DNA of 64,000 nucleotides from Enchytraeus crypticus (taxonomy: Eukaryota > Annelida > Clitellata > Enchytraeida > Enchytraeidae): the NCBI GenBank assembly GCA_905160935.1, contig CAJHZI010000696.1, positions 514,501-578,500 of the forward strand, given 5' to 3'. The notes beneath the pieces were generated by a model, which was not told the origin of the DNA, made no database searches, and saw only the letters and a program-made list of their open reading frames with translations. Positions 1 through 64,000 of the stretch are shown piece after piece (the first letter of the stretch is position 1; the number at the start of each line of letters is the position of its first letter). The translations under genes were made by a program, and so were the position numbers.

Positions 1-169
1 TATCAATAGTAATGTTAGTGATGACAATCAATAGCATATAATGTTAATGTTAGTGATAATAGCGCTAAAGTTAGTGTTAATTATATTTTTGGTTGTGCTA
101 TTTAACACGGAAGCTGACGTCAGAGCATAATTATACTACAGTTATACTGCTGTGTGCTGATTGTTGCCG

Positions 170-720
170 TTGCTGCTTCTGAAGTTGTCGCTGCTGCTAA
201 TGTTGTTACTATTGCTATAGTGCATATTGCTATTGCTGGGCGGGAAAGTGCTTTTACTGTAGACGGTTGATGCTGTTGTTTCTGTGTTATAATACTGTTG
301 CCGCTGCAGTTGCTATTACTGTTGCACCGACTATTGTAGTGCTGTTACGGTTGTAACTGTTGCTGCAGTTACTGCTGTTGCTGCAATTTATGATACTGTT
401 GTGCTGATGTTGCTGTTGTTACTGCTATTGTTACTGCTATTGTTACTATAGTGTTGATGTTGCTACTGTTGTTAATGTTGCTACTGTTGTTACTGTTGCT
501 GATTTTGTTACTGTTGCGGCAGTTACTGCTGCTGCAGTTTCTACTACTGTTGAGCTGACGTTGCTTCCGTTGATAATATAGCAGCTGCTGTTGTTGCTGT
601 TGCTGATGTTACTGCCGTTTTTGATGTTGTTACTGATCTGCTGATGTTGCTGCTATTGTTACTGTTTCTGCTCTTGTTACTGCTGCGGCAGTTTATCACA
701 ACCGATAATGTTGTTGTTGC
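170..720. repeat. Imperfect TTG/CTG trinucleotide-rich tract
   Basis: Long stretch of GTTGCTGTTGTTACTG-like triplets, degenerate throughout, with stops in all frames. No coding signal. Confidence 0.85.
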
Positions 721-1439
721 TGGGAAAGCTGTTGTTCGGCTGTTTTATATCTGTCTATCAAATCATTTCTTTTCAAATAGCTTTTTTTAAATCTGTTAAC
801 ATACAGTCTTATGTCATTTTCCTCTCTCTAAAGAATCATTTAGGAATGTCGTTTATGAGGCGAGCACTGAAATAGAACCCTGTACCTACTGCTGCGTAAT
901 GGGACATCTTACTAAAATACTATTGGCTAAACCTAAAACGTTGCAAAAAATGTTTTCTTTGCCCTCCACATATTAGACTCTTTTCGTCAATCCTTTTGCT
1001 ATGGCGTATGGCGCAGCGTTTAAGACACTTGTTATGTTTATGCCCTTTTATAGCAGAATTTTTTTATATAAATTCTAATTGGATTCTCTTTGCTCTTCAT
1101 CTATGCTGCATGCATAGATGCCAAGATCCTGCTATAAAGTCATGCGCTCTTTCTCTATTTAGTGGATATAATCAACATTTTGCGTCTTCATTCCAGATTT
1201 TTTCATCATGAGTCATCAGGGCTATTTATCAGTTATAATATCCTCAATGTGAACCAGCTATAAGCTTTTACCTCGCTACGTATAATTTGTTAGTTAAGCA
1301 AAACTCGGCACTTAGGCCTACCCCCTTAGGGAATACCTCGGTCGCGTTGCTATGGTAGCGTGACGTCATTGGCGTTGCTTTGACGACAGGTTTATTGTCG
1401 ATGATTATAAGACTTAATGCTGTCAGCTGTCAGCACACT

Positions 1440-1714
1440 GGTTTCTCCCTGCTCTCTCTCGGTTTCTCTCTCGATATCTCTTACCCTTTTCTCTCCTTCT
1501 CTCTCAGTATTTTTCTCATCTTCTCTTTCCATTCTCTTTATTTCTCTCTCGTGATCTTTTTCCCTCTCTCTTCTCTCTGCCTCTATTGCCCACTATCTCT
1601 CTCTCTTCTGTTTTCTCTCTTTATCTCTCTCGATATCTCTTTCTCTTCCCTCTCACTCTCTTTCTCTTCCCTCTTTCACTCTCTCTCTCTCTCTTTCTGG
1701 TGATCTCTTTCCCT

Positions 1715-1768
<54 letters not shown>

Positions 1769-1860
1769 GCTGTCGTCTCTCTCTTCTCTCTCTCTCTCTC
1801 GGTATCTTTTTCCCTTCTCTCTTCTCTCTCTCTTCTCTCTCTCCCCCTTCTCTCCACCTC
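1440..1860. repeat. CT-rich microsatellite tract
   Basis: (CT)n with TTTCTC and CCCT interruptions. The Ser/Leu/Phe-rich and Arg/Glu-rich ORFs here are repeat translations. Confidence 0.95.
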
Positions 1861-3912
1861 TACATCTAAGTTTTGGTCTCTCTATTTATGCCTTTTATAT
1901 AAACCTTGTAGGCTGAAATGGTTTAGTTGTTTAGTTTGGTGTAAACAAGAAAAGAGATAGACAATTAGGTATATCATGAAGTCTATTTCACCGCGAAGTG
2001 AGTATAATCTATTCGAGTTTTTAATGCTCTTTAATAACAGAACAACAACAATACTGAGTTGTTATCTTGAAATAAGCATTCAATGATTGACGATCCAGAG
2101 TTTATTTGTCTATTTATTTTTATTAATTAAATTCTTTTAGTTTATTTTTTTAGGCTGAATTGATTTGAAGACGTAAACCACCAGTAAATGTAAATGTGTA
2201 GGAAGCATTGTATGACCATTGCCAATCGAGCTCGTGTCTATCGTCGTCTCTAATTGAATCGGACGTTAAACGCTTATAAAATATGCTTCTGAGCTCTTTA
2301 TGTTGATGTCAAATTTAAGAAAATAACCTATTTTAATAAACTCAGCGTCAGAAGATATTATTCAAGGATTTCATTAAATATTGAGCTGTATAACAGAAGT
2401 GCCCGGTTATTGCCTATTGCATAAATGCCGAATGAAACACGTCATGTTCTAGGTATAAAAACACTCTAGAAGTTTTGCTGCTTTAAGTGGACGTATGAAA
2501 TTTAATCCAATAATTTAAGAATACTTTAAGAAGTCAGTGATTCCGTCGAGAGCCTTCGTTCCAGTCTGATTTTTTAGTGTTATTTTTATTAGAAAGTCTG
2601 CTTTATTGATTTGTTAGAGTTATTATTATTAGTATTACGTCTCAATTTTTTGTTTGTTAGAGTTATTATAGAGTGATCGAATAAAACCCCATGAACCAGA
2701 AACGACTGCAGTTGTGCATTAGCATAGAACCGGTCTATACCGCGTAGCAAGTTGGGAAATAGTCTTTATGAGGAGCAGTATGTGCATGATTCAAATCCAG
2801 TGGTCGTCCCGTCATTAGCTTGCTTTCGAGACAGGAAACGGACGTTAAACTAGGGTCTAGTTTTTTTTTCTTTCGTCTTTATTTCATCATTAACTTACCA
2901 AGTAGTATCTCAGTAATGATTATGCTTTGCAGTATGATAGGTATCTGTATGTACCGCAGACTTACATTCTGTAGAACACAATACAGATAGTATACATTGG
3001 TATAGTCAATATAATTATATACATGGCAATGGCAGTTCACCACATATCAATATGGCAATCCGCGTTAAGCGGTATTTGAAAAACATTCATTTGAATGACA
3101 TTCCTTAAAGCAAAGTAACATCATCTCGTTTGATCGAGGCACTTAATGTGAAGAAGGCACTATAGTCCTACATACAATTTCCTTATTGTGGGGTTAAGTA
3201 CGCAAGAATGGCGTCATTATGTTTACTAGTCTATGACGCTAGTCAACTGTAAAGTGGACCTAGATTGTGCAGACTTCATAATTTTTTTGAAGTGTACCGA
3301 TTGCTCTTTTAATGTGTCAATTAGACCATTATTTAAATAAATATTTAGATATTTGTTGCAAATGTACAATTTTGTCAGGAGCACAAACACCTGCTACAAA
3401 TGTAAATTACTAATCCAGCGTAAGCTTGCTATACTACCATGATAATTTCACTTACTGATGTAAACCTGTTTTCATTGAGTTGGGTTAAAAATGCAATACA
3501 ATTAGTGTATTAACAGAATACAGACATACATACACGTATGTGTATATATATACGTATATATATCTATATATTTATATATATATAATTGTTAATTAATTGC
3601 AATATAACTTACTTGTAGATTAATATACCTTGTATTCCAAAGGCTAGATAGAATTCTTCATGCAGCATCTCTACAGAATTGCATTTACGTTATTCCAATT
3701 CTAGTTACTCACCTGGTAACCCCAGGTGTATAGCGAGAACTTTGGGCCTTAGTGTCACACTGATTGTATTTTGAAATAGAAATACGGTCATGACAACGAA
3801 GGTCAAGGTCATTTAAAGTCATCTGTATTTGCAGATTTGCACAGTTTTGAACTTTTTTTTTCAAGCGTAATGTATACCTGATGCATTTGAGCGAATCAAA
3901 CTGCATGATCGT
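1861..3912. other. No gene seen
   Basis: AT-rich unique-looking DNA with one diverged SINE (2715-2855) and a short TATA/TACGTA-rich run at 3525-3585. A small perfect inverted repeat (CACCTGG, five bases, CCAGGTG) is at 3710-3728. No exon could be supported. Confidence 0.6.
2715..2855 (+). mobile_element. Diverged SINE S2-like copy
   Basis: GATTCAAATCCAGTGG sits in the B-box place and GACAGGAAACGGACGTTAAA forms the tail. Confidence 0.5.
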
Positions 3913-3913
3913 G

Positions 3914-4545
3914 GGTATTGTAAGAGGATAAGATAAGCTGGAGGTATTGTAAGAAGTTAAGATAAGCTGGAGGCATTGTAAGAGGTTAAGATAAGCTGGA
4001 GGTATTGTGAGAGGTTAAGATAAGCTGGAGGCATTGTAAGAGGTTAAGATAAGCTGGAGGCATTGTAAGAGGTTAAGATAAGCTGGAGGTAAGATAAGCT
4101 AAGCTGTAGAGGTTAAGATAAGCTGGAGGCATTGTAAGAGGTTAAGATAAGCTGGAGGTATTGTGAGAGGTTAAGATAAGCTGGAGGCATTGTAAGAGGT
4201 TAAGATAAGCTGGAGGTATTGTAAGAAGTTAAGATAAGCTGGAGGCATTGTAAGAGGTTAAGATAAGCTGGAGGTATTGTGAGAGGTTAAGATAAGCTGG
4301 AGGTATTGTAAGAGGTTAAGATAAGCTGGAGGTATTGAAAGAGGTTAAGATAAGCTGGAGATATTGTGAGAGGTTAAGATAAGCTGGAGATATTGTAAGA
4401 GGTTAAGATAAGCTGGAGGTATTGAAAGAGGTTAAGATAAGCTGGAGATATTGAAGGAGGTTAAGATAAGCTGGAGGTATTGGAGGAGATTAAGATAAGC
4501 TGGAGCTATTGTAAGAGGATAAGATAAGCTGGAGGTATTGGAGTA
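3914..4545. repeat. 29-bp minisatellite, about 21 copies
   Basis: The unit contains GAGGTTAAGATAAGCTGGAG plus GCATTGTAA or GTATTGTGA variants. One unit near 4090 is broken. Variants are interspersed, which suggests repeated local conversion. Confidence 0.95.
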
Positions 4546-4679
4546 GGTCTTCATCTCAACCGGACTGCCTTTGACAGAATCCTTGCAGTAGTTCAGTGTA
4601 GTTGTTGCTCACCCAGGACGCAAGCCCTGATTCCAGTGCCCTCTACCATCACATTGCTTTTTAACATCGCCCTCTGAAT

Positions 4680-5010
4680 ATCATTACACACATCATTACA
4701 CACACCATTACACTCATTATTACTCATCATTATTCATCATCTATCACCATCAATTATTACACATCATTACATATCATTACACACATCATTACACACACAA
4801 TTACACTCATTATTACTCATCATTACTCATCATCTATCACCATCAATTATTACACATCATTACATATCATTATACACATCATTACACAAACCATTACACG
4901 AATTATTACACATCATTACTCATCCTCTATCGCCATCATTCATTACTGATCATTACATATCATTACACACATCATTACACATACCATTACACGATTACAC
5001 ATCATCCATT
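4680..5010. repeat. CATTACACAT-type degenerate repeat
   Basis: ATCATTACACACATCATTAC and TTATTACTCATCATTACTCA variants, with an approximately 120-base higher-order copy (4684-4800 against 4790-4920). Confidence 0.85.
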
Positions 5011-5194
5011 GCCATCATTAAGGTATAGTGATTGGACGTACCGACAACAGTACGAGAATGTTTGACGTGTAAGCCTACTTGTTCACTGAGCCAGACAACT
5101 GAAAAATTGGGGAGGGGATTACGATAGGTAACTCAGTTCTCATTAGCTCGATTTTTTCCAAATATTGGCCCCACTAGGGGCCTTTATTTGATAG

Positions 5195-5710
5195 GCCTAT
5201 ACTAGGAGTCCAGTATAATGGAAGAGGGGGGCCGAAAAAGGTTGTAAAACCACTGTATTAGAGGAAAAAAGGGTGTAAGTAAAAATGTGAACTCTGTCTC
5301 AGAGCAGTGGTGCAAATAGCATTGGCTGGGAGGGGCTTAAATTCCCCTCCCTACCGCTAAAATTAGGTCACTTTTGCAATTCGTCCGCAGAGTTTCTTCA
5401 GAAGTGAAAAAATTAACCTACATTTTTCTAAATCAAATGTAGGATTTTAGGCATTTTAGGTTTTCTCCTGACTTTAGTACAAGTATGATTGGGGGGGGGG
5501 GGGGGAGTAAGATACGGGGATACACTCATCGATGAGCCGAATTCAGAAATGAAAATATTGAGCCCCCCTTCACAGCATTTTCTTGTTGCGACACACATCC
5601 CTAAGAAGGCAGGGCGTGAGCAAAAAATTTGTACTCTCCAAAATAAATTTCGGGCCCCCCACCTTAAAAAATTCCTGGATCCGCCCCTGGAGCCGGCTTG
5701 TGCAACTCTT
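5195..5710. other. Unclassified repeat-like stretch with poly-G
   Basis: Contains a poly-G run at 5490-5505 and phrases such as AAAAATTCCTGGATCCGCCC that look like a decayed dispersed repeat. The ORF across it begins in the poly-G and is not convincing. Confidence 0.35.
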
Positions 5711-6720
5711 TTTTCTTTACTAGAGAGGCACTCTCACGATTTCTTTTAGTATCAGTTAAATTATCTATTTTTGCTGTTATTTTTAATTAATTTGTTGAAC
5801 ATTTATAAAGGTTCTGATTAAGTATCACAAATAACAAATCAGATGTTAGTAAATATATAATAGGATTGTAAGCTGTCTGTAACGAATCCCGAACAGCACG
5901 TGCGTCCAATTTCTGGTTTCACGTAGTTTGTAGTTTGCAAAACTAATTGCTTTAATAGGTGTTGCGTAATGGGCAGTTCATTTCCATAGGACTTGATTGT
6001 TTTGATAAAGAATAGGCCAGAAATTTTGTCGCAAGTGTTTTAGTCAACTTTGTAGAGCTTTGGAGAGCTATAGAAAAAATGTTTAAGTCTCTCTATCATT
6101 ATTATAATAATGAAAAAGCGAATTAAACTGTCCGTCATTTAATACGCTGTATTAAAATGTTCAGTACGGATTATGAATAGAAAAAGAAACTAACCTCTCA
6201 AATGCCATAACCGTTGTTCGACTTTGTGCCGAACTATTGGTCTTGCTCAATTTACTAACATTATCAAAGCAAATTAGCAATTGTTATAATCAAGTATCGA
6301 TGATCGACAATTTTACATATTGAATTATTATGTAGGTTTTTTTAAGATACTCTCATTTCATTAACATTAAGCTTGTTAAAATAGAATATCGAGATATTAG
6401 CAAATCTCCTATCTCGCCCTGTTGTAGCTTAACTTGCAAATTATGAACGCATTTTTACGTCAAAGATGGAACCGCAAAAATGCAAACCTCTGATCCAAAA
6501 TTATGCTGTACAAAATTCTACGTGAAAAACGGCTAGAAGAGGAGCTTAGTGAAAGAGATATAAGGCTTCATTCACTGAACTGTGTGAGACATCGGTTATG
6601 CGTATCCACCGTTTTTAAACTTGCTTTGTACTTCTCATAATGGATGCTAGGTGATCAATGAGTTTTTAAACAAACGTTAAATTATGCTTTACATGATATC
6701 AAGGCTTCACTGCAGGTATT
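5711..6720. other. No gene seen
   Basis: AT-rich sequence with no long ORF, no tandem repeat and no recognised mobile element. Confidence 0.55.
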
Positions 6721-6724
6721 ATGG

Positions 6725-7380
6725 CAAACGATGAACTGAAATAGATCGACTGGATGGAATAGATTGACTGATTGAAATGAACTGACTGAATGGAATGGAA
6801 AGACTTAATGGAATGGACTGGCTGAATGGAATGGACTGACTGAATGGAATGGACTGGCTGAATGGAATGGACTAGCTGAATGGAATGGAATGGAAAGACT
6901 TAATAGAACGGACTGACTGAATGGAATGGATAGACTGAATGGATGAATAGACTGAATCGAATAGGTTAATTCATGAAATAGATTGATTCAATGGAATGGA
7001 TTGATTGAATGGATTGATTGAATGGAATGGACTGACTGAATGGAATGGATAGACTGAATGGAATGGATGGACTGAATGGAATAGGTTAATTCAATTAAAT
7101 AGATTGATTCAATGGAATGGATTGATTGAATGGATTGATTGAATGAAATTGACTGACTCAATGGAATGGATTGACTGAATGGATGAATAGACTGAATGGA
7201 ATAGATTGATTCAATGGAATGGATCGACTGAATGGAATGGATTGACTGAATGGATGAATAGACTGAATGGAATAGATTGATTCAATGGAATGGATCGATT
7301 GAATGGAATAGATTGATTCAATGGAATGGGTCGACTGAATGGAATGGATTGGTTGAATGGAATGGAATAGACTGGTTGGG
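6725..7380. repeat. GAATGGA / GATTGA-type satellite
   Basis: Degenerate units such as GACTGACTGAATGGAATGGA and GATTGATTCAATGGAATGGA, with a higher-order copy of about 115-130 bases. Confidence 0.9.
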
Positions 7381-7645
7381 TGAAAGAGAATGGACTGGTT
7401 TGGTGGAATAGAATGGACTGGCTGGGTGGAATAGAATGGACTGGTTGTGTGGAATAGAATGGACTGGCTGGGTGGAATAGATTGGACTGGCTGGGTGGAA
7501 TAGAATGGACTGGCTGGGTGGAATAGAATGGACTGGTTGTGTGGAATAGAATGGACTGGCTGAGTGGAATAGATTGGACTGGCTGGGTGGAATAGAATGG
7601 ACTGGCTGTGTGGAATAGAATTGACTGGCTGGGTGGAATAGAATG
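7381..7645. repeat. 23-bp minisatellite, about 11 copies
   Basis: Unit GACTGGCTGGGTGGAATAGA plus ATG. Because 23 is not a multiple of 3, three units give a 23-residue repeat on the minus strand; the resulting ORFs are not genes. Confidence 0.92.
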
Positions 7646-7724
7646 AAGCTGATCTGCAAGAGGTCCCTGGTGACGAGTGGGACTGTTGTTTATTACTCAC
7701 ATGCGATATATCGCATAAATGTTC

Positions 7725-8070
7725 TGATCTACACATGTGCTGATCTATACATGTGCCGATCTACACAGGCAATCAGATGAAATATTACACATACATGTAA
7801 TAGATGAATTATTAATGTGTTGATATACACATGCAATCAGATGAAATGATTACACATACATGTGTTGATATACACATGTGACTAGATGAAATGATTGCAC
7901 ATACATGTGTTGATATACACATGTGACTAGATGAATGAATATACATACAGGTGTTGATATACACATGTTACTAGATGAAATGATTGCACATACATGTGTT
8001 GATATACACATGTGACTGGATGAAATGATTGTACATGTGACTAGATGAATGAATATACATACAGGTGTTG
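7725..8070. repeat. 45-bp repeat, about 6-7 copies
   Basis: Unit holds GTTGATATACACATGTGACT, AGATGAAATGATTGCACA and TACATGT, with deletions between copies. Confidence 0.88.
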
Positions 8071-8305
8071 ATCGAATGGAAACATAGCGTACAATGTTAT
8101 GCTACAACACATGTAGCTAAACTAATGCGTTGTTCTACAGCATGTAGCTAAACATACACGAACTAAAATTAAAGCAGCGCAATTGGAGTTGTTTTCTTTC
8201 ATAATTTAATTAACAACTGCTGTCCTTGATATGTTTGATTAAGTGTAACCATACATAGATGTGCTTATTTCTAACACATTTGGATTCACCATACTTATAT
8301 CTAGT

Positions 8306-8307
<2 letters not shown>

Positions 8308-8371
<64 letters not shown>
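8308..8371. repeat. (TA)n microsatellite
   Basis: Uninterrupted TA run of about 64 bases. Confidence 0.97.
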
Positions 8372-8373
<2 letters not shown>

Positions 8374-8559
8374 TTTACACATATGTACGTGCATCTTGTA
8401 GATGCATACTTCATGTAGATATAAATACGTGCATCCAATATAAACATACCTTATGTAGATACAGGCATAGTAATCCTGGAAATTAATCAGAATCAGGAAA
8501 AACCTATCAGATTAGAATAAATTAGATAAGTAGATTGGAATACAAGGCGGAAATAGTAA

Positions 8560-8975
8560 GTAAATCAAAGTTTTATTTAGAAAAGGATTCTGTACAAGAA
8601 GCTATCGGGCTAATGTGGCGTATTTGAACGCAGCTTAGGAAAGTGGGGTTTTATACGCTATGGAGATTTTGACAAAGTTTTTGACAGGGTAAAAGGATGC
8701 ATATGTTAGAAATTGACTGGAGAAATATATGATTACTTATGAATCATTGCATGAATAAAAAGGCAAATACTAAAGTTCAACCGAGTAATAAAAGGAAGGA
8801 GGAATAGGACGGGGAGTAAGACCAAGCTGCTGCATGTCACCTCTTCTATTTAATATTTACAGTGAGGCAGCGATGTTGGAAGTAATGGATACCATTGAAT
8901 AAATAATAAAAACTGGTGATACGCTTGTGAAGGATATAAGATTTGCCGATAAAGGAATGATTGCTACTAGCTAAC
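8560..8975 (+). mobile_element. Decayed LINE reverse transcriptase fragment
   Basis: With stops and shifts, the plus strand reads GRGVRPSCCMSPLLFNIY, then a segment with EAAMLEVMDTIE, then LVKDIRFADKGMIAT. These are the motif B (GVRQGCxxSPLLFNIY) and catalytic motif C (IRFADD) of a LINE reverse transcriptase; the catalytic ADD is ADK here. An upstream trace (FDKVFDRVK) matches motif A. It may belong to the GA-tailed LINE family. Confidence 0.7.
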
Positions 8976-10180
8976 TGTGTTTACAGAAAATTGTAATGGC
9001 TCCGATTTTCGAGGAATAAACTTGTTGGTCAGAGGAGTGCTCTTACTGAGCGTAAGAGTAGAGTGTGAGTAGAGATATATATCTTGGACCTGACAGTTGG
9101 CGGAACACAGGAGAAACAAAACACACTTGCAAATATCAAGGTCAAAGAAATTTACTTGTTTTTATACCGATTAAGTTTTGTTGTATTTTGGCCAACTAAT
9201 TGTTTAGCGTTAAAGTTTTTTTCGTTGTGCTCTGAGTACTTCTTTTTAGTCATTCGAAATACTAAAATATATAGTATTTGTTCCAAATACGAATATACTT
9301 CTGAAAACAATCTGAATACATTCTGAATACTATACTTCGCACTGTAAACTAGACGCAAGCGTTATTGTCAATATTACGGAAATCCAAGTGGTGCTCTGAA
9401 ACAGATGTGAATCGGCGATGTGCTTTTTAATTTAAGTTTTCGTTGATTTAAATTAAATCCCCTTTCAAAACATCGAAAATACGAATTTCTGAAAAACATA
9501 TTTACAATCTGTTTAGAAACGAACAATAGAAAGGCATGAATATTAAAATGAACCGCCCTGTCGTAGTTTATTAATTCTCTTGCTGCTATTTTGCTAAACT
9601 TTAAATTAGCACAACTATAACACAGTCGGATATAATAACATTTTATCTGTATACTGGTAGGGACTGAAGATCTTACTAATAACACTAAACGTTCCGCAAT
9701 TTCTTTAAAGATTTTGAATCAAAAAATAATAAATCTGTAATAATACATGTATGTCTTTACTAAAATGTATCTACATCCCCTTTAACAGTTCTGTTATTTT
9801 AATAGAAGCTTTCGTTCTGAGAATTTCTCCGGAAGAAAAGTATAGAATTCAGTATTTTGTCATCAGTAGGAGTATTTTTTCATACTCCGTCGCTGTTAAT
9901 ATTTGACAAATAATTACAGGTAGTAAAAAATAAGGTCAACAACTATTGCTAACTTTGTCTATTATGCTCATTCTCTAGCATTTCCCTGATTTTAACCAGC
10001 ATTTTGCATTCGCTTCTGGTCCAAACAAAAAATTCAGTAAACGAATTAAATTAATTAATTAATTTTTGAATAAGTGCCAATATAGCTCTCTGTATAGTAT
10101 CACCTAACATCTTGAAGTTTAAATGGGCCGTTCAAAGCTGCATTGGTGAATATGATCTTTCTTTAAAATTGGGTTTATCG
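8976..10180. other. No gene seen
   Basis: AT-rich, with short ORFs only (up to 103 codons at 9374-9685, minus), none with a recognised domain or splice context. Confidence 0.5.
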
Positions 10181-10184
10181 TCAA

Positions 10185-10365
10185 GGTCAGACGTCCAGAA
10201 GGACTTCTCTTAAAGAGGTCAGGTCACCCTGAAAGGTGACTGTCCGAGTTTTTACTCTCTGATCAGCAGCTCTACCTGGAATTGATCCCATGACCTCAAG
10301 AGCAGCCATTTAAAACTTCGTGCCGTTTCCTAACGCGCTTACACACTGAGCCAGTGAGACATTCC
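10185..10365 (-). mobile_element. Diverged SINE S1 copy
   Basis: Reverse of 13485-13670: GTGACTGTCCGAGTTTTTAC, GGAATTGATCCCATGACCTC and CACACTGAGCCAGTGAGACA. Confidence 0.62.
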
Positions 10366-10454
10366 ATGAATTGATTCGATACCCAATCGAGCTGCTTATC
10401 CAGAGCGCAAAATGTTGAACATTTGTAGAACTGGTAAATGGAAAATATCATAAC

Positions 10455-10535
10455 TAAAAGCTAAAAAAAGCTGGTAAAGCTAAGGTTAACGTCAGTATCC
10501 TCACTCGAAAGCGATGTCAGTGATGTCAGTGTCAA
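10455..10535 (-). mobile_element. SINE S2, 3' part only
   Basis: GGTTAACGTCAGTATCCTCA and CTCGAAAGCGATGTCAGTGA is the reverse of the S2 tail. Confidence 0.65.
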
Positions 10536-10794
10536 TAACTGACAAAGCTTTCAATATTTTACTAATTTTACTTGTTTATATAATGTTACGTATATTTGGT
10601 AGAGTCAGTCTATTTTTCATAATGCTTCCTTGCATAATGTAGTGAGATTTACAAGCATCTTGCGCTCTCGGTTAGAATGTAGAACCATGCATAACTAAGC
10701 TGCTCTATTATATATCACATGCGGCAGATTTTTCTTGTTGGCGATGTCAGCTCTACGTAGTGACGTCATACCGACCAGAAGCTTTCTCCTCGTT

Positions 10795-10811
10795 TCTTCC
10801 TCCTGCACATC

Positions 10812-10848
<37 letters not shown>

Positions 10849-11340
10849 TCTCTCTCTTTATCTCTCACTCGTTTCTTCCTTCACTCGCTTTCACCATCAT
10901 TTTCTCTCTTTACTTTTCCCCAGTCTCTCTACTCTGCTTTATTGACTGTCTGTCTTTCTCCCTCTTTTCTCTGTCTCTTACTCTGTCATTCTTTCGGCAT
11001 CTATGTTTACATTGCTCTCTCTATCTCAGTTGAGCGCTATCAACATTGATCCATCTCTTTCTTTCTCACTCTCTTTATTTCTCTCTGTCACTGTCTCACT
11101 CTCTCTTTCTTTTTCTCTCTCTTTCTTTCTCTCTCTCTCTCTCTCTCTCGCTCTCTCTCTCTATCTCTGCCTCTCTCTCTCTCTTTCTCTTTCTTTCTCT
11201 CTCTCCTTCTCTTTCTTTCTCTCGTTCTTTCTTTTTCTCACTCGCTCTATATCTAAGTATCTTTCTTCATTTCTCAGTTATTCCTCGTTTCTACTTTTCC
11301 TCTACCTCTCTCTATTTCTTGTCTACTTTTCCATCCCTCG
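10795..11340. repeat. CT-rich microsatellite tract
   Basis: (CT)n and CTTT-rich runs. The three Ser/Leu-rich ORFs over it are repeat translations. Confidence 0.95.
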
Positions 11341-11649
11341 TTTTCTCCATTTCATGTCACTGTTCGACTTTTCTATTTGACGTTCAAATTACGTATCGGC
11401 AATTCGCTCACTTAATTAGCATCGCACCAGCGCGTGTAAGACTTGGAGTCGATTACCAGAATGACCAATCGTCTTCTTCCTCTGGACTTCATTAGACTAG
11501 GATTTAAAAAATTAAATAACACACATCTCAGCCGCTCAATAAGGATTTATCGTCCGATGTTGTTGCTCTAACGCACTGCAGTCAGCATCTATTGCTAAAT
11601 GATGGGCGTTTATGGTAGATTTCACGTGTGGTAGTTAGGTATAGATAGA

Positions 11650-11795
11650 CATGGATTTCGATTTTGTGTCCTGGACACTGAGGAATAGGCCAATCGTAAA
11701 CTGTACGTATAGTACGAGGCGACTGAGCAAGAAGTGAGGAAGGCAACTTGAAACACTTTAGAGGCCATATTATTTCCAAGCTGTACACGACATTA
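11650..11795 (+). mobile_element. Dispersed repeat R3, diverged
   Basis: TGTCCTGGACACTGAGGAAT and AGTACGAGGCGACTGAGCAA match the R3 core. Confidence 0.5.
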
Positions 11796-12109
11796 AGATG
11801 CGGATAAGGCATAGGATTGCGTATAGAGATTAACTGATTAATCGATGAGTCGATAGAGGGCTCTTTGTGGAGCCTGAATGCAACTTGTTAATACGAAGAT
11901 GTGTCTTGGATCTGCCACTTGCAGGACACTAGAGAGGGGGGGGGGGAAGAGAGAGTGAGAGAGAGACATGTACAACTGTACATGTACATCTCTGTAAACA
12001 ATGTGCACCTCACTCGTGCTTCTGTCTTGGCTGATGCACTTATAATCTGTGCACAGCACGTTCTTTAAGATAGCGTGTCAACCGCGTGAAGTGTACACTT
12101 TACTATGGA

Positions 12110-12312
12110 TGCACCAAGCTATGTGTACGCTATGTGATGTGTGCATCAAGCGATATGTACAGTGTACACCTAACTATAATACACCATGTGACGTGTACAC
12201 GACGCGATGCTTGCACCATGCTATCGGTAGACAACGTTACGTGTACACCACGTTACGTATACATCACGTTACGTGTACACCACGTTACGAGTACAACACG
12301 AGAGGTGCACAT
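12110..12312. repeat. ACGTTACGTGTACAC-type degenerate repeat
   Basis: Roughly 17-base units such as CACGTTACGTGTACACCA, rich in GTAC and ACGT palindromes. Earlier units are more diverged. Confidence 0.8.
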
Positions 12313-12879
12313 CACGCGGTCTCGATTCTACTCGACGCTTCGTCTTTATTCATTTGGCTTTACAAATCGCAGTCGACTTCCGGCTTTGTGTCGTGAAATT
12401 TAATGTCTTTTAATTCTGCTTTCTCTCCGTACAGAAACTCTTTTGCACATCATTTATTTCTCCTTTCTCTGTTTGCATTCACCTATCACTGATTCACTAT
12501 GGCTGAGCGTCGGCATTGTGCTGTTGATGTGTAGTATCTTGATTTGTATTCGAAGTGTACAACCCAATGGCTGATCCTTCCGGTGTAGACTTGACTATTT
12601 CTGGCTTTCATTCTAAACATACCTAACTGTCCTAGTCATCTCTAACGAATATGCGCAGGTAACAGATGACATATTTTAGGTGTTATATTACAAACATCCT
12701 GTTAGCGTATGAACTACTTGTTAGATGTTATAAGAAGTCTGATAAAGACGTGTCTCGGCTTAGATTCATTAACATGTGCGTCTCTAGTATGACCAATTAA
12801 TGCCGAAGAAAAGTTAGATTTTTTTATTCATGAGCAGTATCACTTGTTTTACAAATCATTGTAGCGCAATCCTGCATAG

Positions 12880-13340
12880 CAGCTGATGCTACATATTCCT
12901 GCATCTGTTGATGCTACACATTCCTGCATATGTTGATGCTACACAATCCTAAGCAGCTGATGCTACATAATCTACAGTAGCCGATGCTAAACTATCCTAC
13001 TCAGCTGCTGATACTACACCATCCTGAGCAGCTGCTTATGCTACACAATCCTGCACAGCTGCTGATGCTACACAAATCCTGCATAGCTGCTTATACTACA
13101 CAATTCTGCACAGCAGCTGCTTATGTTACACTATCCTGAGCAGCTGTTGATGCTACACAATCCTGAGCAGCTGTTGATGCTACACAATCCTGCACCGCTG
13201 TTGATGCTACACAATCCTGCGCAGCTGCTGATGCTACGCAATTATGCACAGCTACTGATGCTACACAATCCTGCGTAGCTGCTTATGCTACACAATCCTG
13301 AGCAGCTGCTGATGCTACACAATCCTGAGCAGCTGCTGCT
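12880..13340. repeat. 27-bp minisatellite, about 16 copies
   Basis: Unit GATGCTACACAATCCTGAGC plus AGCTGCT with variants. Confidence 0.92.
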
Positions 13341-13484
13341 GTTACTGATCAAGTTTTAGTATTGGGATATTACTGCGCGGAGGTCAATATTTGATGCATT
13401 GGACCCAGCGGAGATAATATCACTGACCTAAATCCGTCATATATATAACGGGTCAGCCTCTTCCTGAGCATTTATGTGAATGTT

Positions 13485-13670
13485 TCGGTGGCTCAGTGTA
13501 TAAGCGCCTTAGGTACTGCCATGAAGTTTTAAATGACTGTTCCTGAGGTCCAGGGATCAATTCCCGGTAGAGCTGATCAGAGAGTAAAATCTTGGACAGT
13601 CACCTTTCTGGGTATACCAATACACCTGACATCTTGAAGAGAAGCCCTTCAAGCTTCTGACCTTGAAGTT
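13485..13670 (+). mobile_element. Diverged SINE S1 copy
   Basis: GGTGGCTCAGTGTATAAGCG gives an A-box-like head, GGATCAATTCCCGGTAGAGC the B-box place, and GAGAGTAAAATCTTGGACAG the body. Confidence 0.65.
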
Positions 13671-14375
13671 AAATCTACCTTTTAAAAATGAACATTTTTG
13701 TTCTAAACTATTTGAGCTGAGCCTGTAACGTGATCAGCTAGATGCTAAACTGCTGGTTAGTAGGTGCAGGATTCAAACTCTATGCATACCTCGACACTGA
13801 TATGTTCTCGAGATATAAGAGGCTAAGCTGATACTTTGCTCTTCTGATTCATTTTATGCATTTACACGATAAGTCACTAGCATGGTTACTTTGTGTAAAT
13901 GATAAGCTTGGTTCAAATCTCCTCTTGATCGTCGAATAGTTTCGACAGATGTCTTAGACGTTGATATTATGGACACACCACACGAAGTATACAGCATGAG
14001 ATCTGAGGAAATTGAAGCCTCGAAGATTAATCTTATTTCTATGCTATATCTGCGCACGATATTAATTTGCGTTTCGTTTCCAACTGCAATTTTAATCATT
14101 AATATGCTAAAACGTAACAATTTTCATGAAAAATAGTCTTTAGGATCAGGGTAGGACCGTAGGTTCATAACAAAGTTTAGCTGTATTTTGAGAACTCGTT
14201 GTTTTGATACCGCTGATGTCGGGCGCAAGTTTACTTTTTCTAGATAAAACACCATCTCGTCATCATCTCGTTAATGAATTTTGAATTTAAAGCTTTTCGT
14301 TTATGTTTGTGTGAAATCTTTTGTTTTCTGTTAAATTAGCCAATATTACTCAATCAACAAGAAGGGCTGGCGGCA

Positions 14376-14478
14376 TGGGATGTCGCTGTCAGATGATGGA
14401 GCTATTATTCTGTCAGATGATGGAGCTATTATTCCGTCAGATGATGGAGCTATTATTCTCTCAGATGGTGGAGCCATT
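14376..14478. repeat. 24-bp repeat, about 4 copies
   Basis: Unit CAGATGATGGAGCTATTATT plus four bases. It is in frame with a 74-codon ORF giving QMMELLF repeats, but nothing else supports a gene. Confidence 0.85.
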
Positions 14479-14544
14479 ATTCTCTCATTTTCTTCCCCTT
14501 ATACGCCAACATTTACTATTGATTACTTTCGTTTTCTACTTGTA

Positions 14545-17500
14545 AATGTAGAATGAGCGCTATCTTAGATCGACTTCTAGATTGACCTTAATTGAAATTA
14601 TACTCGAAGTTTCAAGGAATTTGATAAATCAAACGCTTGAAATGCTCACTCAGCGTTTAACATCAGTTTCAATCTCCCGAATGAATTCAGCGACAGGTAG
14701 GAAAATATGAAAATAAGAAAATAAAAACTAATTTTGCAGAAGATAATTTATTTTGTGAACATAGTGGATTATAGTCGTTGTCCATGAAAAATACAAAATC
14801 TCTGGAACGAACTTAAGTAATTGTAGAACTCTGTACCTTGGTCATGTATCAAGTACGATACATGATATCCCTCATATGACCCTTTCACGGTTACGGCATA
14901 ATTGAGGCTACGAGGCGATCAATCAGAGTTTAAAAGAAATAAATTATTATAATTTAATGATGTTATAGTTCTTGTAATTATAATAATTAGTATAAGTATT
15001 TATAATTGGTATAATTTAATTCACTTGATACTTGCTGCTCTCCTATAGTTTTAAATTGCTGCTTCATTGCGAAGGTAACGTATCTGATGTGATTACATTT
15101 AAGTCAGTTAATTAGTATGGATCTTGTAAACTTAAGTAGCAATCAAATGCGCGCATATAACAAATCCCTCATCTCGTATATGTTAGTACTGGGCTTACAG
15201 AATTCTATTTCCTATTTCGTGTACTCTTCTAGAATATCAGTTTCATCTCACATGCAGGCATACACGTGTAAACAATGCTCCATCTATCTGATTCACACGT
15301 ACGTGTGTACGTATCGAATGCGTCCCTCTGAGATATATAGTGCATTAATTATATAAGAACTTCAGCAACGTCGGTCTTATAATTATCAACATTTCTCTGC
15401 GCATGCGTAGAGCTGCTGAGATCTGAACAAAAATGCTGAGAACTATGGTTATGCAGAAAGGTGGCTAGAGACGTGATATTTACCACTCCCCACATATGCA
15501 AATAAAATCCAAAAACAAATAACGGTCAAAAAACATTTGTCTTAATTAGATTGCTTTTGATAAAGCTACTCAAAAACCTTTGCCGTCATAAGGACAAACC
15601 CTGCTTTCTATTTTAGCTCAGGCAGGATTTTAGTTTTATGAGTTATGCTTTATATTTTTTGTTTTTTCACACTTATGAAAGCTGCTGTAAGTGAACGAGT
15701 AAGGTTGGAAAACAATTTCCTTGTGCGCAAGAAAATTAAATCACTAGAGTGGTTTGTAGTCATATTCAAGAAGAACCTTTAACCTGTCGCTTCAAACATA
15801 TTATATGAGGAAATTTTCTTTAATAGAACTATTTCCGTTGAACTAATATTGTCATTATGGAATAGACCCTTTGCCCCCGCAATTGCTGATCCCTGTTGCT
15901 TCAGCGGCGGTGTCATAGTCTCTTGTACCTAACGTGTAGCGCGGTGACGTCAAACTGTGATTATTCTTTTAAAATTTCTTTTCGCTCATTATATCGTGTG
16001 GACGCCTAACGGCGGATATAGTATTCACACGCACACATCTCGCTGTTAGAGGTCTGCCCGTGCTGCTTATCCTTTGCAATGCGAAAACTTATGTCGATCA
16101 GTGCTTAATAATATGTGTCTTGGAACTAGTATCTTAAATGAATCAAAAAACAAAATAATTGTATGCCTGAAGGGGCTTCGTATCATATAATTGGAAAATA
16201 CTAAAGAACATTTTGGTCGATTGAAAATTTTCATGACATTTCAATGACATGGACTTTGTACTGACATAAGTCAGGGTTAAATCTTGAGCGATTTGGATAA
16301 ATAGCTTTATTCCTGCAATTTAGACGTTTCAATGCAACAGTAAAGGTTCAACTTTAATAGTTTATTATCTATAATAAATTTATATATCTCTGTCAGTCTC
16401 CAGAATACTGTCTAGTGATAAGTCCAAGTTACGTATTCCCACTTATAACATGCTATTATTCTCACTAGTGAGCAAAAGGCTAAAGCCAAGTATAACGTCA
16501 GTTTCCTCTTCGATAGCATGTCAGTAATGAGGAGAGCACTGGAATGGAATCCCGCACTTACTGATCCTACTGATCCGCTGTCGAACAACTTTCCAACAAG
16601 CCACGGACTCGAGTTTTATGTCAGCGAGCTGTTATATGCACTAATGTGCATTGTATACTGAGCAAGTTCTTGCGCATGCATATCTACATGTGTATGCCAT
16701 TGTATTCTTCTACGCCGCAGTACGTGTATGGTCATAGTAAGCATGTATGTCGGGAACTGTAGACACGACATGTCATGCTATACATTTGCTTCTATTCCGC
16801 TATGCCCAGTTGTTAGATTGGGGGGGGGGGGCTAGGGGCTCTCGTTTTTTCTGAGGTGCGCTCCTCTGCCGGGGCCCATATTAGATACTAGGTGCCCTGT
16901 AAATACATTACAAGTGGCCTGAAATATTCTTACGGTTCTCATAGCTTTTAATTCCCACTTTAACCGCTATACCTAATGACGTTCGTTACGTGGCCACAAT
17001 TACAAATCATCTTGGTTCTTCAAATTATTTTACTATGCTTAATTACATTTTTAACTATGTTTAAAAACAAACTATGCATAGTCAGCAGCATGAGCGATTA
17101 GGAACCCACAACGGTTCAGTAGGAGCAGGGTACAATATTTAGTGCTCCTTCCGTCGCTGGTGTATTTTAGAGACAGAAAACTGGTTTTAAACTCTGTTAT
17201 AGCTATTTTTAACGCCCGTAATGGACGGGAAGCTACCCAGTTCGTGATAGACTTGCTGTAAAGTGTTCCCTGGTTTTTTGTTCTTTTAACTTCTCACAAA
17301 GGCATGGAACGTTCGTCCCTACAGTCATGTATAACATTTTTCTAATATTTTGTTAGATTTTAATTTATTTTTTTCATTCATTGTGCTCTATTAAACGTTT
17401 CCTAAACATATTTCCTAAGCAGAATTTGTAGAAAACAATGATAGACTCATAAATTATATTATTTCTGAAGATTGGCTGCTTTGATTAACGTTAAAATGTG

Positions 17501-19620
17501 GCTGAAAGTAGAGTTTACTATACCGTGAACTTATGTAATGTAATGTTATTTGTAAACTTGTGTAAACTTGTGTAAACTTATGTAATGTATGTTATTTGGT
17601 TTGGTCGCGCGAATATGTAGGGCTAATGATTATAAAATATATATATATGTAGGATCAACAAATCATTAACTTTAAGACCTGACACTAACCGTACGATTGA
17701 GGATCTTAAACTCGTTCATGAAAACATCTCGCGGCGCATTGGCAGCACTGTAACGTATCGGTGAATGAATTTTAAATCTTGCTGACGAAGTCGATAGACG
17801 CAGTAACTCGCTGTTTATGTGAACATGTTAAAGTCTCTTTTTTGTGTTTGTGAATTTGTGACTCCCCCAAACTTTCTTTTAAAATCAAAAGCGACGTTAA
17901 ATTTCGTAAAGTGTTGTACATTTATTTATACTGTTTCTGGATGTATATTTATTTTATGCGACTGGGTACTGACAGCTAAATACTAAATACCGGACAAGTA
18001 ATCAAGTTCTGACTATCTATTTCATTTATATGAACCATTCTACAGAAATAGCATTCGAGCAGCACTGATAAACGAATTTACATGTGTACACTTATATAAG
18101 TTATGCATGTGTGCTACGATTGTTTATGTTTGTCTGCTTTCTGCATTTTTAAATTTAAGTTAATTACAATAACTGTTAATAGTTAATTGCAATAAACATA
18201 ACTATAGACATATTATAATAAATCAATCGACACATATGCACACATGCACAAAGATCTGCAACAATTTCCATTCTTATACAAAAACATCCTTTGGAGAAAA
18301 ACATAGATTCAAATTAGATTCAAATTTAAATCTATACACAATTACTAAAGTTATTATAATTAAATCAACTATTCATTTATTTTGAATACCATTTCTAAAT
18401 GCTTCAATATTTTACAGCATTATCCATTGCGCATGAGTTGATATTTGTGTATGTAGACCCACGGACCCTGCGTGACTGCATAAAAGGTAGTGAACGGCGT
18501 TTGAGTGATTTCACTGAGTTAATTGCAACACGTGCAACGCTTTTATGGTTCCATTGTATCTTCTGAGAGTCCTCAACCATATGACGTCGTAGTCTTTACA
18601 GAGGTTCACGGGATCCGAAACCAGTTTTTCCGCGTCAAGCACTCAGAATGCAAGCATTCAAAACGCTTTTGAGATATTGCATTAAAATTAATGTCTACAA
18701 TTAGTTACACAATGACTGGCATCTGAGGATAGGGAACTGATGTTATTTGCTTAATGGTATAATGAAAATACATATTTTTAAGTTTTAATGCGCACACACT
18801 CTTCCATGGGCATGAATTAATTTTATAAATGTGCATGTAGATGCTACTCTTGCTAAGTTTCAAATGTCTCACTGTTTAGAGCGCAAGATATTCTCATGAA
18901 TTACGAATGATAAGGAAGGATAATGAAGGATCCTGTCGGAGTTTCGACTTCATACCGGGCTGACTGTAGAGTAAAATCTGAGACACTTACATATACAGCA
19001 CCGGCGATCTGGCTAATGGATTTAATCCTCAATACAGTTTATTCATTTCGCTTTAAAACAATATCCTCATGGATGATAAATTTAAATCGATACCTTCATG
19101 ATGATAATTTCAGTAGAATGTTAGTTAAAGTTTAAACATAAAGATAGAAATGTGTATCACTGTTCGATTACTTACTTGTTAACCGTAGTGCTGAAAGTAG
19201 GGTCGTCTGCACAGTGTTAACAATGACGCGAGTTGCTTAATTGGAAAACTAAGTAGAGGAAATGGTAAAGGCAAAGAGCATCAAAAGTAAGGGAAATTGG
19301 AAAAAAATTGCTTATCACGGGTGAAAATCGGAGAGGGAGGTTGCGTCATTGCTCTAGGGGATGGACTCCCCGACTGGAAAGGTTAACGTAAAGCTCATCT
19401 GCGCTTCACTGTACCCATTATAAGAGCTTACTAGAACTTCAAAATTCTTTCTGTGTCTCAGTCTTCTTTTTTGTACTCCTCTTTCTGTCTTTTTAACCGT
19501 TCCTGATATCTACAATCCGTATCTCTTTTATTCGTGTTCTACTGCATTAGCATCCATGTATGTTGCTCACTTTCTGAATACGCAAATGTTCTTATTTCTT
19601 TTATTCTCTTTCGTTTCTCC
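14545..19620. other. No gene seen
   Basis: About 5 kb of AT-rich DNA with one diverged SINE (16465-16615), a poly-G run near 16821 and short ORFs without recognisable domains. I found no exon with matching splice sites. Confidence 0.5.
16465..16615 (-). mobile_element. Diverged SINE S2-like copy
   Basis: TATAACGTCAGTTTCCTCTT starts the reversed tail and GGAATCCCGCACTTACTGAT the reversed head with ACTGATCCGCTGTCGAACAA. Confidence 0.55.
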
Positions 19621-19642
19621 CTCACACGCTCTCTCTTCCTCC

Positions 19643-19684
<42 letters not shown>

Positions 19685-19685
19685 T
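19621..19685. repeat. (CT)n microsatellite
   Basis: CT run of about 45 bases within pyrimidine-rich sequence. Confidence 0.93.
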
Positions 19686-19719
19686 ATAATACCTTTCTCT
19701 TTCTCTCTTTTTAGCGTTG

Positions 19720-20815
19720 CTAGAAATGTTATCCACCAATCCAAAAGCAATCCAGATATTTTCCCATCACCTCACTCATTAGACTTTTATCTAATAGAAG
19801 CTTATGTCTCCTCCTCCAGGCTAGGTCAGTGTCCTTCCTGGAGTAATGATGCACAGATAAAAGAGTTTAATCCATACCAGAGGTCTAATGTAGCGTTTCT
19901 TAGATATAGTTATTATACATCCACCCAGCTCTTATCAATATAAGCTATTTGATTGGCTATGTAAATATTTATGTGCGTAGACTGCAATTGCTTTCAAATT
20001 ACTATTTTCCATATGGAGCTGCATAGTTTCTGATCTTTTCTTTTTCAGTTTAGTTGATTTATAGTTCTTGGGTAGACCGCCGGCTGTGATAAGTGATAAG
20101 ATTATATGTAGTCGTATTTAGTCATATAATATAACGTTTTGTCGTCGTCAGCGTACTTATCTTCCCTTGAATCCTATTCTAGCTAGGTTCGAGATACGAA
20201 TAGAAATATAATGCATTTGTCATAAATAATATTAAGCCTATATTGTATAGTGATATATGTAATGGCATACAGCGTATTTTACTTCCCTAGCATATGTCTT
20301 CAAAGCAATTGCAGATGATTCTATTTTGCTTTTTTGGTGCTATTTCTTGACATATATTATTGTGTCCTTTGTTGTAAATTTTCTTAATTTTACTTGCCAA
20401 ATCTAGTGAATGCTAACTTAAATTAAGCATTTGATTTAATTTAAATTACTTCAACGAACTTCGTTTCGAATGTAATGGATAATCAAGTCGATAGCGCGCT
20501 TGTATGAGAAGCAGGATGCCGCTAGTTCGAATCTCATCTAGGCCGTTAGCGATAGAACATTTAGGGTATGAATGTGTGATGTTTGTACTTAGTATACACA
20601 TAGTCAGGAACTTAAACATAGGAAGACGAAGGTGGTAATTCCGGTTCTAATAGCTTCCTAGCTCTCTTCCAACAGCCTGAACTATATTCACAAGCTCGCC
20701 GGAGACTCAGCTCCACGCATTACTCTCAAGTCTTCTCTCTAATGCAAGAGGGAAGAGAAAGTTATTGGTAATTTCTCGGCTATTGAACCAGTACTTAACT
20801 TCCTGATTTAGCTTT
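19720..20815. other. No gene seen
   Basis: AT-rich. Around 20475-20540 there is a B-box-like AGTTCGAATCTC after GATAGCGCG, perhaps a decayed tRNA-derived SINE, but it does not fold as a tRNA by eye. Confidence 0.45.
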
Positions 20816-20818
20816 ACC

Positions 20819-20821
<3 letters not shown>

Positions 20822-20910
<89 letters not shown>
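20822..20910. repeat. Compound (TA)n(GA)n microsatellite
   Basis: TA run of about 43 bases passes directly into a GA run of about 45 bases. Confidence 0.96.
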
Positions 20911-21231
20911 TGTTGACTTTGACATAGAGCCTCATAGTGCGCGAACATACTCAGAAATGAGATAGGTTAACTTAGATCTAACTAAGATTAGCTTAAGAAA
21001 TTGCAGCAGCTAAACAACAAATATTATAGATAGTTAAAAAACACAAAATACACTTATTGCTGCTGCTGCTTCTGAGCTTTCAATGCCTAATTTGAATCTC
21101 TGTGGCTCTGCTACTCTCAGAATGGCGACAGCTGTGAATATTCAGCTGTATATGGAAGTCAAAACGCGTAGAACGATACACTGGAGTCTGGCTGTATGGG
21201 AGGGTAAACATATTTTGCCAGAGATATAGCG

Positions 21232-21338
21232 AAACATCCAGTGATATAACGAAACATCCAGTGATGTGACGTAACATCCAGTGATATGACGTAACATCCA
21301 GTGATATGACGTAATTTCCAGTGATATAACGTAACATC
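21232..21338. repeat. 20-bp repeat, about 5 copies
   Basis: Unit TGATATGACGTAACATCCAG with single-base variants. Confidence 0.9.
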
Positions 21339-21727
21339 GTAGCCCTTATCTCATAACCATTTCGAATGCTTTATAAAATGAGAACATGGAAAATGGTATG
21401 ATAAGCTTGTATCTTTACTACTCATTCAACAAGAATTTAACGTCCGGCTCCTCACCATAAGGCATCGTCAGAGACGTCTCAAGCAGACTCTGTATCAGCG
21501 GAAGTTAGTGCACCACTGGATACGCCTGAGTAAAAAAGACCGTCAGAAAAAGCAAAATCAAGGCAGTGCAAGTGACCATGATCAAGTCAACTGACGTATC
21601 TGCGTTCTTGCTGTCGAGAAGCTGCTTCAAAATTATCTTATAAAAGACTCGGCAAAGCCGGCGGTTATAATCCGCGTCACTATGTGTGACTGGATCCGTA
21701 TATTCTATATCAGCTTCTGCGCGTAAC

Positions 21728-22000
21728 CATCCTCACCCTCCCTCATCTTCACTCACCCTCATTCTCACCCACCCTCATCCTCACCCCCCCTCATCCTCAC
21801 CCTCCCTCATTCTCACTTCTGTCTGGCACCCCTACATATTTGATCAGGTATGGTACCCCCACGAGCACCCCCAAGAGCACCCCCACGAGTACCCCACTAG
21901 CACTCCACGAGCACTCCACGAGCACCCCACGAGCACCCCACTAGCACCGCCACGAGCACCCCACGAGAACCCCACGAGAACTCCACGAGCACCCCACAAG
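21728..22000. repeat. CCTCAC / CACGAGCACCC repeats
   Basis: First part is CCTCATCCTCACC units, second part is CACGAGCACCCC units. It is unusually C-rich for this window. ORFs on both strands are repeat translations. Confidence 0.88.
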
Positions 22001-22339
22001 CGCACCGGATGTCCCTCTCTAGGGGGCCTCGAATTTGTCAACGCTGAAGCATTTAGATATCTGAGAGCTTTAGCCCTGTTGAAATGTTTGGAATAAATTT
22101 TCCGTGCTTGTCTTCAGTTATTAGCTTATGTTCGTAGGAGGCTACAAAGTTGGTTCTGCAATGCAGAGTGAAGTGGTCTTAACAGTAATTTATTTGAAAT
22201 AAACCAATAGGTCGCCAATATATCAATTTTTTTTATTCCTGTTTGTCATTACCAACAGAAATTTAATGGAAATAGTAGAATTTACTACTTGCTAGGCTAA
22301 TCCCTCTGTCATTATTCAGAGCGCTTCTGACCCTTAGAT

Positions 22340-22482
22340 AACGGTATACGCTGAGCAGGTGGCTTGTTGGCATGATGTTCGATAGCGAGTCAATAGGTAT
22401 TAGGTCTAAATCCATCCGGTGCTCTCCCCGTCACTGACATAAATAAGTCAGGAAACTAACGTTAGGCTGGGCGTTAGCCTTC
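22340..22482 (+). mobile_element. Diverged SINE S2-like copy
   Basis: GAGCAGGTGGCTTGTTGGCA, then GGTCTAAATCCATCC in the B-box place, then GTCACTGACATAAATAAGTC and AGGAAACTAACGTTAG at the tail. Confidence 0.5.
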
Positions 22483-22484
22483 AC

Positions 22485-23440
22485 GGTATGTAAAAATCGT
22501 TTCAGTTTGATACATTCTTAGTAAGTTCAAATAACTAATACGTTCAAATTACTAAGACACTCAAATTATTAAGGAAATCATCGTTATTGAGCTTAGTCAG
22601 AAATGCCACTCCCTGATTTGATTATATCCTTAACCCTTTACATTCTCCAGTAAAAAACCACCAACACATACGCGCTGTCTCGAAGATTCGCTGAGGAATA
22701 TAAGAAGCAATAATGAATTTAGTGGATCAGCAGGGGCTTTATACCCCATCCAGAAAATCTACAATATATTTATTCGCTTTGAATTTATTTCATTTATAAA
22801 AATGGACCACCATGGGGACCCGGATGTCCATACAAAGGCACTACTTCCACCCCTCCTACTCTAGGACTGAGCCGAATCCGCGTCTGATCCCAGTATTTGA
22901 TCCGGCTGCGGCGGCCTGGAAAAAAGACTTTGGAGAGATATGTGACGAGAGTATAGAGTGTGACAGCTATTAGCAGAGAACAAGGTTGTGTATCGCGGCT
23001 GTGAATACACGGTGCTGCTGTAATGAAACATAAGGAGAATATGTTGTGAATATGTGGAAAATAACTACGCTAAAATACATGAAGAATAAATGAGAAAACT
23101 TGCATTTGCGGCGCGTATGTAGGCCTATATGCTATATAGTATGTGGGAATATGTTTAGAATGTGAGCATGTTTTAAAATAACTATAATTTAAAAGAACTT
23201 TGTGTGTTCAAAAATGTGTTATAGGCTCCACATATAATTGTGAATAATTGAACATGAATATAATGCTCTTTGCGATTGCGAAAAGCGTATCATACATCAA
23301 AATAATATACTCGTATGTAGCTGTTAACTAATAAAACACGTTTTGTTACTTAACAAAAACGTGCACTTTATTGAGCGTGATTACAGATTTGGACCAAGTG
23401 CTCAGCCATGTGCTACTTAGCAAAACACCAGAGATACAAA
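22485..23440. other. No gene seen
   Basis: AT-rich, no supported exon. A more GC-rich stretch at 22800-22930 has no open frame with splice sites that I trust. Confidence 0.45.
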
Positions 23441-23442
23441 TA

Positions 23443-23480
<38 letters not shown>

Positions 23481-23520
23481 ATGGAAGATGGAAGAAATGA
23501 GAAAGAGAGAGAAAGAGAGG
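23440..23520. repeat. (GA)n microsatellite
   Basis: GA run at 23446-23478 followed by GA-rich sequence. No LINE end was seen beside it. Confidence 0.92.
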
Positions 23521-24013
23521 TAAGTATCGATTATGGGGATTGAGAAAGAATTATGGAAGGGGCTAGATGTAACCAGGTAACAGCAATATCAGATCGAGTT
23601 AGTATTAACTGAATCCCATCTAATGAACTTAAATCCATTTACGTCAACATTTCCATTCCTGCCAGTTTCATTAAAGTTGAGCATGGTCGACGCAGCGTCG
23701 CCACTGTAATGTAGTTGTTCCGCATTAATAAAACTACTGCACATTAACGTTGGCGATAACATGTTTTACAATTTTGTTCTCTCATTTTTATAATTTCCAT
23801 CAAATATAGTTTAAGCAAATGTACTCCCGATTAATATTAGCTGTTGTATATATTCTACAATTATATTTTAACATTTAAAAATATTTCTATGCAGACAATT
23901 TGTGCAGTTTTCGTTAAACTATCATTATTCTATTATATATGTAAATTAATTACGTTGGTATATGGTTAGTATATTAATACATATATACATTTATAGACGT
24001 ACATATATAGACC

Positions 24014-24135
<122 letters not shown>

Positions 24136-24231
24136 AGTATATATATATGAATGTATATTATTATTTTAAATTAGGATACACCTGCAATGTATATCCTTAT
24201 ATACGTGGTGTATGCATGTATATACTGTATA

Positions 24232-24232
<1 letters not shown>

Positions 24233-24277
<45 letters not shown>

Positions 24278-24562
24278 TTAGTGCACTGCCTATTGGCAGA
24301 TCTATGGCATATTTACCGCCACATGTTTTATCCTCTGCTTTTATCTTCCTAACAACATATTAATTAGTGTTATCAGATCATGCAGCATCCCAAGTCATGG
24401 TCTTTCTCTAAGCTTTTTCCTGCCATTGTTCCCTCAATTGCCTCTTTCAGTACACCATTCCCTCTCAGTATATGACACATCCAGTTCTGCTTTCTATTCC
24501 GTATAACTTCTATAAATTGTCTATTTGTGATAACCCTATTTAGCACTTCTACGTTTGTAATT
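24233..24562 (-). mobile_element. GA-tailed LINE 3' copy (about 70 codons of the C-terminus)
   Basis: On the plus strand a (CT)n run at 24233-24274 is followed by the shared end (GTGCACTGCCTATTGGCAG). On the minus strand one frame reads NETDIITNVEVLNRVITNRQ and FIEVIRNRKQNWMCHILRGN and GVLKEAIEGTMAGK, the region just before the RGRPR box of this LINE family. It is bounded upstream by a (TA)n run. Confidence 0.8.
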
Positions 24563-24578
24563 ATATCAGTCTCATTTA

Positions 24579-24582
<4 letters not shown>

Positions 24583-24617
<35 letters not shown>

Positions 24618-24655
24618 TTATTTATTTATGTATATATATATATATACATGTATAT
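24583..24655. repeat. (TA)n / TTTA microsatellite
   Basis: TA runs around a short TTTATTTA block. Confidence 0.93.
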
Positions 24656-24659
24656 ATAA

Positions 24660-25740
24660 TATGTGTGTTAACTATTGTACAGTATTGAAAGCTGTCACAA
24701 CTCTAAGAGCCTATCGCTCTTTTTTCTTAATTATTCAATTATGATGTCTGATGGAAATAAATCTCGTGTTGATGTTTTCGCAAAAATCAATTTCTGACGC
24801 AAACTGTCGAGCTTAGTGTCAATTTTATTCGATGATAATGATTTAATGACATTTGCTTTCTTGAATAGAAATAAAATGATAAATTGGTCTACACATGAAA
24901 ATTTTAAATGTAATAGATCTGCTCCAATGCACTATACTGGAGTGAAAATTTACTGGTTTTTCCATATTGAAAATTAGTTCTCCATATGAAAAGAGAAGAA
25001 AGCAGTATTGAAGATATGTTTCTATCTAGATAGCATTTCTGCTATATTAAAGGTCATGAGCATTATTTTAAAATATGACAACCGCTTACCATAATAAATT
25101 AGAGAAATAAAAATCTCTAAATTGTACATTGCCTTTTCTTTCAGTGGTTGATCATCATGTTAGGGTCAAGTGGAGAACTTATTGTACTTATCCGTTGAGA
25201 TAAAGAGCAAACGAACGTTAAGGAATAAAGCTTTCAATTGGATTAATCCTAGAATTATTAGTTTTCTAATTCTCCGGAACTTAGGAAGCAGAATAGTCTG
25301 AATTATATATTCCTCTCAATTTGAATAAAACAATTTGCCAAATACAGGATAGTGCAGACGTCATCAAACAATTGCAACAGAACGCGAATGCTACGTTCTG
25401 CAAGAATATCAAAAGTAATTTATTTGTACAGATCCAAGCATTTTAGATTGGAGAAGCTTCTGTTATTTTATGAGCTTGCTCATTATATTTAGTGATGGAT
25501 ATATTTTCTGACAGCAGGCCTATATGCACTTGCTCGTAATCTAGACAAAAACATTATAGGCTTACATGTATTATGGTTGCTGTAAAATATTATTGTTAAT
25601 GTTATTAAAGACCCCATAAATAACCCGTTCCACTCAGTAGTCTGGTTAGACATTGTATTAAAATAAGTTGTATGTGACAAATGTGGCTAGTCGTGCTCTG
25701 TTATGGAATGAAAATTACTATCTCATTATATTTCTTAGAT
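24660..25740. other. No gene seen
   Basis: AT-rich sequence with only short ORFs and no recognised element. Confidence 0.5.
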
Positions 25741-25754
25741 TTCTCTTCATATCG

Positions 25755-25830
25755 CTTTCTCTCTCTCTCTCTCTCTCGCTCTCTCTCTCTCTTTCTTTCT
25801 ATATCTCTCTATTTCTCTCTCGCTCCTTCT
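25755..25830. repeat. (CT)n microsatellite
   Basis: CT-rich run with TTTCTTTC interruptions. Confidence 0.93.
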
Positions 25831-26184
25831 CGTTCTGTGCGCACTGTATTATCTAATGGCAACATTACTCTTCCTTTTATTAGATTCTTGTTTCCCTTCT
25901 CTTCTCCTTTTACCCTGCAAAGGACCGAGCTGTGTCTAAACTGGAGATCAGTAAATTCTGAGTTCAAATTCATGGTTCGCCCGTAACTTATATGCTTTCG
26001 AGAAAAATAAACTGAAAATGAACATGTTTTTCACTTTAATTTCGTTATAATTAAGAGTCTGCGAGTTTTCTAAGCACAAAATTTGAATAATTACAAACAT
26101 GCTTAGTGAGGAAGTAAAAATTAACAATGGAGTTACCGCAGGGGAAGCAAAGCTGTCTGAGGTAATACCTGCAATAGTAGCTAG

Positions 26185-27082
26185 TAAGAGTGAATAGTAA
26201 CTAGTAACTGAATAATAACTAGTAACTGAATAGTAACTAGTAACTGAATAGTAACTAGTAACTGAATATTAACTAGTAACTGAATAGTAACTAGTAACTG
26301 AATAGTAGCTAGTAACTGAATAATAACTAGTAACTGAATAATAACTAGTAACTGAATATTAACTAGTAGCTGAATAGTAGCTAGTAACTGAATAGTAACT
26401 AGTAACTGAATAATAACTAGTAACTGAATAGTAACTAGTAACTGAATAATAACTAGTAACTGAATAATAACTAGTAACTGAATAGTAACTAGTAACTGAA
26501 TAATAACTAGTAACTGAATAATAACTAGTAACTGAATAGTAACTAGTAACTGAATAATAACTAGTAACTGAATATTAACTAGTAACTTAATAGTAACTAG
26601 TAACTGAATAGTAACTAGTAACTGAATAATAACTAGTAACTGAATAGTAACTAGTAGCTGAATAATAACTAGTAACTGAATATTAACTAGTAGCTTAATA
26701 GTAACTAGTAACTGAATAGTAACTAGTAACTGAATAATAACTAGCAACTGAATAGTAACTAGTAGCTGAATTGTAGCTAGTAACTGAATAGTAGCTTGTA
26801 GCGGTGAATTGTAGCTAGTGACGGTGAATATTGGCTAGTAACTGAATAGTGGCTAGTAGCTTAATAGTAGCTAGTAGCTGAATTGTAGCTAGTAACGGTG
26901 AATATTGGCTAGTAACTGAATAGTAGCTAGTAACTGAGTAGTGGCTAGTAACGGTAAATAGTAACTAGTAATGATAAATAGTAACTAGTAACGGTAAATA
27001 GTATCTAGTTATTCAATAGTAGCTAGTAACTGTGAATGGTAGCTAGTAACGGTAAATAGTAGCCAGTAACGGTAAATAGTAG
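26185..27082. repeat. 18-bp minisatellite, about 32 clean and 15 degenerate copies
   Basis: Unit TAACTAGTAACTGAATAG, with TAG/TAA/TTA variants; it decays after about 26780. Each unit carries ACTAGT inside a near-palindrome. Because 18 is a multiple of 3, the minus strand is open for 188 codons (LLVTIQ and LLVIIQ repeats). Confidence 0.95.
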
Positions 27083-27089
27083 ATTGAAC

Positions 27090-28450
27090 CATTGACACGT
27101 CGGCTTAGTGGCAAGATAAATCTTCTGTAATTTGTCATTGACTTATACGCTAAGGATTGTATTTTGCGTTAAAATTTAACTCGCTACAATGGATATATCT
27201 TTAAAGCTCTTTCTACGAAAAATGCATTAACAAGTAGGTAATAAATACGCCAGACAGGCAATGGAGAGTTAAGTAGCATCCCATTCCATCGATCGGGAGT
27301 TGATATACATGTACATGTACATCTATAAACGTATGAAAAGCTGAAAATTTTGAGACAAGTTTGTCTAAAGCCAGAATTCAATGTCATGGCTTCAAATCTA
27401 TCCATTGTCGTATCTGTGTTTGCTGCTTCTCATAACACGTGCGACAGTTGACGATGAGCATAATCTCAAGTTTCCTGGATCTAATGCCATCCATGATGCC
27501 GTAATGCTAAGCTGCATAAGTATGTTCATAAAACATAAGTGTCATTAAGCATCTGCCATAAAGCAATCATAAAACTGACACTTGCCTCCATTAAAATCGC
27601 ACTGCGTGTTGGTCTATAATAAAGCAATTCTACTATCGATCAAGTAAGTCAATGGCGTTGTTATTGAAGTAATATATGCTTTATTATTTTATTTCTTTTA
27701 TAAATCTTCATTTCTGTCAATTTCCTTCACCCCACTCTCTTAGTTACTATTTTTGTTTAACACATTGTGCCAGTGAACTGTTATAATTGCGCATCAGTTT
27801 TACTTTTATCGAAACTTTTAATCGATGAGATTGTTATTACAAAAAGCTAAGATTAACGTCTGTTTCGGTATCACAAGGGACATTATCAGAGATGGCCCTG
27901 CTAAGATTAATCTTTGAAGAGATATTATTTATCACTAATATTTCTAAGTCAACTAATATAAGCTGAGTTTGTGACATTCTCACAATGACAGATGTCTTTA
28001 CGAATTCTGCAACATAAGGTCACCAAGTAAAGAATTGCTGAGTTAAAGTTTCTATACGTAGTCGAATTAGCCAAATAGCAACGTAAAAGACAATACCAAA
28101 AAGTGAAAACTCTTTTACCGGAATCGTCAAATTTCTAGACCGGAAGATCGGCAACTGGAAGATTTATGACTTGAAAATATAGATAAAAATTTAAAATCTT
28201 TGCAACTTTCTTATACGTACAGAATTTGACTTAAGTGTGATATATCGTGAGTGTAATGAAGTATTTGACAGAAAATCAAAAGTTAATTTGTGGTCAACTC
28301 TACTGACATATTATGAAAAGTATACAAGTAGAACGATTTTATAACTGCTTCTATTCGTCAAGAATAATCATTCTAGATATTAATGAAATTGTGCTGAAGC
28401 GCTTGAGAAAGCCTTTACATTTCCACCTTACCTACAACTACTAGATGTCA
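27090..28450. other. No gene seen
   Basis: AT-rich. A SINE-tail-like piece (GATTAACGTCTGTTTCGGTA) is at 27850-27900. No exon supported. Confidence 0.5.
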
Positions 28451-28860
28451 GGGACGTCTTTTGCAGAGTCTTCACAAACAGAAGCCAAAGCACCAAACGT
28501 TGACGACTGAATATACAAAGACTACAAGAGAAAGCGAGATAAAAACAGTGCAAAGTCCAAGATCTAGGGCAAGAAGGTCAAAATTTAGACCTGTGGCGGA
28601 ATTAAATGGGTTTTGGTTTGCCCAGGAAAGTTTTAAAACAATTAGAAGATCGAAGATCTTGTGGCAGTGAGTTCCATATTGTCGGAGCACAAAACATAAA
28701 GGAGCGTGTGCCAATGGCAGATCTAATGTCATATACAGTAAGAAGGTTGATCATGGTCTCTCGTCTCTTAATGCATCTACTTAAAGTGAGTAAAGCAATG
28801 AGCTGTAATGCAATTATGAAAGAAGTTAAGGCTAAGCAATCTGATTGAAGCAGAAAAATT
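28450..28860. other. Possible repeat remnant, no defended gene
   Basis: Short ORFs exist on both strands (69-86 codons). One plus-strand stretch (TGTGGCAGTGAGTTCCATAT and GGAGCACAAAACATAAAGGA) has the flavour of a dispersed repeat, but I could not place it. An imperfect duplication of about 60 bases follows at 28930-29050. Confidence 0.3.
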
Positions 28861-29059
28861 TTTTGATTTAAAAAAAATTAAATAAACATTGCAAACGTTC
28901 TGAAATAAACGAAAAAATAAGGGGCACAACGTACCTTGTGAATACCTGCACTTTTATTGGAAGGCAGACATGGTGCGCCCACACTTGAGTGACAACGTTC
29001 CTTGTGGAAACCTGCATGAGGAAGTCTGAAATCTGCATTGGAAGGCTGAAATCGTACAC

Positions 29060-30125
29060 CCTCCATTACGTGAGTTGAATGACTTAACGTCGGTGTTGTG
29101 GACTAACACAAAGAAATACGCAGTTGGGCTTTCAATATTTTAAGAATATTGGCAAAGACGCGTTATTGCTACAATCATGTTCTGGAATAAGAATAATTCT
29201 TGTATTTTCGATCGAATAAGGCTTATATAGATTTACAAATCCTATATACATGTATCTTTCGATATTCTAGCATACATAAATCGCATGCAGAAAGCAGGTG
29301 CATGTTTTATTAAGATTTTTGTGTTTTATCGATTGGGTTTTACTATATTTGTTAAAGAATGGAATTAATGTGTTAAGATGATACTGGCAGGAAAGGTTAT
29401 CAGGCGTATCGATCTGGTCTACTGAAATCAATCTTATGCTATTAATCAAATTCTTTAAAAGATTACATTTCTAACAATGTAAACTGAGACATTAGAATTT
29501 TCTAAGTTTACAATGAAACTCATGGTGAAATTCATGCTTCACTGCGTCGAACATCTTTAGTAGTTTGATGTTTGCAATTATTAAGTTGAGCCTAAATCAG
29601 CTATTTGCTTACCCTTGTCCCGGGTTGGTGAACTTGCTAATTCCGGATCGCGAGCGGTTCGCGCCGGTTTCAGCTTTTATAGAGACATCTGGGAAAGACC
29701 GTGAAGGTCAAAATTAAGTGTTTTGTAGTACAGTGCTTGTGGCTTGCTCACGTAGACCACAAGTTGTGTACATGAATTTGCTATTTAAAAGTGTAAACGT
29801 TTTAGCGTTTTGCTTTTCAGAAGTAATGTTTTCGATAATATTTACACCCAAGCTATTTTGTCATTCGATATTATAGTTAGAGGAGATTTTAACGGCGCAA
29901 ATGATATGATAGATTATAATTAATAATAGACGAGCCGAAGCTTTATAGAGAATTTTAGACCGAACTGTAGAATATAATGAAGTTATAAAGAAAGACCTTA
30001 TAGTTGACTGACAACACAACAAAGTCTTTTTAGATCACTGTATAAAAAATGTAGACCTTCTATCAAGATTATATAATGTGGCATTCGTTACATAGAAATT
30101 ATTTAATACATGCATCAACTTCGCT
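29060..30125. other. No gene seen
   Basis: AT-rich. A short GC-rich patch at 29615-29680 (CCGGATCGCGAGCGGTTCGC) stands out but shows no ORF or recognised site. Confidence 0.45.
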
Positions 30126-30129
30126 ATAA

Positions 30130-30235
30130 TTTAGAGAGAGATCGACAAAAAGTAGAGTGAGAGAGTGAAAGAGAAAAAGAAAAAAGATAGAGAGAGACAG
30201 AGAGAAATTCAGTGAAAGAGAGAGAGAGAGAGCGT
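30130..30235. repeat. GA-rich tract
   Basis: Imperfect GA and GAAA run ending in a clean (GA)n block. Confidence 0.88.
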
Positions 30236-30424
30236 AGTCTAGACTCTACAGAGCTTTTAACCGGCTAATCACTCAAAATCTTTTCAGACCCTTATCTTAA
30301 AATAACCCAGAATTCCCACTATAATTACCCCAAATATTTACTTTTCTTCATAATTTTTTAAAACATGAAGTACTATAATAACTCCAATCATAATAATTAC
30401 GACAAGGCTGCTAATAATGATAGT

Positions 30425-30800
30425 AATAATAATGAATAAATCCGGCGATAAGCGAGAGACACAATAATAATAATTATTATGATAACAATAGTTATAAGAT
30501 ATTAATAATAATTATTAATAATAATATTTTAAATAATAATAATAATAATACAATTCGTTTATATCAAAACCTCGGGTTATTTACACCCGGGGTAAAATAA
30601 AATAATAAATAATATTTGCTTTCTATGACTTGCAAAGATTTAATGCAGTCTGCTTCAGCAATCCTTTTAAGTAGCTAGGTGACCTCGAGTAGCCAGGCGG
30701 CGATTCAGCATGTATTGCTCTAATCGCTGTTATCAAACCTCGGGTTCTTTACACCCGGGGTAATAAAAAATAATAATATCAATAATAATAATCATATAAT
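30425..30800 (+). mobile_element. Nested cluster of subfamily A LINE ends in AAT repeats (A2)
   Basis: A small piece (CCGGCGATAAGCGAGAGACA at about 30441-30460) matches the inside of copy A1. It is followed by AAT repeats and a solo 3' hairpin (30570-30592). Next comes GCAAAGATTTAATGCAGTCT, which continues the A1 sequence to a second hairpin (30738-30760) and an AATAAT tail. The arrangement looks like one truncated copy inserted inside another. Confidence 0.7.
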
Positions 30801-31232
30801 TATATGCAAACTCCTTTGTTGGATGCTAAATTTAATAATAATTTTATTATTATTAAATAATATTGTTATAGAGTTGTAACATTCAACATGACACCAAGAA
30901 CATTCTTGCAGCATTTGTGGCATCACAGTACAAATATTAATATTATGAATATCTAAAGACAGCCATATTTAAAATATTTTTACCAAAATGATTGAATTTT
31001 TTTGTGACAAAATGCATGCGTTAAGTCGGTTTTGATTACGGCAGGCGTCGTTAAAAATAGAATGATAGTCAATGAATAAGAAACATACCGATAGTATTCA
31101 TTAAATGTAATCTCATACCACAAGCGCAAAGATTGTGGAGTTTAATAATAAGCGATTCCACAATTTTGTTAATAATACTGTTAAACGGTTATTCCTGTTA
31201 TTTATTTACGTTCTTTTGCGTGTGTTCAACAG
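30801..31232. other. Intronic flank, no gene seen
   Basis: AT-rich DNA up to the acceptor of PDE3 exon 1, presumably the end of a preceding intron. Confidence 0.55.
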
Positions 31233-31406
31233 AATAAGAGGGGCAGTAACGGTTCTATAGAGTGGTCGGCTCTTACGGAGGCCCACGGATTGTTGGTGGA
31301 TCTACTCGCAGCCACCGATCAGTCGACTCTGCCCTCTCATGTGCTAGCGGGTCTGCGTACAGTGGCCAATCTCCTCAAACCTTGCATTCAAGCCGCCTCA
31401 TTCAAG
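31233..31406 (+). CDS. PDE3: PDE3 exon 1 of this window (linker, 58 codons)
   Basis: This exon follows the acceptor at 31231-31232 and ends at the donor 31407 (TTCAAG|GTCTGC). It is phase 0 at both ends. The peptide contains EAHGLLVDLLAATDQ, LPSHVLAGLRTVANLLKP and ends AASFK. That resembles the amphipathic segment of the PDE3 linker that precedes the RRxS-rich stretch in vertebrate PDE3A and PDE3B. The codon use is GC-richer than the flanking AT-rich intron DNA, as in the other exons. It is the most upstream coding block I can support; its phase-0 start means at least one earlier exon must exist. Alternative: the exon edge could shift slightly, since the acceptor has only a modest pyrimidine tract (ttcttttgcgtgtgttcaac). 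Confidence 0.78.
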
Positions 31407-31574
31407 GTCTGCGGGATTGATTGATTGCTGCTTCATTAATTCGGCACTTAGACATCTATATTCAATTTTATATAGATATTATTGGATTTAATTTCTTTTG
31501 ATTTTGAATAAAGAAATGAATATATAATAACATATATACATTTATTTATTTATAATTTTGTATATGAAGTTTTC

Positions 31575-31805
31575 ATTCTCTCTCTTAGTGTATTACCAAC
31601 TAGCAGGTCCATGATATATTACGTAACGCCTCCACTCATCTCTGTCTTCCATTTTCCTCTTCATGTCCACATACGAGTGAATCGTCAAATCATCTAACGT
31701 TCCTAATCTCGGTCTGCCTCTGCTTCTCTTTCCTTCCATTCTACCTTCTATGACCTCTTTTAGTAAAATATTCATTAACTTACTAATTGTACGTAAGTAT
31801 GTCAA
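31575..31805 (-). mobile_element. 3' end of GA-tailed LINE family
   Basis: On the minus strand the frame reads LLKEVIEGRMEGKRSRGRPR, LGTLDDLTIHSYVDMKRKME and WRRYVIYHGPASW before a stop, then a short end and GAGAGAG. KR-RGRPR followed by LDDL and DMKRK is a common C-terminus of invertebrate LINE polymerases. It directly abuts the end of the Jockey-like copy, so the two look like separate insertions. The same 3' end occurs at several other places in this window. Confidence 0.8.
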
Positions 31806-34792
31806 TCTTCTTCTTATCGTGTCCTCATACAGCATTAATCCAGCGTCTGACACAATTTCTCGCCCGATCATTAAACTCTCTGAGATCCTCACGCGTGACC
31901 CCACCACCGGTCAAGTTGCAGTTCATCAAATGATCAATGTCCTCCTCCTCCAAGCCGCATTCACATACTGTAAAACCATTATAGTAACCCTATCGGCTCA
32001 TTGCAACCTTTGTCCGACCGACACCTGTCCTAAATCTATTTAAGCATGATCAGGTTCGTCGATCCTCATCGCACCCACTCGGAAGACTTTCTGGCGCTTC
32101 TACACATATTTTATCCTCTGGAACTGATGTTCTTTGGAGATGTTCTCTCCACATCTGGAGACGAGATTGTTCCACTGACTGAGATAATGGCGACACTGAA
32201 TTTAAGAAGCTGTGCCTTGATTTGAGTCGCGATCTCCGAGGATTTTCACCATGTAATGGATGTCGTTGATCCTGTTCTTGTCTACTTCTTTCAGCTTGGC
32301 TAGCGACATTACATCTGATGGCTGGTGGTGCTATGCCAGAGAGCAAGTACAGACTGTCCTTACTTGTTGGTTTCAGGCAACCTGTTATATGACGACACGC
32401 AGCATTAAGAGCACTGTCAATTTTATGGGCATGTGTGGAGCGACCCCAAACAGCGCAGGCATACTCAGCGCTAGAGTAGCAGAGGGTCAATGCTGTGGAG
32501 CGTATTGTGTTGGCCTTTGCACCCCAATGAGTGTTCGCCAGTTTTCCTAATATTGAATTTCTTGTACTGACTTTTGCCTTCGTCTTTCCTACATGCTGCT
32601 TGAAACTCAGAGTCCTATCTACAGTTACACCAAGGTATACTGGGTGTGTACAGTGTTGTAGTTCTACATCTTCCCATGTAACTGTAAGCTCCTTACTAGC
32701 ATCCTTATCTCTTAAATGAAAGGCGCACACTTGTGTTTTTGTAGGATTAGGTTTTAAGTGATTTTCCACATAATATACCGACAGTGATTCTAGGACTTCA
32801 TTTAGTCGTTTTTCAATGTCACTGAAATTCTTAGACTGATATGCAGAACAGTTGTCATCAGCATAGATGAAACTTCTGGTATTCTGCATAATTGGCTGAT
32901 CATTCGTGTAGATGTTGAACAGAATAGGCGCCAAAACACTCTCTTGAGGAAGACCATTCTGCTGCTTCCTCCATCGTCTCTTTGGGTGACCTGCCAGTTC
33001 AACATAGAATCGATGATTCGTTAGGAGTTGTTGGATGAATTTAGTCAATTTATAATCCTTCGTTATGTTGTACAACTTTGTGATGAGTCGTCTATGGCAC
33101 ACAGTGTCGTATGCGGCTGACAAATCCACAAATACAGCTCCAGTAATGAGACCCTTCTCAAAGCCATCTTCGATGTATTGTGTTAGATTTACTATCTGAC
33201 TGGTGCATGATTTCCCTGGATGGAACCCACATTGCTGCTCTATCAACTTTTCATCGACTACTGGCAGCATTCGATTAAGGATCATGCGTTCTAGTAGCTT
33301 GTACGTATGGCATAGTAGTGATATAGGCCTGTAGCCTTTTGCATCATTGGGATCTTTTCCAGGTTTGAGTAAAGCTATAACTTTAGCTTGTCTCCATAAG
33401 CATGGTATTGTATAGTTTGTTATACATTCATTGTACAGCTCTAACAACCACGCTCTAGCCTTGATTCCAAAGTGCTTGATTAACTCACTCCCTTATGTCA
33501 TCTATTCCACATGCTTTGCCATTCTTTAGACAATCGATTGCAGTCAGAAGTTCGTCTGATGTGAATGGCTGCAATATACAACCACTGACTTGGGAGCAAC
33601 GTTGATCTGGTGCTATCTTTGGCCGTGATTCTTTTCGCGAACCCGTGGGGCTCTTACCATTAAGTATAAGTTGATGGGCAACCTGATTTGCTGTTACACT
33701 GCTATAGACTTTTGGCTTTGAGAAGTCGTTTGTTAGTATTCTAATATTTGACCAAGCCTTCTTGCTATTATGTGTCATATCGGTTGACTCAATCATATTC
33801 TGCCACTTCTTTTGTCGTTCATCTTCAAGTTCTACCAAAAGCTTATCGCCCATTGTTATAGTCTCCTCGTCAAATGGATCCCTGTCATAGGCTTCTGTAT
33901 ATGCCTGGTACAATTCTTTGTTTTCTTGTGTTAATCCGGGTATGTATTCAATCTTGCACTCGCGGGGGATATGCTTTCTTGCCACTCGTTTAATTTCCTT
34001 CATGAAGATTGTATAATCCTTGCTGCATGGTTTGATCCTATTGATAGATTTTTCAAGCTCATCGCTGAAACCGTCCCAGTCAGCCTTCTTGTAGTTAAAA
34101 CGGCGTCGAAATGGAACCTTATTCGGTGAAACCACTGCCTAAGTTTCCACAGCTATTGGTCTATGTTGTGTGTGAGGTATAGGAGACAGAACCTTTTTAT
34201 GACACATCTGTGATATCCGCTGACTGACAAAAATGAGATCTGGATTGTAACCTCTGCCCCAGCGTCCACTGTTGAATGAGCTTGGCTGCTTAGGATCATG
34301 GACTAATGTGAGCTGATTCATTTCTGCCCACAATTCCACCCTTCGCCCATCTTCGTTGCTTTCCTTGTAACCCCAGCTAGTGCTGTGGCTGTTAAAGTCC
34401 CCCACGAATATTTCTGGCATTCCTAACTTAGGAACTGTAGATCCATCTAACTTGAATTCGGTATTTGGCGGTTTATATATTGACGAAATTCCGACGCCAT
34501 CGATTTCTATTGGCAACTTTTCAATACCATTGCTATTTGACACTGACAGCATCGGCCTTCATGTTGTTCTTAATAAGTATGGCGCTGCCGTATTTAGCGT
34601 GTGGTGTTTCTGCGATTAGAGACATTCCATATACATTCGGTCTATAGTGTGTGATTTATCTCTGTGGGTTTCCTGTAGACAAAGTATCTGACAGTCTGTT
34701 TCCCGACATATTTCGGAGAGCAACTGCTGCTTTGGGGCCGATAAACCTTCAATTTTACAAGAAATAATATTGAACTGTTTAGCGCCCTCCAT
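31806..34792 (-). mobile_element. Jockey-like LINE (endonuclease + reverse transcriptase), decayed
   Basis: Read on the minus strand, an AP-endonuclease domain starts at the ATG 34792-34790 (MEGAKQFNIIS, then LCLQETH) and continues with GDFNSHSTSWGY and NPDLIFVS in 34139-34552. The reverse transcriptase follows: FVDLSAAYDTV (motif A), GLPQESVLAPILFNIY (motif B), FIYADDN (catalytic YADD) in 32050-33447. The C-terminal part reads LNRFRTGVGRTKVAMSR and EDLREFNDRARN down to about 31860. It is dead: frame damage in the endonuclease around 34560-34640, a TAG at 34139-34141, a one-base shift near 33485, a TGA at 32050-32052 and further stops after it. No ORF1 was recognised. It lies in PDE3 intron 1, opposite to the gene. 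Clade assignment is from motifs only. Confidence 0.9.
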
Positions 34793-35515
34793 CTGCTGCT
34801 GCCACCTTGCGAGTGTTGCAAGTATGATTAGGCATATCTGCTGTACGGTATCTCTTGTAGTAGTATTGACCGGGTCGCGACATAAAACGCTACTACTGTG
34901 ACCCTTTTGGTTTCAGCTAAGCTGGCATCAGATTCTGTTACTTTCCATTGTCTTATGCAACAAAATTCAGTCAATAGGCCGCAATTATGAAATAATTAAA
35001 ATTATTTATAATTTATTTGAGAAAAATAAACAGAGCGCCATATTGTCAGAGCTGCCACTCTTATATCTTAGTATGTCAATGAATTGTGATTAACAATGCA
35101 GTTATATTGCAATGATAAATCATTCAAATCATTTGCGTTGCATTAGGCCTATAGAAAGCGACAATAGGTTTAAATGAAGACTTAAATAGCTACGTGATCG
35201 TGGGCCAAAATATGCGAGGTTAAAATGTCTGTAAATTCTGTAGTTTGCATGGCAAAACGTAAATGACTCCTAAAATGCTACAACTTCTATTTCTATATAG
35301 CCGTAACTTTAGTTGCCTCTTGTGAACGCGTTCTGCACTCTACGTTTTGTCATAATGGATCATTAAGCAGAACGATCAAAGAATTTGCTGAACTTATTGT
35401 TCTGAAAGTCAAGGCAGCGTATAGAATACGTTCTGTGGTCTAGATATATAATTATGCATAATGATAATAAATCTACAACTATTGTACAATACACATAACA
35501 CATATTATGTACATA
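34793..35515. other. PDE3 intron 1 sequence, possible LINE 5' flank
   Basis: The first 150 bases may be 5' untranslated sequence of the Jockey-like LINE. The rest shows nothing recognisable. Confidence 0.4.
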
Positions 35516-35519
35516 ATGC

Positions 35520-35645
35520 ATAATTCTCTATCTTAGTGCATTGCTCACCGGCAGGTCCATGGTATATAACACCTCCACTCTTTTCTGTCTTCCATTTTTC
35601 TTCTTCATATACGAGTTGATCTTTAAATCATCTAAAATGATATTC
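35520..35645 (-). mobile_element. GA-tailed LINE 3' copy
   Basis: The plus strand shows CTTAGTGCATTGCTC followed by GGCAGGTCCATGGTATATAA and sequence like the DMKRK and LDDL coding part in reverse. It lies in PDE3 intron 1. It is short and diverged. Confidence 0.65.
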
Positions 35646-35814
35646 CAGTATTCTTTGAGATTTCTGCTTATGAAGAAGTGGGTCCTTATGCCTTCCTCCG
35701 CTTCGACTAAAATTTACTGGGCAGGGGCGTCATTCCCTGAAAAAACAATCCTGTTACATGCAGAATTTTACACACGTACAGTATTAACTTGATGATGATG
35801 ATGATATACATGTA

Positions 35815-35882
35815 AAAAAGCTGGTAAAGCAAATGTTAACGTCAGTTTCCTCACTCGAATGCGATGTTAGTGACAGTATGCT
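35815..35882 (-). mobile_element. SINE S2, 3' part only
   Basis: TGTTAACGTCAGTTTCCTCA followed by CTCGAATGCGATGTTAGTGA is the reverse of the S2 tail. A (GAT)n run precedes it and a larger GAT/GGTGAC repeat follows. Confidence 0.65.
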
Positions 35883-36000
35883 GCTGCTCCTGCTGCTGAT
35901 GATGATGATGATGATGGTGATGGTGATGGTGATGGTGACGGTGACGGTGACGGTGACGGTGACGACGACGACGACACGACGACGATGATGATGATGATAA
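35883..36000. repeat. GAT / GGTGAT / GGTGAC / GAC repeat ladder
   Basis: The repeat passes stepwise from CTG and GAT units to GGTGAT, GGTGAC and GACGAC, then back to GATGAT. Confidence 0.9.
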
Positions 36001-36187
36001 TGCAAATGATTCCCCTGTTTTAGAACAAAACCGCCGGGTTAAACTCGCGCACTAAATCCTCGGCCAATGTGACGTCACAGCCGCTGGTAGGGGTCAATGA
36101 GTACACCGATGTAGCAGAGAATTGTAACAAGTCGTCCGGGGATATGCTGGTAGCCTTCCAGCAGGTTAGTGATTTGGGTTGGATTTA

Positions 36188-36218
<31 letters not shown>

Positions 36219-36395
36219 TAGTGCACTGATTATTGGCAGGGCCATGACATATAACTCCTCCGCATGTTTCTCTCCTCTGACGTTTTCTTCATATCAAGTT
36301 GTGAATTAGTTATCATATCATCCAACATCACGTATCGGTCTTCCTCTAACCCTTTTCCTTCATTCTTCGATCTCCTACCACCAGGTATTTGATTT
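36188..36395 (-). mobile_element. GA-tailed LINE 3' copy
   Basis: A (CT)n run is followed by CTTAGTGCACTGATTATTGG and CAGGGCCATGACATATAACT, the shared 3' end. About 150 further bases resemble the other copies. It lies in PDE3 intron 1, about 500 bases before exon 2. Confidence 0.7.
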
Positions 36396-36896
36396 GAGTT
36401 CTATTTTTGGTCACCATCCAGTAGATAAGTGATTAGGGTTCTACTCAGGTAAGCCTTCCCGTAGGCCTGGGATTACGTGGGATCTATTTAAGGTTGCCTT
36501 TCCACAGTTATGAAGCTGTGTTTCGATTTTGAGGTTCCAAGTGTTTGGCGATGAGCAATTGAGGGAAGAAAGAATAATGATGAGCTACTTACAAATAATA
36601 GTGATCATGGTGACGACAATGATAATGTTTCTGTAAATGTTGGCGAAAACGAAGATATGTCGTAGTGCATAATGTTAATGATGAAATTTATGATGAATTT
36701 CCTTTGAATCATCAATAAACCTTGGACCTGCGCTTCTGCAGAAAATACGGGAGAGAGAAAGAGAGAGAGAGATGGTGAGAAAGAGAGAAGGAGAGAGAGG
36801 GAAACGAACATATCAAATAGCATCTATAAATGCCACAGTAAAGAATCTTTAAGTCTGTTTTTTAATCTTACCTTAATTTATTGGTTTGATGAACAG

Positions 36897-37352
36897 AGAG
36901 TATTGAGAAGAAGTCTGCCGCTGGTTCGGCGCCTATCCTCCGCTACCACTTGGTCCACCACGACATCAGCGACGGGCCTGCCCTGCGTGGAACCTGAGCC
37001 AAGTCGTATTCGCTCGGCCATATTCCACGCTTTGCCATCTTCGAGAGAAGCCACCCCCGCCCAGAGTCCTTCTGAGGAAGAATGGGCTGGAATGCCCCTT
37101 CAGATTTCAACCGTACGGTCTGGAGAAACCCCTAGTCCTGGGGAGGATGACGAAAGTGATAACGTGGAAAGGTTTTCCAGAAGGAAGGACTCGAAGGGGA
37201 AAGACAACGAAGATGACGATGAAGATAAGATGACTCTGGGAGATTCGGTGGACGGTGAGATAAATGGTGCTAAAAGAAGAAGAAGGAGTAAGGAGAAGGA
37301 TGGAGAAGCAGGAGGTCTGGAAAAAGTGTCAGAAGAATTGGAAAAACAACAG
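36897..37352 (+). CDS. PDE3: PDE3 exon 2 (phosphorylation-site linker, 152 codons)
   Basis: The acceptor is the AACAG at 36892-36896 and the donor is CAACAG|GTATTT at 37353. Phase is 0 at both ends. The peptide starts with RVLRRSLPLVRRLSSATTW and continues STTTSATGLPCVEPEPSRI, which is close to the conserved vertebrate PDE3 stretch with arginine-rich kinase sites followed by TWSTTTSATGLP. RRLSS fits a protein kinase A or Akt type site, and in vertebrate PDE3 this region is phosphorylated and bound by 14-3-3 proteins. The rest is low complexity: an acidic run around NEDDDEDK and a basic run AKRRRRSKEK. An ORF that reads on past the donor to 37403 is intron read-through. Confidence 0.92.
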
Positions 37353-37939
37353 GTATTTTGTTTCGCCTTACACGAATTTGATGTCAGTTTCGTCGTATGC
37401 TGAAGTTGGCAGGAGTAGTTGAATCTTGATTATGATTTCAGACTCAAAATTATTGGAATAGAACAGAAAGTTAGAATTATGAAATTATTTTGCTACTGTG
37501 AGAATAATTACTCATCGTATTTCAACTTATTGAAAAAAAAGGCAAAAAGAATTAAAGGTTGTGAAATTTTAAATTATTTAAATATAAAAAATCTTCATAG
37601 CAATAAATCCTAAACTTCATAAATAATAAGTAGGCCTATAATTTAATATACTTAGATTGAGTATAATTTTATAAAGATTTAATATATTTCAGCATTTTAT
37701 GAATTTTATATATTTTCATTTCCTTCCGTTTTTTTCATTAATTAATCAAGCATTTAATATTTCGGCGTTTAGATTAATTTCTCGTATTCCAAGAAGCTAC
37801 GACAACTTGACATATTTTATATTTTTGATAGTGAGGTTAAAGACCTATTTTGTTGATTTAATTCTATCAATTCCGGTATGACGATGAGATGCTTGGGAAC
37901 TTATGTATATCTACATGTATATACACTTTATAAATATGG

Positions 37940-37990
<51 letters not shown>

Positions 37991-38056
37991 ATATTATATA
38001 TATATATACATGTATATATAATATATATATATAATATAATATAATGTATATACATG

Positions 38057-38124
<68 letters not shown>

Positions 38125-38150
38125 TTGTGCTCGCAAACACACACACACAT

Positions 38151-38197
<47 letters not shown>

Positions 38198-38281
38198 TAT
38201 AGACTATACATGATATATATGTATATATATTTATTTATCCATACTAATGAATTTATTGATTGGTCGACTAATTATTTTCAG
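37353..38281. repeat. PDE3 intron 2 with long interrupted (TA)n
   Basis: The first 580 bases are AT-rich with nothing recognised. From about 37940 to 38212 the DNA is TA repeat with ATATAATATA and CACACAC breaks. This block ends about 70 bases before exon 3. Confidence 0.9.
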
Positions 38282-38395
38282 GGCCTGCAGTCTATAGCAG
38301 CTGCATCAGCAACGACAGCAGCTGCTGCAGCTGTTGGTGTCTTTGCTGCATTTAAACCCAACAACTGTAGTAGCGTCAGAAAGGCCCATATGCAG
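38282..38395 (+). CDS. PDE3: PDE3 exon 3, Ala-rich symmetric cassette (38 codons)
   Basis: The acceptor ATTTTCAG ends at 38281, and the donor is ATGCAG|GTTTAT at 38396. The exon is 114 bases, phase 0 at both ends, so it could be skipped without a frame change. The peptide reads [21 protein letters not shown] followed by [14 protein letters not shown], a short poly-Ala segment and a basic end. I see no clear match in vertebrate PDE3. Support comes from its splice sites, open frame and fit between two recognised exons. A (TA)n tract of about 260 bases lies just upstream. It could be a lineage-specific or alternative exon, or not an exon at all. Confidence 0.6.
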
Positions 38396-39283
38396 GTTTA
38401 TATTGATTAGTGCTCTCTCAATTAGCAGATACTTGAGAATCAAATTAAAGAGCTCTCAATCAAAACACTGCTATTTGGCAATGCCGATTGTTCCTCTTCT
38501 TGACACTGATAAAGTGGCACCACTTTGAAATATATTTCATTTAAGATGAATTTCAAACTCAAAGATGAATGAATATAAGTTGATTTCAAACTCTGCAACT
38601 GTCTTTTTCCATTTTTCGACATGCTCCAAAATCTATCAGTGAGAATTTAACCCCTGGTTCCTCACCCGAAGTCGATATCAGGGAAGTTGCAAGAGGACCT
38701 GCAACCTCATATTAGCACGCCAACTGAAGACACTGGTAAATCACCCTGCATTTGGGAGACCGAACAAAATCACGCAATGAAATTAGTATCAGTCCAACGT
38801 CTAAAACATGAGGATCCGCTCAGGCGTAGATTCTCCAGGAATGATTAGTCTTAGCTTGTCCAGCAAAGTTTCATTGCAGTTTCATTGATTAAAGATAATA
38901 TTACAAAAAATTGTAGTGGAAAAAATTCCATTTTGTTGTTGAGTAGCAACATTCAATGGTTCTGTATCATTGTAGATAGACATTTTCGAAATCTTTTTCT
39001 GTAGCTAATTCTATTGTGGTCGCGTAGTTTTTCTACATTAAAGTACAATAAATGTATATATATTCTAAGTATATTAGATATAAAAATAGGTAGGAGTGTT
39101 GCTAGATGATTTAAAGTTTCACTCATATGTAGATATTTTATTAGTTTCAAATTTAAATTTAGTTTTTGTTAAGCTTATTATTACTATTGAATTCTGTCTG
39201 TAAAGTAGTCTTGAAGACCAATTTCTGCCATGACACTGCTATGTAAGATTTCGTTTGTTAATAATAATAATAATAACAATAAC

Positions 39284-39316
<33 letters not shown>
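38396..39316. other. PDE3 intron 3, unique part
   Basis: Contains a reversed SINE-like tail at 38640-38720 and ends in the (AAT)n run at 39263-39315 that flanks LINE copy A1. Nothing else recognised. Confidence 0.5.
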
Positions 39317-39317
<1 letters not shown>

Positions 39318-40003
39318 GTGTCGTGTAGCCGTTAGTTTCCGTTTAGGGGCGAAAATTTGCGAGCCTCGTATATGCCCCTGCGGTCATGAAGTCGACGCTA
39401 TAGGTCTCCACGGCCTCTCCTGCAAACGCAGCTCAGGTAGAATGTCTCGCCATCACAATTTAAATGACTTAATATGGCGAGCACTTTCAAGAGCAGGCAT
39501 CCCTTCCTCTAAGGAACCAAGTGGGTTGTCCAGATCAGACGGCAAGCGTCCGGACGGCTTGAATTTAGTGCCCTGGTGCAACGGTAAATATGCCGTATGG
39601 GACGTCACGGTCATTGACACTATGGCAAACTCCTACCTGAATACGACTTCAGTCACAGCCGGTGGAGCTGCTGTTCATGCCGCCTCTAGGAAGTTGGATA
39701 AATACCGTGATCTGTCCTTAGGCTATGAAGTTGTTCCGGTGGCTATTGAAACCATGGGCCCGATGAATCCCGAAGGAGTTGACTTTATTAATGGCATAGG
39801 CAGACTTATTGCAGAGCAAACCGGCGATAAGCGAGAGACATCTTTTCTTTGGCAAAGGCTTTCCAGGACTTTGCAAAGATTTAATGCAGTCTGCTTCAAT
39901 AATTCTTTTAAGCCGATTGATGACCTCGAGTAGCCGGGCGGCGATTCAGCACATATTGCTTGAATCGTTTTTATCAAACCCCAGGTTCTTTACACCGGGG
40001 TAA
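39317..40003 (+). mobile_element. LINE C-terminus (CCHC + PD-(D/E)XK-like nuclease), copy A1
   Basis: The frame is open from 39346 to the TAG at 39931-39933. It has a zinc knuckle CPCGHEVDAIGLHGLSC (CX1CX9HX3C), then [17 protein letters not shown], then KRPDGLNLVP and VWDVTVIDT, a PD-x15-D arrangement like restriction-like endonucleases of R2/R4-type LINEs. It ends TLQRFNAVCFNN and a short 3' region with a hairpin at 39979-40000. It is flanked by (AAT)n at 39263-39315 and an ATA-rich tail at 40004-40060. The 5' part with the reverse transcriptase is missing. The tail ends about 31 bases before PDE3 exon 4. R4/Dong-like identity is inferred. Confidence 0.72.
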
Positions 40004-40091
40004 AAATATTATAATAAAAATAAATAATAATAATAGTAGTAATAATGCTAATAATAATAGAGAGAACTGAATTTTGCCACCGTATTTCCAG

Positions 40092-40259
40092 ATGGCGCTG
40101 CAGAGACGCCTCAACGTGACGTCAGACTATGATAGCTGTGACTCACCCACAGGAAGTGAGCAGGGAGACGCTTCAGGAGGTCCGGCGTTCAGTTGGTCCT
40201 CTGATCAGGGAGCTGTGGACCAGTCTGCCTCCACAGACCGTTCTCCCAAAGCTAAAAAG
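40092..40259 (+). CDS. PDE3: PDE3 exon 4 (linker, 56 codons)
   Basis: The acceptor CGTATTTCCAG ends at 40091, and the donor is AAAAAG|GTAACA at 40260. It is phase 0 at both ends. The peptide has LNVTSDYDSCDSPTGSEQGD and then FSWSSDQGAVDQSASTDRSP and ends KAKK. VTSDYDSCDSP resembles the vertebrate PDE3A stretch around VTSDYET with serine and aspartate-rich sequence after it. The exon is flanked closely by mobile DNA: the TAA-rich tail of a LINE fragment ends about 31 bases before it, and a tRNA-derived SINE begins about 40 bases after the donor. Confidence 0.88.
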
Positions 40260-40298
40260 GTAACACAAATCTACTGTCAAAGTTAACACAGAATTTAG

Positions 40299-40505
40299 AA
40301 TGTCTTAATAGCGTAGGGGTAACGTTATGAAGTTTTAAATGACAGATCTTTAGGTGAATTGAACCCTTGTGGGTTCGAATCCCGGCCGCGCTGATCTGAG
40401 AGTAAAATCTCGGACATTCACTGGACTGGTTATACGGAAAATGGTCTAAATTGCCTAACGGTTTACACATGTGGTAATAAAAAGTGATAGATATCAACAT
40501 AGATG
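40299..40505 (+). mobile_element. tRNA-derived SINE, family S1
   Basis: GAATGTCTTAATAGCGTAGG begins the head, GGGTTCGAATCCCGG is the B box, and GAGAGTAAAATCTCGGACAT is in the tail. It starts about 40 bases after the exon 4 donor. Confidence 0.8.
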
Positions 40506-41344
40506 ATTATTCACTATAATGCGTGTTTACTATTTTACTTTACAGTTAACTATCAGTTACAGTCAGTTAATTTACTCTCTAAATTAACACTGTAAAGAAA
40601 CTCCCTAAACTAAAAGCAACTCTGTAAATTAACTCTCTAATTTAACTGTTGAAAATGAAATAAAGTAAATTCTAACTGAATGAATTTAGCTCGAGTATAA
40701 TGTTATAATTACTTTTTAAAAATTTAAAATTTAAAATTTAAAAATTACAAATTTGTTTGCTGAATGTATCCAACTTTCTATGTAAACTGTTCAGAAGCAA
40801 GCCCTGTCAAATTGAGGCACAATTAAGCTATCTTTTGTACCCTGGTATGATTACTTGCCGGTTAATTTTAAAACTAACATTAACAAGCTGTATTTATGGA
40901 ACATTACAAAAATAGAATTTACTAATAAATCATTGATTAAATTCTTCCATTCCTTAATTGTTTGATATATTATTTATTTGGACTTAATCAATCAATATAT
41001 GCAATCAAAATTTCAGTCAGGAATTCGAAGAGTAGAAGTAAACTTCTTTTAGGCATCATTATAACAATGAGCAGAAGAATCGGGATGGAGATTTGTAAAA
41101 TTTTGATTTTATACTCCCTAGGTTGTGCAAAGGATTTTGTTTGCACTCCCTATCATCAACTGTACATCCTCCACGTATAATGTGCTGCACAAGACACAGA
41201 GCTATAGCTACATTTTCAAACGTTATTTTAAGGAGTTGCTCTGCCTAGGCTTCAGGAATTGCTACAAAATTTAATCGAATGGAAACGTCTCAAATAGGGG
41301 ATTGATTGATGGATGATATGATGTTTGGCAGAGAGGATTTGAGA

Positions 41345-41410
41345 CAGTCTATTCGTATCCCGGCCCTAGTTAAACTGGGATTCAAGGGAAGATGATAATG
41401 ATGATGATTT
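41345..41410 (+). mobile_element. GAT-tailed 3' end of a dispersed repeat
   Basis: CCCGGCCCTAGTTAAACTGG and GATTCAAGGGAAGATGATAA are followed by GATGATGAT. The same end occurs at 51880-51930 and at the end of the R3 copy at 52370-52412; a reversed trace is at 62480-62535. Confidence 0.55.
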
Positions 41411-42302
41411 TAAGGAGTTGCTCATCATGGCAGAGTTTAGTACCTTTTTATTCATTCAACGGTGACTTCGTGCCTGCAATCAAAACTATATGCGTCAATA
41501 TTTATCCCTAAACTCTAAATTCTATAAGAATTTGTTCGAAGGGCACCAAATAATACGAACAATTAATACTCATAGAGACTACGACATATCTAGATACTGA
41601 TGTAGATATCTAGTGCTAACTTCTGATCTCTAGTCAAAAACTTAATTAAAGTCAACGATTCTATGTCTTTGTTATTCATTGAAATGAGTAGTGAAGTATT
41701 AGAAATAAAATAAAATAAAAATACATTAAGGAGGAATAGGTCAGTAAGTATAATAACTATTGCATTTAACTTTTGCAATGAAATCTGATTTGCAAACATG
41801 TGTTTGCTTTCTCGTTCAGGCAATTGCTACAAATGACCTTTCGCTGAAATTAACCGCTTTCCAACTTAATTGGCAATTTTCTTTTCAGAAATTTCTCGGC
41901 TTATATTTCACGCACAACGTAGGTAAGTTGCATTTGAAATGACATCACCTCTCGGAGCGAAATTCTCATTAAATATGCAACTTCTCTCTTGGATTTGAAA
42001 ACGACTCACGTAGTTTTCTGCAGGTCATTTCTGCTTCGGCAGTTGTGGATTGTAAATGCAAATTAGTTCGTTAGATGAACCTCGCTGGTGTTTCCAGACT
42101 CTGCGATCTTCAAGTACTTTCTGCTTTAATTTAGATTTACAGTCCAGCAGCATCAATCAATCAGTTAGTATGTATATTTATTGAGAGATCTCTAAAATAA
42201 ATGCAGACTTATTAAACTTCACTGGCAAATGAAGAGTCGATACTTCATATGGCGTGTCGGTTAAAGCTTCTAGATCTAGTACGTCACCTAACTATTTGCT
42301 CT

Positions 42303-42490
42303 AAGTTCATCATCATCATCATCAGTCCCGTGCGTTCTGAAGAGAACATAGGGCGGAAACGTTTCTCCATTCGTTCCTGTCTTTAGCAACCCTTACAGCA
42401 TCTTTCCATGAAATTTTCAAAGTTTTCAAATCTTTGTTGATCGTGTTGAACCAAGGACTTCATACTTCAAGGTCTTCCCTTTTCCCTTTT
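42303..42490 (-). mobile_element. GAT-tailed LINE 3' end
   Basis: On the minus strand a frame reads WFNTINKDLKTLKISWKDAV and VAKDRNEWRNVSALCSL, then a (GATGAT)n tail (plus strand 42308-42324). The pattern D-x-x-V-x-x-AKDR-x-x-WR is a frequent C-terminus of LINE polymerases. It lies in PDE3 intron 4. Confidence 0.65.
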
Positions 42491-43284
42491 CCTTGACTTT
42501 TTTTGCTTGATCTAAATTAACTATTCAAATTTTTGTCAGCGACTTATATTATGCTTATATTCTTCTATCGCAGAGTTTTTCGATGATTTAAATCAAACGT
42601 GATTTCTAAATGTTTATTTTTGCAAATTGTTGTTGTAACCAATTCATCAAAGAATCAATAAATCGTTTTCTGCGCGTGCCCCAAGAGGCGACTAAGCTAC
42701 CTAGGGTAGTATCACTCATATTGTTGCTTCATGTCTAAAGTAGCAGTCACATTGCTGCTCATTGTCTAGAGCGGCACTCACATTGCTGCTCTTTGGCTTC
42801 CTGTGTTCCGTTCAGAATGACTTTTTATTGAGAAGAGGAAAAAATGAAAGGATTCGGAGTTTTTGAGAGGAGAAGCATTTGTACACTCCAGGGCTAAAAA
42901 TAAACATAACCTCTAGAAGGAGACATTTTTAAACACAAAAAGACTTTTAGGATTGCTGTGTATTTTTTGTAAGAAATTTCTATCGACCTCAAAGTGGATG
43001 TGATTGTTTTTACTCTGACGTCAAGTGTTGAAAAAAAATTTCGTTTCAAATCTACTTTAATATTCATTGCGTCATTTCTCTTCTCAATTTCGAACGACTA
43101 CTTTGGTGTTAAAGTAACGTGCTAAATCATGCATGTGCTTGATTTTTTACTTAAACGGCGCCAGTTCTGTTCCCGGATGGGTAAAGGAAACAACATTATC
43201 CATTTAAATAAAACCATTTCAACTGCATTCCAAGGTCTTCAATAACTATGCGGCAGGAAACGAGGGTGAGGATATGAAGGGATC

Positions 43285-43442
43285 AATGAATATATTCACT
43301 GGAAAGTGTCAGATGAATCAATGAATTCACTGGAAAGTGTCAGATGAATCAATGAATTCACTTGAAAGTGTCAGATGAATCAATGAATTCATTGGAAAGT
43401 GTCAGATGAATCAATGAATTCACTGGGAAGTGTCAGATAAGT
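43285..43442. repeat. 31-bp minisatellite, about 5 copies
   Basis: Unit GATGAATCAATGAATTCACT plus GGAAAGTGTCA. It lies in PDE3 intron 4. Confidence 0.93.
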
Positions 43443-43849
43443 GATAAAGGAAAGACTTCTATAGGATGCTGATTCAAATTATTAACTATTTTTTATCTCC
43501 ACAGAAATACTCCCTGAAAATATTGAAGCAAAAAAAATATTGAAAATTGCTTAACGTTCGCTTCCTCATCCAAGCATGATATCTGGGACGTTCCCTCAGC
43601 ACACATCACTACAGATCAATTCACTCAGACCACTCCGCAAACGAAATGTGCTGAAGAGAATTAAGGTTCTAAACGAAAGCCGGTCCGGTGATCAAAAACT
43701 GGTCAGGATATATATAATACATATACAGTATTTTTGTAGCTCTAGAATCCACATGTCTATGTCCTTGATCCCTATCAATGCAGGGCCGTTTCTATCATTC
43801 CTTCGATCTATATGTGAATATGTGCTCATTTATTCCTCATTATCTGTCT

Positions 43850-43852
43850 CTT

Positions 43853-43889
<37 letters not shown>

Positions 43890-44820
43890 AGCTCTTTGCT
43901 TTAGAATATTCGCTGCTAGAGCTGGCTTACAAATTAACTAAACATTTTGTGGTGTAAAGACTAGTTTACAAAAAATTCTGAAAACTTGAGTGTAATGTAA
44001 CGTGAAACACTAACTTAAATTACAACCTCGAAGTACTACAGCAGAGCCTTTGTACTAAGAATACAGAAGTTGCACTGAAACTAAATTCGTTTCGTCGTAC
44101 CACGTGTGCCTGAAGCAAATCTCTCGCTATACAATGACGCTAACGAGTCATATGTAATATGATCATCATCAGGGTAAGGCAATTACCTCCGACAGAAGCT
44201 ATAACCTGGAGTGTATAAAGCAAGAGCGAGTCTAACAATGTATCCCAGGAGAAAGAAAATGTAACTCTGATTATGTCACGTCTAGATGAATACGCTTTAA
44301 TGAGTAAAACGTACTTAGTGTGAGAATTGATGTGATGATAAGACGATGATGATAGACAAACTGATCACGTGAAAGGGAATTCTAACTGATCAAGTCTAAT
44401 TTATCACTCTCTAAATTACGGTGAAAAATTAAAAATTCCACTACTTTGCCCCAACTCTCTCCCTCTCTTTATCGCTGTCCCTATCCTCTCTCTCTCCCCT
44501 CTCGCTCTCTCCCTCTCTCTCTCTCTCCCTCTCTCTCTCCCTCCCTATCTCTCTCTCATTCCATTCTCTTCATTATTGTTTTCTCCAACTATTGGCTTTT
44601 ATTTGCTTTTCTCCTCTTCCTCTCTCGTTTCGGTTACTGTTACGTATTGCTGTAATAAAAGTCACATTACTCTTGTAGAACAAAGGACGCGCTGCTATAA
44701 AGCGGAGAGTAACTTAGTGGATAGGCGTGACTTGTGATTGAAAGAACCTCATATCCTGTCCTCTGAGGTCCGTGATCCGGTCGAGTGACGTCAAAGAGGT
44801 GTGCTAAACCGGGTGAAAGG

Positions 44821-44858
<38 letters not shown>

Positions 44859-45050
44859 AATAGAGAAAGAGAGAGAACATGAGATGCACCTAAGAGGATA
44901 ATGTAGAAAAGACGAAAAATTGAAGTAAAATATGTGAAGATAGATAGATAAGGTGAGCGAAAGAGAGGTGTAGATTGAGTAACAGTGATGGAATGAGAAT
45001 CGAGAGATAGAGAGAGACAGAGAGAGAGACAGACATACAGACTCACAGTC
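43850..45050. repeat. CT and GA microsatellite cluster
   Basis: (CT)n at 43855-43890 and 44455-44560, and (GA)n at 44822-44878 and 45005-45035, in PDE3 intron 4. The Ser/Leu-rich ORFs on both strands are repeat translations. Sequence between 43900 and 44440 shows nothing else. Confidence 0.88.
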
Positions 45051-45342
45051 AGAGAGGCCTTGAAGACACAACTGAAATGAAAGAGAAGCGTAGGTATCAA
45101 TTGTTAAATTTGAATGATTAATTTAAACAAATTATTGAAAATGTCGTCATCTTTATTGACTACATTTATTGTTATAATAATTACAAATAATGCGGATCTC
45201 TACGTATTTATATTTTTAATCATTGTTTTGCTCTGGTCACCTAATCTTTAGTTTTCAACGCTCAGCGGTGAGTTCAACATTAAATTCTGTTATATCCGAA
45301 ACCTAACTGTAGAATGTTCTTTTTCCGCTTATAGTTTTTTCT

Positions 45343-45530
45343 CTCTCTCTCACTAGTGTTTTACCATATAGCAGATCCAAAGTATCTATTCCTACTCACG
45401 TGTTGCTTTTCACGCTTCATAAAGAGCAACAATTGATTAACGAACTAATCCTTTCACAGAATGCTCTCCTTATCCACACCCTAACGTAGCCTATATTGCT
45501 GTATAATCCTATTCCAATCACACACTAACT
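45343..45530 (-). mobile_element. Diverged repeat sharing the GA-tailed end
   Basis: CTCTCTCTCTCACTAGTG is followed by TTTTACCATATAGCAGATCC and CACGTGTTGCTTTTCACGCT, related to 62700-62965. It ends about 30 bases before PDE3 exon 5. Confidence 0.5.
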
Positions 45531-45563
45531 TAACTAATATGCTCTATTTATTCTACCCTACAG

Positions 45564-45888
45564 CACGCCACTGACACCCCGGTGGACACAACCGCTTACG
45601 TGGCCACTCGACGCCACTCCACCGCCCCGCGAGTCGGGCTCTTCGACCCAAAAGCCCCGGTGGACCGGTCCCGCCTCGGGGCGTCCCCTCATCGACGTCA
45701 TTCAGCGGCCGTGACCTGCTCCCCCGCCTCGCTCAGGCGCTACGGGGCCTTATCGGGGCTAGGAGACCTGGCTGAGAGCGTAGAGCAAGCTTGCGAAGAT
45801 CTTCTCGAGATGGAGATGCTCAACAAGTGGAGCTATCCAATCTTTGAGCTGTCTGAGAGAGCGCCCAAGAACTGCTTGAGTATGGTTG
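45564..45888 (+). CDS. PDE3: PDE3 exon 5 (linker to catalytic domain start)
   Basis: The acceptor TTCTACCCTACAG ends at 45563. The peptide includes two RRHS kinase-type motifs (ATRRHSTAP and PHRRHSAAV), then LLEMEMLNKWSYPIFELSE and APKNCLSM. The last part matches the entry to the vertebrate PDE3 catalytic region (W-x-F/Y-P-I-F-x-L, then a Cys/Ser and Leu-Ser turn). The donor is ambiguous. ATGGTTG|GTAAAT (end 45888) is the better consensus, but ATG|GTTGGT (end 45884) pairs with another acceptor and gives exactly the same protein. Exon GC content is high compared with the introns. A diverged SINE starts about 35 bases after the donor. Confidence 0.94.
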
Positions 45889-45924
45889 GTAAATTCTGTA
45901 TATTTACCTGTAGAATTTAAGCCT

Positions 45925-46155
45925 GAATGGCTAAAGCTTTGCTCAGTGTACAAAAGCGTTAGATAGCACCATGAAATTTTTAAATGGCTGTTCCTGAGAT
46001 CCTGGAAGCAATTGCCGGTAGAGTTGATCTAAGAGTAACATCTCGGGCATTCACTAGACTGGTAACATGGATAATTGACTAAAATGTCTAATGGTTAAAC
46101 ATATGGTAAAGTGCTAGATATAGTCGGAGCTGATCATTTCATTATAATTTGTTTT
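45925..46155 (+). mobile_element. Diverged SINE S1 copy
   Basis: GAATGGCTAAAGCTTTGCTC, then AAGCAATTGCCGGTAGAGTT in the B-box place (decayed), then GGGCATTCACTAGACTGGTA. It begins about 35 bases after the exon 5 donor. Confidence 0.65.
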
Positions 46156-46483
46156 AACTCATAATTTTAGTCTGCATCTACTTTATTTGCGTATTTACTA
46201 ATTAAGTTTTTGTTCTCCGAGGTGACGTGTCTTATAATGTTGTTTATGCCTTAGAGTAAATATAGGCTAGAGACAAGGTCCAATACTAAACGTCCTATTG
46301 GCTGGGAAGCCATTCAGCCTACTATTTGAATCTATCCCCTACATTTTCGAAAATGTGAATTTGTATTTCAATTGTAATAAACTATATTCTATTTAATTAA
46401 GAAATATTATATATTATTATTTTATTTACTAAATATATTTTTGGCTATATTACAGTTTGAATTTAATTAGAGTGTAAATGTTT

Positions 46484-46722
46484 TAGAATGTCTCAATAGC
46501 GCAATGGTTAAGGGTGTAGATAACGTCATGAAGTTTAAAATGACAGACCCTGAGGTAAATTGAACTCTCGTGGGTTCGAATCCCAGCCGCGCTGACCTGA
46601 GAGTAAAGTCTCGGACATTCACTGGACTGGCAACACGGAAAATGGACTAAATTGCCTAATGGATATAACATATGGTATTAAAAGTGATAGATATCAACAT
46701 AGTTGATCATTCACTTTAATGT
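46484..46722 (+). mobile_element. tRNA-derived SINE, family S1
   Basis: The head has an A-box-like TAGCGCAATGG and a perfect B box GGTTCGAATCC at about 46573-46583. The tail contains GCGCTGACCTGAGAGTAAAG and TCGGACATTCACTGGACTGG. Similar copies are at 40299, 58872, 45925, 13488 and, reversed, 10190. The spacing between A and B boxes is longer than in a tRNA gene, as in SINE heads. It lies in PDE3 intron 5. Confidence 0.8.
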
Positions 46723-47725
46723 GTGTTATTATTATTATTATTATTATTATTATAAATATTTTAAATCATGATACAAGAACTTCCAACGATTGTGACTGTC
46801 ACAGTTTACTTTAATAATCAAATTGCCAGTCATCATGCAATTAATTGTCGACGGTATCCAATCGCGACATTTTCAATACTGCAGTTGTTCTTTTGCACTC
46901 AAATTGTCATATTTAGATATTTGCAATGGTTGAACTAGGCAAATTATTGTTTTAAAAATGACATGAATTTAGAGTAGAGCTTGGAGATATTTAAGGCTAA
47001 TGACGGTATCAAGTTAGGTCGTCATTTAACACTTAAAGCGCAGGCTTTTATATAACGGTTAAACGTTATATAAAAGTTACGTGGTTATATCTGGATAAAA
47101 CCAGGCTTTAAAAACTAGTTTATTTATAGTAACTCTGGGAAATCTAAAATAATATTTAGACTCCTACTTTACCGGATGATGTTACTTATAAAAATCTTTC
47201 AATATCAGAATTAGAGTGCTACTGATTTCCATGACCACAGTGAGAAAAAGAGCATACCTACTCAAATAATTAACTCATGACTGAATATATCTGCGAAAGC
47301 ATAAATTTTAGCCAAAAAATGCAGTAATATCTAAAAAAAATTGGTAATGTAAACCGAACAGAAAACTACCAAAAATGTTGGCTGCTATGGTTCCAGTGGT
47401 CTAGCTTAATGACAGTGCTACTTCGAAATTATTGCGCAATACTTACTGTGGTTTTATTATACCTTTATGGTTTATGCTCATTGAATAAATATTTAACTTT
47501 TTGTGTCTAATTGGAATAAATATTTAACTGCTTGAGCCTAACTGTATGTTCGGAGCACTTTGAAGTGAATTTGGATTTCTATGCATGTCATATAATATTC
47601 ACTGGAAAAGATTTATATAATATTACGTAAACATGTGCGTATAGTAAGTATTATATTATGCAGAGTAAAATATTATACGTTTAATTAATTGTTGGATTGG
47701 TTGTTTGGATCATTGCTATAGGTAG
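46723..47725. other. PDE3 intron 5, second part
   Basis: A (TTA)n run at 46728-46751 follows the SINE. Otherwise AT-rich DNA with no recognised element up to exon 6. Confidence 0.5.
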
Positions 47726-47833
47726 CCCAGAGGATATTTACAGAAGTTGGACTTATTGATACATTTCACATTCCATTAGAATCATTTATCGCATTCTTTC
47801 ATGCTGTAGAGATCGGCTACAACGAAAAACCCT
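47726..47833 (+). CDS. PDE3: PDE3 exon 6 (N-terminal catalytic helices)
   Basis: The chosen acceptor AG is at 47724-47725, paired with the donor at 45889; the alternative acceptor at 47720-47721 pairs with donor 45885. Across the junction the protein reads CLSMVAQRIFTEVGLIDTF and then HIPLESFIAFFHAVEIGYNE, matching the PDE3 helical segment (R-x-F-x-x-x-G-L, F-x-I-P, F-x-x-x-F-x-A-x-E-x-G-Y). The donor CCCT|GTATGT at 47834 leaves one base, T, to start the Tyr codon of the catalytic YHNRIHA motif completed by the next exon. Confidence 0.95.
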
Positions 47834-48732
<899 letters not shown>

Positions 48733-49035
48733 TAACCTTTCTTACAATCTCCGTAATTCCGACTAACCAATTTTCGGTGCTGTTCTGTTACTCGACTGGT
48801 TTAAGTCAATCGTACCGGCTATCCGACGGAATATTAGAGAGCTAAAGGCTGATGGAACAAGGGGGAGCGTATGATAACGGTAATGGTAACTTAGGGGATT
48901 TTATTGATGGATCCTACATTAATCACTCGGTCGCTTCTTTTACTTTAATTGAGCCAAATAAAAATTGACGTTATCGAATTGATGTCAGTAAAAATTAACT
49001 AATTTTATTTGTGTAACTGTATGTGATCTTTCTAA

Positions 49036-49680
<645 letters not shown>

Positions 49681-49879
49681 TAATGGCTAAATAATATATA
49701 TGTCTAAATAGTACTCGATGTTGTCATGTACGATAGTCGCACTCTAACTGTTATTACTATTATTACTAGCTGATATGCATAAGCGCTGTTACAGTATATT
49801 TACTTGTACTGAATATTTAAGTTTTAAACATTTGTCTTCGTCCGAGTTTCGGTGTACTACCAACATTTACTAAGCATCC

Positions 49880-50277
49880 TTCTCAGTTGTATCGTATCAG
49901 TCCTCCTCAGTTGTATCATATCAATCCTCCTCAGTTGTATCGTATCAATCCTCCTCAGTTGTATCATATCAATCCTCCTCAGTTGTATCATATCAATCCT
50001 CCTCAGTTGTATCGTATCAATCCTCCTCAGTTGTATCATATTAATCCTCCTCAGTTGTATCATATCAATCCTCCTCAGTTGTATCGTATCAATCCTCCTC
50101 AGTTGTATCGTATCAATCCTCCTATGTTGTATCATATCAATCCTCCTCAGTTGTATCGTATCAGTCCTCCTCAGTTGTGTCATATCAATCCTCCTCAGTT
50201 GTATCGTATCAGTCCTCCTCAGTTGTATCATATCAATCCTCCTCAGTTGTATCATATAAATTCTCATCAGTATTGAA
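49880..50277. repeat. 24-bp minisatellite, about 16 copies
   Basis: Unit CCTCCTCAGTTGTATCATAT plus CAAT. The length is a multiple of 3, so three long ORFs stay open on both strands. It lies in PDE3 intron 8, so it is not a gene. Confidence 0.95.
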
Positions 50278-50284
50278 ATATAAG

Positions 50285-50530
50285 TCTCCACTTAATGGCA
50301 GTATTTGGTGATATCAGTATGATAAGTGTATTTTATGATATCACTGTGACAAGAGCATGTATTATTTGATAGTTAACCGTTTTAAAGTATTTGATTATAT
50401 CACTATGATAAGGCTATAGAATGATATCACTTTGATAAATATATTTTATGATATCACTATGATAAATGTATTTTATGATATCACTATAATATTTGATGAC
50501 ATCACTTTGATATATGGCAATATCACTGAT
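50285..50530. repeat. GATATCACTATGATAA-type degenerate repeat
   Basis: Units such as ATTTTATGATATCACTATGA, less regular than the 24-bp array before it. Confidence 0.8.
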
Positions 50531-50768
50531 AAGAGTAGATCCTAGATTGGCAGAGGTTGTTTATGTTAAACTAACCCCTATCCATGAATATTCGTAAATT
50601 TGCTGCTCTTAACTGTGAAATTCTTATAAGAAGAACTTTAGTGGTCATTGGAAGCAAATGAGCGCTTCAAAATCTTGCAAACTTTTTCACATTTTAATAA
50701 TTAACTATTGTATAACAGGGATAATTAACTAATAAAATAAATGAACGAATAAAAAAATTAACAAATAA

Positions 50769-51165
<397 letters not shown>

Positions 51166-51184
51166 ATATACATATATAGTATAT

Positions 51185-51335
51185 CTTATAGCCGTGTTGT
51201 GTCCGGGACACTGAAGAATAGATCAACCGTTAACGGCACGTGTCGTAAGAGGCGACAAGTAAGAACTGAGACAGATAACGAAAAGCCACCTCAGAAGCCT
51301 ATCTTTCCAAACCGTAGGCTAAGATATGGATAAGC
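51185..51335 (+). mobile_element. Dispersed repeat R3
   Basis: GTGTCCGGGACACTGAAGAA, then CGTGTCGTAAGAGGCGACAA. The same core with a GTCGTAA-AGGCGAC box occurs at 52225-52410, 11655-11790, 58450-58620 (reversed) and 63110-63260 (reversed). The repeat is spread through the window but I do not know its class. Confidence 0.6.
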
Positions 51336-51537
51336 CTGCTGTAAATGAATTTACTGTATTGATATCTTCTACATTTTGATTTTTAAATTTTAAGAATATT
51401 TACCTTAAGTTTATTCTGCCTATGTTTTTTTTTAATTTGTGTAGTTACCTTCTTTATGTGAGTTGTAATTAAATTGTATGGCTGTCATAGGTTGTAAAAA
51501 TTCAGCAGCACAGATGATAATTAGTAATGGGATTTGC

Positions 51538-51602
51538 TACTTTGACGTCCGTGACATCATCCTTGCTTGAGGAAACGGACGTTAAACCTTTATTTTTATT
51601 AT
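51538..51602 (+). mobile_element. SINE-like tail with GACGTTAAA end
   Basis: TTTGACGTCCGTGACATCAT and TTGAGGAAACGGACGTTAAA end in an ATT-rich run. Related ends are at 55272-55325 and 57893-57950, and reversed at 21424-21500, 38640-38720 and 43548-43600. They share the S2 tail motif but not the S2 head. Confidence 0.5.
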
Positions 51603-52224
51603 TATTTTTATTATTATTACAAGCTGCATTGTCTGTATGATCTCACAGAGCTCAGGCTCTTCTATTTCACCTTCTTAATATTTTTTATTTATTTATTTTC
51701 TTGCTAAGTATTTCTGTATTCAATCTTTTTGTGACCAACAAAACAAACATTCAAAGATCAAAAGCTACTGCGCTTATTGTTATTGACAACTGAAGTTAAT
51801 TCTCTTAGTCACTAGATATGAATAAATAAATAAATAAATATAACTATATAAATATAAATAAATTCATAACAACTTTTCTAAATCCCGACCTTGGCTTAAC
51901 CGGGATTCAAGGGAAGATAATGATCATGACTCGATATGAATAAATAAAAAGGAAATTGTCAGTCAAATCCAGAGTAAAACAATGAAGAAACAACAAACTG
52001 TCATATTACAAAATCAGGAATATTTTTGTCTTTTTGTTTCTTCAGATCGCTTTTCTCAACAAGTTTCTTCTAACGAGCGTTATTAGCAGAATTATTTTGC
52101 TACTTCTGTTTCAGTGGTCGTTTTTTCTTCTAAGTTTTCCAGCGAGTATTTTTATGTGAGTGGACACGTTTAAAAGTTGAAAGGTGCTGTTAAGTACAAC
52201 TTGTTTATGGGTTTTGGCAAACCT

Positions 52225-52412
52225 TTGTTGTATCCGCGTTGTTGAAGAATAGGCCAACCGTGGACTTCACGCGTCGTAAAAGGCGACAAAGCACTACGAT
52301 CCAAACCAACGTCAGAAAGGGCTTTCGGTTGGTGAGCGCCTAGCTCCAAAATTTGCTATGAAAGTTTCTAATTCGGACCCTAGTTAAACTGGGATTTAAG
52401 GGAAGATGACGA
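52225..52412 (+). mobile_element. Dispersed repeat R3, longer copy
   Basis: GTTGAAGAATAGGCCAACCG and GCGTCGTAAAAGGCGACAAA give the R3 core. It ends with CCCTAGTTAAACTGGGATTT and AAGGGAAGATGACGATGAC. That end also occurs alone at 41360-41408 and 51875-51935. Confidence 0.6.
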
Positions 52413-54700
52413 TGACAAACCAGTAATCGTCTGAAACTGCCATCCTTTTACAAAATACTTCATGTATTTGGTTTGTTGTGCAAGCTGTTGCGCAAGAGAG
52501 AGATGTTGAGTAAGATATAATCAAATTCGTTAAACAAATTAGGAAGACAATATTTCTTTCAGTTCATTCAATATTGGATTTCTATATGCAAATAAAATCA
52601 GTTAATAACCAGACTCAATGATACTTAACAATCAATCAACTATTCACTGGATAACATAATCAGTTAATCAGATTTAGCAAACTCAATTAGGATTCAACGT
52701 CCGTGCTATGCACCATGTTCCAGACAATGCGTTCCAGGTATTCACAACGTCAAAAGCTAATCTAATAGGAGTGGGCCACCGAAGCTATCATCAAAGGATT
52801 GCACTCAAGAACATGTGTCTAGGAGTGCACTTAATGATTATTCTCTCGCTTTATTTCTGTATTTGAGACTTCTGTAAGCCGAAAACGTCGCCATAAACTC
52901 GGGGCTTCCGATTTCTAAATTCCTGAAGTGATTCATTCCAAAAGTTTTTACCGAAGTTATTCAAATTTCAGTTTGTTTGGTGGCAGACGGCTTGTGTTAC
53001 CTATCACCAATTTAAGCAATTCAATGACTGTCATTTTTAAAGTCGTATAAAATATTTTTAGCTTTATTTAAGCACCTTCAAGAGTTTCGATAAAATGATA
53101 AGTGTTGCCCTAGGCTGACTTTGCTCGTCAATCAGAGTTATAATTGCCATTATTTCATGGCGCAAAACCTAAATCACATATAGACTAAAATCTCAAATTC
53201 ATTAAGCTATACAAAACGTTGAAATATTTATAAATCTTTCTTAGTGGACCTGCCAGTAGGCAGTGCACTAAGAGAGAGGTTACACATATGACAACCAAGT
53301 GTGCTATTTGCTACTTGTTTAGTTTCTGTTTTACTTACTACTTCCTTAGTTCTTCTTTTTCTTTTTTTTCTCCTTCCTTTCCATGGTTAATAAAGTAATC
53401 GTCACCATTTGAAGGTGAATCGATTGCAGCCGGCGCGGATTTACGAATAACCTTCCAACAACCTCTGGAATTTTTCATTTTAATCTGTCACTTAACGTTG
53501 ACAATTCAACGTTTGCTATATGAAACCTTAGAACGATTCGGCTTTTCTAGTTACAATTATTCATTACGTATCGATTATATCAATGCATTCATGCCGATGA
53601 TAGATATAAGTAGCTAATGATACCTGTACAACAGAGGACGATACATACATGTATATATGATAAAAAAGACATGCATCGTAGAACACATAATGCTACACGA
53701 AGGTACATGAAGAAAATCTGTAGTAGTTAGGTCCAATTTTCACAGGAAACCCGTTTATTTTAAAGACATTTTAGCAATGCCAGAAAATTGTTATTATCAT
53801 ATCAATGTTTACTATTCGGTATTGTAACATCAGCGTTGTATCATCATTGTAACATCAGAGTAGGCTTGCTTCGCTTAACTGCAGCTACGAAGAAATCAAT
53901 TTGGACCCTTTGTAAAGCGAATGCGTTTTTAAAATTCTACCCTCATATTAAACTTTCAGTTAAATGTTCATAAGTTGCAAATTTTTGTTATCATTTTATT
54001 TAAGCTTAGTGTCGGTTTCGTACCGCGAGCATACCGTTAGTGAGGTATCGACTATGTTTGTTGAAGCGATCAATCAGTTAAAGATTATTTAACGTCATGT
54101 TTCTTATCTGCATTTTACGTCATCGATTTTACAGTTAGAATAAGAACTTCATTTAGCTTCTAGAAAATAATACATTGCATTTTTATGCCTTCAATCGTTA
54201 TTTTGCGCGGCAATCCAATTTCACATAATTATGAAGCTATCGTAATTTCTTATCGATTTCGTGAGCTGATTAGTTAATGTCGCAATTACATCCGGCGATA
54301 CATTCAATGCAATGTTTCCAGAGATCTCAACATGTGTCTAAAGTCTAAACATCTAAATGGACGAATATATCTAACTTCGTATTCACGATGACACTCGTCA
54401 CTTCGTGGATTCAACCGGTTTCGAATTGAAGCCCCTTAATCTTCTGTTTAACAAATAAATTTGAGAGCAACCGACTGGAGGACTGAGAATGTTTATGTAT
54501 CAGTTGCTGCCGGACTTTAAAAGGATCGGCCTCTTGGACGGTTGCTCGGATAATGAGGCTTTTAGAGTTAATAAATGAAGATGAATGGCGGACAGGCTGA
54601 TATCTGACGTGCGAATTACTCGGCATCTTACACCGGAAATCCCTGTCTGTCAATCCGTGATTCTAGTAAAACTCTAGAAGCTTCTGATTCTAAGGATTCT
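52413..54700. other. PDE3 intron 9, middle part
   Basis: AT-rich DNA. Apart from the short LINE end at 53240-53282 I recognise nothing. ORFs are at most 80 codons. Confidence 0.5.
53240..53282 (+). mobile_element. Short GA-tailed LINE 3' end
   Basis: Only the last 40 bases are left: GGACCTGCCAGTAGGCAGTG followed by CACTAAGAGAGAGG. It matches the plus-strand copy at 58780-58818. Confidence 0.6.
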
Positions 54701-54705
54701 GATTC

Positions 54706-54835
54706 TGGCTGGAGCCAGTTGCGATGTCGGTAAGATATTCGATTGCGGATCGGTATGTGCGGGGTTGAAATCCTGGGCTCGTCCGTAATTGACATCGCGT
54801 TCGAGTGAGGAAACTGACGTTAGCTTTTGCTTTAA
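54706..54835 (+). mobile_element. tRNA-derived SINE, family S2
   Basis: It matches 49049-49200 from GGCTGGAGCCAGTTGCGATG through the B-box area (GGGGTTGAAATCCTGG) to GAGGAAACTGACGTTAGC. It lies in PDE3 intron 9. Confidence 0.78.
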
Positions 54836-54984
54836 GATGTTAAGAGAGATCATGAAGATGACTATTCGAGCTGAGCTTCATAAATGACTGATTCGTTATG
54901 AGTACGAGTATATTTAATAATAGTATATTTTACCTTACCACTAGGAGTGCGTGATTCTATAAGCGCAGCCTCATCAACCTCCAC

Positions 54985-55172
54985 TTTCTACTCATCTCTC
55001 TCTCTCTCTCTCCTCATCTCTATCTCCTCTTTCTCACTCTTCTTTCTTCTGTCTCTCTCTCTCTCTCTTATCTGTTTTTCTCATACTTCTGTTTCTCTGT
55101 TTTATCTCTCGTTCTCTCTTTTTTCTATTCTCTGTTCCTCGTTTCTCTATCTCTCTCGCTCTCTTTATCTAA
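54985..55172. repeat. CT-rich microsatellite tract
   Basis: (CT)n runs with interruptions in PDE3 intron 9. Confidence 0.92.
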
Positions 55173-55324
55173 CTTTATGTGTAAAATTAGACACGTAAAT
55201 ACTATCCATATATGAAGCTGCATACAATGCTAGGTGATTAAATGTGCTCTTTATGCGTAGCAATTTATGTTGTGGGACGTCTCTGACATCGTCCTTGGAT
55301 GAGCAAACGGACGTTAAACCTTTT

Positions 55325-55392
55325 TTTATCGCCCTGGGCTGTATAGGGCCCTGGGCTAAAAAAATAAGATAAAAGAAGGACTTTATTATTAG
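55325..55392 (-). mobile_element. Solo 3' end of subfamily B, copy B2
   Basis: Hairpin arms GCCCTGGGC at 55331-55339 and 55348-55356 match copy B1, as does the AAAAGAAGGACTTTATT-like stretch beside it. Nothing of the coding part is left. It sits at the tail of copy A3, so three pieces are chained. Confidence 0.65.
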
Positions 55393-55439
55393 TATTAGTA
55401 TTATTTTATTTTATTTTATTTTATTTTATTTTTTTTATT

Positions 55440-55886
55440 TTACCCCGGTGAAAAGAACCTGGGGTTTGATAAAAACGATTCGAGCAATACATGCTGAATC
55501 GCCGCCCGGCTACTCGAGGTAATCAATCGGCTTAAAAGAATTTTTGAAACAGACTGCATTAAATCTTTGCAAAGTCATGGAAAGCCTTTGCCAAAGAAAA
55601 GATGTCTCTCGCTTATCGCCGGTTTGCTCTGCAATAAGTCTGCCTATGCCATTAATAAAGTCAACTCCTTCGGGATTCATCGGGCCCATGGTTTCAATGG
55701 TCACCAGAACAACTTCATATCCTAAGGACAGATCACGGTATTTATCCAACTTCCTAGAGTTGGCATGAACAGCAGCTCCACCGGCTGTGACTGAAGTCGT
55801 ATTCAGGTAGGAGTTTCCCATAGTGTCAATGACCGTGAGGTCCCATACGGCACATTTACCTTTGCACCAGGGCACTAAAGTCATGC
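55440..55886 (-). mobile_element. LINE nuclease-domain fragment, copy A3 (5' truncated)
   Basis: On the minus strand the ORF at 55510-55884 starts inside the nuclease (TLVPWCKGKCAVWDLTVIDT) and runs to a stop after KPIDYLE. It is very similar to copy A1 at 39.4-39.9 kb. The 3' hairpin is at 55443-55464 and an ATAAA-rich tail follows. The 5' end stops at an ATT-rich run that is the tail of copy B1. It lies in PDE3 intron 9. Confidence 0.75.
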
Positions 55887-55934
55887 CACTATTATTATTA
55901 TTATTTTTTTTATTATTTTTTTTATTTTTTATTT

Positions 55935-57257
<1,323 letters not shown>

Positions 57258-57639
57258 GGAGATGAGGAATCGAAGCTAGGACTACCCATATCACCATACA
57301 TGGATCGACGATGTCCTCGCCTTGCCTCGCTCCAGGACTCGTTCATATCTCACTTGGTCGCCCCTTTGTGCATGGCTCTGTACGCCGCTGAGCTGCTCCC
57401 GGGGTCCTGGGTTCCAGTCCAGACCCAGTCCGGCAATCAGTCCCGTCGTGCCACGCTGTCACCACAAGCCCCGCCCCTCGAGGCTGAAATAAATGTGAGT
57501 GGTCTGAGATCTGACGACAGTACTGATGAGGCTGAAGGAACGGATGAAAACTATAATGACGAGGATGCAACGGCAGATGATGATGAGGAGGACGGTGATG
57601 GCGGGAGCGTTGAAAAAGGAAGCAAAGATAAAGGAGATG
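57258..57639 (+). CDS. PDE3: PDE3 exon 11 (catalytic C-terminus and acidic stretch)
   Basis: The acceptor TTTGATAG ends at 57257 and lies at the end of a GATT-rich repeat. The peptide begins [20 protein letters not shown] and has [17 protein letters not shown]. The Gln in LQDSFI corresponds to the purine-binding glutamine of phosphodiesterases, with Phe close behind as the ring-stacking partner. The catalytic part ends around AELLPGSWV. After that comes a strongly acidic segment ([20 protein letters not shown]), as in vertebrate PDE3. The donor GGAGATG|GTTTGT at 57640 leaves phase 1. The ORF extension to 57704 is intron. Confidence 0.95.
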
Positions 57640-58077
57640 GTTTGTGTTTAAATATTTTAGTTTTGAAGTCGTTGTTTGATGTTATTTTATGGTTAAATCT
57701 CTGATCCTTTTTGGATGAAAACATTTCCAATACACAAATTCTGCTTCAGCCTCTAATGGCTTCTCATCATGGGCCTACTTTAAAGTCATTTCGTAATATT
57801 AAAAATGTTTCCATTGAAACAAAATTGAATTATGGTCTGTGGGTACTCAGTCGTCATCGTGTGGTGCTTTGGTGCCTGTTTGTATAGAGTCTGCAAGAGA
57901 CGTCCCTAACATTGCCGTATGGTAAGGAACCGGACATTAAATTCTTATTGATTGATTGATTCAAAAATGTTCTTTTCATTGACGAAACAATATGGCCAGT
58001 GATGCTTATTTATTTTCCTCACTCTTCCATTAACCTCTAGCATGATGCATTGAATTACGCTAAATCACAGATTGTAA
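57640..58077. other. PDE3 intron 11, first part
   Basis: Contains a SINE-like tail (57893-57950) ending in GATTGATT. Nothing else recognised. Confidence 0.5.
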
Positions 58078-58265
58078 TTCACACATTGTGATTAACACAT
58101 GGTGATTAACACATGGTGATTAACACATGGTGATTAACACAGGGTGGTTAACACATAGTGATTAACACATGGTGATTAACACATGGTGGTTAACACATGG
58201 TGATTAACACATGGTGATTAACACATGGTGATTAATACATGGTGATTAACACATGGTGATTAATC
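58078..58265. repeat. 14-bp minisatellite, about 13 copies
   Basis: Unit TAACACATGGTGAT with few variants, in PDE3 intron 11. Confidence 0.95.
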
Positions 58266-58449
58266 ACAAGTTGAGATTAATCACACACTGTGATTAATTA
58301 CACTGATGTTTTATGATGCTAATGCTCTTCTCTGTCTCTGTATTTTTCTGCCACATGGCAATTCCAAGGTGCTTCTCACAATCTGGTTGCAGTCTCACTA
58401 ATTAACACTTCATAGACCAACATGTGCGTCCCATCACAATGTTATGTTA

Positions 58450-58622
58450 TGTCACATTATTACGTACTCGCCAGTAATACAGCCTTGGAGATACCAATCT
58501 GATAGAATTTTCACTATTTTCCTCAATCTTGCTTAATCGCCTCCTACGACACTCGCAGCAACCATTTGGTTTATTCTGCCCTGTCCGGTAGACCGCAATA
58601 CCGTAACTTATACTAATTATGT
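58450..58622 (-). mobile_element. Dispersed repeat R3, reversed
   Basis: ATCGCCTCCTACGACACTCG and TTTATTCTGCCCTGTCCGGT are the reverse of the R3 core. It lies in PDE3 intron 11. Confidence 0.5.
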
Positions 58623-58654
58623 TTTTAAAAATTATAGTAATCATAGTAATGCAG

Positions 58655-58818
58655 AATGAAAGAAAATAGAGGCAGAGGCAGGCCAGATTAGGTATGTTAG
58701 ATGATTTAAAGACCCACTCATACGTTGACATGAAGAGGAAATCGGAAGACAAAGAGGAGCGAATGCGTTATATACCATGGACCTGCAAGTAGGCAGTGCA
58801 CCAAGAGAGAGTAATCGT
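58655..58818 (+). mobile_element. GA-tailed LINE 3' copy
   Basis: The plus strand carries GGCAGAGGCAGGCCAGATTA (RGRPR box), TTAGATGATTTAAAG (LDDLK), GTTGACATGAAGAGGAAA (VDMKRK), then ACCATGGACCTGC and AGTGCACCAAGAGAGAG. This is the same end as the minus-strand copies, in the other orientation. It lies in PDE3 intron 11. Confidence 0.75.
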
Positions 58819-58871
58819 AGTAAATTATTGTCACACTCTATTTAATAATTTTGAATGTTTCCATAGCATAG

Positions 58872-59100
58872 TGAATGTCTCTATAGCGTAGTGGTATCGT
58901 CATGAAGTTTTAAATGATAGATCATGAGGTGAGTTGAACCCTCGTGAGTTCGAATCCCAGCCGCGCTGATCTGAGAGTAAAATTTCGGACATTCACTGGG
59001 CTGGTTATACGGAAAATGGTATAAATTGCCTAGCGGTTTAAACATGTGGTATTAAAAAGTGATAGATATCAACACAGTTGATCATTTCACTATAATGTGT
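58872..59100 (+). mobile_element. tRNA-derived SINE, family S1
   Basis: GAATGTCTCTATAGCGTAGT begins the head, GAGTTCGAATCCCAG is the B box, and the tail runs to ATCATTTCACTATAATGTGT. It ends about 75 bases before PDE3 exon 12. Confidence 0.8.
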
Positions 59101-59171
59101 GTTTACTTACTTTCTGACTTTATTTTACTGTCAAATGTTAACATTTGGCCATTCTTGTTCTGCTTCCTCAG

Positions 59172-59329
59172 ATGGTCAGGAGGCGGGTAGAAGGAAGTCT
59201 TCAGGAGCCAGTGCGAGATCACGGAGGTCCTCCTCAGTCACCATCGAGTGTCCAATGGTCAAGAATCTTCGTCAGAACAAGAACATGTGGATCAAGAGGC
59301 TGGAACAAGAAGACGCTCAAGAAAAATTG
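59172..59329 (+). CDS. PDE3: PDE3 exon 12 (basic C-terminal segment)
   Basis: The acceptor TCTGCTTCCTCAG ends at 59171 and the donor AAATTG|GTAATC is at 59330. Joined to exon 11 in phase 1, the peptide runs DGQEAGRRKSSGASARSRRS and then SSVTIECPMVKNLRQNKNMW followed by IKRLEQEDAQEKL. The pattern of arginine/serine-rich stretch, a hydrophobic segment, then N-x-x-M-W and an acidic helix matches the vertebrate PDE3 C-terminus. RRSSS and RRKSS are possible kinase sites. A SINE copy ends about 75 bases upstream, and another begins about 60 bases after the donor. Confidence 0.93.
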
Positions 59330-59389
59330 GTAATCAGTTGCTTTTCGTTATGTAATATTTACATATTAATAAATTAATTGCATTATTCA

Positions 59390-59490
59390 CGGATCAGTAT
59401 GTGCGGGGTTCAAATCCTGGGCTCGCCCGTCACTGACATTGCGTTCGAGTGAGGAAACTGACGTTAACATTAGCTTTTTTAGCTTTTTTA
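59390..59490 (+). mobile_element. tRNA-derived SINE, family S2 (5' truncated)
   Basis: It begins inside the head (GGATCAGTATGTGCGGGGTT) and runs through CAAATCCTGGGCTCGCCCGT to GAGGAAACTGACGTTAACAT. It lies about 60 bases after the exon 12 donor. Confidence 0.78.
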
Positions 59491-59907
59491 ATTATTTTAT
59501 TTTTTATTTAAATTTAAATGTTATAATTTAATATTTTATTATTTAGTAAGCACTCTTGTAATGGAACTGGTAATGCTAAAAATTATTTCATTATTTTCGT
59601 ATTTAATTGTTAGATTTTAGTCGATACGATTTGTATTGGTGGTAAAGTATTCTGGTAGATCACCGGAAGAATTTGTAAAACGAGCCGCATTAAAGTCTAA
59701 ATTGGCTAGTTAATGGCCGTTCCAGATTTGTAGTGGTGATTATTAACTTCAGTTAGAGGTCATGGTTTTCCCGTTAGTGGTTATGGTAGTGAATGTGAAG
59801 GTCAACGGATCTAACGGCTTAACAATTATATTATTATTAATAATAGTAATAATAATAAAAGTTTAAAGAAAATGCAATGAAAATTTATTTTATTTTATCT
59901 TGAACAG
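59491..59907. other. PDE3 intron 12, second part
   Basis: AT-rich DNA with a short TTATTAATAAT stretch at 59828-59857. Nothing else recognised. Confidence 0.5.
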
Positions 59908-60348
59908 GCTTCAAGCTCAGAAGCAACACCCCAATCCACTGGTGCTACCTCTAATTCTACAAATTCAACTCAAACTTCTAACATTCCAGCATCTGAATCA
60001 ACAGCTACAAGTTCAGCAGCAGCTGCTGTCAGCTCCGAGGCTGCTTCGACTGGCCTACCAACAGCTTCGAGTCCGGCAACTGCTGTATCAGGCCCAGCTG
60101 CTGTTTCAAGCCATTCAGCTGCTACAACATCAAGCCTTGCTACTAATTCTAGCCTAGCTGCTGCTTCAACTCTAGGCCATGATTCTAGGAGAGAGACTGT
60201 TTCAGCTGCCGCTACTACGGCAGCTGTACCTTCAGCTGCTACCGTCGTGGCAGCTACGGCTGCTGCTAGCTCAGCAGCTGCAGCCGCTGTTAAGGATTTA
60301 GCAAATCCGGAATCAAATGTGGACAGTTCTTTGGCTGCAGCCACATAG
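59908..60348 (+). CDS. PDE3: PDE3 exon 13, terminal, Ala/Ser/Thr-rich tail
   Basis: The acceptor TTATCTTGAACAG ends at 59907 and the frame runs 146 codons to TAG at 60346-60348. The peptide is low complexity: ASSSEATPQSTGATSNSTNS at the start, then repeated Ala/Ser/Thr runs, then VKDLANPESNVDSSLAAAT at the end. Vertebrate PDE3 tails are short and acidic, so this is an unusual extension. Support is the phase-0 match to exon 12, the long open frame and the stop. A Gln-rich ORF in another frame and an Ala-rich ORF on the minus strand over the same bases are shadows. No clear AATAAA was seen soon after the stop. Confidence 0.83.
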   Translation, partial: ASSSEATPQSTGATSNSTNSTQTSNIPASESTATSSAAAAVSSEAASTGLPTASSPATAVSGPAAVSSHSAATTSSLATNSSLAAASTLGHDSRRETVSAAATTAAVPSAATVVAATAAASSAAAAAVKDLANPESNVDSSLAAAT

Positions 60349-60937
60349 TGATATTAACTAAACACAATACAATATCTTATAATACCTATTTAACGCCCTG
60401 CTCTTCATCTCAAAGCGATGATCAGGGACTGATTTACAGGTATTTTTATTTGATTGCGTTCGACATCTTTAGCAAATGTAATTGTAAATGTAGAAATACA
60501 TAGATATTTAGCAAACTAAAAGTACAAATTTGTTGCATGCAGGTTACACTACGTAATGCGCTTTAAGTGTCTTACTAAATGTCCTATTCTGTGGGCTAAT
60601 TAATTTTATGAATTGACAAAAAATTGTTACAAATATTTAGTTTTCCTCAGAATTAGCAAAAATACCTTTTTAGACTATAACGGAAACCAAACGTCTACCC
60701 TTTTGGTAGAGAAACTTGCGTGAAGCTGCGTTCATGTGATGACCCAATCTCTTCAGCGTAGTAAAAATGCTCCAGTAGCCATGCATATTGCATACTACTT
60801 TCTACTTTTAGAAAACTGTATTTGCCCGGTTACTGCTTATCTAAGCACGCCTATAATATTGTTATCTTTAAGGACTTGGCTTTGAGCTGAGATTTCGAAA
60901 CGCTAATATAAAGTAGTTAATATTAACGCTAAAATTG
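60349..60937 (+). other. Probable PDE3 3' untranslated region and flank
   Basis: AT-rich DNA after the stop. No canonical AATAAA was found by eye, so the transcript end is unknown. Confidence 0.35.
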
Positions 60938-60955
60938 ATGCTCTCTCTTTCTCTT

Positions 60956-61002
<47 letters not shown>

Positions 61003-61205
61003 CCTAGCGGCATTCCATGTCATATATTTTTCAACTAATGTTATCCTTTGTTTTCCTTTTCCTTTTTATCTTTTTATATATAAATTTATGAATTCGTCCA
61101 ACATACTTTGCCTCGGTCTTCATTTAATGCTTTCTCGATGCATTCCTTCTTCTTCAATAAGCGTAATTTAATCTTTGCTTATTGATTGATATGGAATATC
61201 CTGTC
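60938..61205 (-). mobile_element. Diverged GA-tailed LINE 3' copy
   Basis: A (CT)n run at 60941-60997 is followed by TAATACCTAGCGGCATTCCA and, after about 90 bases, by the reverse of an RPR-x-x-MLDE-like segment (TCGTCCAACATACTTTGCCT). It lies about 600 bases after the PDE3 stop. Confidence 0.55.
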
Positions 61206-61378
61206 ATCATTCTTAAAGGACGAAATAGAATTCAAATCACTCTTAATGTTTTTATCTTTTAACTCGCTATTAGTCTGTCATTCAGAGTTGAACAGGAATC
61301 AGTGTCTAGAATTTCTTTGAACCGGTATATGTCTAACTTTTTAAACAGTCGATAACTTATTAAGCACGTTGAATTAAA

Positions 61379-61440
61379 GGGATAGATATTATCACGGATG
61401 ATAAATTTAAAGTGTAATGTGTGTTTGTTCTTGTAACTGT
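61379..61440 (+). mobile_element. SINE S1 tail only
   Basis: GGGATAGATATTATCACGGA and TTAAAGTGTAATGTGTGTTT resemble the last part of the S1 copies at 40.5, 46.7 and 59.1 kb. Confidence 0.4.
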
Positions 61441-61491
61441 TTTATTATATTCTGTTGGAACTTGCATTTTACTGTATTTGATTCGCAAACT

Positions 61492-61715
61492 GGATCGTAT
61501 TGGTACACTCGTATTGATACACTCGTACTGATACACTCGTATTGATACACTCGTATTGATACACTCGTATTGATACACTCGTATTGATACACTCGTATTG
61601 ATACACTCTGATTGATACACTCGTATTGATACACTCGTTATGACACTATCGTATTGCTAAGCTAGTATTGATACACTCGTATTGATACACTCGTATTGAT
61701 TCGCTCGTATTGATA
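61492..61715. repeat. 14-bp minisatellite, about 15 copies
   Basis: Unit GATACACTCGTATT with few variants. Minus-strand ORFs with YECINTSVSIRV-type repeats are translations of it. Confidence 0.95.
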
Positions 61716-62480
61716 CATAGAATACTTAGATTTAGAATATCTTTTGGGTAAATATTGCAGTGTTTATATTTGTGCAAATTGTTAATGTTTTTATTTAAAT
61801 ATTGAAAAGTCTACAACTTTTAGCTCTTTTTTAAACGTGTATCTTGGCATATTGAAAGATTTTAATTTTAAATCTGAATTTATGTGAGTTATATTTTGTA
61901 GAGAACATACAGTATATATAGTAAATATTGCCTAATTTGCTCTCTTCCGTTCTTTTCATCATTGATTTCTTTCATTAAAAAAATTTATGACAATTTTATA
62001 TGCCTACTTAATTTAATACGCATACCACTTTTTAGTTTATTTAAATTATATGCAGTATTAATCAACATTCTTAAACACTGAGTATTGTCACATCATTATT
62101 TTGCATACGATGCAATAGCAATTTTGACATTTTACTTGAATTGCACGTTGAGATTAAGAAAGATTAATTTACTACTTTTGGCACTCATATATGTATTTAA
62201 GATTTCTTTTAAGTACATCTATGTATAACTCGATGAACTGGCGCTTGAATGATTTAATCATCTTTGAACTTGCAGCTAAATTTAAGTGTATTTTTTCAAT
62301 TAAATTGCAGGTTATTATAAACTCCCGATACAGAAGAATTGAAGAATTTGTCAAGCTGCTTTGTTTTCAATATTGTAGTTGTGCCTATCGATGTGTACCA
62401 GTAATGACTAGCTCAACTGAGCAAACCAATCTATTATTGAAACGACTTTTCTTTCTCGACAAATTAAGTCCATAAATCAT
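61716..62480. other. No gene seen
   Basis: AT-rich. The two overlapping short ORFs at 62172-62475 have no recognised domain. Confidence 0.45.
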
Positions 62481-62699
62481 CATCATCATCTTCTTCTTCC
62501 TTTGAATTCCAGTGTAACTAGGGTCGCGAGATTAATGTAATTTGAGAGAATATATGCAAAAAATATAGATAACCCTGATTCGGAGAAAACTTAATATACT
62601 GATTGTATAAGCCCATCCGGATATTAGAGAGTGCTTTTATGTTTTGATTTTCTTCAAGCTGCCAGTCTAATGCAAGTTTCTCAAAAGTGTTACTAGACG

Positions 62700-62965
62700 A
62701 GGATTAGACTCTCTCTTTCACTCTCTAGTATTCTGCCAATTGGCAGGTCGAAGTACATATTCGTGCTCACTTATTGCTTGCACGCTCCATTAAGAGCACT
62801 GCATCGATTAATGCGTTAATCCCTTCACAAAAGGCTATGACTTATATCTTCCGAGACGGTTTCGCTTGCATCTCTATTAGGATTACACTATGTGCAGGAA
62901 ATCGTGAAACTCTTCAAAGGTTTTCTCTAAAGTCAGCTGTATCTTATCCTGTCTGCCTCAACATT
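62700..62965 (-). mobile_element. Diverged repeat sharing the GA-tailed end
   Basis: CTCTCTTTCACTCTCTAGTA is followed by TTCTGCCAATTGGCAGGTCG. The stretch after it (TATTGCTTGCACGCTCCATT) resembles 45395-45425, so 62700-62965 and 45345-45530 are one subfamily. A third, shorter piece is at 63015-63090. Confidence 0.5.
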
Positions 62966-63104
62966 ATTTCTTGATAACATTCGGTTTAGTAAAGTCAGAA
63001 CCGGTTTACTCCTCTTTGTAGTTCTGCGAAATGGCAGGTTCAATGTCCGTATTCATACTTACATTCTGATTTAACACTCAATACAGTAATTCATCGACCA
63101 CATT

Positions 63105-63262
63105 TTGATCGCAACCTCATCAGTCTGCTCTCCACCTGACAGGGGGCTTTAGATTGATAAATCAGGTTTCTTGTTAGTATCCTGCTTAGCCGCGTCTTAC
63201 GACACACGCGATGAACGTTTGGTCTATTCTTTAGTGGTCTGGATACGAAATAGGAGCAACAG
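63105..63262 (-). mobile_element. Dispersed repeat R3, reversed and diverged
   Basis: AGCCGCGTCTTACGACACAC and GGTCTATTCTTTAGTGGTCT are the reverse of the R3 core. Confidence 0.45.
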
Positions 63263-64000
63263 ATATACAAAATAATGTTATGATTTTCTATTGCGTCTAT
63301 TTCTTGTACAGAGTAGTGTATATTTTGTTTTAAACTATAATATTGAAGTGTTGGCATTTCAAACTATAAACTGATATGATATTTATATTTTTTTATTTTA
63401 CGCTAAATTTATTCTGCAAATTTAATTTAATTCGGTGTGTTAAAGTAAAGTTCTTAACAAAAAAGTTTAACATCTTGCATTTCTTGCTACAGTCACTATG
63501 TGGTTCTAGGAACTATTCCGACCCTGAGCTAAACATTTCACGCATCGTGTGCCACCAATCACCCAACCGGAGTCTTTTAAATCTTTCGTTTGATGACCTA
63601 TTGATTAATTACCTCGATTGATTAATTGAATTATTGAATGAGAGACTGATTGATGGACTAACTGATTGACTAACAGTTGGACTGTTGGATTGCTCTATTG
63701 ATTGATTGATTCATTAATTGATATTGATCAACAACCTATTGAGTCTTTATCAAGTAACTGATCCTGAGTTTAACTGAGTATTTATCCTGATCTTTATAAC
63801 AGTACTACAGTAGTTATACTATGATTTGATTTTTTACAGGGTTTGAAGTTTTTAGTACCATTTTATGGTCTTGCGTTATGTACATATTATTGATTTTATT
63901 ACAGTAGCACTTACGATTTTCTTGTTGATAATATCATAAGTCTAATAATAATAATAATAATAATAAATAGAGAGTCGGCTGGGACATTTTTGACCGCTTT
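63263..64000. other. No gene seen; AAT run near the end
   Basis: GATT-type repeats at 63615-63720 and a (TAA)n run at 63943-63966. No LINE piece is visible beside the (TAA)n within the window. Confidence 0.5.

What the first reader, a model, noticed from the sequence alone, without database searches (positions are those of the whole stretch)
39263..40060. LINE nuclease fragment set inside an AAT microsatellite
Seen: a CCHC knuckle plus PD-x15-D nuclease-like ORF bounded by (AAT)n on both sides. Known: R4-clade LINEs such as Dong of Bombyx mori carry a restriction-like endonuclease and insert into TAA repeats. Inferred: this is a TAA-targeting R4/Dong-like LINE in a different animal, and copies A2, A3 and B1 repeat the pattern.
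Basis: partly seen in the sequence, partly recalled or inferred. Interest (0 to 1): 0.72.

Follow-up and report, generated by a model that had tools for sequence, protein, structure and literature searches.

The report
Jumping gene homing to AAT repeats

Summary
Window 39316-39933 is an open frame with a Cys/His knuckle and RPD-x15-D, set in AAT repeats. It is the 5'-truncated, 97%-identical end of a 3.36-kb LINE ("A") with one ~991-aa protein: N-terminal Cys/His cluster, reverse transcriptase, knuckle, restriction-like nuclease. Its 3' hairpin core occurs 2,088 times in the 524-Mb genome. Seventeen full-length copies differ by 0.63% on average. Of 58 A copies, 57 have AAT runs on at least one side, 52 on both (random points: 0.025%). 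In a rule-based sample of 40 3' ends, 38 have AAT downstream. A second family ("B", 52% protein identity; window B1, B2) is looser: 9 of 14.

So "TAA-targeting LINE with a restriction-like nuclease" is well supported. "R4/Dong" is not shown. The polymerase sides with R2 against APE-type LINEs (92/92, long branch), has YLDD instead of F/YADD, an unusual knuckle spacing, an N-terminal Cys/His cluster and no ribozyme that Rfam recognises. No R4 sequence was available for a tree. It is either a very divergent R4 relative or a separate lineage that reached the same target.

The parts
39260..39315 (+). 5' target flank of A1: (AAT)n
   Evidence: (AAT)5 and (AAT)10
39321..40000 (+). A1: 5'-truncated family A copy (last 680 bp of a 3,355-bp element)
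   Evidence: 97.4% identical to L009 element positions 2676-3355
39316..39933 (+). Open frame: knuckle plus restriction-like endonuclease motifs (RPD-x15-D, KLDKY)
39979..40000 (+). 3' terminal hairpin CCCCAGG..CCGGGG
   Evidence: read; fold of the same unit in L009; exact 21-nt core 2,088 times genome-wide
40001..40060 (+). A-rich tail and 3' target flank (AAT)n
55443..55887 (-). A2: truncated family A copy
   Evidence: 96.4% to L009 element 2911-3355
30618..30760 (+). A3: truncated, older family A copy
   Evidence: 87.5% to L009 element 3213-3355
30550..30593 (+). A4: 3'-tail-only copy between AAT arrays
   Evidence: hairpin match; boundaries approximate
55941..56505 (-). B1: truncated family B copy (RPD-x15-D, KTLKY)
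   Evidence: (AAT)7 and (AAT)4 at its 5' side, 56507-56541
55331..55383 (-). B2: 3'-tail-only family B copy next to A2
   Evidence: hairpin; followed closely by a repeat motif also found beside other copies

Best explanation
A1 is the truncated 3' end of an autonomous, recently active LINE. Inferred mechanism: the single protein binds its own RNA through the conserved 3' hairpin; the restriction-like nuclease nicks the TTA strand of an AAT/TTA array; the A-rich RNA end pairs with that strand and is reverse transcribed (target-primed reverse transcription); and copying often stops early, giving 5'-truncated copies. Shown: anatomy, copy number, youth, AAT flanks, fixed orientation, 3' hairpins, R2-like polymerase, nuclease motifs. 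Inferred: nicking, priming, RNA recognition, and the nuclease fold.
For: 57 of 58 A copies with a 3' end have an AAT run of 3 or more on at least one side and 52 of 58 on both; the opposite orientation (ATT) occurs upstream in 4 and downstream in 6 of 58. In a rule-based sample of 40 3' ends, 38 have AAT and 3 have ATT within 120 nt. On the forward strand, 699 of 1,051 hairpin cores have AATAATAAT after a gap of 0-30 nt. 17 full-length copies: mean divergence 0.63%, variable sites at codon positions 14/21/52. A profile of A+B finds only R2 proteins below E 1 in the PDB (best 9.8e-8), with sub-threshold colinear alignment into the R2 knuckle/nuclease region. Tree: A+B with R2 against APE-type LINEs 92/92. 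RPD-x15-D, KxxKY, W(L/I)xALP and the knuckle are conserved in A and B. The 3' ends of A and B fold into hairpins, z -2.6 (A, L009), -2.9 (B2) and -1.8 (B1).
Against: No activity shown. The nuclease has no Pfam match and no PDB match of its own, and both AlphaFold models are unusable (pLDDT 37.5 and 31.5). One A copy lies in an AATC-type repeat instead (L046). At a run of 5 or more, only 32 of 58 have AAT on both sides and 6 on neither. Family B misses AAT runs downstream in 5 of 14 copies, and of the 9 hits one (L076) sits mainly in an ATT array. The 58 copies came from top-scoring hits, half of the loci chosen for long frames, so they are not a random draw. The tree fork is not starred, the branch to A+B is very long (2.6), A's letter make-up is flagged as odd, and A+B fall beside a partial R2Bm row inside the R2 rows (83/84), so its exact place is unsure.
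Confidence: 0.87

Rival explanations
1. It is a true member of the R4/Dong clade whose polymerase and N-terminus have diverged.
For: Same target: R4/Dong insert into (TAA)n in most insects, molluscs and cnidarians (PMC7998251, passages). Same general layout: RT followed by a restriction-like nuclease. R2-side polymerase.
Against: YLDD in both families, although AF/YADD is reported in all non-LTR elements (PMC3774820, passages). Conserved N-terminal Cys/His cluster where R4/Dong are reported to lack zinc motifs, and no Myb hit. No Rfam ribozyme at the 5' end. No R4 sequence was available for comparison.
Confidence: 0.4
2. It is a separate lineage of restriction-nuclease LINEs (new, or known under a name not identified here) that reached the TAA target independently.
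For: The departures listed against R4, the very long branch to A+B, and two families 52% identical that share these departures.
Against: No R4 reference in the tree. Single odd residues can change within a clade. No paper naming such a lineage was seen: (with YLDD) returned 0 papers, and the listings show none by title or abstract start; but those listings are partial and the library lacks Repbase and most subscription papers.
Confidence: 0.55
3. The AAT repeats are products of the element (tail slippage or tail addition) rather than its target.
For: The A-rich tail grades into AAT in many copies.
Against: AAT also lies upstream of the 5' end in 16 of 17 full-length copies and within 80 bp upstream of 53 of 58 copies.
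Confidence: 0.06
4. Insertion is into any AT-rich DNA; the AAT arrays are just the commonest such sites.
For: Several family B copies and the A copy L046 use other AT-rich or AATC-type sites.
Against: 57 of 58 A copies have AAT runs, mostly on the element's sense strand, although the window also holds long AT and TGAT-type repeats. Use per available base was not measured.
Confidence: 0.07

Closest known systems
R4/Dong clade LINEs (Bombyx Dong, Ascaris R4, Darwinula Dong)
   Same: Restriction-like nuclease behind the RT; Dong-type insertion into (TAA)n repeats (PMC7998251, passages)
   Different: YLDD instead of F/YADD; N-terminal Cys/His cluster, no Myb found; unusual knuckle spacing; no ribozyme found by Rfam. 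No sequence comparison with R4 was possible
R2 LINEs (PDB 8gh6, 8ibw, 9nl2, 9nl3, 9dou)
   Same: Closest solved polymerases; linker LP motif, knuckle, PD..D and KX2KY in the same order (motifs from PMC5678591, passages)
   Different: R2 targets 28S rDNA; R2Bm reads YADD; the match is remote and the branch very long
HERO and NeSL clades, including (TG)n-specific Togen
   Same: Restriction-nuclease LINEs with some microsatellite-specific families (PMC4640811, passages)
   Different: Targets named in the passages differ; sequences not compared

Membership tests
Restriction-like-endonuclease (RLE) LINEs | LINE-type RT that groups with RLE elements | tested here: met
   A+B with R2 against APE-type LINEs, 92/92, not starred, long branch; only R2 proteins below E 1 in the PDB. 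R2 was the only RLE clade available
Restriction-like-endonuclease (RLE) LINEs | PD..D plus KX2KY nuclease motif at the C-terminus | tested here: met
   RPD-x15-D and KLDKY/KTLKY in A and B; motif definition from PMC5678591 (passages). Motif only; the fold is not shown
Restriction-like-endonuclease (RLE) LINEs | Knuckle with CX2-3CX7-8HX4C spacing | tested here: inconclusive
   Three Cys and one His conserved between RT and nuclease, but spacing C-x1-C-x9-H-x3-C in both families
Restriction-like-endonuclease (RLE) LINEs | Single open reading frame | tested here: met
   One frame of 1008-1092 open codons in 18 of the 20 loci fetched for long frames and 982 in B; in L009 and L049 only about 300 bp of element lie upstream of the first Met
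R4/Dong clade | Insertion into (TAA)n (Dong type) | tested here: met
   57 of 58 A copies on at least one side, 38 of 40 sampled 3' ends; B 9 of 14
R4/Dong clade | AF/YADD in the RT, reported for all non-LTR elements | tested here: not met
   YLDD in A and B; statement from PMC3774820 (passages)
R4/Dong clade | N-terminal Myb-like domain without zinc motif | tested here: not met
   Conserved CSVC..QLH..HLHG..C cluster; no Myb hit in Pfam with max_evalue 10. The Myb of R4 is itself hard to detect, so its absence alone is weak evidence
R4/Dong clade | HDV-like ribozyme at the 5' end | tested here: inconclusive
   No ribozyme match by Rfam in A or B; whether Rfam models catch the R4/Dong ribozymes was not checked
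R4/Dong clade | RT groups with R4 and Dong in a tree | not testable with these tools
   No R4/Dong sequence came up in any search; the original papers are not held
APE-type LINEs (Jockey, L1 and others) | Endonuclease/exonuclease/phosphatase domain upstream of the RT | tested here: not met
   No such Pfam hit in the full A protein; the window's other LINE does have one

The most novel reading that the evidence does not exclude
An undescribed deep lineage of restriction-nuclease LINEs, marked by YLDD, a C-x-C-x9-H-x3-C knuckle and an N-terminal Cys/His cluster, has independently evolved targeting of AAT repeats. It spreads partly by seeding the AAT tails of a short repeat family in the opposite orientation, while a sister family (B) in the same genome shows relaxed specificity.
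Probability: 0.35. Interest if true: 0.62.

Novelty: new variant of a known kind. Interest (0 to 1): 0.44.

Why it matters
Nuclease-guided LINEs that choose their own site are the basis of current gene-insertion work with R2. This is a young, very numerous one with a simple target and two sister families of different strictness in one genome, which makes the cause of specificity comparable. If it lies outside R4, targeting of TAA repeats arose at least twice. It also shows how a LINE can build up in simple repeats without using up its target.

Tried and rejected
Rejected: chance ORF (thousands of candidate relatives and 2,088 exact 3' ends); AAT made only by the element (5' flanks); an APE-type LINE.

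Led nowhere: relatives in IMG/VR and in GTDB genomes: none confirmed. PDB search with the nuclease alone: nothing; with the A1+B1 profile only an unrelated E 0.47 match. Two AlphaFold models, pLDDT 37.5 and 31.5, too poor for a fold search, so none was run; the helix/strand order of the first (a-b-b-b-a-b in the nuclease part) fits the described fold but carries no weight at that confidence. Rfam hits (MS2, SAM-II, CrcZ) are far below gathering scores. The 5' 150 nt of L009 fold no better than shuffles (z 0.36). dS between A and B is saturated. Flank clustering lumped most flanks together through AAT and shared repeats and told nothing. Literature: (with YLDD) and one search returned 0 papers; listings (partial) show no paper on such a lineage. 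PMC3124438 (passages) reports abundant AAT repeats in a shrimp, with no such LINE in the passages shown; PMC3747384 (passages) and PMC7650587 (passages) added nothing decisive.

Not answered: the genome-wide count for the opposite orientation (ATT) and the wider-gap AAT counts.

Full report
What is in the window. Frame 39316-39933 (+) is open for 205 codons and carries CPCGHEVDAIGLHGLSC, RPD-x15-D and KLDKY. It lies in AAT repeats on both sides. By comparison with a full-length copy (L009), the element part is 39321-40000 (97.4% identity to element positions 2676-3355), ending in a hairpin. The window holds two more A copies at that search's threshold (30618-30760 and 55443-55887), a copy of a second family B (about 55941-56505) and two very short 3' tails (about 30550-30593 and 55331-55383). 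Exons of a PDE3 gene lie in the same window, so the host is taken to be an animal; its name is not known. A1's downstream array ends about 30 bp before what reads like a further PDE3 exon (my reading, not tested).

The element. The genome (524 Mb, 802 contigs) gave 8,924 first-look candidates for the A nuclease (150 scored) and 7,911 for B (150 scored). These candidate lists may overlap and are not copy counts. The exact 21-nt core of the A 3' hairpin occurs 2,088 times, with none for the reversed control. Full-length A is 3,355 bp to the end of the hairpin and encodes a ~991-aa protein; one full-length B copy has a 982-codon frame. A and B proteins are 52% identical. Both have an N-terminal Cys/His cluster, RT with YLDD, W(L/I)xALP, a C-x-C-x9-H-x3-C knuckle, RPD-x15-D and KxxKY. 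Of the 20 loci fetched for long frames, 17 hold a full-length copy; these differ by 0.63% on average (0.06-1.1%), with variable sites at codon positions 14, 21 and 52 and 12 outside the frame, which fits recent spread under protein constraint. They were picked for intact frames, so older copies are under-represented (A3 in the window is 87.5% identical).

Target. Among 58 A copies with a 3' end, found in 40 fetched loci plus the window (20 loci taken for long frames, 20 in listing order; one doubled row, L027, dropped), AAT runs of 3 or more lie within 80 bp upstream in 53, within 100 bp downstream in 56, on both sides in 52 and on neither in 1. At runs of 5 or more the figures are 44, 40, 32 and 6. 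Random window points: 0.66%, 0.77% and 0.025% for both (20,000 draws). The single miss (L046) lies in an AATC-type repeat. A rule-based sample (first listed hairpin on each of the 40 contigs that appear in the printed part) gave AAT within 120 nt downstream in 38 of 40 and ATT in 3 of 40. Genome-wide on the forward strand, 699 of 1,051 hairpin cores have AATAATAAT after a gap of 0-30 nt; tails are often longer than that. The reverse-strand figure counts one place several times and is not used. The opposite-orientation count stayed unanswered.

Family B is looser. Of 14 further copies, 9 have an AAT run of 3 or more downstream. Of the 12 that keep the hairpin it is 7; the two without it were judged on 200 nt, and one of these (L076) adjoins mainly an ATT array. 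Upstream of six full-length copies, 4 have such a run, though in L069 not next to the element; L059 is in an AATC-type repeat. One copy (L068/L069) has a 12-bp repeat, AAAAGGCCGAAT, on both sides, which may be a target-site duplication outside any AAT array (my reading). L049 and B1 themselves have AAT on both sides.

Seeding and neighbours. In 9 of 40 sampled 3' flanks a shared motif (GGTTTAACGTCCGTTTCCTCAT, up to 5 mismatches) follows within 120 nt, in one orientation only; in 6 of the 9 it stands directly behind an AAT run (my count of the printed flanks). The window holds 10 such motifs on both strands together. With a slightly shorter motif, 9 of 58 downstream flanks have it in this orientation and 1 in the other; upstream flanks have 2 and 2. 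The simplest reading is a short repeat family with an ATT tail that the LINE enters in the opposite orientation; calling it a SINE is my inference. Eight adjacent same-strand A pairs lie within 150 bp of each other in 7 of 41 sources, so arrays are used repeatedly.

Ends. The tail between hairpin and first (AAT)3 has a median of 29 nt and is 81% A (55 copies that have one). The A and B 3' ends fold into hairpins (z -2.6 for L009, -2.9 for B2, -1.8 for B1).

Kinship. A profile of A+B against the PDB gives only R2 proteins below E 1 (9nl3 9.8e-8; 9dou, 8gh6, 8ibw, 9nl2), with sub-threshold alignment into the R2 knuckle and nuclease. The window's APE-type LINE, used as control, finds LINE-1 first. 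A tree of 14 polymerases, including three R2 fragments and a LINE-1 fragment, places A+B with R2 at 92/92 (not starred) on a branch of 2.6 changes per column. Within the R2 side A+B stand next to the partial R2Bm row (83/84), which I do not trust. Seven other LINEs of this genome were labelled APE-type by their RT only.

R4/Dong. The target matches (PMC7998251, passages and the figure-legend section). Against membership: YLDD where AF/YADD is reported for all non-LTR elements, and no Rfam ribozyme where R4 and Dong are reported to have one (PMC3774820, passages); the N-terminal cluster where R4/Dong are reported without zinc motifs. None of these replaces a tree with R4, which could not be made. 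From memory, not from any call, similar YLDD proteins are common in marine invertebrate gene sets, so the lineage may be widespread and may have a name that I did not find.

Verdict. The observation and the core inference (a TAA-targeting LINE with a restriction-like nuclease) are right. The clade assignment is open.

Noticed in passing
window 32050-34558 (-): A broken APE-type LINE: RT (RVT_1, E 4.5e-30) and an Exo_endo_phos_2 endonuclease piece in neighbouring frames.
   Followed up: partly
window 49333-49611, 57258-57419 (+): Exons matching PDE3 phosphodiesterases; other frames in the window read like further exons of the same gene (not tested).
   Followed up: partly
L049 1-320 and 3880-3951: The full-length B copy lies between sequences that read like pyruvate carboxylase exons, a few bases behind a likely splice donor (my reading, not tested).
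   Followed up: no
window 26047-27070: Long array of an 18-bp unit (TGAATAGTAACTAGTAAC-like), one of several minisatellites in the window.
   Followed up: no
window 40279-40511, 46480-46712, 58854-59086: Dispersed 233-bp repeat (66-88% identity between copies) with a tRNA-like stretch (GGTTCGAATCC), probably a SINE.
   Followed up: no
L013 5' end: A copy whose 5' end joins an inverted piece of the same element, like twin priming.
   Followed up: no
L024: A full-length A copy followed in the same AAT array by the 5' part of a B copy.
   Followed up: partly
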